Assembly: GCA_017625615.1 (NCBI GenBank)
Contig: JAGAKP010000007.1
Span: 1 to 47,933, forward strand
DNA from: Clostridia bacterium
GTDB taxonomy: Bacteria > Bacillota > Clostridia > Oscillospirales > CAG-382
Direction of reading: 5' to 3'
DNA: 47,933 nucleotides
The translations under genes were made by a program, and so were the position numbers. The notes under the pieces were generated by a model. The model did not search any database. It had not been told where the DNA came from and saw nothing but the letters and a program-made list of their open reading frames with translations. Below, one piece after another: positions 1 through 47,933 of the stretch. Every line of letters starts with the position of its first letter. Within the stretch, counting starts at the first letter, position 1.

Positions 1-181
1 CACGTATCTACTAAACGATTGGCTTGACTTCGGGGTAACACCGATTATAGTATTCACAGCAATTTTTGTTGTGGGTTATATCGTGATTTGGGCTATCATT
101 TATTCGATTATCCGAAGAAACACAGCCAAGCTCAATGAAATTCTGAAGAAAAAACAGCAAAATCTATCATCTGGGTTTTAG
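1..181 (+). CDS. DUF3021-family membrane protein, C-terminal fragment
   Basis: This is an open frame (codons from base 2) that enters from the left edge and ends at TAG 179-181, giving about 59 residues. It has a hydrophobic segment (VTPIIVFTAIFVVGYIVIWA), then a basic tail with R-R-N-T-A-K-L-N-E-I-L-K-K-K. That pattern of last membrane helix followed by a K-L-N-E-L-L motif is typical of DUF3021 proteins, which in Bacillota usually sit next to a LytTR regulator. The rest of the gene is outside the window, so the family call rests on a short tail only. A strong terminator follows directly. Confidence 0.6.
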   Translation, partial: TYLLNDWLDFGVTPIIVFTAIFVVGYIVIWAIIYSIIRRNTAKLNEILKKKQQNLSSGF

Positions 182-208
182 GTTCAAAATTGTTGGTGTA
201 ACACAAAG

Positions 209-238
209 AATTCCAAGTCTGCGGACTTGGAATTTTTT
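209..238 (+). terminator. Rho-independent terminator after the DUF3021 gene
   Basis: Perfect 11-bp stem (209-219 with 224-234), TGCG loop and a T-run to 238. It closes the transcription unit entering from the left. Confidence 0.88.
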
Positions 239-240
239 AT

Positions 241-306
241 CCATTGCGAAAGCAATGGCATGTAATCACGACGAAGCCGTGCGTGGAATCACGCGGCACG
301 CGCGTG
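241..306. repeat. GC-rich cluster of small hairpins (REP-like)
   Basis: Between the terminator and the MFS promoter lies a block with no coding potential. It holds a 7-bp stem closed by a GAAA tetraloop (241-258), a short CACG/CGTG stem around 268-282, and a 6-bp CACGCG/CGCGTG stem (290-306). Successive small hairpins with GNRA-type loops look like an interspersed palindromic element rather than a gene. No second copy is visible in this window. Confidence 0.4.
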
Positions 307-317
307 TATATTTTTAA

Positions 318-346
318 TTGACAACTGATTTTTTGTGTGCTATACT
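318..346 (+). promoter_or_regulatory. Sigma-A promoter of the MFS gene
   Basis: -35 TTGACA at 318-323 and -10 TATACT at 341-346 with exactly 17 bp between. This means the coding region cannot begin at the in-frame TTG that forms the -35 box, and supports the ATG at 384. Confidence 0.85.
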
Positions 347-383
347 CCGTAGTAATGTCATCACATACGGGAGGAAATATATA

Positions 384-1586
384 ATGTCACCCCAAAGAAT
401 ACGCCGTCTTAAATACGCCTGCTACACGGCAAACATATCAATGGCAGTGGTGAGCAATCTTTCGCCGGTACTGTTTCTTACCTTCCGTTCTCTTTACGGA
501 ATTTCATATTCGCTACTCGGTCTGCTCGTGCTCATAAACTTCGTTACACAGCTTACCGTTGACCTTGTTTTTTCCTTTTTCTCACATAAATTCAATATTC
601 CCAAGGCGGTCAGACTTGCGCCATATCTCACCATCGGTGGAATACTTATATACGCACTGTGGCCATTTGTTTTTCCTTCCTCGGTGTATGTGGGATTAGT
701 TATCGGAACGGTGCTTTTTTCTGCGGCAAGCGGATTTAACGAGGTACTCATAAGCCCCGTTATTGCCGCCATTCCCGCCAAGGATCCCGATCGTGAAATG
801 AGCAAGCTTCACTCCATATACGCTTGGGGCGTAGTGTTCGTGGTTATCGTCAGCACCGTTTTTCTGCTTGTTGCGGGAAGTGAAAATTGGCAGTACCTTG
901 CACTGTTTTTCGTCATAGTTCCTCTTGCCTCCGCTCTTCTTTTTGCAGGCGCCGAAATTCCTCGGATGGAAACTCCCGAAAAGGCTTCGGGCGTGCTTGA
1001 GCAGCTTAAAAACAAAACCCTCTGGCTTTGCGTAATCGCCATTTTTCTCGGCGGCGCCGCAGAATGTACTATGGCACAGTGGTGCTCGGGCTATCTCGAG
1101 CAAGCTCTCGGTATTCCAAAGGTGTGGGGTGATATTTTCGGTGTCGCTCTGTTCGCAGTGGCTCTCGGTATAGGCAGGACTTTATACGCAAAGATCGGCA
1201 AAAATATCGGTAAAGTCTTGTTTTTTGGCGCAGTAGGTGCGGCGGCGTGTTATCTTATCGCCGCAATTTCGCCCTTTCCCGTTATCGGGCTTCTCGCTTG
1301 TGCTTTCACGGGATTTTGCGTTTCAATGCTTTGGCCCGGTAACCTCGTTGCCGCCTCTGACAGAATCCCTCACGGCGGTGTGTTTTTGTTTGCCATGATG
1401 GCGGCAGGCGGAGATCTCGGCGCATCAGTTGGACCTCAGCTCGTAGGTATCGTAACCGATACGGTCATGACTTTGCCTGATATGACCGAGCAGATCGGCA
1501 TGAAGGCGGGTATGCTCGTAGGTATGCTGTTCCCCTTAATAGCAATTCCCATAAATCTGTATATGTGGAAAAAAGCAGACGGTTGA
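384..1586 (+). CDS. MFS transporter
   Basis: A 400-residue polytopic inner-membrane protein with about 12 hydrophobic helices, the usual size of a major facilitator. Substrate is unknown. The start ATG at 384 is chosen because GGAGG lies at 370-374 and a promoter ends at 346. Small-residue-rich helices such as GGAAECTMAQWCSGYLEQAL and FAMMAAGGDLGASVGPQLVG resemble sugar or sugar-phosphate type MFS permeases (FucP/NarK-like), but I cannot assign a substrate. It is monocistronic: its own promoter precedes it, and a terminator overlapping its stop codon follows. Confidence 0.85.
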   Translation: MSPQRIRRLKYACYTANISMAVVSNLSPVLFLTFRSLYGISYSLLGLLVLINFVTQLTVDLVFSFFSHKFNIPKAVRLAPYLTIGGILIYALWPFVFPSSVYVGLVIGTVLFSAASGFNEVLISPVIAAIPAKDPDREMSKLHSIYAWGVVFVVIVSTVFLLVAGSENWQYLALFFVIVPLASALLFAGAEIPRMETPEKASGVLEQLKNKTLWLCVIAIFLGGAAECTMAQWCSGYLEQALGIPKVWGDIFGVALFAVALGIGRTLYAKIGKNIGKVLFFGAVGAAACYLIAAISPFPVIGLLACAFTGFCVSMLWPGNLVAASDRIPHGGVFLFAMMAAGGDLGASVGPQLVGIVTDTVMTLPDMTEQIGMKAGMLVGMLFPLIAIPINLYMWKKADG

Positions 1587-1601
1587 TTTCCGTCTGCTTT
1601 T
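1571..1601 (+). terminator. Terminator overlapping the MFS stop codon
   Basis: A 12-bp stem (1571-1582 with 1590-1601) ends in a T-run. The stop codon TGA (1584-1586) lies in the loop, so the hairpin overlaps the end of the gene. Confidence 0.85.
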
Positions 1602-1606
1602 GGTTA

Positions 1607-1646
1607 TCGGGGTCCCCGAGAAGCCGTAAGGCTTCTTGGGGTGATT
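1607..1646 (+). repeat. 40-bp terminator-like repeat, copy 1
   Basis: First of two tandem copies (41-bp period). It begins with the palindrome GGGGTCCCC, then folds into a 12-bp stem (CCCCGAGAAGCC with GGCTTCTTGGGG, one G-T wobble) closed by a GTAA tetraloop, and ends TGATT. Near-identical copies lie at 1648-1687 and 10920-10959, with a diverged copy at 44555-44594. Confidence 0.88.
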
Positions 1647-1647
1647 G

Positions 1648-1687
1648 TCGGGGTCCCCGAGAAGCCGTAAGGCTTCTTGGGGTGATT
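1648..1687 (+). repeat. 40-bp terminator-like repeat, copy 2
   Basis: Identical to copy 1 over 40 bp. Here the hairpin is followed by a T-run (1685-1691), so this copy has the full form of an intrinsic terminator. It stands between the convergent MFS and VanY-like genes. Confidence 0.88.
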
Positions 1688-1698
1688 TTTTGGGGACT

Positions 1699-2556
1699 TT
1701 ATTGATCAGCATATTGGGAGGTTATTCCGAAGTATTCTTCAAGTGTGGTAAATTCACCGTCACCGAGATACAGCCTTTGCGCAAGCTCCTTTCCAACGTA
1801 ACGAACGTGCCAGGATTCGTACATATATCCCGTGATGCTTTCCTTTCCTTCGGGATAGCGTATAATAAACCCGTATTCGGCGCAGTTGTTCTTAAGCCAA
1901 ATTGCCTCGGGTGTATTGTTAAAATAAGGGCTTGCCTTGTTAATATCTATCGCCATTCCCGATTGATGCTCTGAATGACCGGGACGGGCAGAATATCGAT
2001 CTGCCTGCTCCTTGCCGTCTCTGTTACAAAAGCTGGTGTAAAGCATGCTTTGCAATTCGTAGGATCTGAAATCGTTTTCCGAAAACAGAGTATGACCCTC
2101 TTCCTTTGCCGCCGCACACATTTTAATAAATGCGTCTCTCGTTTCCGCCGTCATTCCGTTGGGACAATAGCTTTGTGGAAGGGGATAGGTCTTGTTAACG
2201 ATAAGAACTCCCTCAATGTAGACCACACCGTCAACGGAAAATATCTTAAATCCCTTTTCGGTGGTACCTAACTCCTCCGTAACCGCGACTGCGGGGGGCG
2301 GTACGCTTTCTTCTTCGCTTTCTTCGGGCAGAGAAACTTCACTCTCTTCAATGATAATGCTTTCTTCGGCAATGCTTTCTTCGGTAATGCTTTCCTCTGA
2401 ATTTTCGCTTTCTTCAAAGGCTTCCTCGCTTATTTCCGCGGATACCGTTTGTGAAGCGTCACCAAAGGAAACGTCGGCGGATACATCATTATTCCCGCAG
2501 GAAGCGGTGAGTATGGAACATATTAAAAGGAGTATTAAAAATATCTTCTTATTCAA
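1699..2556 (-). CDS. VanY/M15B-type D-alanyl-D-alanine carboxypeptidase lipoprotein
   Basis: A 285-residue lipoprotein: signal peptide with lipobox LTASC (Cys20), a Ser/Glu-rich linker (about residues 28-90), then a peptidase M15B domain. The zinc site is visible as S-E-H-Q-S-G-M-A-I-D-I and the C-terminal E-S-W-H-V-R motif (about residues 195-255). Family role: trimming the terminal D-Ala of peptidoglycan stem peptides at the outer membrane face. The start is a TTG with AGGGAG 8 nt upstream. It is last in an operon with ribF and a metallophosphoesterase, 15 bp behind the latter. No vancomycin-resistance genes lie nearby, so a housekeeping wall-trimming role is more likely than resistance. 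Confidence 0.9.
   Translation of the reverse strand: MNKKIFLILLLICSILTASCGNNDVSADVSFGDASQTVSAEISEEAFEESENSEESITEESIAEESIIIEESEVSLPEESEEESVPPPAVAVTEELGTTEKGFKIFSVDGVVYIEGVLIVNKTYPLPQSYCPNGMTAETRDAFIKMCAAAKEEGHTLFSENDFRSYELQSMLYTSFCNRDGKEQADRYSARPGHSEHQSGMAIDINKASPYFNNTPEAIWLKNNCAEYGFIIRYPEGKESITGYMYESWHVRYVGKELAQRLYLGDGEFTTLEEYFGITSQYADQ
2356..2400 (-). repeat. 15-bp tandem repeat inside the linker of the VanY-like gene
   Basis: Three consecutive 15-bp units (2356-2370, 2371-2385, 2386-2400; the first two differ at one base) encode S-I-x-E-E type repeats of the linker. Such in-frame repeats can change length by slippage without breaking the reading frame. Confidence 0.75.
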
Positions 2557-2571
2557 GCAACTTGCTCCCTT

Positions 2572-3438
2572 TTATTTGGTCTTAAGTTCAATTATTATAA
2601 GCTCCGGACGGTTATTAAAGCGTATGGGTACGGAGCTGTTTCCTATACCGCGGCTAATAACCATATCCGTCAACTCTTCCGTATAAACACCCTCGGTGTA
2701 TTTGGGGAACCAGCCTTGGCTTGGCACGTATACCGCGCCGAAGAAGGGGAGTCTTGCCTGACCTCCGTGTGCGTGACCCGTCAGAACGAGATCAAACCCC
2801 GCTTCACGGTATACGTCAAACAATTCGGGACGGTGTGAAAGCAGTACGGCGTATCCGTCCCTTTCGGGAAGTGAAGTTAAAAATCCCCGCATTACGTCGG
2901 GATAAACGGATTGGTCTGCACTCTCGTCAAAGGCGGGATCGATCACTCCCGCAATGGTTATTTTTTCTCCGTCCTTTTTGATTTCCGCAATCGTGTTTTC
3001 CAAGATCGTCACGCCCGCACTTTTGAGTCCCGCCTTCAGCTTTTCGTATTCCTCGGGAATACGGGATTCGTGGTTGCCGGGAATATAGTAGCAGGGCGCG
3101 ATCTCAACGGCGCCCTCCGCAAAACGGAGCGTAAGAGATACGTCGATTCTGCGGGAATCAACCATATCGCCCGTGAAAACGATAATATCGGGCTGTGCCT
3201 CCTTAAGGGCTTCCAATAGTTTTATGTTGTCTTTTCCCATTTCGCCGTCGTGCAGGTCGGAAATATGGGCTATTTTATATCCGTCAAAGACCTCGGGCAG
3301 GTTTTCCTCGGTCAGCGTAACGTTGGTTACCGTCAACGCAGTGTTTGCCCACAGCACCCAAGCGGTGAACAGGACTAAAACTACAAGAAATACTGTCCCG
3401 ATCGTCTTTTGCTTTTTTGTAAAGGTGATCTTTTTCAT
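2572..3438 (-). CDS. Membrane-anchored metallophosphoesterase (YkuE/YaeI-like)
   Basis: A 288-residue calcineurin-like phosphoesterase with an N-terminal membrane helix (about residues 12-32). The metal-binding motifs are all present in order: D-L-H (61-63), G-D-M-V-D (90-94), G-N-H-E, L-S-H-R-P, and T-G-H-A-H-G-G. The last motif with GHAHGGQ is typical of the YkuE/YaeI branch, thought to act on lipid or nucleotide pyrophosphates at the membrane; the substrate here is unknown. Its ATG overlaps the ribF stop by 4 bp (ATGA), so translation is likely coupled, and the VanY-like gene follows after 15 bp. Confidence 0.9.
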   Translation of the reverse strand: MKKITFTKKQKTIGTVFLVVLVLFTAWVLWANTALTVTNVTLTEENLPEVFDGYKIAHISDLHDGEMGKDNIKLLEALKEAQPDIIVFTGDMVDSRRIDVSLTLRFAEGAVEIAPCYYIPGNHESRIPEEYEKLKAGLKSAGVTILENTIAEIKKDGEKITIAGVIDPAFDESADQSVYPDVMRGFLTSLPERDGYAVLLSHRPELFDVYREAGFDLVLTGHAHGGQARLPFFGAVYVPSQGWFPKYTEGVYTEELTDMVISRGIGNSSVPIRFNNRPELIIIELKTK

Positions 3439-4346
3439 CGTTCGTTAATTATCTTTTTTGCATTTTCGCGGTCTGCGGTTATCTGTGCGATAAGCTCGTC
3501 AAGAGTTTCAAACCTTTTTTCTCCCCGCAGATATTTCAAAAATTCGGTCCTTATTATTCTGCCGTAGATATTTTCTTCAAAATCAAAAATATAGGTCTCC
3601 GCACCCCGTCGGTGGGTTCCCACGGTAGGCTTGGTGCCGATATCCGTTATGCCGTAGTATTCGTTGCCGTTAAAAATGGTTTTGGTAATATAAACTCCGT
3701 CCTTTGGAACGGTCATATTTTCGGGAATAAGTGTATTAGCGGTAGGAAATCCGATCGTTCTGCCAAGCTTTTTTCCGTCCATTACCTCGCCCTGCAGACA
3801 GTACGGTCTTCCCAACAAGCGGTTGGCGTTTTCAATATCGCCCTCTTCAATAAGGCTTCTTATACGGGAGGAGCTTACGGGCGCGCCGTCAAGCAAAACG
3901 GGCGGTATTATCTCCGTTTCAATCCCGTGCTTTTCACACAGAGCTTTAAGGGCTTCGGAATCTCCTTTTCCGCCTGCACCGAAGGTATAGTTAAATCCGC
4001 AGAACACCTTTTTTGCCTTAAGGCACCCTTTGAGCACCTTTATTACAAATTCCTCGCATTTAAGCTTGCGTACGCTTTCATCAAAGGGAAAGGTAATAAG
4101 CACGTCGGTTCCCAGAGATTCGAAAATACGTTTTTTCTCGTCTTCGTCGGAAAGCTTCTTTTTATCAAAAACGCTTTTTGGAGAATTTTCAAAGGTCCAT
4201 ATAACGGTATCAATCCCCGTTTTTTCGGCGTATTCCCTTGCCGATGAAATGACAGCTTTGTGTCCGATATGAACGCCGTCAAAATACCCAAGCGCCACCG
4301 CGGAGGGATTATTCAATTCCGTAAAAGGGCTGCTGTATACCGTCAT
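3435..4346 (-). CDS. ribF: Bifunctional riboflavin kinase / FAD synthetase
   Basis: A 303-residue cytosolic enzyme that turns riboflavin into FMN and then FAD, normal length for RibF. The N-terminal adenylyltransferase domain shows G-Y-F-D-G-V-H-I-G-H (about residues 21-30) and a F-N-Y-T-F-G-A-G-G-K-G-D loop. The C-terminal flavokinase domain shows G-R-T-I-G-F-P-T-A-N and D-G-V-Y-I. It is first in an operon with a metallophosphoesterase (4-bp overlap) and a VanY-like lipoprotein, reading from a strong promoter at 4385-4413. AAGGAG lies 12 nt before the ATG, slightly far. No FMN riboswitch is visible in the 5' region. Confidence 0.95.
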   Translation of the reverse strand: MTVYSSPFTELNNPSAVALGYFDGVHIGHKAVISSAREYAEKTGIDTVIWTFENSPKSVFDKKKLSDEDEKKRIFESLGTDVLITFPFDESVRKLKCEEFVIKVLKGCLKAKKVFCGFNYTFGAGGKGDSEALKALCEKHGIETEIIPPVLLDGAPVSSSRIRSLIEEGDIENANRLLGRPYCLQGEVMDGKKLGRTIGFPTANTLIPENMTVPKDGVYITKTIFNGNEYYGITDIGTKPTVGTHRRGAETYIFDFEENIYGRIIRTEFLKYLRGEKRFETLDELIAQITADRENAKKIINER

Positions 4347-4384
4347 TTTCCAATGCTTCTCCTTTCTCTTAACGTAACTTAATA

Positions 4385-4413
4385 ATTATATATTCTTTTA
4401 AAACAAAAGTCAA
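4385..4413 (-). promoter_or_regulatory. Promoter of the ribF operon
   Basis: Minus-strand -35 TTGACT (4413-4408), 17-bp spacer, -10 TATAAT (4390-4385). Confidence 0.82.
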
Positions 4414-4473
4414 TCCAAATATAAACGAAATAATAACGCCTTGTAACTTTACCTCGAATACTTGCCGCTTTTG

Positions 4474-4502
4474 TTGACATCTGCTGTATTATGTAGTATA
4501 AT
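4474..4502 (+). promoter_or_regulatory. Consensus promoter of the PdaA-like gene
   Basis: -35 TTGACA (4474-4479), 17-bp spacer, -10 TATAAT (4497-4502), a perfect sigma-A consensus. It fires away from the ribF promoter, about 60 bp to the left. Confidence 0.9.
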
Positions 4503-4538
4503 TTTCCCGTAATACAGTTATTTATCGGGGGTTGAAAA

Positions 4539-5648
4539 ATGAAAAAATTAAGCCTGTTAATTATATCCTGCTTGCTTGCTGCTTGCGTGTTCGGCTGTGA
4601 AGCCGATTTGAATAACAGCAGTCTTCCGTCGGACGCGTCCGAAACAGTCTCCCTTCCCGAGGAGAGCGTTGAGGAATCGAAAGCGGAAATAAGCGTTGAG
4701 GAATCGGACGAGGTTTCCGAAGAAAGCGCCCTTCCCGAGGAAAGCGCCCTCCCCGAGGTATCCGAGGAGGAAAGCGCCCTTCCCGAGGTGTCCGAGGAGG
4801 TCAGCGAGGAGGAGCTTACCGACCGTACCGCAACCGTTACCCATAAGATAACGGGAAAAGGCTTTACCTATACGGGACTTCCCGCTTTGATGCAGATCGA
4901 ATACACCGTCAAGGATGCCGATAACCTTCGGGGACTTGACGCAAAAAGACAGGATCACAGCTACGGCGTCGCAAAGGACGGCAAGCCCCACAATATAACC
5001 GTAATGAATCAGGACAGATTCGATTCATACGGCACCAACGCTCTCGCTTGGGACAACAAGACGGAGGAAAAGGTTCTGTACCTCACCTTTGATTGCGGCT
5101 ATAAGTATGAGGATCTCGTCACCCGCATACTGGATACGTTAAAGGAAAAACAAGTTCCCGCGGCGTTTTTCTGCACTATAGATTATCTTCGCGCCGCTCC
5201 TGACGACGCCGCGAGAATGATCGCAGACGGTCATATCGTAGGCAACCACAGTGCAACTCACCCCGGTGATTGCTCTGCAATCAGCCGTGAGAAGATGGCT
5301 TGGGAGGTGCTCGGAGTTGAAAATTATCTCCGTGAAAACTTCGGCTATACCTCAAAATATTTTCGCTTTCCTTGCGGTGTGTATTCCGAAAATGCCATTG
5401 AGCTTGTAAACAGCATAGGTTACCGTTCCGTGTTCTGGTCAATAGCTCACGTGGATTGGGACCCCGCAAATCAGCCCGGTGAGGAGATATCCTTCAACAC
5501 TGTGACCTCACGCCTCCATCCCGGCGCGGTGATACTTCTTCACTCCACCTCGCCCGATAACGCGGCAATACTTGCGGATTTTATAGATTACTGCACCGAG
5601 CAGGGCTATACCTTCCGTTCACTTGACCAATACGAATACTGGAATTAA
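4539..5648 (+). CDS. PdaA-like polysaccharide deacetylase lipoprotein
   Basis: A 369-residue lipoprotein: lipobox-type signal peptide (A-A-C-V-F-G-C), a long Ser/Glu/Val linker (about residues 28-95), and a NodB-type deacetylase domain (about 180-365). Visible motifs are T-F-D-C-G-Y, H-S-A-T-H-P (zinc ligands), R-F-P-C-G-V-Y-S-E, F-W-S-I-A-H-V-D-W and H-P-G-A-V-I-L-L-H. Together they match the PdaA branch (N-acetylmuramic deacetylases that start muramic delta-lactam formation in spore cortex). As in PdaA, motif 1 lacks the usual second Asp (TFDDG); here it is Cys. Spore-cortex versus vegetative wall role cannot be decided from sequence. It is monocistronic. Confidence 0.85.
   Translation: MKKLSLLIISCLLAACVFGCEADLNNSSLPSDASETVSLPEESVEESKAEISVEESDEVSEESALPEESALPEVSEEESALPEVSEEVSEEELTDRTATVTHKITGKGFTYTGLPALMQIEYTVKDADNLRGLDAKRQDHSYGVAKDGKPHNITVMNQDRFDSYGTNALAWDNKTEEKVLYLTFDCGYKYEDLVTRILDTLKEKQVPAAFFCTIDYLRAAPDDAARMIADGHIVGNHSATHPGDCSAISREKMAWEVLGVENYLRENFGYTSKYFRFPCGVYSENAIELVNSIGYRSVFWSIAHVDWDPANQPGEEISFNTVTSRLHPGAVILLHSTSPDNAAILADFIDYCTEQGYTFRSLDQYEYWN
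4723..4800 (+). repeat. 30-bp tandem repeat in the linker of the PdaA-like gene
   Basis: Two 30-bp units (4741-4770 and 4771-4800, two mismatches) are preceded by an 18-bp partial unit (4723-4740). They encode the E-S-A-L-P-E-V-S-E-E module. The units are in frame, so copy-number change would only alter linker length. Confidence 0.82.
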
Positions 5649-5657
5649 ACTGTTTGC

Positions 5658-5683
5658 GCGGACTCCTCGGAGTCCGCTTTCTT
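5658..5683 (+). terminator. Terminator after the PdaA-like gene
   Basis: 8-bp GC-rich stem (5658-5665 with 5670-5677), CTCG loop, then a T-rich tail. Confidence 0.8.
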
Positions 5684-5731
5684 TGCGTTGTAAAAATAAT
5701 GTTAAATTATAAGGAATAACCTCCGTTTATG

Positions 5732-5760
5732 TTGACTTTTCTTTTAGTCGGTGGTAAACT
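5732..5760 (+). promoter_or_regulatory. Promoter of the FkbH-ACP-MBOAT-DHHW operon
   Basis: -35 TTGACT (5732-5737), 17-bp spacer, -10 TAAACT (5755-5760). A start at the in-frame GTG 5751 is excluded because it falls in this promoter. Confidence 0.7.
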
Positions 5761-5792
5761 GTAAAGGTAAAAATAAAATGGGAGGGACTGTA

Positions 5793-7520
5793 TTGAAAAC
5801 ACCCACCTTCGTGGAATTAAAAAAGAACCTTAAAAAGGATTTTTCTTCGCTTCCCGTCATCCGCTTGGGCATTATAGGAGATTGTGCTACTCAGCATATC
5901 GCCCTTTCTCTTCGCGGCTGGGGATACGAAAAAGGCATAAATTTTGATATTTTCGATTCCGATTATAACCAGATAGACGCACAGACAATGGACCCTGCGT
6001 CCGAGCTGTACGAATTTTCTCCCGCATATACCGCAGTTATAAACTGCACCGAAAAATTATATATGCGTTTTTGCGAAACTCCGCTGGATATGCGCTCTTC
6101 CTTTGCCGCTACCATTTGCGACAGTATGGTTTCCGTATGGAGCAGAATATCCGAAAACTGCCGTTCAAGGATAATTCAGTTTAATTTCCCCGTGTGGGAT
6201 GACCGTGTGTTCGGCGATTTCGGCGGTAAAACCACGGATTCCTTCGTGTTCCAGACGAGAAAATTAAATATGCTTCTTGCGGAAAAGGCAGGCGAGTATA
6301 AGAACGTATTTATCTGCGATATAGAGGGAATACAGAGCCGTGTCGGTGAAAAGGCACTGCGTGACAGTAAGATGTTCTGCATTGCAAAGATGCCCTTCCG
6401 TACGGATATTCTTCCTCTCGTTGCCCGCACCGTGACGGATACCGTCCTTGCAGCAGAGGGAAAAATTAAAAAATGCGTTGTTCTTGACCTTGATAACACC
6501 CTTTGGGGCGGCGTGGTCGGCGATGACGGTACCGACGGAATACAGATCGGCGAGCTTGGCTCGGGACACGCCTTCACACAGTTCCAGCATTGGCTCAAGG
6601 AGCTTAAAAACCGCGGTATAATCCTTTGCGTTTGCTCAAAGAATAACGAGGAAAACGCAAAAGATCCCTTTATAAACCACCCCGAAATGGTGCTCCGTCT
6701 TGAGGATATCTCCGTTTTCGTTGCCAACTGGGAGGATAAAGCTAGTAATATCCGCTATATCCGCGACGTGCTCAATATCGGTATGGACAGTATGGTGTTC
6801 CTTGACGATAACCCCTTTGAGCGTGAAGCGGTAAGAAGCCTCGTGCCCGAGATAACCGTTCCCGAATTACCCGAAAATCCCGAGGATTACGTGGATTATC
6901 TTCGTAACGAGGATCTCTTCGGTACTGCCTCCTATTCCAAGGAGGACCGTATGCGTACCGACCAGTACCGCGCCGAGGCAGAGCGTGTGTCGTTGCAGAG
7001 CAAGTGCAACGATTACGACGATTATCTTATGAGCCTTGAAATGGTTGCGGAGGCAAATCCCTTCGATGCATACCATTTTCCCCGTATTGCACAGCTTACA
7101 CAGCGCTCCAATCAGTTCAATCTCCGCACCGTAAGATATACGGAGCAGGAAATAGAGGATATCGCATCCGACGATAAATATATAACCATTTATTTCACCC
7201 TTAAGGATAAATTCGGCGACCACGGTCTTATCTCCGCCGTTATAATGGAAAAGCGGGAAGACGCTTTGTTTGTAAACACCTATCTTATGTCCTGCCGTGT
7301 CCTTAAGCGTGGTATGGAGGAGTTTATCATAAACACTATGGTGGAGACCGCCAAGAATAACGGATATAAAAAGGTTATCGGCGAATATCTTCCCACTGCC
7401 AAAAACGCAATGGTTGCGGGCATTTACGAAAAGCTCGGCTTTACCCGCGTAAACGATAATATCTTTACCGCAGAAGTCGAAAGCTTTGAATACAACAAAA
7501 CACATATTCGGAAAGGATAA
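5793..7520 (+). CDS. FkbH-like HAD-IIIC protein (ACP-loading enzyme)
   Basis: About 575 residues in three parts: an N-terminal GDSL-like domain (I-I-G-D-C-A-T-Q-H, residues 20-30), a HAD core with D-L-D-N-T-L-W-G-G-V-V-G-D-D-G (Asp232, Asp234) and F-L-D-D-N-P-F-E-R, and a C-terminal GNAT-like domain ending M-V-A-G-I-Y-E-K-L-G-F. Characterised FkbH proteins take the three-carbon unit of 1,3-bisphosphoglycerate, load it on an acyl carrier protein and dephosphorylate it to glyceryl-ACP. An ACP gene follows after 8 bp, then MBOAT and DHHW genes, so I infer it charges that ACP for export to a surface polymer. Start TTG 5793 is preferred: GGAGGG lies 6 nt upstream. ATG 5778 is an alternative. The actual acyl group is unproven. 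Confidence 0.85.
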   Translation: MKTPTFVELKKNLKKDFSSLPVIRLGIIGDCATQHIALSLRGWGYEKGINFDIFDSDYNQIDAQTMDPASELYEFSPAYTAVINCTEKLYMRFCETPLDMRSSFAATICDSMVSVWSRISENCRSRIIQFNFPVWDDRVFGDFGGKTTDSFVFQTRKLNMLLAEKAGEYKNVFICDIEGIQSRVGEKALRDSKMFCIAKMPFRTDILPLVARTVTDTVLAAEGKIKKCVVLDLDNTLWGGVVGDDGTDGIQIGELGSGHAFTQFQHWLKELKNRGIILCVCSKNNEENAKDPFINHPEMVLRLEDISVFVANWEDKASNIRYIRDVLNIGMDSMVFLDDNPFEREAVRSLVPEITVPELPENPEDYVDYLRNEDLFGTASYSKEDRMRTDQYRAEAERVSLQSKCNDYDDYLMSLEMVAEANPFDAYHFPRIAQLTQRSNQFNLRTVRYTEQEIEDIASDDKYITIYFTLKDKFGDHGLISAVIMEKREDALFVNTYLMSCRVLKRGMEEFIINTMVETAKNNGYKKVIGEYLPTAKNAMVAGIYEKLGFTRVNDNIFTAEVESFEYNKTHIRKG

Positions 7521-7528
7521 AAAACAAA

Positions 7529-7765
7529 ATGAATGAAATTTACGAAAGACTCAATAAAGTATTCGCAGACGTTTTTGATGAAGATATAACCGTTACCGCA
7601 GAAACCACCGCAGAGGATATCGAGGATTGGGATTCTCTTACCCATATCACTCTTATCTCCGCAATCGAGGACGAATTCCGTATGAAGTTCAGTATGAAGG
7701 AAGTCGTCGGTATGAACAACGTGGGCGAGCTTGCAGATATCGTTGCTTCCCGCAGAAAGAGGTAA
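7529..7765 (+). CDS. Acyl carrier protein
   Basis: A 78-residue acidic protein of normal ACP length. The phosphopantetheine site is D-S-L in W-D-S-L-T-H, with Ser36 as the predicted attachment residue. It lies 8 bp after the FkbH-like gene and 9 bp before the MBOAT gene, away from any fatty-acid synthesis gene. This context makes it a dedicated carrier handing an activated acyl group from the FkbH-like enzyme to the membrane acyltransferase, as DltC does between DltA and DltB. That it carries glycerate is inference. Confidence 0.92.
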   Translation: MNEIYERLNKVFADVFDEDITVTAETTAEDIEDWDSLTHITLISAIEDEFRMKFSMKEVVGMNNVGELADIVASRRKR

Positions 7766-7774
7766 TTACAGAAA

Positions 7775-9262
7775 ATGGTATTTTCCAGTCTGTTTTTCGT
7801 CTATATATTCCTGCCTTTATTGCTTATATTCTATTTTGCAATAAAGAAGGATGCTTGGCGCAGAGGCGTACTGCTGGTATTTTCTCTTGTTTTTTATGCT
7901 TGGGGCGAGCCGGTATATATTCTTCTGATGCTGTTTTCCGCATTGATCAATTACGTATTCGGCTTGCTTGTCGGTGCGGGAAAAACTCCCGCCGCAAGAA
8001 AAGCGGCTGTTGCGGGTGGAGTAGTGCTCAATCTTGCTATGCTGGGCGTGTTCAAGTACGCAGGCTTTGCGGTGGAGAGTCTTAACGCCGTTACCGGTCT
8101 TTCCATACCCGTTCCCGCCATTGTTCTTCCTTTGGGAATAAGCTTTTACACCTTCCAGGCAATGACCTACGTCATTGACGTATATCGGGAAAACTGTGCA
8201 CCGCAGAGATCATTTCCCAGACTTTTGCTGTTTATAACCTTCTTCCCTCAGCTTGTTGCGGGTCCCATCGTCCGTTATACGGATATTGAGGATCAGCTTG
8301 AAAACCGCAGAGTTACCGCAAAGCAGATAAACGACGGTCTTTACCGCTTTGCTATCGGTATGGGCAAAAAGGTAGTGCTTGCAAACACCTGCGCTTTGGC
8401 GGCGGATAACCTTTTTGCTTCCACCGCAGGCCCCACCGTGTTAAGCAGCTGGGGCGGTATACTCTTTTACGCAATGCAGATATACTTCGATTTTTCGGGC
8501 TATTCAGATATGGCAATAGGTCTTGGCAAAATGTTCGGCTTTACCTTCCCCGAAAACTTCGATTACCCTTATATCTCCAAAAACGTTACCGAATATTGGC
8601 GCCGCTGGCATATGACCTTGGGCGGATGGTTCAGAGATTATCTTTTCTACCCCGTAATGCGTTCTAAGCTTATATCAAAGCTTACCAAGGCGCTTAAAAA
8701 GAGCGGACATAAAACAGCCGCCAAAAACATTCCCACAATTATTGCTCTTACAGTCGTGTGGTTTTCCACAGGTCTGTGGCACGGCGCAAGCTGGAACTAC
8801 GTTCTGTGGGGTATTTATTACGGCGCGTGGCTTATACTGGAAAAGTTCGTGCTTGATAAGGCCTATAAGCGTATCCCCGCTTTGCTTTCAAACATAATTC
8901 AGCACGTTTCCTTTATTTTCATAACCCTTTTCGGTTTCGCAATTTTCTATAACGAGACGAATCTCTTTACAAAGCTCGGCCATTTCTTCGGTATCGGCAC
9001 CACGGGCTTTACCAACGTATACGCGGAATCCATGATATACGAAAACGGTGTTCTGCTTATCGTTGCCCTTATCTGCAGTACTCCTCTTGCAAAAATGCTT
9101 ATGGACCTTGTACGCAAAAAGCTTTATCCCAAAATGGGTGAGGAGACCGCCTATACCGTTGACCGTCTTATAAAGACCGCAGTTATCTTCGCACTGTTCG
9201 CCCTTTGCACCGTGCGTCTCGTTGGCGATTCTTATAATCCCTTCATTTACTTCAAATTTTAG
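7775..9262 (+). CDS. MBOAT membrane O-acyltransferase (AlgI/DltB-like)
   Basis: A 495-residue polytopic membrane protein with MBOAT landmarks: F-F-P-Q-L-V-A-G-P-I-V-R near residue 165, W-R-R-W-H-M-T-L-G-G-W-F-R-D-Y near 275-290, and the active-site T-G-L-W-H-G-A-S-W-N with His336. The length and motifs match AlgI/PatA/DltB-type enzymes, which pass acyl groups across the membrane to extracellular polysaccharide or teichoic acid. The donor is probably the ACP encoded just upstream, and the partner the DHHW protein encoded 17 bp downstream. The acceptor polymer is unknown; no glycan biosynthesis cluster lies in the window. Confidence 0.93.
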   Translation: MVFSSLFFVYIFLPLLLIFYFAIKKDAWRRGVLLVFSLVFYAWGEPVYILLMLFSALINYVFGLLVGAGKTPAARKAAVAGGVVLNLAMLGVFKYAGFAVESLNAVTGLSIPVPAIVLPLGISFYTFQAMTYVIDVYRENCAPQRSFPRLLLFITFFPQLVAGPIVRYTDIEDQLENRRVTAKQINDGLYRFAIGMGKKVVLANTCALAADNLFASTAGPTVLSSWGGILFYAMQIYFDFSGYSDMAIGLGKMFGFTFPENFDYPYISKNVTEYWRRWHMTLGGWFRDYLFYPVMRSKLISKLTKALKKSGHKTAAKNIPTIIALTVVWFSTGLWHGASWNYVLWGIYYGAWLILEKFVLDKAYKRIPALLSNIIQHVSFIFITLFGFAIFYNETNLFTKLGHFFGIGTTGFTNVYAESMIYENGVLLIVALICSTPLAKMLMDLVRKKLYPKMGEETAYTVDRLIKTAVIFALFALCTVRLVGDSYNPFIYFKF

Positions 9263-9279
9263 GAAAGGAAGAGCAAAGC

Positions 9280-10875
9280 ATGAAAAAGAACAAATTCATA
9301 GACGAGCTGGTGCTTTTCCTTTTCCTCGCCTTTTTTGGATCTCTGGCAATACTTAATCTTTGCCAGACGGAGCGTCCCACGGTTTCGGAAACGGAAAACC
9401 GCACCCTTGCCACTATGCCGGATTTCAAATGGGACACCTTCTGGAGCGGCGAATATTTTGCCGATATCGGCGATTTCGTGTCTGATACCTTCTTCGGAAG
9501 AGAGGCTATGGTAAGCGTTTCCAAAAAGATAGATACCTTAAAATCCCTTTCGCTTATTTACGAGCGTGAAGGAATGACGGTAATCATCGACCCCAATCCC
9601 GATCAGGGTAAGGAAGAAAGCGAAGATTTCAGCCTTCCTCCCTTGCCTGAGCTTTCGTTACCTCCCGAAGAATCCGAGGTGAGCGAGCCTGAGGACGTAA
9701 GCGGCGAAAAGCCCGTTACCCCCATTATCATCTCCGCAAACAACGCATCCTTCACCGCAGGCGCGACCTACCTTATCACCGCAACCGTCGGTGAGGGTTA
9801 CGAGGGACTTATGTGGTCCGTTTCAGGTGACAGCGGTATTACGGTTACAGATAATAAAGACGGCACCGCAACCGTCAAGGGCGATTCTGCAGGCAAAGCG
9901 ACGGTAACCGCATCCGTTTCCAAGGACGGTGAAAGCTTTACCGTTCAGTGCGAGATAACCGTTAACGCTATCGTTATCGATACTCCCACAAAGCCCGCGC
10001 CAGACTTTTTGCCCAGCGGACTTATAATCTATAACGGAGCCGCTTATTCACAGTCCTTCTTCGTTGCGGCAAACGCTCCCAAATACGCCGCCGTGTACGA
10101 GCGTTACGCACAGCTTTTCCCCGATACACGTATGAACGTGGTTATCGCACCTCTTGCTACTATCACCATTACCGATCCCGAAGTCAGCAAAAAGATCTCC
10201 GATCAGGGCAAAATACTTGATAATATGGAAGCGGCAATAGTCGGCGACGTAAACTTTGTAAACCTTAAAAACGTCTTCGTTGAACACGCCGAGGAATACC
10301 TCTTCTTCAAGAGCGACCACCACTGGACTCACAGAGGCGCCTATTACGCGTATTACGAGTTTATCAAGTCTGTCGGTATGGAGCCTACTCCCATCGAGGA
10401 CTTTGACGTAGAGATCATTACCGAAACCTACATCGGCTCTATGTACAATTATACGGGCGACGAGCGTGTCAAGACCTTCTACGATACCATCGAAGCATAT
10501 ATGCCCAACAAGGCGTGTACCATGACAATATTCCGCAATGACGGTACTTCAAGCACTCATAATTTCTGTATCAATACGGGAATCAAGGGCTATACAGCCT
10601 TCATTTCGGGCGACCATCCTTATATGGTAATAAACGTGCCCGAGAATCCTCAGGATAAATCCATTCTGGTCATCAAGGATTCCTACGGCAACGCATTCGT
10701 GCCTTATCTAACCGAGCATTACGGAAATGTCATCGTAATCGACCCCCGCCACGTAGATATGAATATCTACGATGAATTCAAGGATTACGGACTTACGGAC
10801 ATCGTATTTCTCGTAAATACCTCCTCCGGCAACGTCCCCGCGTGGTATAACTACCTTGTAGGACTTATAGATTAA
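9280..10875 (+). CDS. DHHW (AlgJ/AlgX-like) acylation partner with inserted Big domain
   Basis: 531 residues: one N-terminal membrane helix (about 5-27), an N-R-T-L-A-x-M-P motif and F-x-D-T-F-F-G-R segment typical of the DHHW family, a Pro/Glu/Ser linker (about 108-145), a bacterial Ig-like (Big_2-type) domain (about 147-240), then the SGNH-fold part with D-H-H-W (346-349) and K-D-S-Y-G (Ser468). In alginate systems AlgJ/AlgX perform or assist the last acetyl transfer outside the membrane. The linker and Ig-like insertion between N-terminal part and catalytic half is unusual and could set the distance from membrane to polymer. It ends the operon; a strong terminator follows. Confidence 0.87.
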   Translation: MKKNKFIDELVLFLFLAFFGSLAILNLCQTERPTVSETENRTLATMPDFKWDTFWSGEYFADIGDFVSDTFFGREAMVSVSKKIDTLKSLSLIYEREGMTVIIDPNPDQGKEESEDFSLPPLPELSLPPEESEVSEPEDVSGEKPVTPIIISANNASFTAGATYLITATVGEGYEGLMWSVSGDSGITVTDNKDGTATVKGDSAGKATVTASVSKDGESFTVQCEITVNAIVIDTPTKPAPDFLPSGLIIYNGAAYSQSFFVAANAPKYAAVYERYAQLFPDTRMNVVIAPLATITITDPEVSKKISDQGKILDNMEAAIVGDVNFVNLKNVFVEHAEEYLFFKSDHHWTHRGAYYAYYEFIKSVGMEPTPIEDFDVEIITETYIGSMYNYTGDERVKTFYDTIEAYMPNKACTMTIFRNDGTSSTHNFCINTGIKGYTAFISGDHPYMVINVPENPQDKSILVIKDSYGNAFVPYLTEHYGNVIVIDPRHVDMNIYDEFKDYGLTDIVFLVNTSSGNVPAWYNYLVGLID

Positions 10876-10880
10876 AGCAA

Positions 10881-10918
10881 AAAAACAGTAGTTGCGTTAA
10901 AAACAACTACTGTTTTTT
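10881..10918. terminator. Strong, probably bidirectional terminator
   Basis: Perfect 14-bp stem (10881-10894 with 10904-10917), 9-nt loop, A-run on one side and T-run on the other. It separates the convergent MBOAT operon and uppP-ftsK operon. Confidence 0.9.
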
Positions 10919-10919
10919 A

Positions 10920-10959
10920 TCGGGGTCTCCGAGAAGCCGTAAGGCTTCTTGGGGTGATT
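10920..10959 (+). repeat. 40-bp terminator-like repeat, copy 3
   Basis: Matches copies 1 and 2 except for one C-to-T change (10928). That change keeps the long stem through a G-T wobble. A run of seven T follows. It abuts the preceding terminator, so the site carries two terminator-like hairpins in a row. Confidence 0.88.
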
Positions 10960-10962
10960 TTT

Positions 10963-11478
10963 TTATTGGAATACGAACAACAAATGCATAGGATGCAGAT
11001 AATAGTCGCCGTCAACGGAATACACTATCAGCTTTGCCTCTTTGGCATCTGTGGAGCCTTTAAAGCCCTTTATAACGTAGGAAACGGTTACCTCGTAAAT
11101 ATCCTCAACCCTTCCGTCGGGTTCAAAATCACCGGTGTAGACCGCGTCGGCAGGAAACTCATCAAGCTTTTTCTTGCTCACTTCCGTTACGGATATGGAT
11201 GTGAAGGCGCCGCAGTTTTCCTTGTTATAGGCTTTTGTAATATCAAGCATTTCCGTTACTGTCGCTTCAAGACCTTTATCGGATATTATCGTGTAATATT
11301 CAGAAAGATCTTCGATATACTTGTCCTCGAATACGTCAAGATAATCCTCGGCGTCTCCGTCGGCAACCGCCTCGGCAAGGTCGTTTATCGGCTCACCGTA
11401 CTCACCGCCGATTGTAGCTGAACAGCCGCAGAGTATAAGGGCGGCAAGCAAGGATATAACGATCAGAAATCTTTTCAT
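10963..11478 (-). CDS. Small lipoprotein of unknown function
   Basis: 171 residues. The N-terminus is a lipoprotein signal peptide (LAALILCGCS; Cys17 or Cys19). The mature part is acidic, with helical segments (D-L-A-E-A-V-A-D-G-D-A-E-D-Y) then a beta-rich half (V-Y-E/T-V-S-Y-V-I-K-G-F). This order resembles NTF2-like/DUF4878-type small lipoproteins, but I do not recognise a named family. Its ATG overlaps the ftsK stop by 4 bp, so it is translated with the DNA translocase in the uppP-ftsK operon. The tight coupling is the only clue to its role. Confidence 0.82.
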   Translation of the reverse strand: MKRFLIVISLLAALILCGCSATIGGEYGEPINDLAEAVADGDAEDYLDVFEDKYIEDLSEYYTIISDKGLEATVTEMLDITKAYNKENCGAFTSISVTEVSKKKLDEFPADAVYTGDFEPDGRVEDIYEVTVSYVIKGFKGSTDAKEAKLIVYSVDGDYYLHPMHLLFVFQ

Positions 11479-13898
11479 TCCTCGTCACCTGCTTTCGCGT
11501 TCAATTTCATTTCCGCAAATTCTTCGGGAGTGATAAGTATTGCACGCTTTTTGGTGGTGGGATCGAATTCACCGATAACACCGCTTCTTTCAAGCTTGTC
11601 CACTATTCTTGCCGCTTTTGCGTAGCCCAGCGACAGCCTTCTTTGAAGCAGTGAGGTGGATATGGTGCCGTATTCAAGGGCTACCTCAATTGCCTTCAGC
11701 TTGATAGGATCGTCCTTGTCATCGTCCTCTCCTGCGGCATCCTCTTCAGCAACCACTTTCTTTTTCTTTACGCCGCACATTTTTGCTTCCTGCTCGATCT
11801 TTTCCATAACGCTCTCGTCGTAGGAAACGCTTGCGGCGGACTTGATAAACTGCGTAACAGCGGTAACTTCCTTTTTACCGTCTACAAAAGCGCCCTGCAC
11901 GCGGATGGGCTTTATCTCGCTTACGGGGGCGTAAAGCATATCGCCCTTACCGAGCAGACGCTCCGCACCGCTCTGACCGAGAATGATATCCGAATCCACG
12001 CGGGAAACGACGGTAAATGCAATACGTGAGGGGATATTTGCCTTAATAAGACCTGTAATAACGTCGGTTGAAGGTCTCTGCGTACCGATAACGAGATGCA
12101 TGCCTGCGGCACGTGCCTTCTGGGCGAGACGGCATATAGAGGTCTCAACGTCATCGGGTGCGGTCATCATAAGGTCGGCAAGCTCGTCGATAACTATAAC
12201 GACGTCAGGCATATATTCCTTTTCGGGATCGCCCGCAATGGCTTCGTTGTATTCCCGTGAATCTCTTGCGCTTACGTCCTGAATACGCTCAAAGCGTCTT
12301 TCCATTTCCATTACCGCCCAGTTCAGCGTACCTGCCGCCTTTTTGGGCTCGGTAACAACGGGAACCAGCAGATGGGGAAGTCCGTTATAATCGGAAAGCT
12401 CAAGCTTTTTTGGATCGATAAGTATAAGCTTTACTTCCTCGGGACGCGCTTTGTATAAAAGTGAAACTATAAGTGAGTTAAGACATACGGATTTACCTTG
12501 TCCCGTGGCACCGGCAATAAGCAGGTGGGGCATCTTCTTGATATCAAGATAAACGGGATTTCCCGCAATGTCCTTACCGAGACAGGTAAGCAGCTTGTCG
12601 GTGGAATCTCTGAATACGGGGTTGGCAATAAGATCGCGGAGTCTTACTATGGAGGAACGGCGGTTAGGTATCTCAACGCCTACCGCGCCCTTTCCGGGAA
12701 TGGGCTCAACGCGCACGCTGGAAGCGGAAAGGTGAAGTGCAATATCCTCGGAAAGATTTATTATCTGCTTTACCTTTACGCCTATTTCGGGCTGTAATTC
12801 AAATCTCGTTACGGTAGGACCGCAGCTTGTGTTAACTATCCTTGCGCGGGCGCCGAAGCTTTCAAGAGTTTCAATAAGCTTTTGCCCCGTGGCTCTTATA
12901 TCCGCCTGAGTAAATCCGCCGTCGGAATCGTTGCCTTCTATAAGCAAGGAAAGGGGAGGGAATACGTAAGGTGTGTCGGGTGACGTAACGTCCTCTTCCT
13001 CAAGTATGGGCTCTTCGTCTTCAAGCTCTTCTATATCCTCGGTCTTTGCTTCCTCTGCCGCGGGAGGTGCGTCGGTATCGTCGGGAACGGGCAATTCCTC
13101 CCTTTCGGGAACGGGATCGGGCGCGGGAGGGGGAACGGGATCGGTATTTTCTTCGGCCTTTTCCTTGTTGTTCCAAGGATCGTCACGGTTTATTTCGTGT
13201 TTATCGTTCTTTTTGTCAGGCTCCGAATCAAATTCGGGCAGGTCGAACTTTCTCTGTCCGCTTTCAGTATCCGTATCGGTAACGTTGTCCTCGTTGCGTA
13301 TTTTTTTGTTCTTTATCTTCTCTTCCTTTTGATTGGGCTCACGCTGTGCGGGAGTGAAGTCCGCTTCCTTAAAGAAGTTTATTATCTTTCTTATAACCGC
13401 ATCGGGCGTGCTTCCGCAAAGGAGAATAAGGGAAACGGTAAAGAATATTACGGATAATATCCACGTTGCAACGGTGCCTATCGCCTTTTCGGTAAGGAGG
13501 TCTGTAAACCAATCGAAAATAACGCCGGAGGAGAACTTGCACAGGCGTATCGTCATAAACAAGGTCAGTGCGTTTACCGAATAAAGCACGCATTTTAAGG
13601 GAAGTGCTTTTTTCGTTCTGTCGCTTTTAAAGGTAAAGGATATTATGAACATATATATGGGCAGGAAGTATTTTCCCTTTCCCACAAGCCAATCAAGTCC
13701 TGCGTTTACCCAGCTTCCCACCGCCTTGGTATCAAAAAAGAAGGTCAGTGTAATAAATAAAGCGATTATGAATATTATGTAAGGGACAAGCACGAGGAAC
13801 TTTTCGGCTCCCGAACTGCTTGCCTTTTTGTAGGTTTTTGTCTGCTGCGGCTTTACCGCCTTTTTTACGGGGGCATTCTTTTTGTTTTTTGTTGCCAT
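11475..13898 (-). CDS. ftsK: FtsK/SpoIIIE DNA translocase
   Basis: 807 residues, normal for Gram-positive FtsK/SpoIIIE. Four N-terminal membrane helices (about residues 30-175), an acidic, Pro-rich linker (about 195-310), the RecA-like motor with Walker A G-A-T-G-Q-G-K-S (about 460-467) and Walker B V-I-V-I-D-E-L-A-D-L (about 565-575), and the C-terminal winged-helix gamma domain (about 735-800; S-L-L-Q-R-R-L-S-L-G-Y-x-K-A-A-R) that reads KOPS/SRS DNA signals. It pumps DNA through the closing septum during division or sporulation. Sequence alone does not separate FtsK from SpoIIIE. uppP lies 23 bp upstream and a small lipoprotein gene overlaps downstream. Confidence 0.95.
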   Translation of the reverse strand: MATKNKKNAPVKKAVKPQQTKTYKKASSSGAEKFLVLVPYIIFIIALFITLTFFFDTKAVGSWVNAGLDWLVGKGKYFLPIYMFIISFTFKSDRTKKALPLKCVLYSVNALTLFMTIRLCKFSSGVIFDWFTDLLTEKAIGTVATWILSVIFFTVSLILLCGSTPDAVIRKIINFFKEADFTPAQREPNQKEEKIKNKKIRNEDNVTDTDTESGQRKFDLPEFDSEPDKKNDKHEINRDDPWNNKEKAEENTDPVPPPAPDPVPEREELPVPDDTDAPPAAEEAKTEDIEELEDEEPILEEEDVTSPDTPYVFPPLSLLIEGNDSDGGFTQADIRATGQKLIETLESFGARARIVNTSCGPTVTRFELQPEIGVKVKQIINLSEDIALHLSASSVRVEPIPGKGAVGVEIPNRRSSIVRLRDLIANPVFRDSTDKLLTCLGKDIAGNPVYLDIKKMPHLLIAGATGQGKSVCLNSLIVSLLYKARPEEVKLILIDPKKLELSDYNGLPHLLVPVVTEPKKAAGTLNWAVMEMERRFERIQDVSARDSREYNEAIAGDPEKEYMPDVVIVIDELADLMMTAPDDVETSICRLAQKARAAGMHLVIGTQRPSTDVITGLIKANIPSRIAFTVVSRVDSDIILGQSGAERLLGKGDMLYAPVSEIKPIRVQGAFVDGKKEVTAVTQFIKSAASVSYDESVMEKIEQEAKMCGVKKKKVVAEEDAAGEDDDKDDPIKLKAIEVALEYGTISTSLLQRRLSLGYAKAARIVDKLERSGVIGEFDPTTKKRAILITPEEFAEMKLNAKAGDEE

Positions 13899-13921
13899 TG
13901 TTTTTACGTTTCCTTAATTTT

Positions 13922-14761
13922 TTATATAAAAATATCTGCTATTATTGCGGTAATTCCCACTGCAACGCAGTAAACGGAAAAATACGCAAAGCCTTTGTTT
14001 TTTGAAATATACTGAAGCAGCTTTATCGCACCGAATCCGCTTGCCGCCGCAACGATGGCGCCGATAACGAAGGGAAGTATGTTTTCGGAGGAAATTCCGT
14101 TTTTAAAGAAATCGGGTATCTCAAGGACGCTTGCGCCGAGTATTGCGGGTATCGACATAAGGAATGAAAGCTTTACGGCATCCTCGCGCTTGAATCCGCC
14201 AAGTAAGCCGCCGGTTATGGTTATACCGGATCTTGATATACCGGGCATCAGACCGAATATCTGCGCCACGCCGGGGAAAAAGGCTTTAACGGGAGCCGAC
14301 CTTTTCAGAGTGGCACTTCCTTTTGAAAGCTTATCGGAAATAAACAGCACCGCGCCGTTTATTATAAGCAAAAGACCAATAGCCCAGCTTGCCGAGGATA
14401 CCGCCTCAAGCCAATCCTTTATTAACACTGCGGGAACGAGAGGGAGCGTGGCAAATACAAGCATTATAAAAAGCTTTTCGCCGTACTCAAGCTTTTTGAA
14501 ATCAAGCCTTCCGGTAAACAGCTTTTTGCAAAGGGAAATAACACCCTTTATCACAAGCCAAACGTCCTTACGGTAAACGGTGCAGACCGCCGCAAGAGTT
14601 GCGAGGTGAAGCAGTACGTTAAAGGCAAGATAATCGTTGCCCTCAACGCCCGATGCGCCGAAAAGATTTTGAGCCAAAGCAAGATGACCGCTGGAGGATA
14701 TGGGTAAAAACTCCGCAATTCCCTGTAACAGACCGTAAAGTATTGCTTCTATGATACTCAT
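13922..14761 (-). CDS. uppP: Undecaprenyl-diphosphatase
   Basis: A 279-residue polytopic membrane phosphatase (BacA/UppP family) that recycles undecaprenyl pyrophosphate, the lipid carrier of wall synthesis. Signature motifs are G-L-L-Q-G-I-A-E-F-L-P-I-S-S-S-G-H near the N-terminus and P-G-I-S-R-S-G-I-T-I-T-G-G around residues 170-182. ATG 14761 is chosen since AAGGGA is 10 nt upstream; ATG 14767 and TTG 14770 are in frame but too close to it. First gene of a minus-strand operon with ftsK. Confidence 0.96.
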   Translation of the reverse strand: MSIIEAILYGLLQGIAEFLPISSSGHLALAQNLFGASGVEGNDYLAFNVLLHLATLAAVCTVYRKDVWLVIKGVISLCKKLFTGRLDFKKLEYGEKLFIMLVFATLPLVPAVLIKDWLEAVSSASWAIGLLLIINGAVLFISDKLSKGSATLKRSAPVKAFFPGVAQIFGLMPGISRSGITITGGLLGGFKREDAVKLSFLMSIPAILGASVLEIPDFFKNGISSENILPFVIGAIVAAASGFGAIKLLQYISKNKGFAYFSVYCVAVGITAIIADIFI

Positions 14762-14798
14762 TAGCATCAAGTCCCTTCAAGTATACATAATTACATTT

Positions 14799-14827
14799 AT
14801 TATAAGATATTAAACTCAAAAAGTCAA
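14799..14827 (-). promoter_or_regulatory. Promoter of the uppP-ftsK operon
   Basis: Minus strand: -35 TTGACT (14827-14822), 17-bp spacer, -10 TATAAT (14804-14799). Confidence 0.88.
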
Positions 14828-14852
14828 TATTACCCGTAAACTATAATTATAT

Positions 14853-14881
14853 TTGACAAAACAAAATTGTTGTATTATAAT
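14853..14881 (+). promoter_or_regulatory. Promoter of the LCP-like gene
   Basis: -35 TTGACA (14853-14858), 17-bp spacer, -10 TATAAT (14876-14881), full consensus. It starts 25 bp from the -35 of the divergent uppP promoter. It rules out any coding start before 14882. Confidence 0.92.
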
Positions 14882-14905
14882 ATGCTTGGAAAGGAGTGGA
14901 GAAAT

Positions 14906-15844
14906 TTGTCTACCGCTTTCAGAAATTTTTTAATTGTATTTATTATTTTTCTCGTTGCTTTCGGATTGGTTGCCTGGAAGGTAGTCGTCCCCTACATAAA
15001 TACCGAGCTTTTGGGTGAGGTTGACCGTGGCGACGATAACGACGAGTCCGAGGTTACCGAGGAATCCGAGGTTTCCAACGATATTATCGAATCGGGCAGA
15101 AACCGCGACGTAAGCATAGCCTTCGTGGGCATGGCAAACGAGGACCATCTTGCTAATATATTCTTTATCCGCATAGACGAATCCAAGGGAATATATCTTA
15201 CCACGAGCATCCCTTACGATACCAAGGTGGATAACAACGGCAGAAGCGCACCTCTGTACTCATATATGTATATGCGCTCCAACGAGGATATAGTTGCTAC
15301 CATCCCTTATCTCGTAGGCTACGAAATAGATTATTACGCCGTTTTCGATTATGACGGTCTATACAGTATCATAAAGGAGCTTGGCACCGTATCCGTTTCC
15401 TTCGATACTGAGGTTAAGGTATATAATCCCGATTTTATGGAGGAAATTCAGGAGTGTCTGGATAACGACGAGATCGTGCCCGACGCATACTATAACACCT
15501 TCGGACCGGGCAGTGCCAACGTAAGCGCAAGCGATCTTGAGGCGCTGTGGGAATACGAGCCCAACGATAACGATACCGATTTTTCCGTTAAATGCAGTAT
15601 ATACGAATCCGCCTTTTACGCGCTTACAAAGAAATCCGCACTGGGTGCAAACTCCGAAAAGTATCTTGATATAATGAACGGAGCCCTCGCAACCACCCTC
15701 GGTACCGAAGCCTTTGAGGAATACGGTGATATTATGTTTGCAAACGGATATCTTTTCAAGGGCAACTACAGCAAAAAAATGCTGTATAACCAGACCTTTA
15801 CCAAAATGATATCCAAGATCCGCGAGGCGATGGGTGATTATTAA
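14906..15844 (+). CDS. LCP (LytR-CpsA-Psr)-like protein lacking signature arginines
   Basis: 312 residues with a TTG start (AAGGAG 9 nt upstream), one N-terminal membrane helix (about 8-30), an acidic Ser/Glu stretch, then a domain whose order fits LCP: an early strand (V-S-I-A-F-V-G-M), T-S-I-P-Y-D-T, and Y-Y-A-V-F-D-Y-D-G-L-Y-S-I-I-K-E-L-G-T-V. LCP enzymes attach teichoic acids or capsule to peptidoglycan. Here the canonical S-I-P-R-D-T arginine is Tyr, the R-S-D-T segment is absent, and the normally Arg-rich R-x-R...R-x-x-R-Q region reads L-W-E-Y-E-P...K-C-S-I-Y. I infer a non-catalytic or altered family member. A very distant non-LCP protein remains possible. Confidence 0.65.
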   Translation: MSTAFRNFLIVFIIFLVAFGLVAWKVVVPYINTELLGEVDRGDDNDESEVTEESEVSNDIIESGRNRDVSIAFVGMANEDHLANIFFIRIDESKGIYLTTSIPYDTKVDNNGRSAPLYSYMYMRSNEDIVATIPYLVGYEIDYYAVFDYDGLYSIIKELGTVSVSFDTEVKVYNPDFMEEIQECLDNDEIVPDAYYNTFGPGSANVSASDLEALWEYEPNDNDTDFSVKCSIYESAFYALTKKSALGANSEKYLDIMNGALATTLGTEAFEEYGDIMFANGYLFKGNYSKKMLYNQTFTKMISKIREAMGDY

Positions 15845-15871
15845 AAATAAGTTAATTAATCACTTTACCAC

Positions 15872-15900
15872 TTGAAAAATCATTTTTTGTATGTTATTAT
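15872..15900 (+). promoter_or_regulatory. Promoter of the ferredoxin gene
   Basis: -35 TTGAAA (15872-15877), 17-bp spacer, -10 TATTAT (15895-15900). Confidence 0.7.
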
Positions 15901-15932
15901 AACTATGTAAAATAAATTTGGAGGTGTCCGTT

Positions 15933-16106
15933 ATGGCATATAAGGTAAACAAAGACGAGTGCATCGGTTGCGGCGCTTGCGCAGAGCAGTGCCCCATGTC
16001 CGCTATCGCGCTTGACGATGAAGGCAAGGCCGGCATCGACGCTGATACCTGTGTAGACTGTGGTGCTTGTGCAGGTACATGCCCCGTTTCCGCTATTGCT
16101 GAATAA
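15933..16106 (+). CDS. 2[4Fe-4S] ferredoxin
   Basis: A 57-residue clostridial-type ferredoxin. Two cluster motifs are complete: C-I-G-C-G-A-C-A-E-Q-C-P and C-V-D-C-G-A-C-A-G-T-C-P, in the usual pseudo-twofold repeat. It is a low-potential electron carrier in the cytosol, expected in an anaerobe. The start is the ATG at 15933, 7 nt after GGAGGT; an in-frame ATG 15 nt earlier lies upstream of nothing useful. It is a single-gene unit with its own promoter and hairpin. Confidence 0.96.
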   Translation: MAYKVNKDECIGCGACAEQCPMSAIALDDEGKAGIDADTCVDCGACAGTCPVSAIAE

Positions 16107-16122
16107 TCGGTTGAATCCGAGG

Positions 16123-16148
16123 AATGCGCCCTCTTTCGGGGGCGCATT
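16123..16148 (+). terminator. Hairpin after the ferredoxin gene
   Basis: 11-bp stem (16123-16133 with 16138-16148, one T-G wobble) and a 4-nt loop. The T-run behind it is weak, so it may act as a stabilising end as much as a terminator. Confidence 0.7.
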
Positions 16149-16211
16149 ATTCATCTGTAAAAAATATTTTTTTACGCTGTAACCTTTTTCGCTTTTGGGG
16201 AGTATTAGCCT

Positions 16212-16931
16212 ATGGAGACTATCATAACCAAGGTAAACAGATCCATTCTTCTTTCCGAATATACAGACGGCATCCGTTTCGGGACGGACGCTTTGCTGCT
16301 TGCCGATTTCGTCTCCGGCAGAGGAAAGTGTATCGACCTCGGCGCGGGAAGCGGAATTATAGGCTTGCTTCTTCTTTCCTCGGGTAAAGCCGGAAGCGTA
16401 GACGGAATAGAGATACAGCCTCAATACGTTTCTCTCGCTACGGATAACGCTTTACAAAACGGTTTTTCGCAGGCATATACCGCTATTCAGCGTGATATTA
16501 CCCATTTGAACCAATTTCCCGCGGGGGAATACGATTATTGCGTCTCCAACCCGCCCTATCTTAAGGCTGACAGCGGCTTTAATAATGAATCGGGTGCACT
16601 TAACATCGCCCGCAGAGAGGTTCTTTGTAAAATCGACGATATCTGTGCCGCGGCTTCCCGTAGCGTGAAAAGCGGCGGAAACGTGTATATAGTTTACCGT
16701 GCCGACCGTCTGGACAGCCTTCTGTTTTCCTTAAAAAAGCATTCTCTTCAGCCCAAGCGGTTAAGAGTTATTTGTCCCTCCGCAGGGAAAAAGCCCTCCC
16801 TCGTTCTGGTGGATGCGAAAAAAGACGCGGCAGAGGGAATGGTATTTGAAAATATTTTTTATATTTATACGGATGCCACCCATTCCGAATATTCGGAGGA
16901 AATGAAGAAGATATACGGCGACTTCAAATAA
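16212..16931 (+). CDS. tRNA1(Val) (adenine37-N6)-methyltransferase-like (TrmN6/YfiC family)
   Basis: A 239-residue class I SAM methyltransferase. The SAM loop reads D-L-G-A-G-S-G-I-I-G-L-L (about residues 37-48) and the N6-adenine motif is N-P-P-Y-L-K (about 116-121). The N-terminal F-G-T-D-A-L-L-L-A-D-F is also typical of the YfiC/TrmN6 family, which in E. coli modifies A37 of tRNA-Val. Bacillota homologues are often of untested substrate, so the exact target is inferred. GGGGAG precedes the ATG by 10 nt. A small terminator hairpin overlaps its end. Confidence 0.85.
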   Translation: METIITKVNRSILLSEYTDGIRFGTDALLLADFVSGRGKCIDLGAGSGIIGLLLLSSGKAGSVDGIEIQPQYVSLATDNALQNGFSQAYTAIQRDITHLNQFPAGEYDYCVSNPPYLKADSGFNNESGALNIARREVLCKIDDICAAASRSVKSGGNVYIVYRADRLDSLLFSLKKHSLQPKRLRVICPSAGKKPSLVLVDAKKDAAEGMVFENIFYIYTDATHSEYSEEMKKIYGDFK

Positions 16932-16944
16932 AACGCCGTTTTTA
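16915..16944 (+). terminator. Short terminator overlapping the trmN6 end
   Basis: 6-bp ACGGCG/CGCCGT stem (16915-16920 with 16934-16939), 13-nt loop containing the stop codon region, then a T-run. Shorter than most terminators here. Confidence 0.5.
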
Positions 16945-16972
16945 ATATATTAGTTTTTTGGTGTTCTCTCAA

Positions 16973-19900
16973 ATGATCAAGCGCTTTTTATCCTTAATAC
17001 TTGTGTTTACGTTCTTGCTCGCCGCACTTCCCGCGGGGGGCTTGGACGTTTTTGCTTTTTTTGAGGAAAACACCGATGAAAGCGTAAATATTTCCCGCTA
17101 TATCCTTACATTCCGCGAGGATGCGGACGTTAAAACCCTTCTTTCGGGTTATGAATACAGACCTCTTTCGGCGGAGAATAGGGTATATCTCGTTACCGCC
17201 GAGGACGTTTCTCCGTTATCGGCTTACTGCATCTCCGCAGAGCGTGATACGTCCCGCGTTTTACTCGACGTGAAGACCGAAAACGCCTATGATTTTTGCG
17301 GTATTCCCGTTTCCCGCGTAATGGCAGACGGCGGCAAGGGAGTTATCGTTGCAGTTCTCGACACGGGTGTTGACAGAGAGCACGAGTGCTTCAAGGATAC
17401 CCATATTCTCGAAGGCTATGACTCAACCGCCGATACCGCAGGCGTATACGGCGACGAGGACGGACACGGCACCGCCGTAACCGGTATTATCGCCGCATCA
17501 AACGGCATTCTCGGTGTTGCACCCGAAGTAAGCGTTTATCCCGTAAAGGTTTCCGATGGAAGTGGAACCGTGTATTCCTCCCATCTGGTGGCAGGAATAT
17601 ACAACGCTGCCGATAACGGCGCAGATATTATAAATATTTCTCTCGGCGGATATTCTTATTCCGTAAGCGAACAGCAAGCGGTCAACTACGCTCTTTCAAA
17701 GGGATGTATCATTATTGCCGCTGCAGGCAACGACGGCGCAAACGCCGCTCTTGCAGGCAAATATTTTTATCCCGCATCCTATGACGGTGTTATTTCCGTC
17801 GCCTCCGTTGACCCCGACGGCTCGCCGAGCCTTTTTTCGCAGTACAACGATAAGATAGATATTGCAGCCCCCGGCAGAGATATTGCCGTCGGTGTTGCGG
17901 GAAGTAAAGATCAATACGGCACCGAATCGGGTACCAGCTTTTCCGCCGCCTTGGTAAGCGGAATTTCCGCCCTTGCTTGCGCTGCTTCGGACGGGCTTGA
18001 CGGAACACAGCTTTCGTACCTCATCATTTCCGCCTTGGGCAGTGATCATTCGGTTTACACGGGCTACGGAATTGCCGATGCCGAAAAAATCGTATCTGCC
18101 GCCGCAGATCCTATCATAACGGGAGTTTACGACGGCGCCGTCCTTTCGTCTCCCCCCGTTATCACCTTTAATAAGGGCATCGCAAGACTCGACGGAAAGC
18201 CCTTCCTTTCGGGAGGCACCGTTACGGAAGGGGGCACCCACGTCCTTTCCGTCACCTATAAGGACAATACCAAAACCATAAGCTTTACCGTTTCCGACGA
18301 AAAGCTTGAATATTCCGTAAATGCCGACAGCATCACCTTTTCCTTCGGCTTCGGTTACCTTGACGGTATGCCGTATATTTCAGGCTCCCAAATATCCGAC
18401 GGCGTACACAAGTTCCTTCTTCGCGGCGAATATACTTCCGTCAGCGCAACCGTAAATATAGGCGCAGAGGGATATCTTACAGGCGTTGAAAACGGCACAG
18501 TTTATTCTCACGCCGTATCCTTGCGCGGCTACGGTAACGGCATCTTTTCCGTTAACGGAGTTCCCTTTACGGGCATAAAGGTCCTTTCCGACGGCGATTA
18601 TACCGCCACCGTAACAGACCAAAACGGCGCGGTTACCTATTCCGCATCCTTTACCGTAAAGACCGCCCGTAAGGTGCATAGCGCTATTGCAGGCAGTCTT
18701 ATCCACGCTGACAATGAAAACGGTTACCTCTTGGCAACCGATTCCAATACGGGCATCCGCGTTTATAATTCAGAAAACCTATCTGCTCCGCTCCGCACCT
18801 TGCGTCTTTCCGAAAGGATCGTCGCTTTTGAGCAGGACGGAGAAGCGCTTTATATTATTACCGAAAACGCCGTCTATTCCGTACCTCGTGCTTCCATGAA
18901 CGGCGCAGACGCTCCCACCCTCACTCCAATAGAGGGATACGTTCCCTTCGGCGGTTACAGTATCAGGCAAAACCGCCTTTATTTTGAGGATAACCTCATT
19001 CTTTCCACCCCCTACGGAAATATTATTTCCGTGGAAGGGGATAGGGTATTTACCTCTTACGGCATCGTCAGCCTTACCGACGGAAGCCTTTTGTCGGTCT
19101 TCTGCGATGAATTGATCTCCGTTTCGCAATCCTACGCCCTATTCAGGAATACAGGTCTCGTTGAATTTACGGATATATCGGATATTTCCGCACCTGCGGA
19201 TAAGTCCGCATTCGGAAGCGTAAACAACTATAATAAATATACTCTTTCCGCTTATACGGGGCTGAACCCCCAACAGACCTCGTTTGATTCCTACAGCGGA
19301 AAAATATATATTCTCTCCGAGGGCACCGTGTATTTTACGGATAACGCCTTTATAACCTCGGGTGAGATACCCTTGAGATTCGTTCCCCTTTATATTACCG
19401 CCTCCTTTGGCGAGCTTTACGTATTTTTTGAAGACGGATATTGCAAAATAGATTCCTACACCCTTGAGCAGACCTATTTTTACGGGTTATCCTGTCCCGA
19501 AAAGGCTGTTTGCGGTGACGGATTTATCGTAGCCTCTTACGGAAACCGTCTTGCAATTATCGTTGACGGAACCGTCACCTACGAAGAAGAAATGCCCGTT
19601 TCCGATATCGCCGTATCTTTGGATAATATATTCGTTGCAAACTCGCAGGGAATAGGCGTTTTCGCCGCTGACGGCAGCTTTACAGGTGTAATTCCCGCAG
19701 GAGATACGAAAGCGCTGTATACCGACGGCGTGTACGTCGCCTCCCGCGATACGGTATATCTCGCCTCCGATGGAAGCGTAGTTACCCGTATACCCGCAAA
19801 CATCACTGCCATTACGAAAGGACTCGTCTTTACCGATAAGGGCGTGTATTCACCCTACGGAAAGCTTCTTTCCGATTTTGTGTATGAAGGTCTTTTTGCC

Positions 19901-21919
19901 GACGGATACTGTATCACTGCGGAAAAGGGACACCTTACCGTACACGGCGGCGAGGATACGGGAGTACTTCCCACTGTAGTCGGCGGGGAAGGAGTCAACG
20001 ATATTTACGCGGAAATATCCACCGATATCGGCGTTCTGTTTGTTGACGGCAAGCTGTTCGAGGGCGGCAGATACCTTCTCGGCGGCGATCATCGTTTGGA
20101 GTGCGTCACCCCATTTGGAATAATTACCTCGTCCCAATTTTCCGTGATCCCCGCGCTTGGCGGAATTTCCGTTTCGGGCGGCGCCAAGGAAATGAACCCG
20201 GGCGAGACACAGTATATCCTCGTTGAATATCTGCCCTACGGCGCTTCTGCCGTTGACGCGGAGTTTTCCGTAACGGGAGATAGCGTTACCGTGGACCGGA
20301 ACGGTCTTATCACCGCAGTTTCGGAGGGCGTTTCGGTTATAACCGTCACCGCAGGCGGATTTACCGCTTCGGTAACCGTCACCGTCACTCGGCTTGAGAT
20401 CAGCTTTACCCATCCCGATTTTCTCTTTGATGCGGACACCCGTACCTTCCGTATTCCCGCAGGCACCACTGCCGAAAGGTTTGGTGAGGTCATAGCTGCC
20501 GAAGGAAAGTATTACCGTATCGTCTCTGAGGACGGAACGGATATCACTCCCGAAAAGCTTATCAAAACGGGCTGTGTCTTCAATTTCCTTTCCGATACGG
20601 GCTCGGTGATCGCCACCGTCACTGCAGTGGTCATGGGCGATACCGACAAGGACGGCATGCTTTCCGCCTTGGATACCCGCATTCTTGAAAAAGGCATAAA
20701 TGGCGAAGATATCGGCGTTCATACCGCTTATGCAGGCGACGTGGACGGAGACGGCGAGCTTACCGAAGCAGATTCGGAAAAGCTTCTGTCTATGATAGAC
20801 CTGTTCACCCGTTCCGCTTCTCTTGAAAAAAGCGAATACACAGTAACCGCTTCCGTTCCCGCAACGGTCCACCCCGCAGGCGAGTTTGCGGTTATTATGT
20901 ACGTTGACCGCGGAGTGGGTATCGATTCGGTAATTGGAAATCTCGCATACGACACCGAAATATTCGAGCTTCTTTACGTCGCGGGTGTGAACTACAGCCT
21001 CTCTTATCAGGATAACGACGGCGTTATTACCTTCGCCGCTTATGATGAGAATGGCACACCATCTGACAGAGTTATAAAAACCTTCGGAACTGCAATGTTC
21101 CGCGTAAAGGAAAACGCACCACTTAAAAATGCGGAATTCCTGCTTACGGGATGTGCGGTCACCGCTGTCGGGAATATCTACTCCTCCGAAGAAAGCGTAA
21201 AGGCGACCTCCGTTTCAAAGCGAAGCGCAAACGAATTTACTATAAGGATAAGCAACGCGGAGTTTTTCGTGTTCAATCCTTCAATACGGAATTACTACGT
21301 TGAGCTTCCCTATAACGCCGTGGCAGTGGATATCGAGCTTGATTATCCCGAGGGCGGCGTGGTGTACTGCTCGGATACACTTATCCCCGAAAGCGACGAG
21401 CTTACCGTGACCGTGCGTTATACCTCGCCTCAGGGCGTTTCCACCAATTACAAGATACACGTTACCCGTGCCGGCGCAGAGACCTTAAATAGCGATCCGC
21501 TGCTGGAATCCATTACCTCGTCCGTTGGCACGCTGAATCCCCTTTTCACTGCGGAAAGGCTTACCTATAAGCTTAGTATTCCCTTCGATTCTCCCGATCC
21601 TACCTTTACCTGTATCCCGAGAAACGAGAATACCGTCGTTACCGTCCGGATGCCCGAGTCCTTCCCCGTGGGAAGCACCGTCGTTGAGTTTCACTGCGTC
21701 GCCCAAGACGGCACTGAGGCGAAATACGTTATTACCGTAGTGAGAGAAAAGAATAGCGAGGAATCTGACACGAGCGATAACAGCGAGGCTGACGATAACA
21801 CGAGCGGCGGAAAATGGATAATAGCAGTCACAGTATCCGTCACTGCGGTTGCACTTGCCGCAATAATATATTACCTTATAAACCGAAAGGGAAAGAATAA
21901 TGTCAAAGAAATCAAGTAA
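16973..21919 (+). CDS. Giant membrane-tethered subtilisin-like protease with dockerin/cohesin-like modules
   Basis: 1,648 residues. Signal peptide (about 1-28); peptidase S8 domain with catalytic Asp130 (V-L-D-T-G-V), His165 (G-H-G-T-A) and Ser322 (G-T-S-F-S-A); long beta-rich repeats that may form a propeller (about 560-1000); a Big_2-type domain (about 1060-1140); a dockerin-like pair of calcium loops (G-D-T-D-K-D-G-M and G-D-V-D-G-D-G-E, about 1222-1285); a cohesin-like sandwich (about 1290-1425); cadherin-like sandwiches (about 1425-1595); a Ser/Glu linker, a membrane helix and a basic tail. It probably processes surface proteins outside the membrane. The ATG at 16973 starts the signal peptide, but no clear ribosome binding site is seen. 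A PrsA-like gene overlaps its end by 20 bp. Confidence 0.88.
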   Translation: MIKRFLSLILVFTFLLAALPAGGLDVFAFFEENTDESVNISRYILTFREDADVKTLLSGYEYRPLSAENRVYLVTAEDVSPLSAYCISAERDTSRVLLDVKTENAYDFCGIPVSRVMADGGKGVIVAVLDTGVDREHECFKDTHILEGYDSTADTAGVYGDEDGHGTAVTGIIAASNGILGVAPEVSVYPVKVSDGSGTVYSSHLVAGIYNAADNGADIINISLGGYSYSVSEQQAVNYALSKGCIIIAAAGNDGANAALAGKYFYPASYDGVISVASVDPDGSPSLFSQYNDKIDIAAPGRDIAVGVAGSKDQYGTESGTSFSAALVSGISALACAASDGLDGTQLSYLIISALGSDHSVYTGYGIADAEKIVSAAADPIITGVYDGAVLSSPPVITFNKGIARLDGKPFLSGGTVTEGGTHVLSVTYKDNTKTISFTVSDEKLEYSVNADSITFSFGFGYLDGMPYISGSQISDGVHKFLLRGEYTSVSATVNIGAEGYLTGVENGTVYSHAVSLRGYGNGIFSVNGVPFTGIKVLSDGDYTATVTDQNGAVTYSASFTVKTARKVHSAIAGSLIHADNENGYLLATDSNTGIRVYNSENLSAPLRTLRLSERIVAFEQDGEALYIITENAVYSVPRASMNGADAPTLTPIEGYVPFGGYSIRQNRLYFEDNLILSTPYGNIISVEGDRVFTSYGIVSLTDGSLLSVFCDELISVSQSYALFRNTGLVEFTDISDISAPADKSAFGSVNNYNKYTLSAYTGLNPQQTSFDSYSGKIYILSEGTVYFTDNAFITSGEIPLRFVPLYITASFGELYVFFEDGYCKIDSYTLEQTYFYGLSCPEKAVCGDGFIVASYGNRLAIIVDGTVTYEEEMPVSDIAVSLDNIFVANSQGIGVFAADGSFTGVIPAGDTKALYTDGVYVASRDTVYLASDGSVVTRIPANITAITKGLVFTDKGVYSPYGKLLSDFVYEGLFADGYCITAEKGHLTVHGGEDTGVLPTVVGGEGVNDIYAEISTDIGVLFVDGKLFEGGRYLLGGDHRLECVTPFGIITSSQFSVIPALGGISVSGGAKEMNPGETQYILVEYLPYGASAVDAEFSVTGDSVTVDRNGLITAVSEGVSVITVTAGGFTASVTVTVTRLEISFTHPDFLFDADTRTFRIPAGTTAERFGEVIAAEGKYYRIVSEDGTDITPEKLIKTGCVFNFLSDTGSVIATVTAVVMGDTDKDGMLSALDTRILEKGINGEDIGVHTAYAGDVDGDGELTEADSEKLLSMIDLFTRSASLEKSEYTVTASVPATVHPAGEFAVIMYVDRGVGIDSVIGNLAYDTEIFELLYVAGVNYSLSYQDNDGVITFAAYDENGTPSDRVIKTFGTAMFRVKENAPLKNAEFLLTGCAVTAVGNIYSSEESVKATSVSKRSANEFTIRISNAEFFVFNPSIRNYYVELPYNAVAVDIELDYPEGGVVYCSDTLIPESDELTVTVRYTSPQGVSTNYKIHVTRAGAETLNSDPLLESITSSVGTLNPLFTAERLTYKLSIPFDSPDPTFTCIPRNENTVVTVRMPESFPVGSTVVEFHCVAQDGTEAKYVITVVREKNSEESDTSDNSEADDNTSGGKWIIAVTVSVTAVALAAIIYYLINRKGKNNVKEIK

Positions 21920-23360
21920 AAGCGCCTTTCTCGCAGAACAGAGAAAGCAAAAAATACAAAAAGAGCGTGAATTAAAGCAAAGAAAAGCTTTGATTAAAAA
22001 AGGCGGCATAACGCTTGCCTGCATAGTGGCTTTAGTTCTCGTTACGGTGCTGTGCGTTCAGCTTGTGCTCAATTCGGGCGTACTGCTCCATTCCACCGTT
22101 ATAAAGGGCGAGCATTTTTCCGTAACCAAGGGAATGATGAGCTATTATATCTACGAGCAGTACGAGACCTTTTTGAATTATTACGGCGCATCTCTCGATC
22201 AGATGAGCTTCGATAAGGATAAATCCCTTAAAAAGCAAAATTATAAAGAAGGTATGACCTTCTTTGAATTCTTTGCAGATAACGCTTACGACAACGCTCA
22301 GTCCTATATGTATTATTGTGAAGCGGCTTACAAGGCGGGATACGATATTTCCGAAGAAAAAAAGCAAGCGGTAAGAGAACGTGTTGAGGCTCTCGATCCT
22401 GCGGTATACGGCAGAGGCATAACCACCGAGGATATGTATAACGCAATGTATCTCGGCGTTCTTGCCGCAGAATACAACGCCGTTATCTACGAGGAAAACG
22501 TGCCTTCTCTTGAGGATATCGAAAAATATCTTGAGGATAACACCACCGCCTGTCAGTACGTAGATTACCTCGTTTATTCGGTAAAATACGCCAAGGACGA
22601 TAAAAGCGCCGAGTCAAAGGCGAAGGAGACTGCAGACGCGATTGCTCAGTGCACCACCGTCGAGGATTTCAAAAAGGCGATAATAAAGCATTATACCGAC
22701 GGTAAGATCACCGAGATAGACGAAAAGGACGAAAACGTCATAAAGGTATTGACTCAGGCAGAGAAGAGCAAGGCGTCTTATACCGATAACGATCTCGGCG
22801 ATTGGCTGTTCAGAGAAGCCAAAAAGCTCGATACCACCGTTATTCAGGATACCACCAAGAATTGCTACAACGTGTATATGCTTCTTTCCGAGCCCGCACT
22901 TGATATGCAAAAGACTGTTGACGTACGCCACGTGCTGGTTTCCTATGAGGATTTCGACTCCAAGGAAGCGGCAAAGGCAGAGGCAGAGCGTATTTACGCA
23001 TTGTATAACGGCGGAAGCGAAAAGGATTTTGCTCTCCTTGCCACCCGCTATTCCTCGGATACGGGCTCATATTCGGTGGGCGGTCTTTACAAGCGCGTAC
23101 AAAAGGGCAGTATGGTGGAGGAATTTGATGCGTGGTGCTTCGATTCAAGCAGAAAAGCGGGAGACACCGCCATCGTCGCCACAAGCTACGGCTACCACGT
23201 AATGTATTTCGTAAGCGATAACCTCCTTAATTGGCAGCTTAAATATTTCGAGGATACTGCCGCATCCGCTTCGTCGGATGCGTATAAGGAAATAATGGAA
23301 AAGAATCCTATTGAGGAAAAGCAAAATAAGATATATTCCATTCCCGAACGCAAATATTAA
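21900..23360 (+). CDS. PrsA/SurA-type peptidyl-prolyl isomerase
   Basis: 486 residues: a basic cytoplasmic start (about 1-33), one membrane helix (about 36-58), a SurA-N-like helical chaperone region (about 70-330) and a parvulin domain (about 340-435) with V-R-H-V-L-V, F-A-L-L-A-T-R-Y-S-S-D and S-Y-G-Y-H-V-M-Y-F. Unlike classical PrsA it is anchored by an N-terminal helix, not a lipid. It helps fold exported proteins. Its start lies inside the subtilase gene (20-bp overlap), so the two are translationally linked, suggesting the foldase serves the huge protease. Confidence 0.9.
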   Translation: MSKKSSKSAFLAEQRKQKIQKERELKQRKALIKKGGITLACIVALVLVTVLCVQLVLNSGVLLHSTVIKGEHFSVTKGMMSYYIYEQYETFLNYYGASLDQMSFDKDKSLKKQNYKEGMTFFEFFADNAYDNAQSYMYYCEAAYKAGYDISEEKKQAVRERVEALDPAVYGRGITTEDMYNAMYLGVLAAEYNAVIYEENVPSLEDIEKYLEDNTTACQYVDYLVYSVKYAKDDKSAESKAKETADAIAQCTTVEDFKKAIIKHYTDGKITEIDEKDENVIKVLTQAEKSKASYTDNDLGDWLFREAKKLDTTVIQDTTKNCYNVYMLLSEPALDMQKTVDVRHVLVSYEDFDSKEAAKAEAERIYALYNGGSEKDFALLATRYSSDTGSYSVGGLYKRVQKGSMVEEFDAWCFDSSRKAGDTAIVATSYGYHVMYFVSDNLLNWQLKYFEDTAASASSDAYKEIMEKNPIEEKQNKIYSIPERKY

Positions 23361-23376
23361 AAATCACCCCAATAAT

Positions 23377-23410
23377 AAGGACGCAATCTTTTTACGGATT
23401 GCGTCCTTTT
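23377..23410. terminator. Terminator between the PrsA-like and GH3 genes
   Basis: 12-bp stem (23377-23388 with 23397-23408) and an 8-nt loop with T-run to the right. It works best for the plus strand but also faces the convergent GH3 gene. Confidence 0.85.
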
Positions 23411-23422
23411 AATATGTATTTT

Positions 23423-26098
23423 TTAATACATTTCTACCTTAAGCACCTTTACCTTGTCGCTGTCGGAAAGGAAGGAAAGAGTGTTTTCGCCCGCAATAAC
23501 GCTTACGGTGCGGTATTCGGTAACCACCTTTCCGTCAGTACCGCCGACGGTAAAGGATGCGGCGTTGAGCCAGTTTATAACGAGCTGAACATCCGATTGG
23601 GTGAGAGCGGGAGTATCGGAAACGATATCCACTGCAATGACCGTACGTCTTGCCGAAGGAATATTGAACACTGCCTTGCCGTCCACTACCTCTGCGGAAA
23701 ACTCAGGTGTTTTTCCTTCGATAAGGCTCTTGGGATCCACTGCGCCGTATCCCTCACGGAGTGCTTTGAAGGAAAGGCTTCCCAAAGCGTAACGGCAGAT
23801 ATGCTCTGCGCATACGCCAAGCTGTGCGCGGGTAACGGTGCCGTCCTCGAGGGAAACGGCAAGGTTATCCTGTCTCGTTTCGGCGTCGGGAGTAACCATA
23901 TAAACGTCGTTTTGCGCTCTTACCATTGCGCGCAGGTTGGTCGTACAGCCCTTTCCGTCGTCACCGCTTATCTTTGCCCACCAGTCGCTCATTACAAAGC
24001 CGTCAAAGCCGTAATCGTCGCGAAGTATGCCGATGGTAAGATCGGGATTTCCCGCCGCCCACAAGCCGTTTACGGGGTTGTAGGAGGTCATTACACCGCG
24101 GACGCCGCTTTCGCTTACCGCAATATAGAAGGGAAACGCGTATATTTCACGTACGGCTCTTTCGGAAATCACCGAATCAACGTCGTGGCGTGACTGCTCC
24201 TGATTATTTGCGAGAAAATGCTTTATAACGCCGGAAACGCCTGCATTTTCAAGACCTCTCGTAACGGCTGCACACATTTTACCTGCAAGGAGAGGATCCT
24301 CGGAGAAATATTCGAAGTTTCTTCCGCACATAGGATCTCTGTGTATATTGGTTCCGGGACCGAGAAGCATATCAACGGCATAGGAAGCAAGCTCGTTACC
24401 GCAGTGGGTGTACATTTCTTCGGCGATCTCCTCGTTCCACGTAGCCGCAATAGCGGTGGCGGAGGGATAGGAGAAGCATCTTGCATCGCTTACCATACGT
24501 ATGCCGGAGGGACCGTCGGTACAGCACATAGTGGGTATTTTCTTCTCGCAAAGCGACTTGATAACACCGCCGAAGGCAGCACCCGTGCCGGGAGTGACCT
24601 TGGGGCTGTTCATACCCTCGCCGCGGACTATACAGCAAAGCTCCTTGTCGGTAAGCTGTGCAAGGAATTCCTTCATGGTGTTCTTTCCGTCAGCTACGTC
24701 AAAAAGGGTAATTCCTTTGTCTCCGGTGTAGGGAAGAGCATCCGCTTCGGGAATGGAAAATTCACGGGTACGTGTAGGAACCTTTTCCTTTGCTATAACG
24801 CCGTCCTTGTTTATAATACGCTCAAACTCTCTTACGGGAGCAAGTGCAGTCTCGCATTTCTTTATAACTATATCCTCTTCAAGGGTCCTTGTGAATACGG
24901 CGGTGTTATCAACAGAGGAAACTCCGATACGGTAAACGTACTCGCCCTTTTCAAGAATATAAGCAAATCTGTTGCCCGTTTTGCCGCTGTCATCGTAGGA
25001 CGCGATAACGCGGTCAGGCACCGTTATACTGCCGTTACAGCTTTCGTTGGGAGCCAGCAGGGGAGTCTTATAAAAACCGCCAAGCACGCTTTCCGCCTTG
25101 CCGAGCAGACCGTTGGGCTGGCTGCAGTAGCACTGAACCACCTGCTTGCCGCTGTAGGCGCCCACGTTTTTAACGGTAAATTCAACGGTAACGCCGTCGC
25201 CGTTGTCCTTACAGCCGTTGACCGTTATATCAAAATCCGTATAAGAAAGACCGAATCCGAAGGGATATGCAATATCTGCCTTTGCAAAGGTGTTGTAATA
25301 ACGGTAGCCTACGTATATATCCTCCTCGTAAAGGTTGTATTCGTTGCTTCCGTAATTCTTTGCGGCAGGGCATACGTCACGGGAAACGGGTATGGTATCA
25401 GGTAATTTACCGCTTGGAGTAGCCTTTCCGGTAAGCACGTTTGCAGCTGCAGTACCGCCAAGCATACCGCCATTCCAGAGATATAAAACGCTGTCTATAT
25501 CGTATTTTTTAACCCAAGACATATCAACGACGCCGCAAACGTTAAGCAAAACGCATACTTTTGCAAAATTACGGCGTATAATAGAAAGGTTGCTTTCCTC
25601 GGTTTCGGAAAGATAAAAGCTTCCCTTTTGAGGCGCAAGATCCTTGTCCTCGCCTGCGGTACGGGTGATAACTATAACCGCCGTATCACATCTGCTTGCG
25701 GCGGAGACAACGAAATCCTCATCAAGCTCGGGCTCCTTTTGAGACCAGGGGTGTGTCCAGCCGTTGTCGTTATCGTAAGGATTTTCCTTTACGAATTGGT
25801 CGTAAAGCTTTTCCGTTTCCTCGTCAAGAGAAATTCCCGCTTCCTTCAGGGAATCCGCAATATTGGTCGCGTAGGGCGGATAAACTCTGCCGCCGCTTCC
25901 CGTGCCGGATATAAGATAATGCTTTTGCATTCTGCCGAAAAGACAAATGCGTGCGTTCTCCTTCAAGGGCAGGCAACCGTTTTTGTTTTCAAGCATTACT
26001 ATCGCTTCGGATGCGCCACGCAAAGCGGAGGGAACACTATCCTCGTATTTGTAGACCTTCTTTTTGGTCAAGTATTCAAATGCGTTGTTAACCTTCAT
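23423..26098 (-). CDS. Glycoside hydrolase family 3 with permuted domain order
   Basis: 891 residues, no signal peptide, so probably cytosolic. The domain order is reversed relative to most GH3 enzymes: the alpha/beta sandwich (C-terminal type) domain comes first (about 30-290), then a fibronectin-III-like domain (about 305-410), then the TIM barrel (about 470-800) with C-C-T-D-G-P-S-G-I-R, V-I-K-H-F-L-A-N-N-Q-E and the nucleophile Asp705 in G-F-V-M-S-D-W-W. The same permuted order is known in beta-glucosidases of Ruminococcus albus and Butyrivibrio fibrisolvens. Likely activity is release of beta-linked glucose or xylose from oligosaccharides. GAGGTG lies 10 nt before the ATG. Confidence 0.93.
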   Translation of the reverse strand: MKVNNAFEYLTKKKVYKYEDSVPSALRGASEAIVMLENKNGCLPLKENARICLFGRMQKHYLISGTGSGGRVYPPYATNIADSLKEAGISLDEETEKLYDQFVKENPYDNDNGWTHPWSQKEPELDEDFVVSAASRCDTAVIVITRTAGEDKDLAPQKGSFYLSETEESNLSIIRRNFAKVCVLLNVCGVVDMSWVKKYDIDSVLYLWNGGMLGGTAAANVLTGKATPSGKLPDTIPVSRDVCPAAKNYGSNEYNLYEEDIYVGYRYYNTFAKADIAYPFGFGLSYTDFDITVNGCKDNGDGVTVEFTVKNVGAYSGKQVVQCYCSQPNGLLGKAESVLGGFYKTPLLAPNESCNGSITVPDRVIASYDDSGKTGNRFAYILEKGEYVYRIGVSSVDNTAVFTRTLEEDIVIKKCETALAPVREFERIINKDGVIAKEKVPTRTREFSIPEADALPYTGDKGITLFDVADGKNTMKEFLAQLTDKELCCIVRGEGMNSPKVTPGTGAAFGGVIKSLCEKKIPTMCCTDGPSGIRMVSDARCFSYPSATAIAATWNEEIAEEMYTHCGNELASYAVDMLLGPGTNIHRDPMCGRNFEYFSEDPLLAGKMCAAVTRGLENAGVSGVIKHFLANNQEQSRHDVDSVISERAVREIYAFPFYIAVSESGVRGVMTSYNPVNGLWAAGNPDLTIGILRDDYGFDGFVMSDWWAKISGDDGKGCTTNLRAMVRAQNDVYMVTPDAETRQDNLAVSLEDGTVTRAQLGVCAEHICRYALGSLSFKALREGYGAVDPKSLIEGKTPEFSAEVVDGKAVFNIPSARRTVIAVDIVSDTPALTQSDVQLVINWLNAASFTVGGTDGKVVTEYRTVSVIAGENTLSFLSDSDKVKVLKVEMY

Positions 26099-26120
26099 TT
26101 TAATTATTCACCTCGGAGTA

Positions 26121-26149
26121 ATTTTACCATTATATTTCCCGTTAGTCAA
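26121..26149 (-). promoter_or_regulatory. Promoter of the GH3 gene
   Basis: Minus strand: -35 TTGACT (26149-26144), 17-bp spacer, -10 TAAAAT (26126-26121). Confidence 0.75.
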
Positions 26150-26171
26150 TCCGAATGTTAACAAATTTGTA

Positions 26172-26200
26172 TTGATTTTCCATAATTTGAATGTTATCAT
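26172..26200 (+). promoter_or_regulatory. Promoter of the hemolysin-III gene
   Basis: -35 TTGATT (26172-26177), 17-bp spacer, -10 TATCAT (26195-26200). Weaker match; divergent from the GH3 promoter. Confidence 0.55.
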
Positions 26201-26231
26201 AAAAGCCGATAAAAAAACGGAGGTATTTGAA

Positions 26232-26900
26232 TTGAGAACCAAGCTGAGAGACCGTATTCTTCCCACCTATACAAAGGGAGAAGAAATATTCAATATGGTG
26301 TCCCATATAGTGGGCGGTGCCTTTGCGGTAACGGCACTGGTGCTGTGCGTGGTGGTATCCGCACTCAAGGGAAGCGTCTACGGCGTGGTGACCTCCTCCG
26401 TATATGGCGCTACCATGATACTTTTGTACTGTATGTCGAGCATTTATCACGGCTTAAGACCGGGAATCGGCAAAAAGGTGCTTCAGATACTTGACCACTG
26501 TACCATATATCTGCTTATTGCGGGCACCTATACTCCGATACTTCTGTGCGCAATGCGTCCCGTTTATCCCGCCATTGCGTGGACTGTATTCGGTATCGAA
26601 TGGGGATGCGCCGCTTTGGCAATAACTCTTACTGCGATCGACCTTAAGCAATACAGAGTTTTTTCAATGATATGCTATATCGTTATGGGCTGGGCTATTA
26701 TTTTTGCAATAGTACCCACCCTGAAGGTTCTTACGTTAACGGGATTTTTGTACGTTCTCGGCGGTGGTATACTGTATACCATCGGCGCAGTGCTGTACGG
26801 TCTCGGCAAAAAGCGCCGTTATATGCACAACGCCTTCCACGTTTTCGTCATCGGCGGAAGCGTTTTACAGTTCCTCGGAATAATCTTTTACGCCCTTTAA
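26232..26900 (+). CDS. Hemolysin III / PAQR-family membrane protein
   Basis: 222 residues with seven predicted membrane helices, normal family length. Conserved metal-site segments are S-S-I-Y-H-G-L (about residues 67-73), D-H-C-T-I-Y-L-L-I-A-G-T-Y-T-P (about 85-99) and H-N-A-F-H-V-F-V near the C-terminus. PAQR proteins share the ceramidase-type zinc-hydrolase fold; the bacterial substrate is unknown, and the name hemolysin is historical. The start is a TTG with GGAGGT 7 nt upstream. A hotdog thioesterase gene follows after 14 bp. Confidence 0.88.
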   Translation: MRTKLRDRILPTYTKGEEIFNMVSHIVGGAFAVTALVLCVVVSALKGSVYGVVTSSVYGATMILLYCMSSIYHGLRPGIGKKVLQILDHCTIYLLIAGTYTPILLCAMRPVYPAIAWTVFGIEWGCAALAITLTAIDLKQYRVFSMICYIVMGWAIIFAIVPTLKVLTLTGFLYVLGGGILYTIGAVLYGLGKKRRYMHNAFHVFVIGGSVLQFLGIIFYAL

Positions 26901-26914
26901 AGGAGATTTAAGTT

Positions 26915-27301
26915 ATGCTTGCTACGGGAATAACACATACCATTTCATTTACCGTTACGGATACCCTTTCCGCCCGCAGTATGGGAAGCGGGTCTTTGGA
27001 CGTTCTTGCCACTCCCGCAATGATCGCGGGAATGGAAAACGTGTGTATGAATTGCGTTCAGCCCCACCTCGAAGGGGGCTTTACCACCGTGGGCACCAAG
27101 GTGGATATCTCTCATATCTCCGCAACTCCCGTGGGGGATACAGTCACCTTTACCTGCGTTTTAACGGAGGTCGACAGAAAAAGACTTGTTTTTTCCGTCG
27201 AAGCCTTTGACAGTGCGGGCAAAATAGGAGAGGGAACACATCAACGTTTTATCGTCGATTCGGTTAAATTCACAGAAAAAGCTTATTCAAAGAAAAAGTA
27301 G
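26915..27301 (+). CDS. Hotdog-fold thioesterase (FlK-like)
   Basis: A 128-residue single-domain hotdog protein. The segment L-A-T-P-A-M-I-A-G-M-E-N-V-C and the G-T-K-V-D-I-S-H strand match the fluoroacetyl-CoA thioesterase (FlK)-like family, many of whose members are general acyl-CoA thioesterases of unknown substrate. AAGGAG lies close before the ATG, and it follows the hemolysin-III gene by 14 bp, so both are expressed together. Fluoroacetate resistance itself is not implied. Confidence 0.85.
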   Translation: MLATGITHTISFTVTDTLSARSMGSGSLDVLATPAMIAGMENVCMNCVQPHLEGGFTTVGTKVDISHISATPVGDTVTFTCVLTEVDRKRLVFSVEAFDSAGKIGEGTHQRFIVDSVKFTEKAYSKKK

Positions 27302-27338
27302 CACATATTATCCGTTAACAGTTTGTACAAAATTACCC

Positions 27339-27366
27339 TTGAAAATGTTCACAAATATGCTATAAT
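27339..27366 (+). promoter_or_regulatory. Promoter of the carD operon
   Basis: -35 TTGAAA (27339-27344), 16-bp spacer, extended -10 TGCTATAAT with TATAAT at 27361-27366. Confidence 0.78.
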
Positions 27367-27415
27367 AATTATAGGAAAATAAGGTACAAATCTGAACGGA
27401 AAGGCGTGGTGCGAA

Positions 27416-27925
27416 ATGTTTTCCAAGGGTGAATATGTAGTTTATGCGACGAATGGGATATGCCTCATCGAAGATATAGGCCCCATGCGCAATTCCGAGG
27501 ATACGGATAAAACCTATTATATCCTTCGTCCCAACAACAGTCAGGCGTCTGTTTTGTACGTTCCGTTGGACAGCGAGATACTTTGTGCGAAAATGCGTTA
27601 CGTTTTCACAAAGGCAGAGCTTGAGCAGATCCTTGCAGACGTAAAAAGCGATTGCTTTGAGTGGATAGACGAAAGAAAAAACCGTATGAACGCCTTCCGT
27701 GAAATGCTTCACAGCGGCGATATGAAGGTGCTCATTCTCCTTGCAGGCTGTATTTACAGAAAGCGTGATGCCCTCGATAAAGCGGGAAAGCGTCTTTCCG
27801 ATGCTGACGAGCACGTGCTTAAATCCGCAGTCCGCATTGTTGAGGAGGAATTTGCGTGGGTGCTCGGCATCCCCAGATCGGGCGTAAGCAAATACATAAA
27901 GGATTCATTAAGTAACACCAAATAG
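27416..27925 (+). CDS. CarD-family transcription regulator
   Basis: A 169-residue protein. The N-terminal RNA-polymerase-interacting Tudor-like domain (about residues 1-60) reads F-S-K-G-E-Y-V-V-Y-A-T-N-G-I-C and the C-terminal helical part (about 70-165) ends with a V-E-E-E-F-A-W-V-L-G-I type segment usual for the family. CarD proteins bind RNA polymerase and stabilise open promoters. The protein is linked with a cytidylate-kinase-like gene 17 bp downstream. Confidence 0.88.
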   Translation: MFSKGEYVVYATNGICLIEDIGPMRNSEDTDKTYYILRPNNSQASVLYVPLDSEILCAKMRYVFTKAELEQILADVKSDCFEWIDERKNRMNAFREMLHSGDMKVLILLAGCIYRKRDALDKAGKRLSDADEHVLKSAVRIVEEEFAWVLGIPRSGVSKYIKDSLSNTK

Positions 27926-27942
27926 CTTTCGGAGGTTCTTAT

Positions 27943-28548
27943 ATGAAATGGAATATTCTGGCGTTGGGACGTCAGTTCGGCAGCGGCGGCAGAACTATCG
28001 CAAAAAAGGTTGCCGAGGAAATGGGAATTCCTTATTACGATAAGGAGATAGTCGAAAAAGTGGCCTTGGAAACGGGCTTTTCTCAGGATTACATAGAACA
28101 GATGGGCGAGCACGCCCGCGGTAAAAGCGAATGGTCATACGCCTTTTCCAACCCCGGTGTTCCCGGTATTATGGGCGGAATGTCCGCTTCGGATTTTCTG
28201 TGGGTAATACAGCGCAAGGTCATTCTCGACCTTGCCGAAAAGGGCCCCTGCGTCATCGTCGGCAGATGTGCGGATCAGATACTTAAGGACCGTGACGACG
28301 TGCTTCGCGTATTTATCCACGCCTCCGACCAATTCCGTGCAGAGCGTATCGTCCGTCTTTACGGCGAAAGTGAAAAGAAGCCCGAAAAACGCCTTGCCGA
28401 TAAGGACGCAAAGCGCCGCGTTCACTATAAGCACTACACCGGCGAGGAATGGGGAGACACCTTTACTCACCACCTCTGCCTTGACAGCAGCGTTATCGGC
28501 GTAGACAAGTGTGCCGAAATGATAGTTTCGGTAATGAAAAACGGCTGA
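27943..28548 (+). CDS. Cytidylate kinase-like family protein
   Basis: 201 residues. The P-loop-type start L-G-R-Q-F-G-S-G-G-R-T-I-A (about residues 7-19) with two glycines in place of the usual G-K-S/T, the Y-Y-D-K-E-I segment and G-P-C-V-I-V-G-R-C-A-D mark the cytidylate-kinase-like family (PF13189), not the canonical CMP kinase. A C-terminal H-H-L-C-L-D-S-S motif is also typical. Substrate is unknown. GGAGG lies before the ATG, and the gene follows carD closely. Confidence 0.85.
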   Translation: MKWNILALGRQFGSGGRTIAKKVAEEMGIPYYDKEIVEKVALETGFSQDYIEQMGEHARGKSEWSYAFSNPGVPGIMGGMSASDFLWVIQRKVILDLAEKGPCVIVGRCADQILKDRDDVLRVFIHASDQFRAERIVRLYGESEKKPEKRLADKDAKRRVHYKHYTGEEWGDTFTHHLCLDSSVIGVDKCAEMIVSVMKNG

Positions 28549-28621
28549 TTATAAGTGCTTTCCAAGAGAAAACAACAATAGCGTATTAATTACAGTCAGC
28601 TTTGATGCGCAGTAAATAACT

Positions 28622-28657
28622 AACCCCGACAGATTTTGTTGTCTGTCGGGGTTCTTT
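28622..28657. terminator. Terminator between the CMK-like and DUF4240 genes
   Basis: 12-bp stem (28622-28633 with 28642-28653), 8-nt loop, then C and a T-run. It lies between convergent genes. Confidence 0.87.
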
Positions 28658-29127
28658 TATTTTGTTCGAAATATTGGAATCCAGCGCCGTCTCCAACCGT
28701 CGACATTGCTTCCGGTTTCATAGGATTTAGTTGTACTATATGAATAATCATCAGGGGATTTACCATGTTTTTTCGCCCAAGACCACATGGGAACATATAA
28801 GATTGACTCAAATTCCATATTCCATAGGTTGCTGATTTTCCCCGATTTTACCTTATTGTAATAGTCTTCTCCATTGATCAACGCAACACATCTGGAATAA
28901 AGAAAAGTATCATCATTGTGAGTATCGCATTTGCAAGCTATATCATAATTTTTTCTTGTATCCAAATCATACAGCAACTCTGCCATAATCTCTTCAAAGG
29001 AGAATATGGTTTCGTCCGACTGCTCCGCTAAATACTCTATTAAGGGCTCCAACACTTTATCGTCATCACCGGATTCATCCCAATTACAAACGGTCATAAT
29101 TATTTCAAAAAACTGTTTTTTGTCCAT
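28657..29127 (-). CDS. DUF4240-like protein
   Basis: 156 residues starting at ATG 29127 with GGAGAAG about 10 nt upstream. The F-F-E-I-I start, the F-S-F-E-E-I-M-A-E-L-L-Y-D-L-D segment and D-D-T-F-L-Y-S-R-C-V-A-L-I-N-G-E-D-Y-Y resemble DUF4240, a family of unknown function linked to polymorphic-toxin immunity and WGR-type neighbourhoods. The codons are more A/T-rich than in neighbouring genes, a hint of recent transfer. No toxin gene sits next to it. Confidence 0.65.
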   Translation of the reverse strand: MDKKQFFEIIMTVCNWDESGDDDKVLEPLIEYLAEQSDETIFSFEEIMAELLYDLDTRKNYDIACKCDTHNDDTFLYSRCVALINGEDYYNKVKSGKISNLWNMEFESILYVPMWSWAKKHGKSPDDYSYSTTKSYETGSNVDGWRRRWIPIFRTK

Positions 29128-29180
29128 ATTACTCTTCTCCGTCAAATTCTTATTTATCGTTCTGTTTTATCGCTGCTTGT

Positions 29181-30191
29181 TTATATGATATCCGTTACGG
29201 TAAGCACGCCTTCGCCGGAAATAAACTTAATTTCCTTTCCAGCGTAGGTAAAACCGTATTCCTTGTCGTCATTTCGCTTGTATGCGGGTCGCGGATCGTC
29301 ACGTAACGCGCCTATAAGCCCCGAAAGCTTTTCTGCAGGCAGCTTTTCTCTCAGCCCGTCGGGAATTATTACTTCTATTTCATAATCCTTTTTTTCGTCG
29401 GCAAAGCCGCTTACCGCATCGGGCACGCTGTCTGCAAAGCTGAGGTAGGGCTTTATATCGTATACGGGCGTGCCGTCGCACATATCGGTGCCCGAAACGT
29501 AAAGAATACCCTTTTCACAGTCAATTTTTTCGAGCCTTACGCAGGACATTCCTATGGAATTGGGACGGAAGGGAGATCTCGTTGCAAAAACACCCATGCG
29601 CGTGTTTCCTCCAAGCCGCGGCGGACGCACCGTCGGCGACCAATCCTCTCGCTCCGCCTTTGAAAATCCCCACAGTATCCATATATGGGAGTATCCCTCC
29701 AATCCGCGCAACGCTTCCTTTACGCGGTATTGGGGCAAAAATTCTATATATCCCTTTATCTCATCAACAAGTCCTCCTTGTCTCGGCAAGCCGAACTTGG
29801 TGGGGAAATCGTTTTTTACTCTGCCGATAATCTTCAGCGCAGGACCGATGAGCTGTATACCAATGGCAACCACACCGTGCTCTTTTTCTGCTTCCTCGGT
29901 GTAATAAGCACGCATGCTGTCCGCAAGCTGCCGTGCCGTCCAACGTCTGTAGGGCTCACCCTCACAGCCAAGAGCGGAAAAAAGGGATAGAAAGCTGTCA
30001 AAGGTCTTTATATACGTTACGGCGGTTTTCACCGTCTCGCCCGTGTCTCTGTTGGTAAAGATTATAGTATCACCAACGGCAACCCTTTTTCGCTTTTCAT
30101 CGTAAAGCCTGTATTCCGCGGTTTTTATTCCGTTGTATATGCTGTCAAATGGCTCGGTGGCAAGAAACATATTGTGTATCAGGTCGATCAC
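29181..30191 (-). CDS. ASCH domain fused to TrmO-type tRNA m6t6A37 methyltransferase
   Basis: 336 residues in two parts. The N-terminal ASCH domain (about 8-115) has P-F-D-S-I-Y-N-G-I-K-T-A-E-Y-R-L-Y-D-E-K-R and V-G-D-T-I-I-F, an RNA-binding fold. The C-terminal part (about 118-335) is TrmO/TsaA-like: E-G-Y-S-H-I-W-I-L-W-G-F, R-P-P-R-L-G-G-N-T-R-M-G-V-F-A-T-R-S-P-F-R-P-N and L-Y-V-S-G-T-D-M-C-D-G-T-P-V-Y-D-I-K-P-Y. TrmO N6-methylates threonylcarbamoyl-adenosine 37 in tRNA-Thr. Most TrmO proteins lack an ASCH half. The start is uncertain: GTG 30191 sits inside a GAGGTG that could itself be the ribosome binding site of a CTG at 30182; ATG 30170 is later. Confidence 0.87.
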   Translation of the reverse strand: MIDLIHNMFLATEPFDSIYNGIKTAEYRLYDEKRKRVAVGDTIIFTNRDTGETVKTAVTYIKTFDSFLSLFSALGCEGEPYRRWTARQLADSMRAYYTEEAEKEHGVVAIGIQLIGPALKIIGRVKNDFPTKFGLPRQGGLVDEIKGYIEFLPQYRVKEALRGLEGYSHIWILWGFSKAEREDWSPTVRPPRLGGNTRMGVFATRSPFRPNSIGMSCVRLEKIDCEKGILYVSGTDMCDGTPVYDIKPYLSFADSVPDAVSGFADEKKDYEIEVIIPDGLREKLPAEKLSGLIGALRDDPRPAYKRNDDKEYGFTYAGKEIKFISGEGVLTVTDII

Positions 30192-30235
30192 CTCTTTCTA
30201 CGGTATTGTAACACATCAGAGCCTCTTTTTCAATC

Positions 30236-30264
30236 TTGACTTTTCCAATAAGCTAATGTAAAAT
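30236..30264 (+). promoter_or_regulatory. Promoter of the 30.3-34 kb gene pair
   Basis: -35 TTGACT (30236-30241), 17-bp spacer, -10 TAAAAT (30259-30264). Confidence 0.75.
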
Positions 30265-30293
30265 TAAAAAAGTAAAGGCGGTGAAAAGCAAAT

Positions 30294-31373
30294 ATGCATA
30301 TTTCTCTTTCTTCTGCGGATATGGCGCGAGTTGAACGGCTTGAGAAAACACGCAAAACCAACTTCCGTTTTACCTCGCTTATGAGCAGATATTTAAATCT
30401 TTTTCCCGACGGAGTTAAGGCAGAATTCGTTTCCGAGCTTGTTGCCGAATTCGGTGCCACGCCCGAGGAAGCCTTTTGCGCCGCACTTACAGCCCTCTTG
30501 GGGCTTGATACCGAAAACGACGATGACAGAATTATTATAAGAAAATATCTTCCCAACGCCGTCAAATGTCTGGATTCATTTTATTACCGCAGTAATCCCT
30601 ATTACCGCGAGGTGAAAATAAACCCCGCTTCCCAAAATGGATGGGAGCTTAAGGAAATGTCACTTGCTCCCTGGGAAGGGTTTGTGTATAACGATCCCGT
30701 CCTGCTCCCCGATTATACCGAAATACCCCGCATCGGCTTTTTCAGGGATACCTTTTCCTTTCCCGCCGTCCTTGAAAACGGCAGGGAATGGATGACTCTT
30801 ATGCCCAATGAAACTGCCACGCTCGAAAACGCCGTTTCCCGTTGCTTCGGTAACGTGGTAACCTACGGACTCGGGCTCGGCTATTTTGCGTATATGGCTT
30901 CCCGCAAGGAAAACGTAAAAAGCGTCACCGTAGTGGAAAAGGATAAAAACGTGATCGACCTTTTCACAAGCCGTCTGCTTCCTCTTTTTCCCAATAAGGA
31001 TAAGATAACCGTTGTAAACGAGGACGCCTTCGTCCACGCGGAAAAGACTTTGCCCTTTGGCGGGTATGATTACGTTCTTGCGGATATCTGGCACGACGCA
31101 GGCGACGGACTTCCTTTGTATCTCCGCTTCCGCAAAGCAGCGGAAAAAACTAAAAATATCAAGTGGGATTATTGGCTTGAGGAAACTATAATCACTTACG
31201 TACGATGGCCCGTGTTCGGCGAAATATATAATTGCATTAAAAGCGGCGTTGACTCTGCTTTGTTTCCCGATACGGAAATTAAAAGCTTTGAGGATATACA
31301 AAATATACTTTCCTTTGAATTTTTACGCTCACACGCTTGTGAGATCGGCGACTTTTTCAAAATACAGGAGTGA
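30294..31373 (+). CDS. Uncharacterised protein with SAM-methyltransferase-like fold
   Basis: 359 residues, cytosolic. The second half has a Rossmann pattern: V-V-T-Y-G-L-G-L-G-Y-F-A-Y-M-A (SAM-loop-like, about 184-198), V-T-V-V-E-K-D-K-N-V-I-D-L-F (acidic end of strand 2), and Y-D-Y-V-L-A-D-I-W-H-D (about 259-269), reminiscent of spermidine-synthase-type or methyltransferase folds. The first half is helical with no recognised motif. I cannot name the substrate. It is followed after 6 bp by the GH20 gene, whose ribosome binding site lies in its end, so the two are probably coupled. Confidence 0.7.
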   Translation: MHISLSSADMARVERLEKTRKTNFRFTSLMSRYLNLFPDGVKAEFVSELVAEFGATPEEAFCAALTALLGLDTENDDDRIIIRKYLPNAVKCLDSFYYRSNPYYREVKINPASQNGWELKEMSLAPWEGFVYNDPVLLPDYTEIPRIGFFRDTFSFPAVLENGREWMTLMPNETATLENAVSRCFGNVVTYGLGLGYFAYMASRKENVKSVTVVEKDKNVIDLFTSRLLPLFPNKDKITVVNEDAFVHAEKTLPFGGYDYVLADIWHDAGDGLPLYLRFRKAAEKTKNIKWDYWLEETIITYVRWPVFGEIYNCIKSGVDSALFPDTEIKSFEDIQNILSFEFLRSHACEIGDFFKIQE

Positions 31374-31379
31374 AACTGA

Positions 31380-34052
31380 ATGAAAAAACGTATTCTTGCT
31401 CTCTTACTTTCTGCGGCGGCAGTTATGCCTCTTTGCTGTATCGGCAACACGGGCGCGGCAGGGGCAAACAAGGCTCCCACAGTTATTCCCGCTATCCGTG
31501 AATGGGAAGGCGGTATCGGCGAATTTACTCTCGGAGATACCGTGACTATCAACGCCAAAAACGCCGTTATTTCCGAAGCGAAGGTTGACATAATCATCAA
31601 TTCCTTCTCCCAATATCTCGGCATTGCCGTCACCTTTACGAATGACGGGGGAGATATCGTTCTCGTCACCGATAAAAGCGACGGCGGTCTCGGCACCGAC
31701 GGCTATACCATGGAGATAACCGAGGATACCATAACCGTAAAAGCTCCCGAGGATATCGGACTTTTATACGGAATATACACGATTCTTCAGTCCGTAAAGG
31801 CTGACGGATACGTACCCTGCGGCAAGGCGAGGGATTACAGCTATTATCAGATACGCGGCGGTATGCTTGACGTTGCCCGCGCCTGGATCCCTCTTGAATT
31901 TGTTGAGGAGATAACCAAATATTATTCCTTTTTCAAGCTTAATGAGATCCATCTTCATATTAACGATGCGGGCGCAAACGCCTATTCCGCTTTCCGTCTT
32001 GAAAGCGACGTTGAAGGTCTTACCGCCACTGACGGTTACTATACTAAGGACGAGTACCGCGCATATCAGAAGCGTATGCTTGAATACGGCGTTACCGTCA
32101 TTACCGAAATCGACACTCCCGCTCATTCTCATTGCTTCAACAACGTAAACAAGGATTATATGCTTGACGGCGGTCATCTTGATATCTCCAAGCCCGAGGT
32201 TATTCAGTTCGTCAAGGACCTTTTTGATGAATATATGCTTGGCGACGATCCCGTTTTCGTCAACAAGGTAGTGCATATCGGCACCGACGAGTACCCCGCA
32301 GGCTACAACGAGCTTATGCGCGCTTATACGGACGAGCTTATAAAGCACGCCAACTCCCGTGGATATACCCCCCGCTTCTGGGGCTCCTTCGGTAATCAGG
32401 GCTTCAACGGAGAAACTCCCGTTTCAAGCGATGCACAGGCAAACTTCTGGGCAGTAGAGCTTTCCGATTACAAGACCTTGTTTGAAATGGGCTACGATAT
32501 CATCAACACCTGCGGTCCGGTTCTGTATATCGTTCCCGGCGGAAACTACGGCTTTGCCGATTATTATAATCTTGAAGCGCTCTATTCCTCTTGGTACGTA
32601 AACTATATGGGATTTGACGCTTCCACCGCAGTGGATGCCGACCACGAGCAGCTTCTCGGCGGCAACTTTGCTCTTTGGAACGACCTTTATACCGATTACA
32701 GCGGATTTTCTGTTTTCGATATTTTCGACCGTCTCCGCGGCGGTGTCTGCCTTATGTCGGAAAAGACCTGGTGCGGCGAGCAGACGAGAAAGATCGATGC
32801 AAATGATTTCGTTTCCCGCTACGAAAAGCTTTCTCTCTTTTCTCCCGAGGGCGACCCCGGCAGACATAACGTTGCCGATATAGACGGCGAAGTCCCCGAG
32901 GGCGTCCGTTCTATGGGCTGGCCCTACGTCGCAACCCTTGACGTGACCGCAAACTCTCTCGACGGCGGCTTTACCTTGCTGGGCGGTCAGGACGGCGAGC
33001 TTTACGTTGCTGCTGACGGTACCGTCGGCTTCAAGCGCGGCGTATACGATTTCAAATACAAATACAAGCTTCCCGTAGGCGAAAAAACCTCGCTCAAGCT
33101 TGTTGCCGATAACAAAAAGACGGTACTCGTTGTAAACGATACTTATTTCTACACTCCCGTAAACAACAAAAATTCTTCTCTTACCCGCAGCTCTACCTTC
33201 ACGCTTCCTCTTGAGGAGATGGGAAAAGGACTTGACGGCAAGATCGAATCCCTTAAGGTTGTCAGCGGTACGGAGGACCTCAGCGCCCGCGTGCTCAACG
33301 GCAACTATGCTTTGGGAAAAACCGCCACCGTATCTGCTCTTGAGGTTGATGACGGACGCTTCACGCCGGACCTCGCCTTGGACGGAAACACCGCAACACG
33401 CGTGTCCTTCTCCGCAAAGGCAGACCTGCAGTGGATGATAGTCGACCTCGGCTCGGTGCGCACCGTTGACAGAGTGGTAATTCAGTTTAACGAGCATATT
33501 TCGGACTACAATATTTTCGTGTCAGAAGACGGCGAGACCTTCACCGAGGTTGCACACGAGCAGAAGGGTGAGGACAGAGCAAAGCAGACCGACGAGGTCA
33601 AGTTCGAGCCCGTAAAGGCGCGCTATATAAAATATCAGCAGAACAAGCGGTTTTATATAGCCGATTGGAACGCATATTACAGCGGCGGTATACTTGAATT
33701 CGAGGTTTACGGCTTTGACGATAAGCCCTATAAGCAGCTTGTAAACAAGGCTCTTGATCATATCGTTGCAGGCGCGCCTAATTCGATGAAGACCGCAATG
33801 AACGCTCTCGACAGTTATCTCGATAACGACGAAATATACGATACCCACCTTGCGGCATTAACTGAAGCTCTTGAAGCGGAGATCTCCGCATACGAAAAAA
33901 CCATGGAAGCAGAGTCTTCCGATATCTCGGACACGTCCTCTTCTTTAGGTTCTTCTGAAGGAAACGCAGGCGCTTGGATAGCTGCGGCTGTCGGCGCAGC
34001 TGCAGGAATTGCCGTCGCAGCGTTCTTCATATTCAAAAAGAAAAAGAAGTAA
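31380..34052 (+). CDS. GH20 beta-N-acetylhexosaminidase with CBM32, membrane-tethered
   Basis: 890 residues. Signal peptide (about 1-28); GH20b-type domain (about 33-150); GH20 barrel (about 155-480) with R-G-G-M-L-D-V-A-R, H-L-H-I-N-D and the catalytic pair Asp303-Glu304 in H-I-G-T-D-E-Y; a beta-rich spacer; a discoidin/CBM32 domain (about 640-780; A-L-G-K-T-A-T-V-S start, Y-I-K-Y, E-F-E-V-Y-G end); a helical segment; a Ser/Asp linker; a membrane helix and K-K-K-K-K tail. It likely removes terminal GlcNAc/GalNAc from host glycans or chitin oligomers at the cell surface. AGGAG lies 9 nt before the ATG, inside the preceding gene. Confidence 0.92.
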   Translation: MKKRILALLLSAAAVMPLCCIGNTGAAGANKAPTVIPAIREWEGGIGEFTLGDTVTINAKNAVISEAKVDIIINSFSQYLGIAVTFTNDGGDIVLVTDKSDGGLGTDGYTMEITEDTITVKAPEDIGLLYGIYTILQSVKADGYVPCGKARDYSYYQIRGGMLDVARAWIPLEFVEEITKYYSFFKLNEIHLHINDAGANAYSAFRLESDVEGLTATDGYYTKDEYRAYQKRMLEYGVTVITEIDTPAHSHCFNNVNKDYMLDGGHLDISKPEVIQFVKDLFDEYMLGDDPVFVNKVVHIGTDEYPAGYNELMRAYTDELIKHANSRGYTPRFWGSFGNQGFNGETPVSSDAQANFWAVELSDYKTLFEMGYDIINTCGPVLYIVPGGNYGFADYYNLEALYSSWYVNYMGFDASTAVDADHEQLLGGNFALWNDLYTDYSGFSVFDIFDRLRGGVCLMSEKTWCGEQTRKIDANDFVSRYEKLSLFSPEGDPGRHNVADIDGEVPEGVRSMGWPYVATLDVTANSLDGGFTLLGGQDGELYVAADGTVGFKRGVYDFKYKYKLPVGEKTSLKLVADNKKTVLVVNDTYFYTPVNNKNSSLTRSSTFTLPLEEMGKGLDGKIESLKVVSGTEDLSARVLNGNYALGKTATVSALEVDDGRFTPDLALDGNTATRVSFSAKADLQWMIVDLGSVRTVDRVVIQFNEHISDYNIFVSEDGETFTEVAHEQKGEDRAKQTDEVKFEPVKARYIKYQQNKRFYIADWNAYYSGGILEFEVYGFDDKPYKQLVNKALDHIVAGAPNSMKTAMNALDSYLDNDEIYDTHLAALTEALEAEISAYEKTMEAESSDISDTSSSLGSSEGNAGAWIAAAVGAAAGIAVAAFFIFKKKKK

Positions 34053-34059
34053 GCAAATC

Positions 34060-34090
34060 AAAATGCACCGTCTGTATAGCGGTGCATTTT
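34060..34090 (+). terminator. Terminator after the GH20 gene
   Basis: 11-bp stem (34060-34070 with 34080-34090), 9-nt loop; the T's lie at the end of the stem. Confidence 0.75.
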
Positions 34091-34125
34091 CAACTATTGG
34101 TTGAAAAATCTCGTTTTCACAGTTA

Positions 34126-34154
34126 TTGTTTTAATGATATTACCGTGCTATAAT
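34126..34154 (+). promoter_or_regulatory. Promoter of the XRE gene
   Basis: -35 TTGTTT (34126-34131), 17-bp spacer, extended -10 TGCTATAAT (TATAAT 34149-34154). Confidence 0.75.
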
Positions 34155-34199
34155 TGATATCACAAGGAAGGCGCCCCTTGACAAATAGGAGGTACGCAA

Positions 34200-34991
34200 A
34201 TGAATATTGGCAACAAAATAAAGGAACTGCGAAAAAGCAGGGGAATAACACAGGAACAGCTTGCAGAAAGCATAGGCATTTCTTTTCAGGCTGTAAGTAA
34301 ATGGGAAAATAATATAGCATTTCCCGATATCACGCTATTACCTGTTTTAGCGCGCTATTTTGACGTGTCAATGGATACGCTTTTCGATTTTAACCAAAGT
34401 GAAATAGAAGAAAAAGCACTGGATATAGCAAAAGAAAGCTGGAAATATCGATTTAGCGATAAAGAAAAAGCGCGTGAAATACTGGAAAAAGGTTTAAAAG
34501 AGTATCCGGATAACGACATCCTGCTGTGTAATCTTTTGTACGTAGTGGATATGGATTCAAACCCCGATGAAGCTGTTAAGATAGGTTCCAAAATACTCGA
34601 CGTCACCAAGGATGAAGCTTTGAAATATGATGCCTGCCGTTTTATGGCGTATGCTTACAAAGCCAAAAAAGATCTCGAAAGTGCCCGAAAGGTAATTGAT
34701 ATCATACCCGAAATCTATATATCGCATCTTTCCGTAAAGGCAGAAGTACTGGAAGGTGAGGAAAGATGGATTGCAGCTTGCACAGAAGAAGGGGTTTGCT
34801 TGCAGAATATGCTGGATATGCATTTGATAATGGTTGATTGTCATAAAGAAAAAGGCGAATTGAAAAAAGCATTGCGCCAATGTGAAAAGTCTTTAAATAT
34901 TTTGGATGTACTTGAGTGTGGCAGTAATTGGGATACTGTAAGAAGCGTTTTTAAACAAAAATCAGAAGAATTAAAGGCAGAAATGAAATAA
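34200..34991 (+). CDS. XRE-family helix-turn-helix regulator with TPR-like C-terminus
   Basis: 263 residues. The N-terminal HTH (about 5-60) reads I-T-Q-E-Q-L-A-E-S-I-G-I-S-F-Q-A-V-S-K-W-E-N, ending Y-F-D-V-S-M-D-T-L-F-D-F as in many clostridial XRE proteins. The remainder is helical, with TPR-like repeats (A-R-E-I-L-E-K-G-L-K-E-Y-P-D-N, K-K-A-L-R-Q-C-E-K-S-L), as in regulators that sense peptides or partner proteins. The codons are more A/T-rich than those of flanking genes. AGGAGGT is 6 nt before the ATG. The targets are unknown. Confidence 0.9.
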   Translation: MNIGNKIKELRKSRGITQEQLAESIGISFQAVSKWENNIAFPDITLLPVLARYFDVSMDTLFDFNQSEIEEKALDIAKESWKYRFSDKEKAREILEKGLKEYPDNDILLCNLLYVVDMDSNPDEAVKIGSKILDVTKDEALKYDACRFMAYAYKAKKDLESARKVIDIIPEIYISHLSVKAEVLEGEERWIAACTEEGVCLQNMLDMHLIMVDCHKEKGELKKALRQCEKSLNILDVLECGSNWDTVRSVFKQKSEELKAEMK

Positions 34992-34996
34992 TTGAG

Positions 34997-35031
34997 AATT
35001 CCCGCAAAGCGTTATGCTCTGCGGGAATTTT
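34997..35031. terminator. Bidirectional terminator between XRE and phosphoesterase genes
   Basis: 10-bp outer stem (34997-35006 with 35020-35029) with an inner AGC/GCT pair and T-run on either strand. The genes converge here. Confidence 0.85.
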
Positions 35032-35038
35032 AATGTGT

Positions 35039-37507
35039 CTATTTCTTTTTTAGTATTACGGCAACCGTTACCGCGCCGATAACTATGGCAATTACCATTA
35101 TCGATATGGGCAGTATCAGACTGCCTTTACCGCTTTTATCGGTATCGGATAAGCTTTCCTCTGCGGAAACGGCACTTTCGCTTTCCTGCTCGGATACCGT
35201 TTCATCGGGGATACTTTCTTCCGTTTCGTATTCCGTCATAACCATCAAGCGGTTAATGATAACCTTGGTGTCAGCTTCACCGGAGGCGAATATTTTTATA
35301 CCGCTTACGGTCAGCGTACCGTCATCGTTGTAGCATCCTTTGGGAAACTCCACCGTGCTAAGATCAAGTGTACCGCTTATCACGCTTCCGTCTCCCTTGA
35401 CGTCACCGCTTCCCGAAGAAATGGTAACTCCCGAAAAATAGGAATTTAACTTTATATACTGTCCCTCAACGGGTGAATCCGCCGTACTGCCGTTAAAAAA
35501 CAGCAGAATACTTGTTTGCGAATTCTTTTCAATCAAAAGATCGTAATACAGCGAAGCCTTTTCGGGATCAAAGGTAACGGGAGACTCAAGGGTGTAGCCT
35601 GCATCGGGCCACTTTCCGTCGGTGTTGTACAGAACCAGCGCGTTATCTTCATTCTTTTCAGCAACCAACGTGGATTTATCATACTTCCAGTCATCGGGAT
35701 CGGTGGAAATTATACTTTCGCCCTCGTAAACATACCCTTCGTTGGGTGCATATCCGTTAAGAGTAACTACCGCTCCCACGGTGAGCACCTTTCGCATGCT
35801 TGCGCGGAAGGAGCTTTCGTAAGAAGCAGTGTTTATGACCAAAGCAAATCCGTCCTCGGGAATATCCTCTTCCTTGGCTTCGCCCGATGCAGTGGAAGCA
35901 GAAAGAAGAGTATACTTGTTTTTGCTTCCTTCAACAGGGGAGAAGGTGAATATCATATTCCACTTGTTATCGTCATCCTTGTTATAGGTGGTTTTTCCCC
36001 AAGTGCTGTCAAATATAACGAGCTCGTCCGCCTTCACGGTACGGTTTGCGCCGTTGATATTGAATTCTCTGCCAATTGAATCTATTACCACGTTTGCGTG
36101 GGATAAAGCCATAGGCGTTATAACGCCCGAGATCTGGCTGAAGGTAACTACCTGTCCCACGGTAACGCCGTTAATATCAAAACCGTTACCGTTTCGGTCC
36201 TTTGCGTCCTTTGCAATTACCAGAACCATACCATCCTGCGGTATAACGGGCATAGTGCTACCGTCCTTAATAATATCGGTTACACGGTAACCCTTCTTGC
36301 TTTCGTACCGTACGGTAACGTAGCTTACGTCCGCTTTTCCCTTTACCGCGTCGCGGGCATCCAGTGAAAAGGTGCGGTCGTAAATACCTGCGTTGTTATA
36401 GGTGCTTCCGCTTTCGGACGTGTTTATATAGTTAAGCGGAAGAACGGTTTTTTCTTTATCGCCGAAGACTGCCGCCGATTTGAGTACGACCGTTCCTTTT
36501 TCGGGGTCCTTTTCACTCTTTTTTGCGGGAACGGAAAAATCAAAGGGAACGGTAAACTCATCGCGGTAACCGTATTCGTCCATTTCGTCGCCGCGGTTAT
36601 CGTAGGCGTTAAAATCCTTCAGGTACGGGGAATAGGTGCGGAAGGAAATATTACCGTCCTTTTTATCAAACTCCAGAAACCTCATATATCCGTTTCCGCC
36701 GTTTGTAAGATTTTGGTAATTAGCCATCAACTGATAAACTGTTCTGTCCGCTTCGCCGTCACCGTTATCGTCAATATGGTCAATAAGTTTTACCGCGTTA
36801 TAGTTGTGACCGCAAAATACCATCCGCACGTTGGGATTTTTAAGCACTACCTTTTCAAATATCTCGTTTCCGATCTCGGTGCGTGTTCCGTCAGCGTAAA
36901 GATATTCGTGGAAGGATATAAAGGCAATACGGCTTGAATACCGTTCAAGCACGTCGTTGAGCCATTTGTAATCCTCCTCGCTGTGGTCGCCGTATCCGAG
37001 ATAAACAAAGATAAAATCAGTATTTCCTTCGCTTATGAGATCGTAGTGCCCGCGGTTATCGTCGTAGCTTTCGCCGTACCAGGAATTGGAATTAAAGCGC
37101 TTTTCACCGAAATATTCGCTGAACTCGGTGTGGTCCTTACCGTCAACGTCGTGGTTACCCGCAAGTACGCCGTAGGGCAAGCCCGCTTCGTCCCACTTTT
37201 TGTATTGCTCGGTAACGAAATTCCATTGTTCACGGTTGTGAGGCAGGTCGACGAAATCTCCCGTGTGAACGATATATTTCATATTCAACCGCTCGAAGTT
37301 TTCAACTACCCATTCATTTTGCTGTACGAGGATATCTTGGTAAGCAAAGGAATACCATTGGGGATCGCTTGTCCACAGAATCGTGAAGTTGTCTTCCTCC
37401 AAAACCTCGATATCATTGGCATAAACCTGTGTTGCGGGGATAAGCGCCAAAAGAAATATTAAAACTATGGAAAAAGAAAGCAGGCGTCTTACGGACGGCT
37501 TTTTCAT
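35039..37507 (-). CDS. Large secreted calcineurin-like phosphoesterase, membrane-tethered
   Basis: 822 residues. Signal peptide (about 1-30, cleavage after V-Y-A); metallophosphoesterase domain (about 38-330) with W-T-S-D-P-Q-W (Asp48), H-T-G-D-F-V-D (83-87), A-G-N-H-D (116-120), F-H-E-Y and F-C-G-H-N; several beta-rich repeats (about 350-740); a Ser/Glu linker; a membrane helix and K-K-K tail. The first motif has D-x-Q rather than D-x-H, as in a common subgroup. Substrate is unknown; likely extracellular phosphate esters. ATG 37507 is one base after the upstream stop codon, so coupling is likely. Confidence 0.88.
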   Translation of the reverse strand: MKKPSVRRLLSFSIVLIFLLALIPATQVYANDIEVLEEDNFTILWTSDPQWYSFAYQDILVQQNEWVVENFERLNMKYIVHTGDFVDLPHNREQWNFVTEQYKKWDEAGLPYGVLAGNHDVDGKDHTEFSEYFGEKRFNSNSWYGESYDDNRGHYDLISEGNTDFIFVYLGYGDHSEEDYKWLNDVLERYSSRIAFISFHEYLYADGTRTEIGNEIFEKVVLKNPNVRMVFCGHNYNAVKLIDHIDDNGDGEADRTVYQLMANYQNLTNGGNGYMRFLEFDKKDGNISFRTYSPYLKDFNAYDNRGDEMDEYGYRDEFTVPFDFSVPAKKSEKDPEKGTVVLKSAAVFGDKEKTVLPLNYINTSESGSTYNNAGIYDRTFSLDARDAVKGKADVSYVTVRYESKKGYRVTDIIKDGSTMPVIPQDGMVLVIAKDAKDRNGNGFDINGVTVGQVVTFSQISGVITPMALSHANVVIDSIGREFNINGANRTVKADELVIFDSTWGKTTYNKDDDNKWNMIFTFSPVEGSKNKYTLLSASTASGEAKEEDIPEDGFALVINTASYESSFRASMRKVLTVGAVVTLNGYAPNEGYVYEGESIISTDPDDWKYDKSTLVAEKNEDNALVLYNTDGKWPDAGYTLESPVTFDPEKASLYYDLLIEKNSQTSILLFFNGSTADSPVEGQYIKLNSYFSGVTISSGSGDVKGDGSVISGTLDLSTVEFPKGCYNDDGTLTVSGIKIFASGEADTKVIINRLMVMTEYETEESIPDETVSEQESESAVSAEESLSDTDKSGKGSLILPISIMVIAIVIGAVTVAVILKKK

Positions 37508-37508
37508 A

Positions 37509-38672
37509 TTATTCAATAACCTTTCCGAAATCTTCGATTTCATCAATTGTTGTGTACATTACCCCATAGTGGAATTCGGTGCCCTTTTCACATTCTGCCG
37601 CCATACGCTTTTGCAGACTGCTGCCTTCGCGTATAAATCTGCAGTCGGCACCAAAGGAGCCAACGTTGGGAAGAATATGCATACTGCGGTTTACCGCAAG
37701 AATATTACTGGTTTCGGGAAGCACCTTTTCAAGCTGAGGCGAGAATATCCACGAATAACCCGCTATGGCCTTGGGCTTGTGCTGAGGATAAAAATCCTTG
37801 TAAAACTCAACCGCCATTTTATATGCTTCTTTTATTGCGGAGGGGGTGTACTCTATTTTGGCGGGAATATGTATTTCAATGGTGTGAGTGCCGCCGCGGA
37901 GGTAATCCTTCCAGATCTCCTTTGAAAATTCCGTAGGCGAGGTCTCAACGGCACCGCCCGCGATTACCACGTTGCCAACGTATTTTTCCTCATCCTCATA
38001 GAAGGTCGTCTTGCCGATAGATTTTTCCTCGCAGTCAACAAGCTCGCCCTCTTTGCCGATAAAATACTCACCGCCTACGAGAGAAACGTATCTTTTCCCG
38101 TCGGTTATAACGGGGAAGTCACCGGTAAATTCACCGGGCACGAACTTGAGCACGCCGAACATAAACATACATCCGCCTGCACAAAGCATATTCCAGTGCC
38201 ACTCAAGAATACCCCAATATCCCTTCTGACCAAAGCACGCCTGCGAATATCCGCGGAAAGCACCGATGTTTTCTTGGTTAAGGTCAACGGGAGGCTTTTT
38301 GTTTTTAAGTGTGTTTGCAAGCTGTGTGGCAACCAGTACCCAGCCTACCTGCTCGGGCTTAAGTCCTTTAACCGTAAAAAGATCGTCCCAGTAAATGTAG
38401 TTCACCCAAGGGACTCTTTTATATACCGTAAGACACGCCAGAAAGGATCCGCACAGATGTGCGTTATCGTCGGCGTTTATTATCTCCGCACACTTTATAA
38501 GTGCCGCCTTGCCGTCCTCGGGCAGGGAAGTGGCGTCAGCAACCATTGCCGCATCCTCTGAAGAAAGCAAAGGAACGCTTCTGTCGTATTCCGAAATAAA
38601 CTCGTCGTAGTAATCAGCCGCATAAGAAGGCATGGTAAAATTGAATTTTCCGCAAAGCTCCGTATAGGTCAT
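37509..38672 (-). CDS. GNAT-like acyltransferase-domain protein (NAT_N/GNAT_C type)
   Basis: 387 residues, cytosolic. The second half resembles the GNAT-like C-terminal domain: H-T-I-E-I-H-I-P-A, a helix with A-Y-K-M-A-V-E-F-Y-K-D-F-Y-P, then Y-S-W-I-F-S-P-Q-L-E-K-V-L-P-E-T-S-N-I (about 305-325). The first half fits the helical NAT_N domain. Such proteins occur widely in Clostridia as 'acyltransferase domain-containing protein' with no known substrate. It lies between two phosphoesterase genes with gaps of 1-2 bp, so all three form one operon. Confidence 0.75.
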   Translation of the reverse strand: MTYTELCGKFNFTMPSYAADYYDEFISEYDRSVPLLSSEDAAMVADATSLPEDGKAALIKCAEIINADDNAHLCGSFLACLTVYKRVPWVNYIYWDDLFTVKGLKPEQVGWVLVATQLANTLKNKKPPVDLNQENIGAFRGYSQACFGQKGYWGILEWHWNMLCAGGCMFMFGVLKFVPGEFTGDFPVITDGKRYVSLVGGEYFIGKEGELVDCEEKSIGKTTFYEDEEKYVGNVVIAGGAVETSPTEFSKEIWKDYLRGGTHTIEIHIPAKIEYTPSAIKEAYKMAVEFYKDFYPQHKPKAIAGYSWIFSPQLEKVLPETSNILAVNRSMHILPNVGSFGADCRFIREGSSLQKRMAAECEKGTEFHYGVMYTTIDEIEDFGKVIE

Positions 38673-38674
38673 TT

Positions 38675-39496
38675 TTATTCTCCTATAATGTATTTGTTAA
38701 GATTTCCCGTAATACCCTGGGATGAAACGTACTGTGTAACGCCTTCGGTTATTTCCGAATTGCATATAAAGTGCAGATGTCCCGCAAGCACCGCCGCAAC
38801 GCTGCCTGCGTTTGCTTTGATAGTGTTGATAAATTCAAGGTTTTCTTCGGGGCAACCGTCATAGTTGAGCTGGAAATATTCGCCCGCTCTCCGCAACGCA
38901 TGCTCGTTACCCACCGTCATTATGGGAACGTGCATTGCGATGATTACGGTCTTTCCGCTTGAAAGTGCCTGCTTCAAAGCATCGTTTTGCTCTTTCGTAA
39001 TAACTCTCTGTGAATTATCAAAGCCGATGATAATAAGATCGTCAAATTCGATTTTTTGTACGGGCTTTTTCATCATGGAAATAAGTCCCTCTTCGGGAAT
39101 TTCCGCTTCCTTTTCGTGGTTACCGCAGACTGCCATCATCGGACAGCGTACCTTTTCAAAATATTCGTTTGTAATGCGGACGTTTGCACCGCTTACGTAA
39201 TCCAAAGTGTCTCCCGCGATAACAAGCGCGTCACCGTCTGCAGACGCTTCAATAAGATTTGAAAAATGTTCAATAGCGCTTTTTGCCTGCATTTCACCGT
39301 AAGGCTCACTGTATGCGCTCGTAAAGCTTTGGCGTATGTTTATCCAGGATTCTGTCTGCTTTTTCGCTCTTTCGGTTTCTTTTTCATCGGAAAGCGCATC
39401 GTACTCCGTCAGATGAGAATCGCTGAAATGGTATACGGTCTTCTTTTTTACTCCCTTTACGGGAATAACGTAGGTATGTAAAAGTATTTTTTCCAT
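38675..39496 (-). CDS. Cytosolic metallophosphoesterase
   Basis: 273 residues with no signal peptide. The motif series is complete: H-F-S-D-S-H (Asp26, His28), I-A-G-D-T-L-D, V-C-G-N-H-E, A-M-H-V-P and L-A-G-H-L-H. Start ATG 39496 has GAGGTG 6 nt upstream. Residues between motifs do not point to a known substrate. First gene of the operon with the GNAT-like protein and the secreted phosphoesterase, read from the promoter at 39525-39553. Confidence 0.88.
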   Translation of the reverse strand: MEKILLHTYVIPVKGVKKKTVYHFSDSHLTEYDALSDEKETERAKKQTESWINIRQSFTSAYSEPYGEMQAKSAIEHFSNLIEASADGDALVIAGDTLDYVSGANVRITNEYFEKVRCPMMAVCGNHEKEAEIPEEGLISMMKKPVQKIEFDDLIIIGFDNSQRVITKEQNDALKQALSSGKTVIIAMHVPIMTVGNEHALRRAGEYFQLNYDGCPEENLEFINTIKANAGSVAAVLAGHLHFICNSEITEGVTQYVSSQGITGNLNKYIIGE

Positions 39497-39524
39497 TTGT
39501 ATCACCTCTTTGAATGATAGAAAA

Positions 39525-39553
39525 ATTATACCACGTTTTTGTCGTTAAAACAA
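39525..39553 (-). promoter_or_regulatory. Promoter of the phosphoesterase operon
   Basis: Minus strand: -35 TTGTTT (39553-39548), 17-bp spacer, -10 TATAAT (39530-39525). Its -35 box lies 7 bp from that of the divergent promoter. Confidence 0.8.
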
Positions 39554-39560
39554 GTTGAAA

Positions 39561-39589
39561 TTGACATTTATTCCAAACTATGCTATTAT
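39561..39589 (+). promoter_or_regulatory. Promoter of the GH26-like operon
   Basis: -35 TTGACA (39561-39566), 17-bp spacer, extended -10 TGCTATTAT (TATTAT 39584-39589). Confidence 0.85.
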
Positions 39590-39649
39590 ATAATAGCAAA
39601 TATAAAGAAACGGATGTATAACACCCAAAATTTTTACGGAGGATTTTTT

Positions 39650-41533
39650 ATGAAAAGAATTTTTGCCGCATTACTGCTGGTGCTTATGATATTGCCCGCA
39701 GTGGTTGCCTGCACTCCAGAGGACGTTTCCGCTCCCGATACAAGTGCAGTTTCCGACACGGAGGAGAGTGAAGCTTTGATTACAGATAAAAACGCTGCTT
39801 CTTTTTGGAAGGATACCTATAAGGATTCCGAAAAGGGCATAGACACCGCCGATAAGGTCTATTCTCTCGGCGTATACGCAGACGGCGTTTCTCTCGGCTC
39901 GGTTACCGAAGCAGAGGGAACCGATATCCGCTATCTTTTCGGCGGTAACGGTTATACCCGCGCCGTAAACCTTCCCGAGGGATACTGTCTCACACTTCCC
40001 GGCGGCAAGGTAGAAGCAGATTTTAATCTCGGTGCTCTCCGTTCACAGTATTTTACCGATGATTACTGCCTTACCGTTACTTATGAAAATCAGAATCCCT
40101 ACGGCGCAAACCAGCACGGCTGGGATATTTATACCGGTGAATGGCTTACCGAGCAGTTCGGCGACGTAAAGTTCCTTGCAGATAACAACCTCCGCCGTAC
40201 GAGACCTGTCGTTACCGATTCCACCGAAATAATACCCGGTTATTCCGTTTCCGTTCACAGCATTACCATCAATCTGCCCCTTAAGTGCGAGATGCCTTAT
40301 TACAATATTGCTATCGTCCGTCCCGCAGATTCCTTCGAGTATTTCTTCCTGTTCGTTTTCAAGTCCACCGAGGATATGTCCGAGCAGTTTGACGAAATGC
40401 TCGCCTCCTTTACCGAGATCGACCGCGTAGGCACTCCCGTAAACGGTCAGGGCGCTTACGAAGTCACCATTCCCGAAACGTGGAACGATGAGACCAAGGC
40501 TTATTACGATAAGCTCTGCAAGCAGGACCACGTTGATTGGGGCGCATTCTACGAAAAGAACGACGACGCTTACATAGAATGGCTTTCAAGCGAAGAAGCG
40601 CTCGACCACGATATGGAAGTATTTATGACCTATATGCACATGGGCTGGTACGACAGTGAATCCACCTTTGAGGAAAGCATAAAGGAACGTGCTGAAAAGC
40701 ACGCAGGCGGTAACGGCTTCAACGGCAAGCCCGTGCTTATGTTCACGTATCAGTGGACCTATACCAACAACGCCGCCAATGGTGATACTCCCATGTACGA
40801 TATTCTCCGCGGCAAGATGGATAACAAATTCCGTGAGCTTGCGCAGTCCCTCAAGGAATACGGCAAGCCCGTCCTGTTCCGTCTCTGCAACGAAATGAAC
40901 ACTGACTGGACCGATTACTGCGGTATGCTTTCTCTTGCAGACCCCGATATCTTCCGGATGTGCTGGGAGCGTATGTACAACATCTTCCAGGAGGAGGGCG
41001 TTGACAACTGTATCTGGATCTTTAACCCCATCGCAACGAGCTGTCCTTACTCCAACTGGGGCAATATGCTTTGCTATATGCCCGATGAAAAGTGCGTTCA
41101 GATGTACGGCGTTACCAATTACGCTATGAACAACGAGCCCGAGCAGGATTCCTTCGAGAAAATGTATACCTACGTATACGAGCAGAGCACTCCTTACTTC
41201 GATAATTATCCTTGGTGTATCGGTGAATTTGCTTGCGGCGCAGGCGGAGCATATCAGTATAGCTGGTCCTCTCAGTCATATATTCAGACCGAGCTTGGCA
41301 GAAACGAAAAGAGACAGGCTAAGTGGATAGAGGAAATGTTCAAAAACTTCGAAAACGACGATGAATTCTGTAAGCGCATCAAGGTTGCGGTATGGTTCTC
41401 CGCAAACGACTACGCTTCCGTCGACGGAGAAAGCGTTATCACCAACTACCTCAAGCTTGATGAGAATATTCCCGAAACCCTTGCGGCATTCAGAAAAGGT
41501 CTTGCCGAAATGAAAGAGGATACACTGAAATGA
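39650..41533 (+). CDS. GH26-like glycoside hydrolase lipoprotein
   Basis: 627 residues. Lipobox signal (A-V-V-A-C, Cys20 or nearby), a Ser/Asp/Glu linker (about 22-45), a beta-rich N-terminal domain (about 50-290) and a TIM-barrel-like part (about 300-620). Barrel motifs fit GH26: P-V-L-F-R-L-C-N-E-M-N-T-D-W with Glu415 as acid/base and C-I-G-E-F-A-C-G with Glu526 as nucleophile. GH26 enzymes are mostly beta-mannanases, so surface mannan or mixed-linked glucan cleavage is likely but unproven. GGAGG lies 7 nt before ATG 39650. The gene overlaps the next one by 4 bp. Confidence 0.8.
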   Translation: MKRIFAALLLVLMILPAVVACTPEDVSAPDTSAVSDTEESEALITDKNAASFWKDTYKDSEKGIDTADKVYSLGVYADGVSLGSVTEAEGTDIRYLFGGNGYTRAVNLPEGYCLTLPGGKVEADFNLGALRSQYFTDDYCLTVTYENQNPYGANQHGWDIYTGEWLTEQFGDVKFLADNNLRRTRPVVTDSTEIIPGYSVSVHSITINLPLKCEMPYYNIAIVRPADSFEYFFLFVFKSTEDMSEQFDEMLASFTEIDRVGTPVNGQGAYEVTIPETWNDETKAYYDKLCKQDHVDWGAFYEKNDDAYIEWLSSEEALDHDMEVFMTYMHMGWYDSESTFEESIKERAEKHAGGNGFNGKPVLMFTYQWTYTNNAANGDTPMYDILRGKMDNKFRELAQSLKEYGKPVLFRLCNEMNTDWTDYCGMLSLADPDIFRMCWERMYNIFQEEGVDNCIWIFNPIATSCPYSNWGNMLCYMPDEKCVQMYGVTNYAMNNEPEQDSFEKMYTYVYEQSTPYFDNYPWCIGEFACGAGGAYQYSWSSQSYIQTELGRNEKRQAKWIEEMFKNFENDDEFCKRIKVAVWFSANDYASVDGESVITNYLKLDENIPETLAAFRKGLAEMKEDTLK

Positions 41534-42183
41534 TACTGTATATTATCCGTCATGCAGACCCCGATTACGCAAATAACACCATAACCGAATTCGGCTGGGA
41601 GGAAGCGCACGCCCTTGCAGATTGGCTTAAGGACGTTCAGATCGACCGCATCTACGCTTCTCCCCTCGGCAGAGCGTTGGATACCGCCGCTCCCACCTGC
41701 AAGGAAAAGGGACTCGAGCCTACGATACTCCCTTGGACGGCGGAGAGTATGGATTATATGGAATCCCACCGCTTTACGCCCGAAAGTAACTGCTCTTATA
41801 GCTTTGACCTTCAGCACGGAGTACATAACTTCAAGGACCATTACGAGGAAAACCGCATGGCTACCGTTGAGAATATGATCAAAAGCTCCGATGAGTTTCT
41901 CGCCTCCTGCGGTTATTCCAGAGAGGGCGCATTCTACCGTATAACCAATCATAATAACGATAGCATCGCTGTTTTCTGCCACGGCGGATTCGGCTGTGCG
42001 TGGATCGCCCACTTGCTTAACACCGCACCCGGCGTTATGTATCCCGGAATATCCCTCAATACAAGCAGTGTTACCACCTTCGAATTCCGCAATTCGGATA
42101 CGGGCTTTACCCGTCCCGTCCTTAAGCGTCTCGGCGAAATAGACCATATCCGCCGTGCGGGACTCAGAATAAACAACAGATAA
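41530..42183 (+). CDS. Histidine phosphatase (phosphoglycerate-mutase-like)
   Basis: 217 residues, cytosolic. It begins with the catalytic R-H-A motif (Arg7-His8), has the early S-P-L-G-R-A (about residues 44-49) and the second histidine in F-C-H-G-G-F-G. These are the branch-2-like hallmarks of the histidine phosphatase superfamily; the substrate is not determined. It overlaps the GH26-like gene by ATGA, and an esterase gene follows after 13 bp. Confidence 0.88.
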   Translation: MILYIIRHADPDYANNTITEFGWEEAHALADWLKDVQIDRIYASPLGRALDTAAPTCKEKGLEPTILPWTAESMDYMESHRFTPESNCSYSFDLQHGVHNFKDHYEENRMATVENMIKSSDEFLASCGYSREGAFYRITNHNNDSIAVFCHGGFGCAWIAHLLNTAPGVMYPGISLNTSSVTTFEFRNSDTGFTRPVLKRLGEIDHIRRAGLRINNR

Positions 42184-42196
42184 AAAGGAGAACGCC

Positions 42197-43135
42197 ATGC
42201 GAAAAATATTGGCTGTGCTTTTGTGTATGCTTTTCGTAACCTTACCGCTTACCGCCAACGCGGCAGGCAATATAAAAGAAACTGCAGGAAAATACACTTA
42301 TACAAACGAGGAAACCACCCTTCCTTACCGTCTCATCCTTCCCGAAAACTATGATGAGAGCAAGGAATACCCCCTTCTTTTCTTCTTCCACGGTGCAGGC
42401 GAGCGCGGCAATGACAACGAATTGCAGTTCTTCCACTGCGTTCAGTATCTTGCCGATAATATGCCCGAAACCATCATCGTTGCCCCTCAGTGCCCCGTAA
42501 ACCACCAGTGGGTGGATACTCCTTGGGCAAACGGCGCATACTCTATCGAGGCTGTTCCCGAATCCAACGAAATGAAGGCGGTTATGGAGCTTCTCGAGGA
42601 GCTTAAGGAAAATTATTCCATAGATACCGACCGTATGTACGTTTCCGGTATCTCCATGGGCGGCTTCGGCACTTGGGACGCTATAATGCGTCATAACGAC
42701 GTTTTCGCGGCGGCAATAGCGGTTTGCGGCGGCGGAGATCCTTCTCAGGCTGAGAACCTCGTGGACGTTCCTCTGTACGTTTTCCACGGCGATGCAGACG
42801 ATGCGGTTCCCGTTTCAGGCTCCCGTGATACGGTTCAGGCTATCAAGGACGCGGGCGGCACGAAGGTTGAGTACGTAGAATACAAGGGCGCAGGCCACGG
42901 TATATGGAATCAGGCTTTCGCTACCGAGGGACTGCTTGAAAAGCTCCTTCAGCAGCGCCTTTCCGACCGTATTCCCGTAGAGGAATCCTCGGAAGAGCCC
43001 TCCGAGGCGGTAAGTGACACCTCCGAAACCGAAAAAGGCGGCTTCCTCTCCTTTGCACATCTCATTCCCATCATCGCCGCAGCCATCGCAGTTATCGGCT
43101 GTATAGTATTCGCAGTAGTCAAATATAAGAAATAA
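42197..43135 (+). CDS. Membrane-tethered alpha/beta-hydrolase esterase
   Basis: 312 residues. Signal peptide (about 1-23), alpha/beta-hydrolase domain (about 30-255), Ser/Glu linker (about 260-280), a C-terminal membrane helix and basic tail. The triad is visible: Ser153 in G-I-S-M-G-G-F-G, Asp in H-G-D-A-D-D-A-V-P and His in G-A-G-H-G-I-W. The F-F-F-H-G-A-G-E-R-G oxyanion strand also fits the esterase/PHB-depolymerase-like group that includes carbohydrate esterases. In operon with a GH26-like enzyme, de-esterification of glycans outside the cell is a reasonable role. Confidence 0.88.
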   Translation: MRKILAVLLCMLFVTLPLTANAAGNIKETAGKYTYTNEETTLPYRLILPENYDESKEYPLLFFFHGAGERGNDNELQFFHCVQYLADNMPETIIVAPQCPVNHQWVDTPWANGAYSIEAVPESNEMKAVMELLEELKENYSIDTDRMYVSGISMGGFGTWDAIMRHNDVFAAAIAVCGGGDPSQAENLVDVPLYVFHGDADDAVPVSGSRDTVQAIKDAGGTKVEYVEYKGAGHGIWNQAFATEGLLEKLLQQRLSDRIPVEESSEEPSEAVSDTSETEKGGFLSFAHLIPIIAAAIAVIGCIVFAVVKYKK

Positions 43136-43144
43136 AAGCAAAAA

Positions 43145-43176
43145 TTACGCCCCGTTCAAGCGGAGCGTAAGTTTTT
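43145..43176 (+). terminator. Terminator after the esterase gene
   Basis: TTACGC/GCGTAA stem (43145-43150 with 43165-43170) extended inside by CCG/CGG past one mismatch, then T5. Confidence 0.75.
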
Positions 43177-43239
43177 ATGCTCTTGTGTATATGCAGTTTA
43201 ACACCGTTATTGTGTTTTGTCCTTGCAGATATTATGAAA

Positions 43240-43273
43240 TTACCCCGCAAACGCTAACAGCTTCGCGGGGTAA
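43240..43273 (-). terminator. Terminator hairpin of tyrS
   Basis: 9-bp stem (43240-43248 with 43265-43273) directly after the tyrS stop, reading leftward. The T-run is short. Confidence 0.6.
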
Positions 43274-43278
43274 CCTAT

Positions 43279-44502
43279 TTATTCAACAACTACCTTGTGG
43301 AATACCTTTTTGCCTTTTTTGATCTTTATGCTTTCGTTAAGAAGCTCTGCGGAAACCTTGTGGTTTGCGTTGGGAACCTTTTCGCCGTTGACGGAAATAC
43401 CGCCCTGATCTATAAGACGTCTTGCTTCGCCTCTGCTGGGTGCAAGCTTGCACGCCATAAGCAGGTCGATAATGCCGATACCGTCTTCGCCAACCATATC
43501 CTTGGAAAGGGTAGTGGTGGGCATATTGGAATCGTCGCCCTCGCCGGAGAAGAGTGCGGCTGCGGTAGCCTTTGCCTTGTCAGCCTCTTCCTTGCCGTGA
43601 ACAAGCTCGGTAAGGCTGTATGCGAGAACTTCTTTCTTTTCGTTAATGCGGTTGTCTGCCCAAGTATCCATTTCCTCGATCTGCTCAACGGGAATGAAGG
43701 TGAGCATACGGATGCACTTCATAACGTCTGCATCGTCAACGTTGCGCCAGTACTGGTAGAAATCAAAGGGAGAGGTCTTTTCGGGGTCAAGCCAAACTGC
43801 GCCCTTTGCGGTCTTGCCCATCTTCTTTCCTTCGCTGTTAAGAAGCAGGGTAATGGTCATAGCATAAGCGTCCTTGCCGGTCTTTTTACGGATAAGCTCG
43901 GTACCTGCAAGCATATTGCTCCACTGATCGTCGCCGCCGAACTGCATATTACAGCCGTAATGCTCGTTGAGGTAGTAGAAGTCGTACGCCTGCATTATCA
44001 TGTAGTTGAACTCAAAGAAGCTGAGTCCCTTTTCCATTCTCTGCTTGTAGCATTCGGCACGGAGCATATTGTTAACGGAGAAGCACGCACCAACGTCACG
44101 GAGAAGCTCGATATAATTAAGGCTGAGCAGCCAGTCCGCGTTGTTAACTACGATAGCCTTGTCCTCGCCGAATTCGATAAATCTGCCGATCTGCTTTAAG
44201 AACTTATCGCAGTTGCTCTTTATGGTTTCGGGAGACATCATCTGTCTCATATCCGTTCTGCCTGAAGGATCGCCTACGAATCCCGTACCGCCGCCGAGGA
44301 GTACTACGGGCTTGTTGCCTGCCATCTGCAGACGCTTCATAAGGCAAAGTGCCATAAAGTGACCTACGTGGAGCGAATCTGCGGTAGGGTCAAAGCCGAT
44401 ATAAAATCTCGCACCGCCTGTGTTTACAAGCTCGCGTATTTCTTTTTCATCTGTAACCTGAGCAATAAGCCCTCTTGCTTGCAGCTCTTCATAAATGTTC
44501 AT
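43279..44502 (-). CDS. tyrS: Tyrosyl-tRNA synthetase
   Basis: 407 residues, normal for bacterial TyrRS. The class I signatures are H-V-G-H (about 47-50) and K-M-G-K-T (about 233-237), with Y-x-G-F-D-P-T-A-D-S-L before the first and a C-terminal S4 RNA-binding domain (R-G-E-A-R-R-L-I-D-Q-G-G). The reading frame stays open for 141 bases upstream, but the start is the ATG at 44502, with GGAGG 7 nt upstream. The leader carries a promoter, a repeat and a terminator, with no recognisable T-box. Confidence 0.97.
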   Translation of the reverse strand: MNIYEELQARGLIAQVTDEKEIRELVNTGGARFYIGFDPTADSLHVGHFMALCLMKRLQMAGNKPVVLLGGGTGFVGDPSGRTDMRQMMSPETIKSNCDKFLKQIGRFIEFGEDKAIVVNNADWLLSLNYIELLRDVGACFSVNNMLRAECYKQRMEKGLSFFEFNYMIMQAYDFYYLNEHYGCNMQFGGDDQWSNMLAGTELIRKKTGKDAYAMTITLLLNSEGKKMGKTAKGAVWLDPEKTSPFDFYQYWRNVDDADVMKCIRMLTFIPVEQIEEMDTWADNRINEKKEVLAYSLTELVHGKEEADKAKATAAALFSGEGDDSNMPTTTLSKDMVGEDGIGIIDLLMACKLAPSRGEARRLIDQGGISVNGEKVPNANHKVSAELLNESIKIKKGKKVFHKVVVE

Positions 44503-44520
44503 CAGAAAACCTCCAATATT

Positions 44521-44550
44521 GAAAAAAGCCCGACTTCTTGTCGGGCTTTT
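44521..44550 (-). terminator. Terminator-like hairpin in the tyrS leader (possible attenuator)
   Basis: 11-bp stem (44524-44534 with 44540-44550), 5-nt loop, followed on the minus strand by T's, placed 7 bases before the tyrS ribosome binding site. Left unopposed it would stop transcription before tyrS, as expected of an attenuator. Confidence 0.7.
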
Positions 44551-44554
44551 GTTG

Positions 44555-44594
44555 TCTGGGTCCCCACGAATCCGTAAGGCTTCTCGGGGTGATT
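44555..44594 (+). repeat. 40-bp terminator-like repeat, copy 4 (diverged)
   Basis: Keeps the GGGTCCCC start, the GTAA loop with GGCTTCT and the GGGGTGATT end, but has five to six substitutions against copy 1 that break some pairs in the long stem. It is followed by a run of T's on the plus strand and lies inside the tyrS leader, antisense to tyrS. Confidence 0.8.
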
Positions 44595-44614
44595 TTTTTA
44601 GTCCGATTTGTTTA

Positions 44615-44643
44615 ACTATAACACAACGGACGTGTTTTGTCAA
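44615..44643 (-). promoter_or_regulatory. Promoter of tyrS
   Basis: Minus strand: -35 TTGACA (44643-44638), 17-bp spacer, -10 TATAGT (44620-44615). The leader to the ATG is about 105 nt. Confidence 0.82.
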
Positions 44644-44647
44644 GATT

Positions 44648-45574
44648 TTACTTCTTTTCTTCGCTTACGGTTTCCACTACAGCTTTTGCAAGTCCCGCAA
44701 CACCCTGAATTTCGGAGGGAATGATTATCTTGGTTGCGTTTCCGTCAGCCGCCTTTGCAAATGCGTCAAGCTTTTGGATGGTAAGATAGCCTTCGCCGGG
44801 ATCAGCATCGTTTATAAGGGAAATAGCTTCCGCCTTCGCCTTTTGAACCTGACGAATAGCCTCTGCTTCACCCTCGGCTTCTCTGATCTTCGCTTCTTTT
44901 ATAGCCTCTGCACGGAGAATAGCTGCTTCCTTTTCGCCCTGTGCGGCGAGTATCTGGCTTTCCTTCAGACCTTCCGCAACGAGTATCTTACTTGCCTTTT
45001 CGCCTTCGGCACGAAGAATGGATTCACGCCTCTGACGCTCTGCCTTCATCTGCTTTTCCATGGCGTCCTGAATTTCGTGGGGAGGTATAATGTTCTTAAG
45101 CTCAACGCGGTTTACTTTAATTCCCCAAGGGTCTGTAGCCTCGTCAAGTATAACGCGTATTTTGGAATTTATGGTATCTCTTGAGGTGAGCGTATGGTCA
45201 AGCTCCATTTCACCGATAATGTTACGCAGTGTTGTCGCGGTAAGATTTTCAATAGCGCTTACGGGTCTTTCAACACCGTAGGTGTACAATTTCGGGTCGG
45301 TAATTGCGTAGAACACTACGGTGTCGATCTGCATGGTTACGTTATCCTTTGTGATAACCGCCTGAGGTGCGAAGTCAACAACCTGCTCCTTCAAGGATAC
45401 GACCTTGGCTATTTTCTCTATAAGAGGTATTTTGAAATGAATACCCGTCTGCCAGGTGGCGTGATACACACCCAAGCGCTGAATAACGTAAGCCTGCGAC
45501 TGGGGAACGATCTTGATATTAGCTACGATAACTAATACAATAAAAAGAGAAACTCCTATGATAATATACGGCAT
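44648..45574 (-). CDS. SPFH/stomatin-like (paraslipin) membrane protein
   Basis: 308 residues. An N-terminal membrane helix (about 3-20), an SPFH/Band-7 domain (about 22-190; P-Q-S-Q-A-Y-V-I-Q-R-L-G-V-Y, E-L-D-x-T-L-T-S-R-D, W-G-I-K-V-N-R-V-E-L-K-N-I), then an Ala/Glu/Lys coiled coil (about 190-265) and a short tail. It forms oligomeric rings in the membrane and is typically paired with NfeD. AAGGAGG precedes the ATG, and the nfeD-like gene ends one base upstream. Confidence 0.95.
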   Translation of the reverse strand: MPYIIIGVSLFIVLVIVANIKIVPQSQAYVIQRLGVYHATWQTGIHFKIPLIEKIAKVVSLKEQVVDFAPQAVITKDNVTMQIDTVVFYAITDPKLYTYGVERPVSAIENLTATTLRNIIGEMELDHTLTSRDTINSKIRVILDEATDPWGIKVNRVELKNIIPPHEIQDAMEKQMKAERQRRESILRAEGEKASKILVAEGLKESQILAAQGEKEAAILRAEAIKEAKIREAEGEAEAIRQVQKAKAEAISLINDADPGEGYLTIQKLDAFAKAADGNATKIIIPSEIQGVAGLAKAVVETVSEEKK

Positions 45575-45575
45575 T

Positions 45576-46016
45576 TTAATCCTCCTTGGTTTCTTGTCTT
45601 GTTACTATAAGCTTAACGCCATCTATTCTTACGGCTGTCACAGTCTCGCCTACGGGGATCACGGTATTATCCTCGCTTCTGGCGGTCCAGAACATACCGT
45701 TGAGATTAACGGCGCCCTTTGCATTAAGATTGTCAATTTCTTCGGTTACTATTCCGTTTTGACCGATAGCACGGTCAGCATTTGTGGCTTTCGGCTTTGC
45801 TTTAAGCAATCCTCTTGCCAATTTTCTGGTGCTTAAGATGAGTACCACCGAAACTACCAGAAACAACGTCCATTGAAGCCATACGGGACCGTTGAAAAAG
45901 GCTGCAATCGCTGACGCCAGCGCACCTACGGCAAACCATATGGTAGTGAGCTGTGCTGTCATAGCCTCAATGATTATAAGCACTATAAAAAGTGCAGTCC
46001 AGATATATACAGACAT
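45576..46016 (-). CDS. NfeD-family membrane protein
   Basis: 146 residues: three to four membrane helices (about 3-75), then a small soluble OB-fold domain (about 85-145; G-Q-N-G-I-V-T-E-E-I-D, M-F-W-T-A-R, V-T-A-V-R-I-D-G-V-K-L-I-V). This is the short form of NfeD (DUF107), without the N-terminal protease domain. NfeD and stomatin genes are commonly adjacent, and here one base separates them. AAGGAG lies 8 nt before the ATG. Confidence 0.93.
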   Translation of the reverse strand: MSVYIWTALFIVLIIIEAMTAQLTTIWFAVGALASAIAAFFNGPVWLQWTLFLVVSVVLILSTRKLARGLLKAKPKATNADRAIGQNGIVTEEIDNLNAKGAVNLNGMFWTARSEDNTVIPVGETVTAVRIDGVKLIVTRQETKED

Positions 46017-46052
46017 AACATCAACTCCTTTTAAAGTACAGTCTGTACCAAT

Positions 46053-46081
46053 AGTATACTACACATTCACACTATTGTCAA
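46053..46081 (-). promoter_or_regulatory. Promoter of the nfeD-stomatin operon
   Basis: Minus strand: -35 TTGACA (46081-46076), 17-bp spacer, -10 TATACT (46058-46053). Confidence 0.88.
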
Positions 46082-46109
46082 GTAAATAATATGGTGTATA
46101 TTTAATTAC

Positions 46110-46138
46110 TTGACACTTTTGCTCCGTAATGTTAAAAT
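46110..46138 (+). promoter_or_regulatory. Promoter of the discoidin lipoprotein gene
   Basis: -35 TTGACA (46110-46115), 17-bp spacer, -10 TAAAAT (46133-46138). Confidence 0.85.
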
Positions 46139-46192
46139 AGGAGAGTGAAAAACAATTTACGCACCTTGATGCAAATATTTGGAGGTACACCT

Positions 46193-47933
46193 ATGAAAAA
46201 AATTGCTTTTCTGCTTGCGGCAGTAATGCTGTTTGCCTTGGTGGCAGGCTGTAAGCCCGCAAGCGGCAACGTTTCCGACGTATCCGATACGACGGTTTCC
46301 GAACCCTCTGAAGACAAAGAAGAAGCTTCCAAAGAGGTTTCCGAAGAGGATACCCGTGTTCCCGTTGAAAATCCTCAGAATGCAACCGTCATCAGTACGG
46401 GTACTGCATACCAAAACACCGCCAAGGCAGGCGACGCTTACGTGGATTCCTATAACACCGAGCTTACCGACGGCCAGTTCGCTCCCGATGAGAGCGGCGA
46501 TTACAGCGACGCAAAGTATTCGGGCTACACCGATTCCACCGTAAACGTTACTATTGACCTCGGCGCGGTTTACGATAACATTTACGAATTCCGTTGCAGC
46601 TATCTATCCGTAAACACTGCGGGAATACTTCCTCCCGGCTCTGTAAAGGTAATGGTATCCGAGGACGGCGAAAAGTTTACCAACGTAGGCTTTTGCAAAC
46701 TTCCCGAAATGGTAGAGGGTGCACGTCTTGAGGCGGTCTATACCTCTGAATATTACGTAACCGCACGTTACGTAAAATTTGCCGTAACAAAGAGCTCCGC
46801 TTGGGTGTTCCTTGATGAGCTTATGGTCATCGCCAACGTCGAAGGCGGATCCTCCGTAGACGAAGCGTATCTTGAGCTTCTCAAGGCTTCCTACGAAAAG
46901 CTTGGCACTGTAAGCTACAAGGGCGGAAACGCTCCCGATAAATCTCTCGCATTACAGCTTGTCAGCAAGGGCGCAAAGTATACCGCTTCCGGTAAGAATA
47001 CGAAGGAATTTCCCGATGACGGCAAGCGTCTTACCGACGGAGCCTTTACAGGCTATTTTGAAAGCGGCATCTGGGTAGGCTACGAAGGCGGCGAGTCTGT
47101 TTCCGTAACCGTAGACCTCGGCAAAAAGCGCGATGATCTCAGCGTGTTCCGCACCGAATGCTATTCCAATATGAACATCGGCACCTATATGCCCGTTGCA
47201 GTCACCTACGCTGTCAGCGACGATAACTCCACCTTTACCGATATCGGCAGAATATACGGCGTCGCATCGGGACAGAACGTGTACAGCTTCCCCCTCATTC
47301 TCGATAACTGCGCATCGGGCAGATACGTCCGCTTCACTCTTGAGGCTACAGATACAAAGATGTATCTCGTTGAAGAGGTTGCCGTTTACGCCAACACCGG
47401 CGTTTCCAATGAGGTTCCTCTTTATCCTGCCCTTTCCTTTGACCCCACCGTTAAAAATTGGCCCAACCCCTCCAATCAGACTGTAAACCTCATTGCAGGT
47501 CTTACTCAGCAGATAAACTGTCCCGCAGATCTTAACGACGAGCAAAAGAAGAATAACACTCCCGTTACCTCCACTATAATGACCAACGGCAAAAAAGCCA
47601 CCGCAAACAGTATACATAACGGTCAGTTCTTCAAATTCAACGGCGGCTCCTCCCGTGACGTTATTTACGATCTCGGTGCTACAAGCTCGGTACAGAAGTT
47701 TACCTCTCAGTTTACTCATCTTGTGGATTGGGCAGTTGTAGCTCCCACCACCGTTACAGTCCTTCTTTCTATGGACGGTCAGACCTGGTACACCGCAGGC
47801 GTTATGCCCGTCAGTGCCGAAACCGAAAACGAAATAGTTTCCGCAGAGCTTACACTTTCCGCTCCCGTTCAGGCGAGATACGTTTGCTTTACCTTCACCG
47901 TTGCCACCTGGTGCGGCGTCGGTGAGCTTGAGG
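46193..47933 (+). CDS. Discoidin-type lipoprotein, 3' end outside window
   Basis: An open frame of 580 codons that runs off the right edge. ATG 46193 has GGAGGT 6 nt upstream and a promoter at 46110-46138. It starts with a lipoprotein signal peptide (A-L-V-A-G-C, Cys20), then a Ser/Val/Glu/Asp linker (about 22-55). The mature part has three discoidin (F5/8C)-like repeats (about 85-215, 250-400, 420-580), each with a V-x-V/I-D-L-G-A/K core and a late x-R-Y-V-K/R-F strand. These sandwiches usually bind carbohydrate. Whether an enzyme domain follows is unknown. Confidence 0.87.
   Translation, partial: MKKIAFLLAAVMLFALVAGCKPASGNVSDVSDTTVSEPSEDKEEASKEVSEEDTRVPVENPQNATVISTGTAYQNTAKAGDAYVDSYNTELTDGQFAPDESGDYSDAKYSGYTDSTVNVTIDLGAVYDNIYEFRCSYLSVNTAGILPPGSVKVMVSEDGEKFTNVGFCKLPEMVEGARLEAVYTSEYYVTARYVKFAVTKSSAWVFLDELMVIANVEGGSSVDEAYLELLKASYEKLGTVSYKGGNAPDKSLALQLVSKGAKYTASGKNTKEFPDDGKRLTDGAFTGYFESGIWVGYEGGESVSVTVDLGKKRDDLSVFRTECYSNMNIGTYMPVAVTYAVSDDNSTFTDIGRIYGVASGQNVYSFPLILDNCASGRYVRFTLEATDTKMYLVEEVAVYANTGVSNEVPLYPALSFDPTVKNWPNPSNQTVNLIAGLTQQINCPADLNDEQKKNNTPVTSTIMTNGKKATANSIHNGQFFKFNGGSSRDVIYDLGATSSVQKFTSQFTHLVDWAVVAPTTVTVLLSMDGQTWYTAGVMPVSAETENEIVSAELTLSAPVQARYVCFTFTVATWCGVGELE

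Follow-up and report, generated by a model that had tools for sequence, protein, structure and literature searches.

Four genes in the window, the 47,933-nt stretch of clostridial DNA analyzed here, follow one another in tandem and encode an FkbH-family loader, an acyl carrier protein (ACP), a membrane O-acyltransferase (MBOAT), and a DHHW-family SGNH outer partner, with gaps of 8, 9, and 17 bp (Table 1). The open reading frames, order, and gaps given in an earlier note on this DNA are exact, and all residues named there (Asp232, Asp234, Ser36, His336, DHHW 346-349, and Ser468) lie where it had placed them. The FkbH frame is open from GTG 5751, and the Asp232/Asp234 numbering fits the start at TTG 5793, which is preceded by GGGAGGG. 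The same note had proposed one promoter and one terminator. A terminator-like palindrome is indeed present, with arms AAAACAGTAGTTG...CAACTACTGTTTT read directly from the sequence at about 10880-10918, and a second stem-loop is called at 10927-10954. The single promoter is unproven, since promoter-like sites are about as frequent in shuffled sequence (10 found, 10.6 expected). The operon contains neither a polymer-making gene nor an acyl-remodeling gene. Its host is a gut bacterium.

Table 1. Features of the four-gene locus, in window coordinates
Feature	Position	Strand	Basis
Possible promoter, TTGACT-17-TAAACT	5732..5760	+	9/12 consensus matches, not above chance number
FkbH-family loader, 575 aa	5793..7520	+	TIGR01686, 303 bits; PF21211, 2e-60
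FkbH domains: SGNH-like-fold N (22-223), HAD phosphatase (220-380), GNAT-like C (417-565)			
ACP, 78 aa, phosphopantetheine site Ser36	7529..7765	+	PF00550, 24.1 bits; DWDSL motif
MBOAT, 495 aa; His279, His336	7775..9262	+	PF03062, 67.7 bits
Codons of FIYFKF, final six MBOAT residues (acyl-shuttle motif, Tyr492)	9242..9259	+	Sequence; motif per PMC12148441
DHHW-family SGNH outer transferase, 531 aa	9280..10875	+	PF14286, 165.5 bits; PF02368
DHHW protein parts: one N-terminal membrane helix, Big_2 (145-217), DHHW 346-349, Ser468, DPR 488-490			Hydropathy, motif positions
Terminator-like palindrome with T-run	10880..10918 (about)	+	13-bp inverted repeat in sequence

Loader, carrier, and transferases

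The first protein passes the curated FkbH threshold (TIGR01686 cut-off, 146.65 bits) and matches the FkbH_N profile, and its AlphaFold2 model (pLDDT 90.2) finds PDB entry 3slr together with GNAT, MDP-1, and GDSL folds. With both aspartates in place and the ACP 8 bp downstream, its identification as an FkbH-like loader holds. The HAD residues are Asp232, Asp234, Asp338, and Asp339, and the GNAT-like domain carries Ser500-Cys501-Arg502. All of these, as well as Ser282, Gln441, and Asn443, are common to the FkbHs of tetronate and methoxymalonate clusters, represented here by those adjoining FabH/ACP tetronate genes and methoxymalonate genes. Cys501 is universal among the compared FkbHs, unlike Cys281 (CSKN), which was rejected as the acyl-carrying cysteine: it is 99% kept in close relatives but is Val, Ser, Leu, or Ala in the tetronate/methoxymalonate FkbHs. 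The conserved residues, read alongside known FkbH pathways (PMC7489565), give indirect support to glyceryl-ACP as the probable product. The ACP (PP-binding cut-off, 20.8 bits; Ser36 within DWDSLTHI) is a general PP-binding match only, enough for the carrier protein of a Dlt operon with no DltC identity implied, and the genome encodes one PPTase.

The MBOAT profile match lies well above its cut-off of 27 bits, His336 stands in the context LWHGASW, and the AlphaFold2 model (pLDDT 92.5) has DltB as its nearest solved fold. His336 and Tyr492 are invariant across 52 related MBOAT sequences, and FxYxxF, the acyl-tyrosine hexapeptide known as the shuttle motif of DltX and PatA (PMC12148441), ends 56 of the 63 MBOATs from related loci. 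From the fused FIYFKF with its invariant Tyr492 we therefore infer an MBOAT that carries its shuttle as PatA does and would be fed by a carrier protein as in Dlt. The DltB equivalog cut-off is not reached (176.3 versus 375 bits), and this score was discarded as a marker of ACP use because an MBOAT without ACP in the same genome scores nearly as high (155.7). The genome also has MBOAT-DHHW pairs lacking FkbH and ACP (C49 and C24) that fall near the operon MBOAT in the tree, so MBOAT type alone is no proof of carrier-protein use.

The assignment of the last protein as an SGNH-type outer partner is borne out by its PF14286 score (cut-off, 25 bits), by its motifs (Ser468 within KDSYGNA, DHHW 346-349 as block V, and D488-P-R490-H as the DxR block II), and by matches to PDB 4nzk (1.6e-24) and Bacillus cereus PatB1 (5e-13). 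It gives no match to the DltD family, PF04914. What is known of the DHHW family concerns O-acetylation of secondary wall polymers, not D-alanylation.

Conservation of the gene set

The four genes are a unit and not a chance cluster. The order FkbH-ACP-MBOAT-DHHW is kept in the genus (L002, L003, L041, L185, and L186), and of 15 further loci from the family whose flanks are complete, 14 show the order MBOAT-DHHW(-DHHW)-FkbH-ACP, with FkbHs 36-39% identical to that of the operon. Homologous FkbH genes that are rarely beside ACP-MBOAT-DHHW, the finding that would have spoken against the earlier note, are thus not what we observe within the family. Among the 80 nearest FkbH relatives, 67 have an adjoining ACP and 59 a same-strand MBOAT at most 6 kb away, the latter spanning Bacillota, Bacteroidota, Bdellovibrionota, and others. 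Of 26 long-form FkbH loci sampled evenly across the class, 12 have a same-strand MBOAT no more than 6 kb distant, versus about 0.2 expected if a 2-Mb genome holds about 3 MBOATs; the other 14 have none nearby, and FkbHs elsewhere occur in polyketide-type clusters. Elsewhere, FkbH-ACP is also joined to MBOATs with other SGNH types. A Rhodobacteraceae plasmid carries ACP-FkbH-MBOAT, and on pSymB of Sinorhizobium meliloti the genes for MBOAT, ACP, and FkbH are near one another, along with a VOC gene.

In the same order and class, we observe operons of the same layout composed of a DltA-like adenylating ligase, an ACP, an MBOAT ending in [FP]IYxxF, and an SGNH protein. Because an adenylating ligase takes the place of FkbH in these related operons, the loader looks exchangeable. 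Mutual exclusion of the two loaders is hinted at within the order but fails, as genomes G128 and G196 carry both. In other members of the class, full-length DltA-like ligases score 260-565 bits; there is no DltA in the operon, and the best match in the genome (93% complete) reaches 65.8 bits versus a cut-off of 559.85. The nearest relatives of the FkbH (60%) come from outside the family, but in the tree the MBOAT groups within a DHHW-type clade that includes genes of the family and of the genome itself. This difference gives no support to horizontal transfer of the whole operon and makes a modular origin more likely.

Proposed route and competing readings

We favor, at a probability of roughly 60%, a carrier-protein-fed surface acylation system that would pass glyceryl from 1,3-bisphosphoglycerate via ACP, MBOAT, and the DHHW protein to a surface polymer. 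AcpS would place phosphopantetheine on Ser36 of the ACP, and FkbH would accept phosphoglyceryl from 1,3-bisphosphoglycerate, with Cys501 in the GNAT-like domain as the probable attachment site. The 3-phosphate would be stripped by the HAD domain (Asp232/Asp234) before the glyceryl group moves to the ACP. The MBOAT, through His336, is predicted to take this acyl group off the ACP and place it on Tyr492 in its fused FIYFKF shuttle, displayed outside, from where Ser468 of the membrane-anchored DHHW protein may take it and form an ester on a hydroxyl of a putative cell-surface polymer acceptor. The genome has LCP genes but no PF04464 polymerase was found in it, and its one LtaS-like protein is of the sulfatase type (689 aa, no NCBIfam match), a gene content that singles out no wall polymer as the acceptor.

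The same machinery may instead deliver another acid, the FkbH-loaded three-carbon unit being reduced, dehydrated, epimerized, or methylated by enzymes encoded elsewhere to give lactyl, hydroxypropionyl, or a similar group. We regard this as a possibility to be taken seriously, if a clearly minor one. In the classic FkbH pathway, glyceryl-ACP is oxidized and methylated (PMC7489565), and in many relatives FkbH-ACP-MBOAT is accompanied by MaoC and SDR genes or by a gene resembling a glyoxalase/epimerase. A MaoC dehydratase occurs in 23 of the 59 relatives that have an MBOAT, in most cases with an SDR, so plain glyceryl everywhere is unlikely. However, remodeling genes are missing from the window operon, from the complete genus loci named above, and from the full-flank family loci. 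Less probable is O-acetylation of a wall polymer from acetyl-CoA by MBOAT and DHHW, as by PatA1/PatB1 of B. cereus, with FkbH-ACP feeding something else or riding as a passenger. The DHHW relatives of known function are O-acetyltransferases (PMC9487903), and both the ACP-free paralogous pairs in the genome and the differing closest relatives of FkbH and MBOAT fit such a division. Against it, FkbH-ACP is linked to MBOAT-DHHW in two gene orders within one family despite diverged FkbHs, is joined elsewhere to MBOATs with other SGNH types, and has its place taken by ligase-ACP in the parallel operons.

Characterized FkbHs sit in polyketide, tetronate, or NRPS pathways (PMC7489565, PMC13122637), which would suit a small secreted metabolite with a glycerate unit rather than a modified surface polymer. 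We consider this very unlikely for an operon that has no synthase, condensation, or FabH gene and whose membrane-anchored outer SGNH partner is kept in genus and family loci. D-alanylation of lipoteichoic acid by a Dlt operon with an odd loader is the least credible reading, even with a gene plan resembling DltA-C-B-D and an MBOAT fold closest to DltB: DltA and DltX are absent, DHHW replaces DltD, and the DltB score falls far short. No HAD/GNAT loader is known that adenylates amino acids. Of the Dlt-like system proposed in the earlier note, a single acylation module in which a loader and a carrier serve a membrane and an outer transferase is supported, but the gene set is not a Dlt operon.

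Wider occurrence and known systems

The odds seem slightly better than even that the operon belongs to a widespread, undescribed type of surface acylation, in which a fused-shuttle MBOAT-SGNH pair is fed by an exchangeable loader and carrier cassette, the FkbH version turning glycolytic 1,3-bisphosphoglycerate into glycerate esters (or derived acids) on surface polymers in Bacillota, Bacteroidota, Pseudomonadota, and others. If so, a high-energy glycolytic intermediate would be spent on surface decoration, tying wall chemistry to glycolytic flux, loaders would be interchangeable modules, and common gut Clostridia would gain a new surface feature. The operon would also contradict the published rule that among MBOAT-SGNH pathways only Dlt uses a carrier protein, the others being stated to lack one (PMC12148441).

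Our literature search found no paper describing FkbH with MBOAT in surface chemistry; two of its matches were cyanobacterial natural products in which FkbH and MBOAT act on different groups. The Dlt system (DltA-DltC-DltB-DltD-DltX) likewise combines, in one operon, a carrier-bound acyl group, an MBOAT with a catalytic His, an FxYxxF shuttle, and an SGNH-fold outer transferase. The present operon has FkbH for DltA, DHHW for DltD, and a fused shuttle for DltX, for which its intergenic gaps leave no room, and its acyl group is probably glycerate instead of D-alanine. PatA-PatB of Neisseria gonorrhoeae and Campylobacter jejuni and PatA1-PatB1 of B. cereus also pair an MBOAT with an SGNH partner and a fused C-terminal FxYxxF (shown for C. 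jejuni PatA), and PatB1 belongs to the same DHHW family; PatA differs in taking acetyl from acetyl-CoA without carrier protein or loader. The clostridial ligase operons share the carrier-fed MBOAT with fused shuttle, the SGNH partner, and the layout, but have an adenylating loader, another SGNH family, and MBOATs 33-39% identical to that of the operon.

The FkbHs of tetronate and methoxymalonyl-ACP pathways resemble the operon FkbH in their adjoining stand-alone ACP and identical HAD and GNAT-domain residues, with 1,3-bisphosphoglycerate as substrate in the known cases; those pathways send glyceryl-ACP into polyketides, whereas in this operon the next genes encode an MBOAT and an SGNH protein. 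Surface glycerate, which the earlier note did not know as described for this lineage, has precedent as chemistry in gellan and welan (PMC9104527), and it is the route that would be new. No gene for these esters was found in our literature search, and the operon would, if the proposed reading is right, offer a candidate route to glycerate esters already known, for example in gellan. Like the proposed product, the L-glyceryl groups of gellan and welan are glycerate esters on a bacterial surface polysaccharide, in their case in sphingomonads.

The operon and its conservation as a unit

The FkbH, ACP, MBOAT and DHHW genes form an exact plus-strand tandem with gaps of 8, 9 and 17 bp, confirming the four-gene arrangement of the earlier note, and each residue named there (Asp232 and Asp234 of FkbH, and those tabulated for the other products) lies at its position. 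Profile searches matched all four proteins (FkbH, 303 bits; FkbH_N, 2e-60) and showed that the DHHW protein also contains a Big_2 domain, which the earlier account does not mention. The proposed terminator is convincing on visual reading, and the single promoter found no backing, as candidates score no better than chance. A PdaA-like deacetylase gene lies upstream, and a short ORF without profile match and an FtsK gene lie on the opposite strand; the operon is therefore not surrounded by a polymer gene cluster.

Features of the window and of compared loci (prefix L; prefix C, own genome)
Feature	Position	Strand	Remarks
FkbH	5793-7520	+	TTG start preceded by GGGAGGG; ORF open from GTG 5751
FkbH N-terminal domain	5793-6460		residues 22-223; Cys31 at GDS(L) serine position
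ACP	7529-7765	+	PP-binding profile match; Ser36
MBOAT	7775-9262	+	MBOAT profile match; His336; C-terminal FIYFKF
DHHW	9280-10875	+	DHHW profile, 165.5 bits; DHHW 346-349; Ser468
T-rich palindrome	about 10880-10918
Subtilase	16958-21919		1653 aa; dockerin and Big_2 domain
MBOAT paralogue, C24	L083:7397-8866	-	broken by in-frame TAA, yet ends FLYFRF; adjoining DHHW gene intact
Solo DHHW, C34	L084:5292-6485	-	no nearby MBOAT
Solo DHHW, C66	L086:4936-6243	-	no nearby MBOAT
Solo DHHW, C25	L085:1349-2428	+	no nearby MBOAT
Phage record MT835480.1	L198:6498-10969		"UNVERIFIED" gut phage; ends in DHHW-DHHW-FkbH-ACP

The neighborhood comparison that the note had proposed shows the four genes staying together in both genus and family, and they are a unit. 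The order is kept in the complete loci of the genus (L002, L003, L041, L185, and L186, from three genomes besides the window's; L004 is a fragment), with FkbH identities of 85 to 87%. FkbH was found in 23 of 56 genomes sampled from the rest of the family, mostly at 36 to 39% identity, and 14 of 15 loci with full flanks carry MBOAT, at least one DHHW, FkbH, and ACP on one strand, ordered MBOAT-DHHW(-DHHW)-FkbH-ACP. The set thus outlasts reordering and either replacement or deep divergence of FkbH. Of the 80 nearest FkbH loci, an ACP lies within 1.2 kb in 67 and a same-strand MBOAT within 6 kb in 59. An even draw across the class yielded FkbH above cut-off in 35 of 291 genomes; the 26 stand-alone long-form loci fetched from it include 20 with ACP and 12 with MBOAT (about 0.2 expected by chance, assuming three MBOATs per 2-Mb genome), and MBOAT accompanies one of eight short-form loci. 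The identity of the outer partner differs between loci (DHHW, AlgX-like, GDSL/DUF459-like, or a family without Pfam match), and on Sinorhizobium meliloti pSymB and a Rhodobacteraceae plasmid MBOAT, ACP, and FkbH are grouped with a VOC gene.

The phage record holds a family-type operon and probably derives from a bacterium or from the flank of a prophage. Another conserved cassette (L045, L048, L051, L055, and L072) has FkbH-ACP upstream of glycine-cleavage-H-like, dihydrolipoamide-dehydrogenase-like, and lipoate-ligase-like genes.

Origin of the cassette

FkbH of the genus shares 58 to 60% identity with counterparts in other Clostridia lineages, against 36 to 39% with those of its own family. 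The window MBOAT groups, with support of 96, with MBOATs of the family, one paralogue from its own genome, and other DHHW-type neighbors, and the closest relative of the DHHW protein outside the genus operon is a lipoprotein-like solo paralogue in its own genome (70%). The simplest reading is that a loader cassette joined a resident transfer pair. The solo DHHW genes lie near CotH kinase and DUF4434 genes, and their products could be additional outer transferases sharing one MBOAT.

The loader and the acid it probably supplies

In the AlphaFold2 model of FkbH (pLDDT, 90.2), residues 3-381 match PDB 3slr (Z, 35), residues 220-380 match MDP-1-type HAD phosphatases (Z, about 15), and residues 417-565 match GNAT acyltransferases (Z, about 16). 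The N-terminal domain resembles SGNH/GDSL esterases (Z, about 15) and is missing from short FkbHs. Aligned with FkbHs whose neighbors are the FabH and ACP genes of tetronate-type clusters (L121, L157, and L158) and one from a methoxymalonate operon (L159), the protein shares Asp232, Asp234, Ser282, Asp338, Asp339, Gln441, Asn443, Ser500, Cys501, and Arg502. Because Cys501, in the GNAT-like domain, is common to these proteins whereas Cys281 is not, we propose that the former may carry the acyl group.

A MaoC dehydratase, in most cases accompanied by an SDR, occurs in 23 of 59 MBOAT-bearing FkbH relatives, and a glyoxalase/epimerase-like gene is present in others; the acid transferred by some members is therefore probably a remodeled one. 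None of these genes occurs in the window operon or in the genus and family loci, which favors plain glycerate here, within the range of three-carbon acids proposed earlier. Such chemistry is plausible on bacterial surfaces, since gellan and welan bear glycerate esters (PMC9104527) and Clostridioides difficile LTA bears glyceric acid (PMC10642750). Our search of open-licence papers turned up no description of FkbH in surface acylation.

Proposed acyl transfer compared with Dlt and Pat systems

The ACP has its serine at position 36, and the genome encodes one phosphopantetheinyl transferase. By sequence and by fold (model pLDDT, 92.5), the nearest solved relative of the MBOAT is DltB. PatA has an FxYxxF motif at its C terminus whose tyrosine is acylated, and DltX bears the same motif (PMC12148441); here Tyr492 and His336 are invariant across 52 aligned MBOATs, and 56 of 63 MBOATs of related loci end in the motif; the seven exceptions include at least four that appear truncated or shifted. 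The nearest solved relatives of the DHHW protein are Eubacterium siraeum 4nzk and Bacillus cereus PatB1, a secondary-wall-polymer O-acetyltransferase (PMC9487903).

This taxonomic order and class also contain adenylating ligase-ACP-MBOAT-SGNH operons (L188-L197) whose MBOATs end in [FP]IYxxF, and the loader slot can therefore be taken by either a DltA-like ligase or FkbH. These operons have the shuttle fused to MBOAT, and a separate DltX was not seen in them. Together with gene linkage, they suggest that the ACP hands its acyl group to the MBOAT. No DltA-like ligase scores above 66 bits in the window genome; full-length ones elsewhere in the class score 260 to 565.

The earlier interpretation of a Dlt-like system is thus partly supported: a carrier protein is probably used as in Dlt, but this is not a Dlt operon, and we class it as a variant of MBOAT-SGNH surface acylation. 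Non-Dlt MBOAT/SGNH pathways are stated to lack a carrier protein (PMC12148441), a rule that FkbH-ACP-MBOAT-SGNH operons do not fit. The novelty lies in pairing the carrier protein known from Dlt with the MBOAT-fused shuttle known from PatA.
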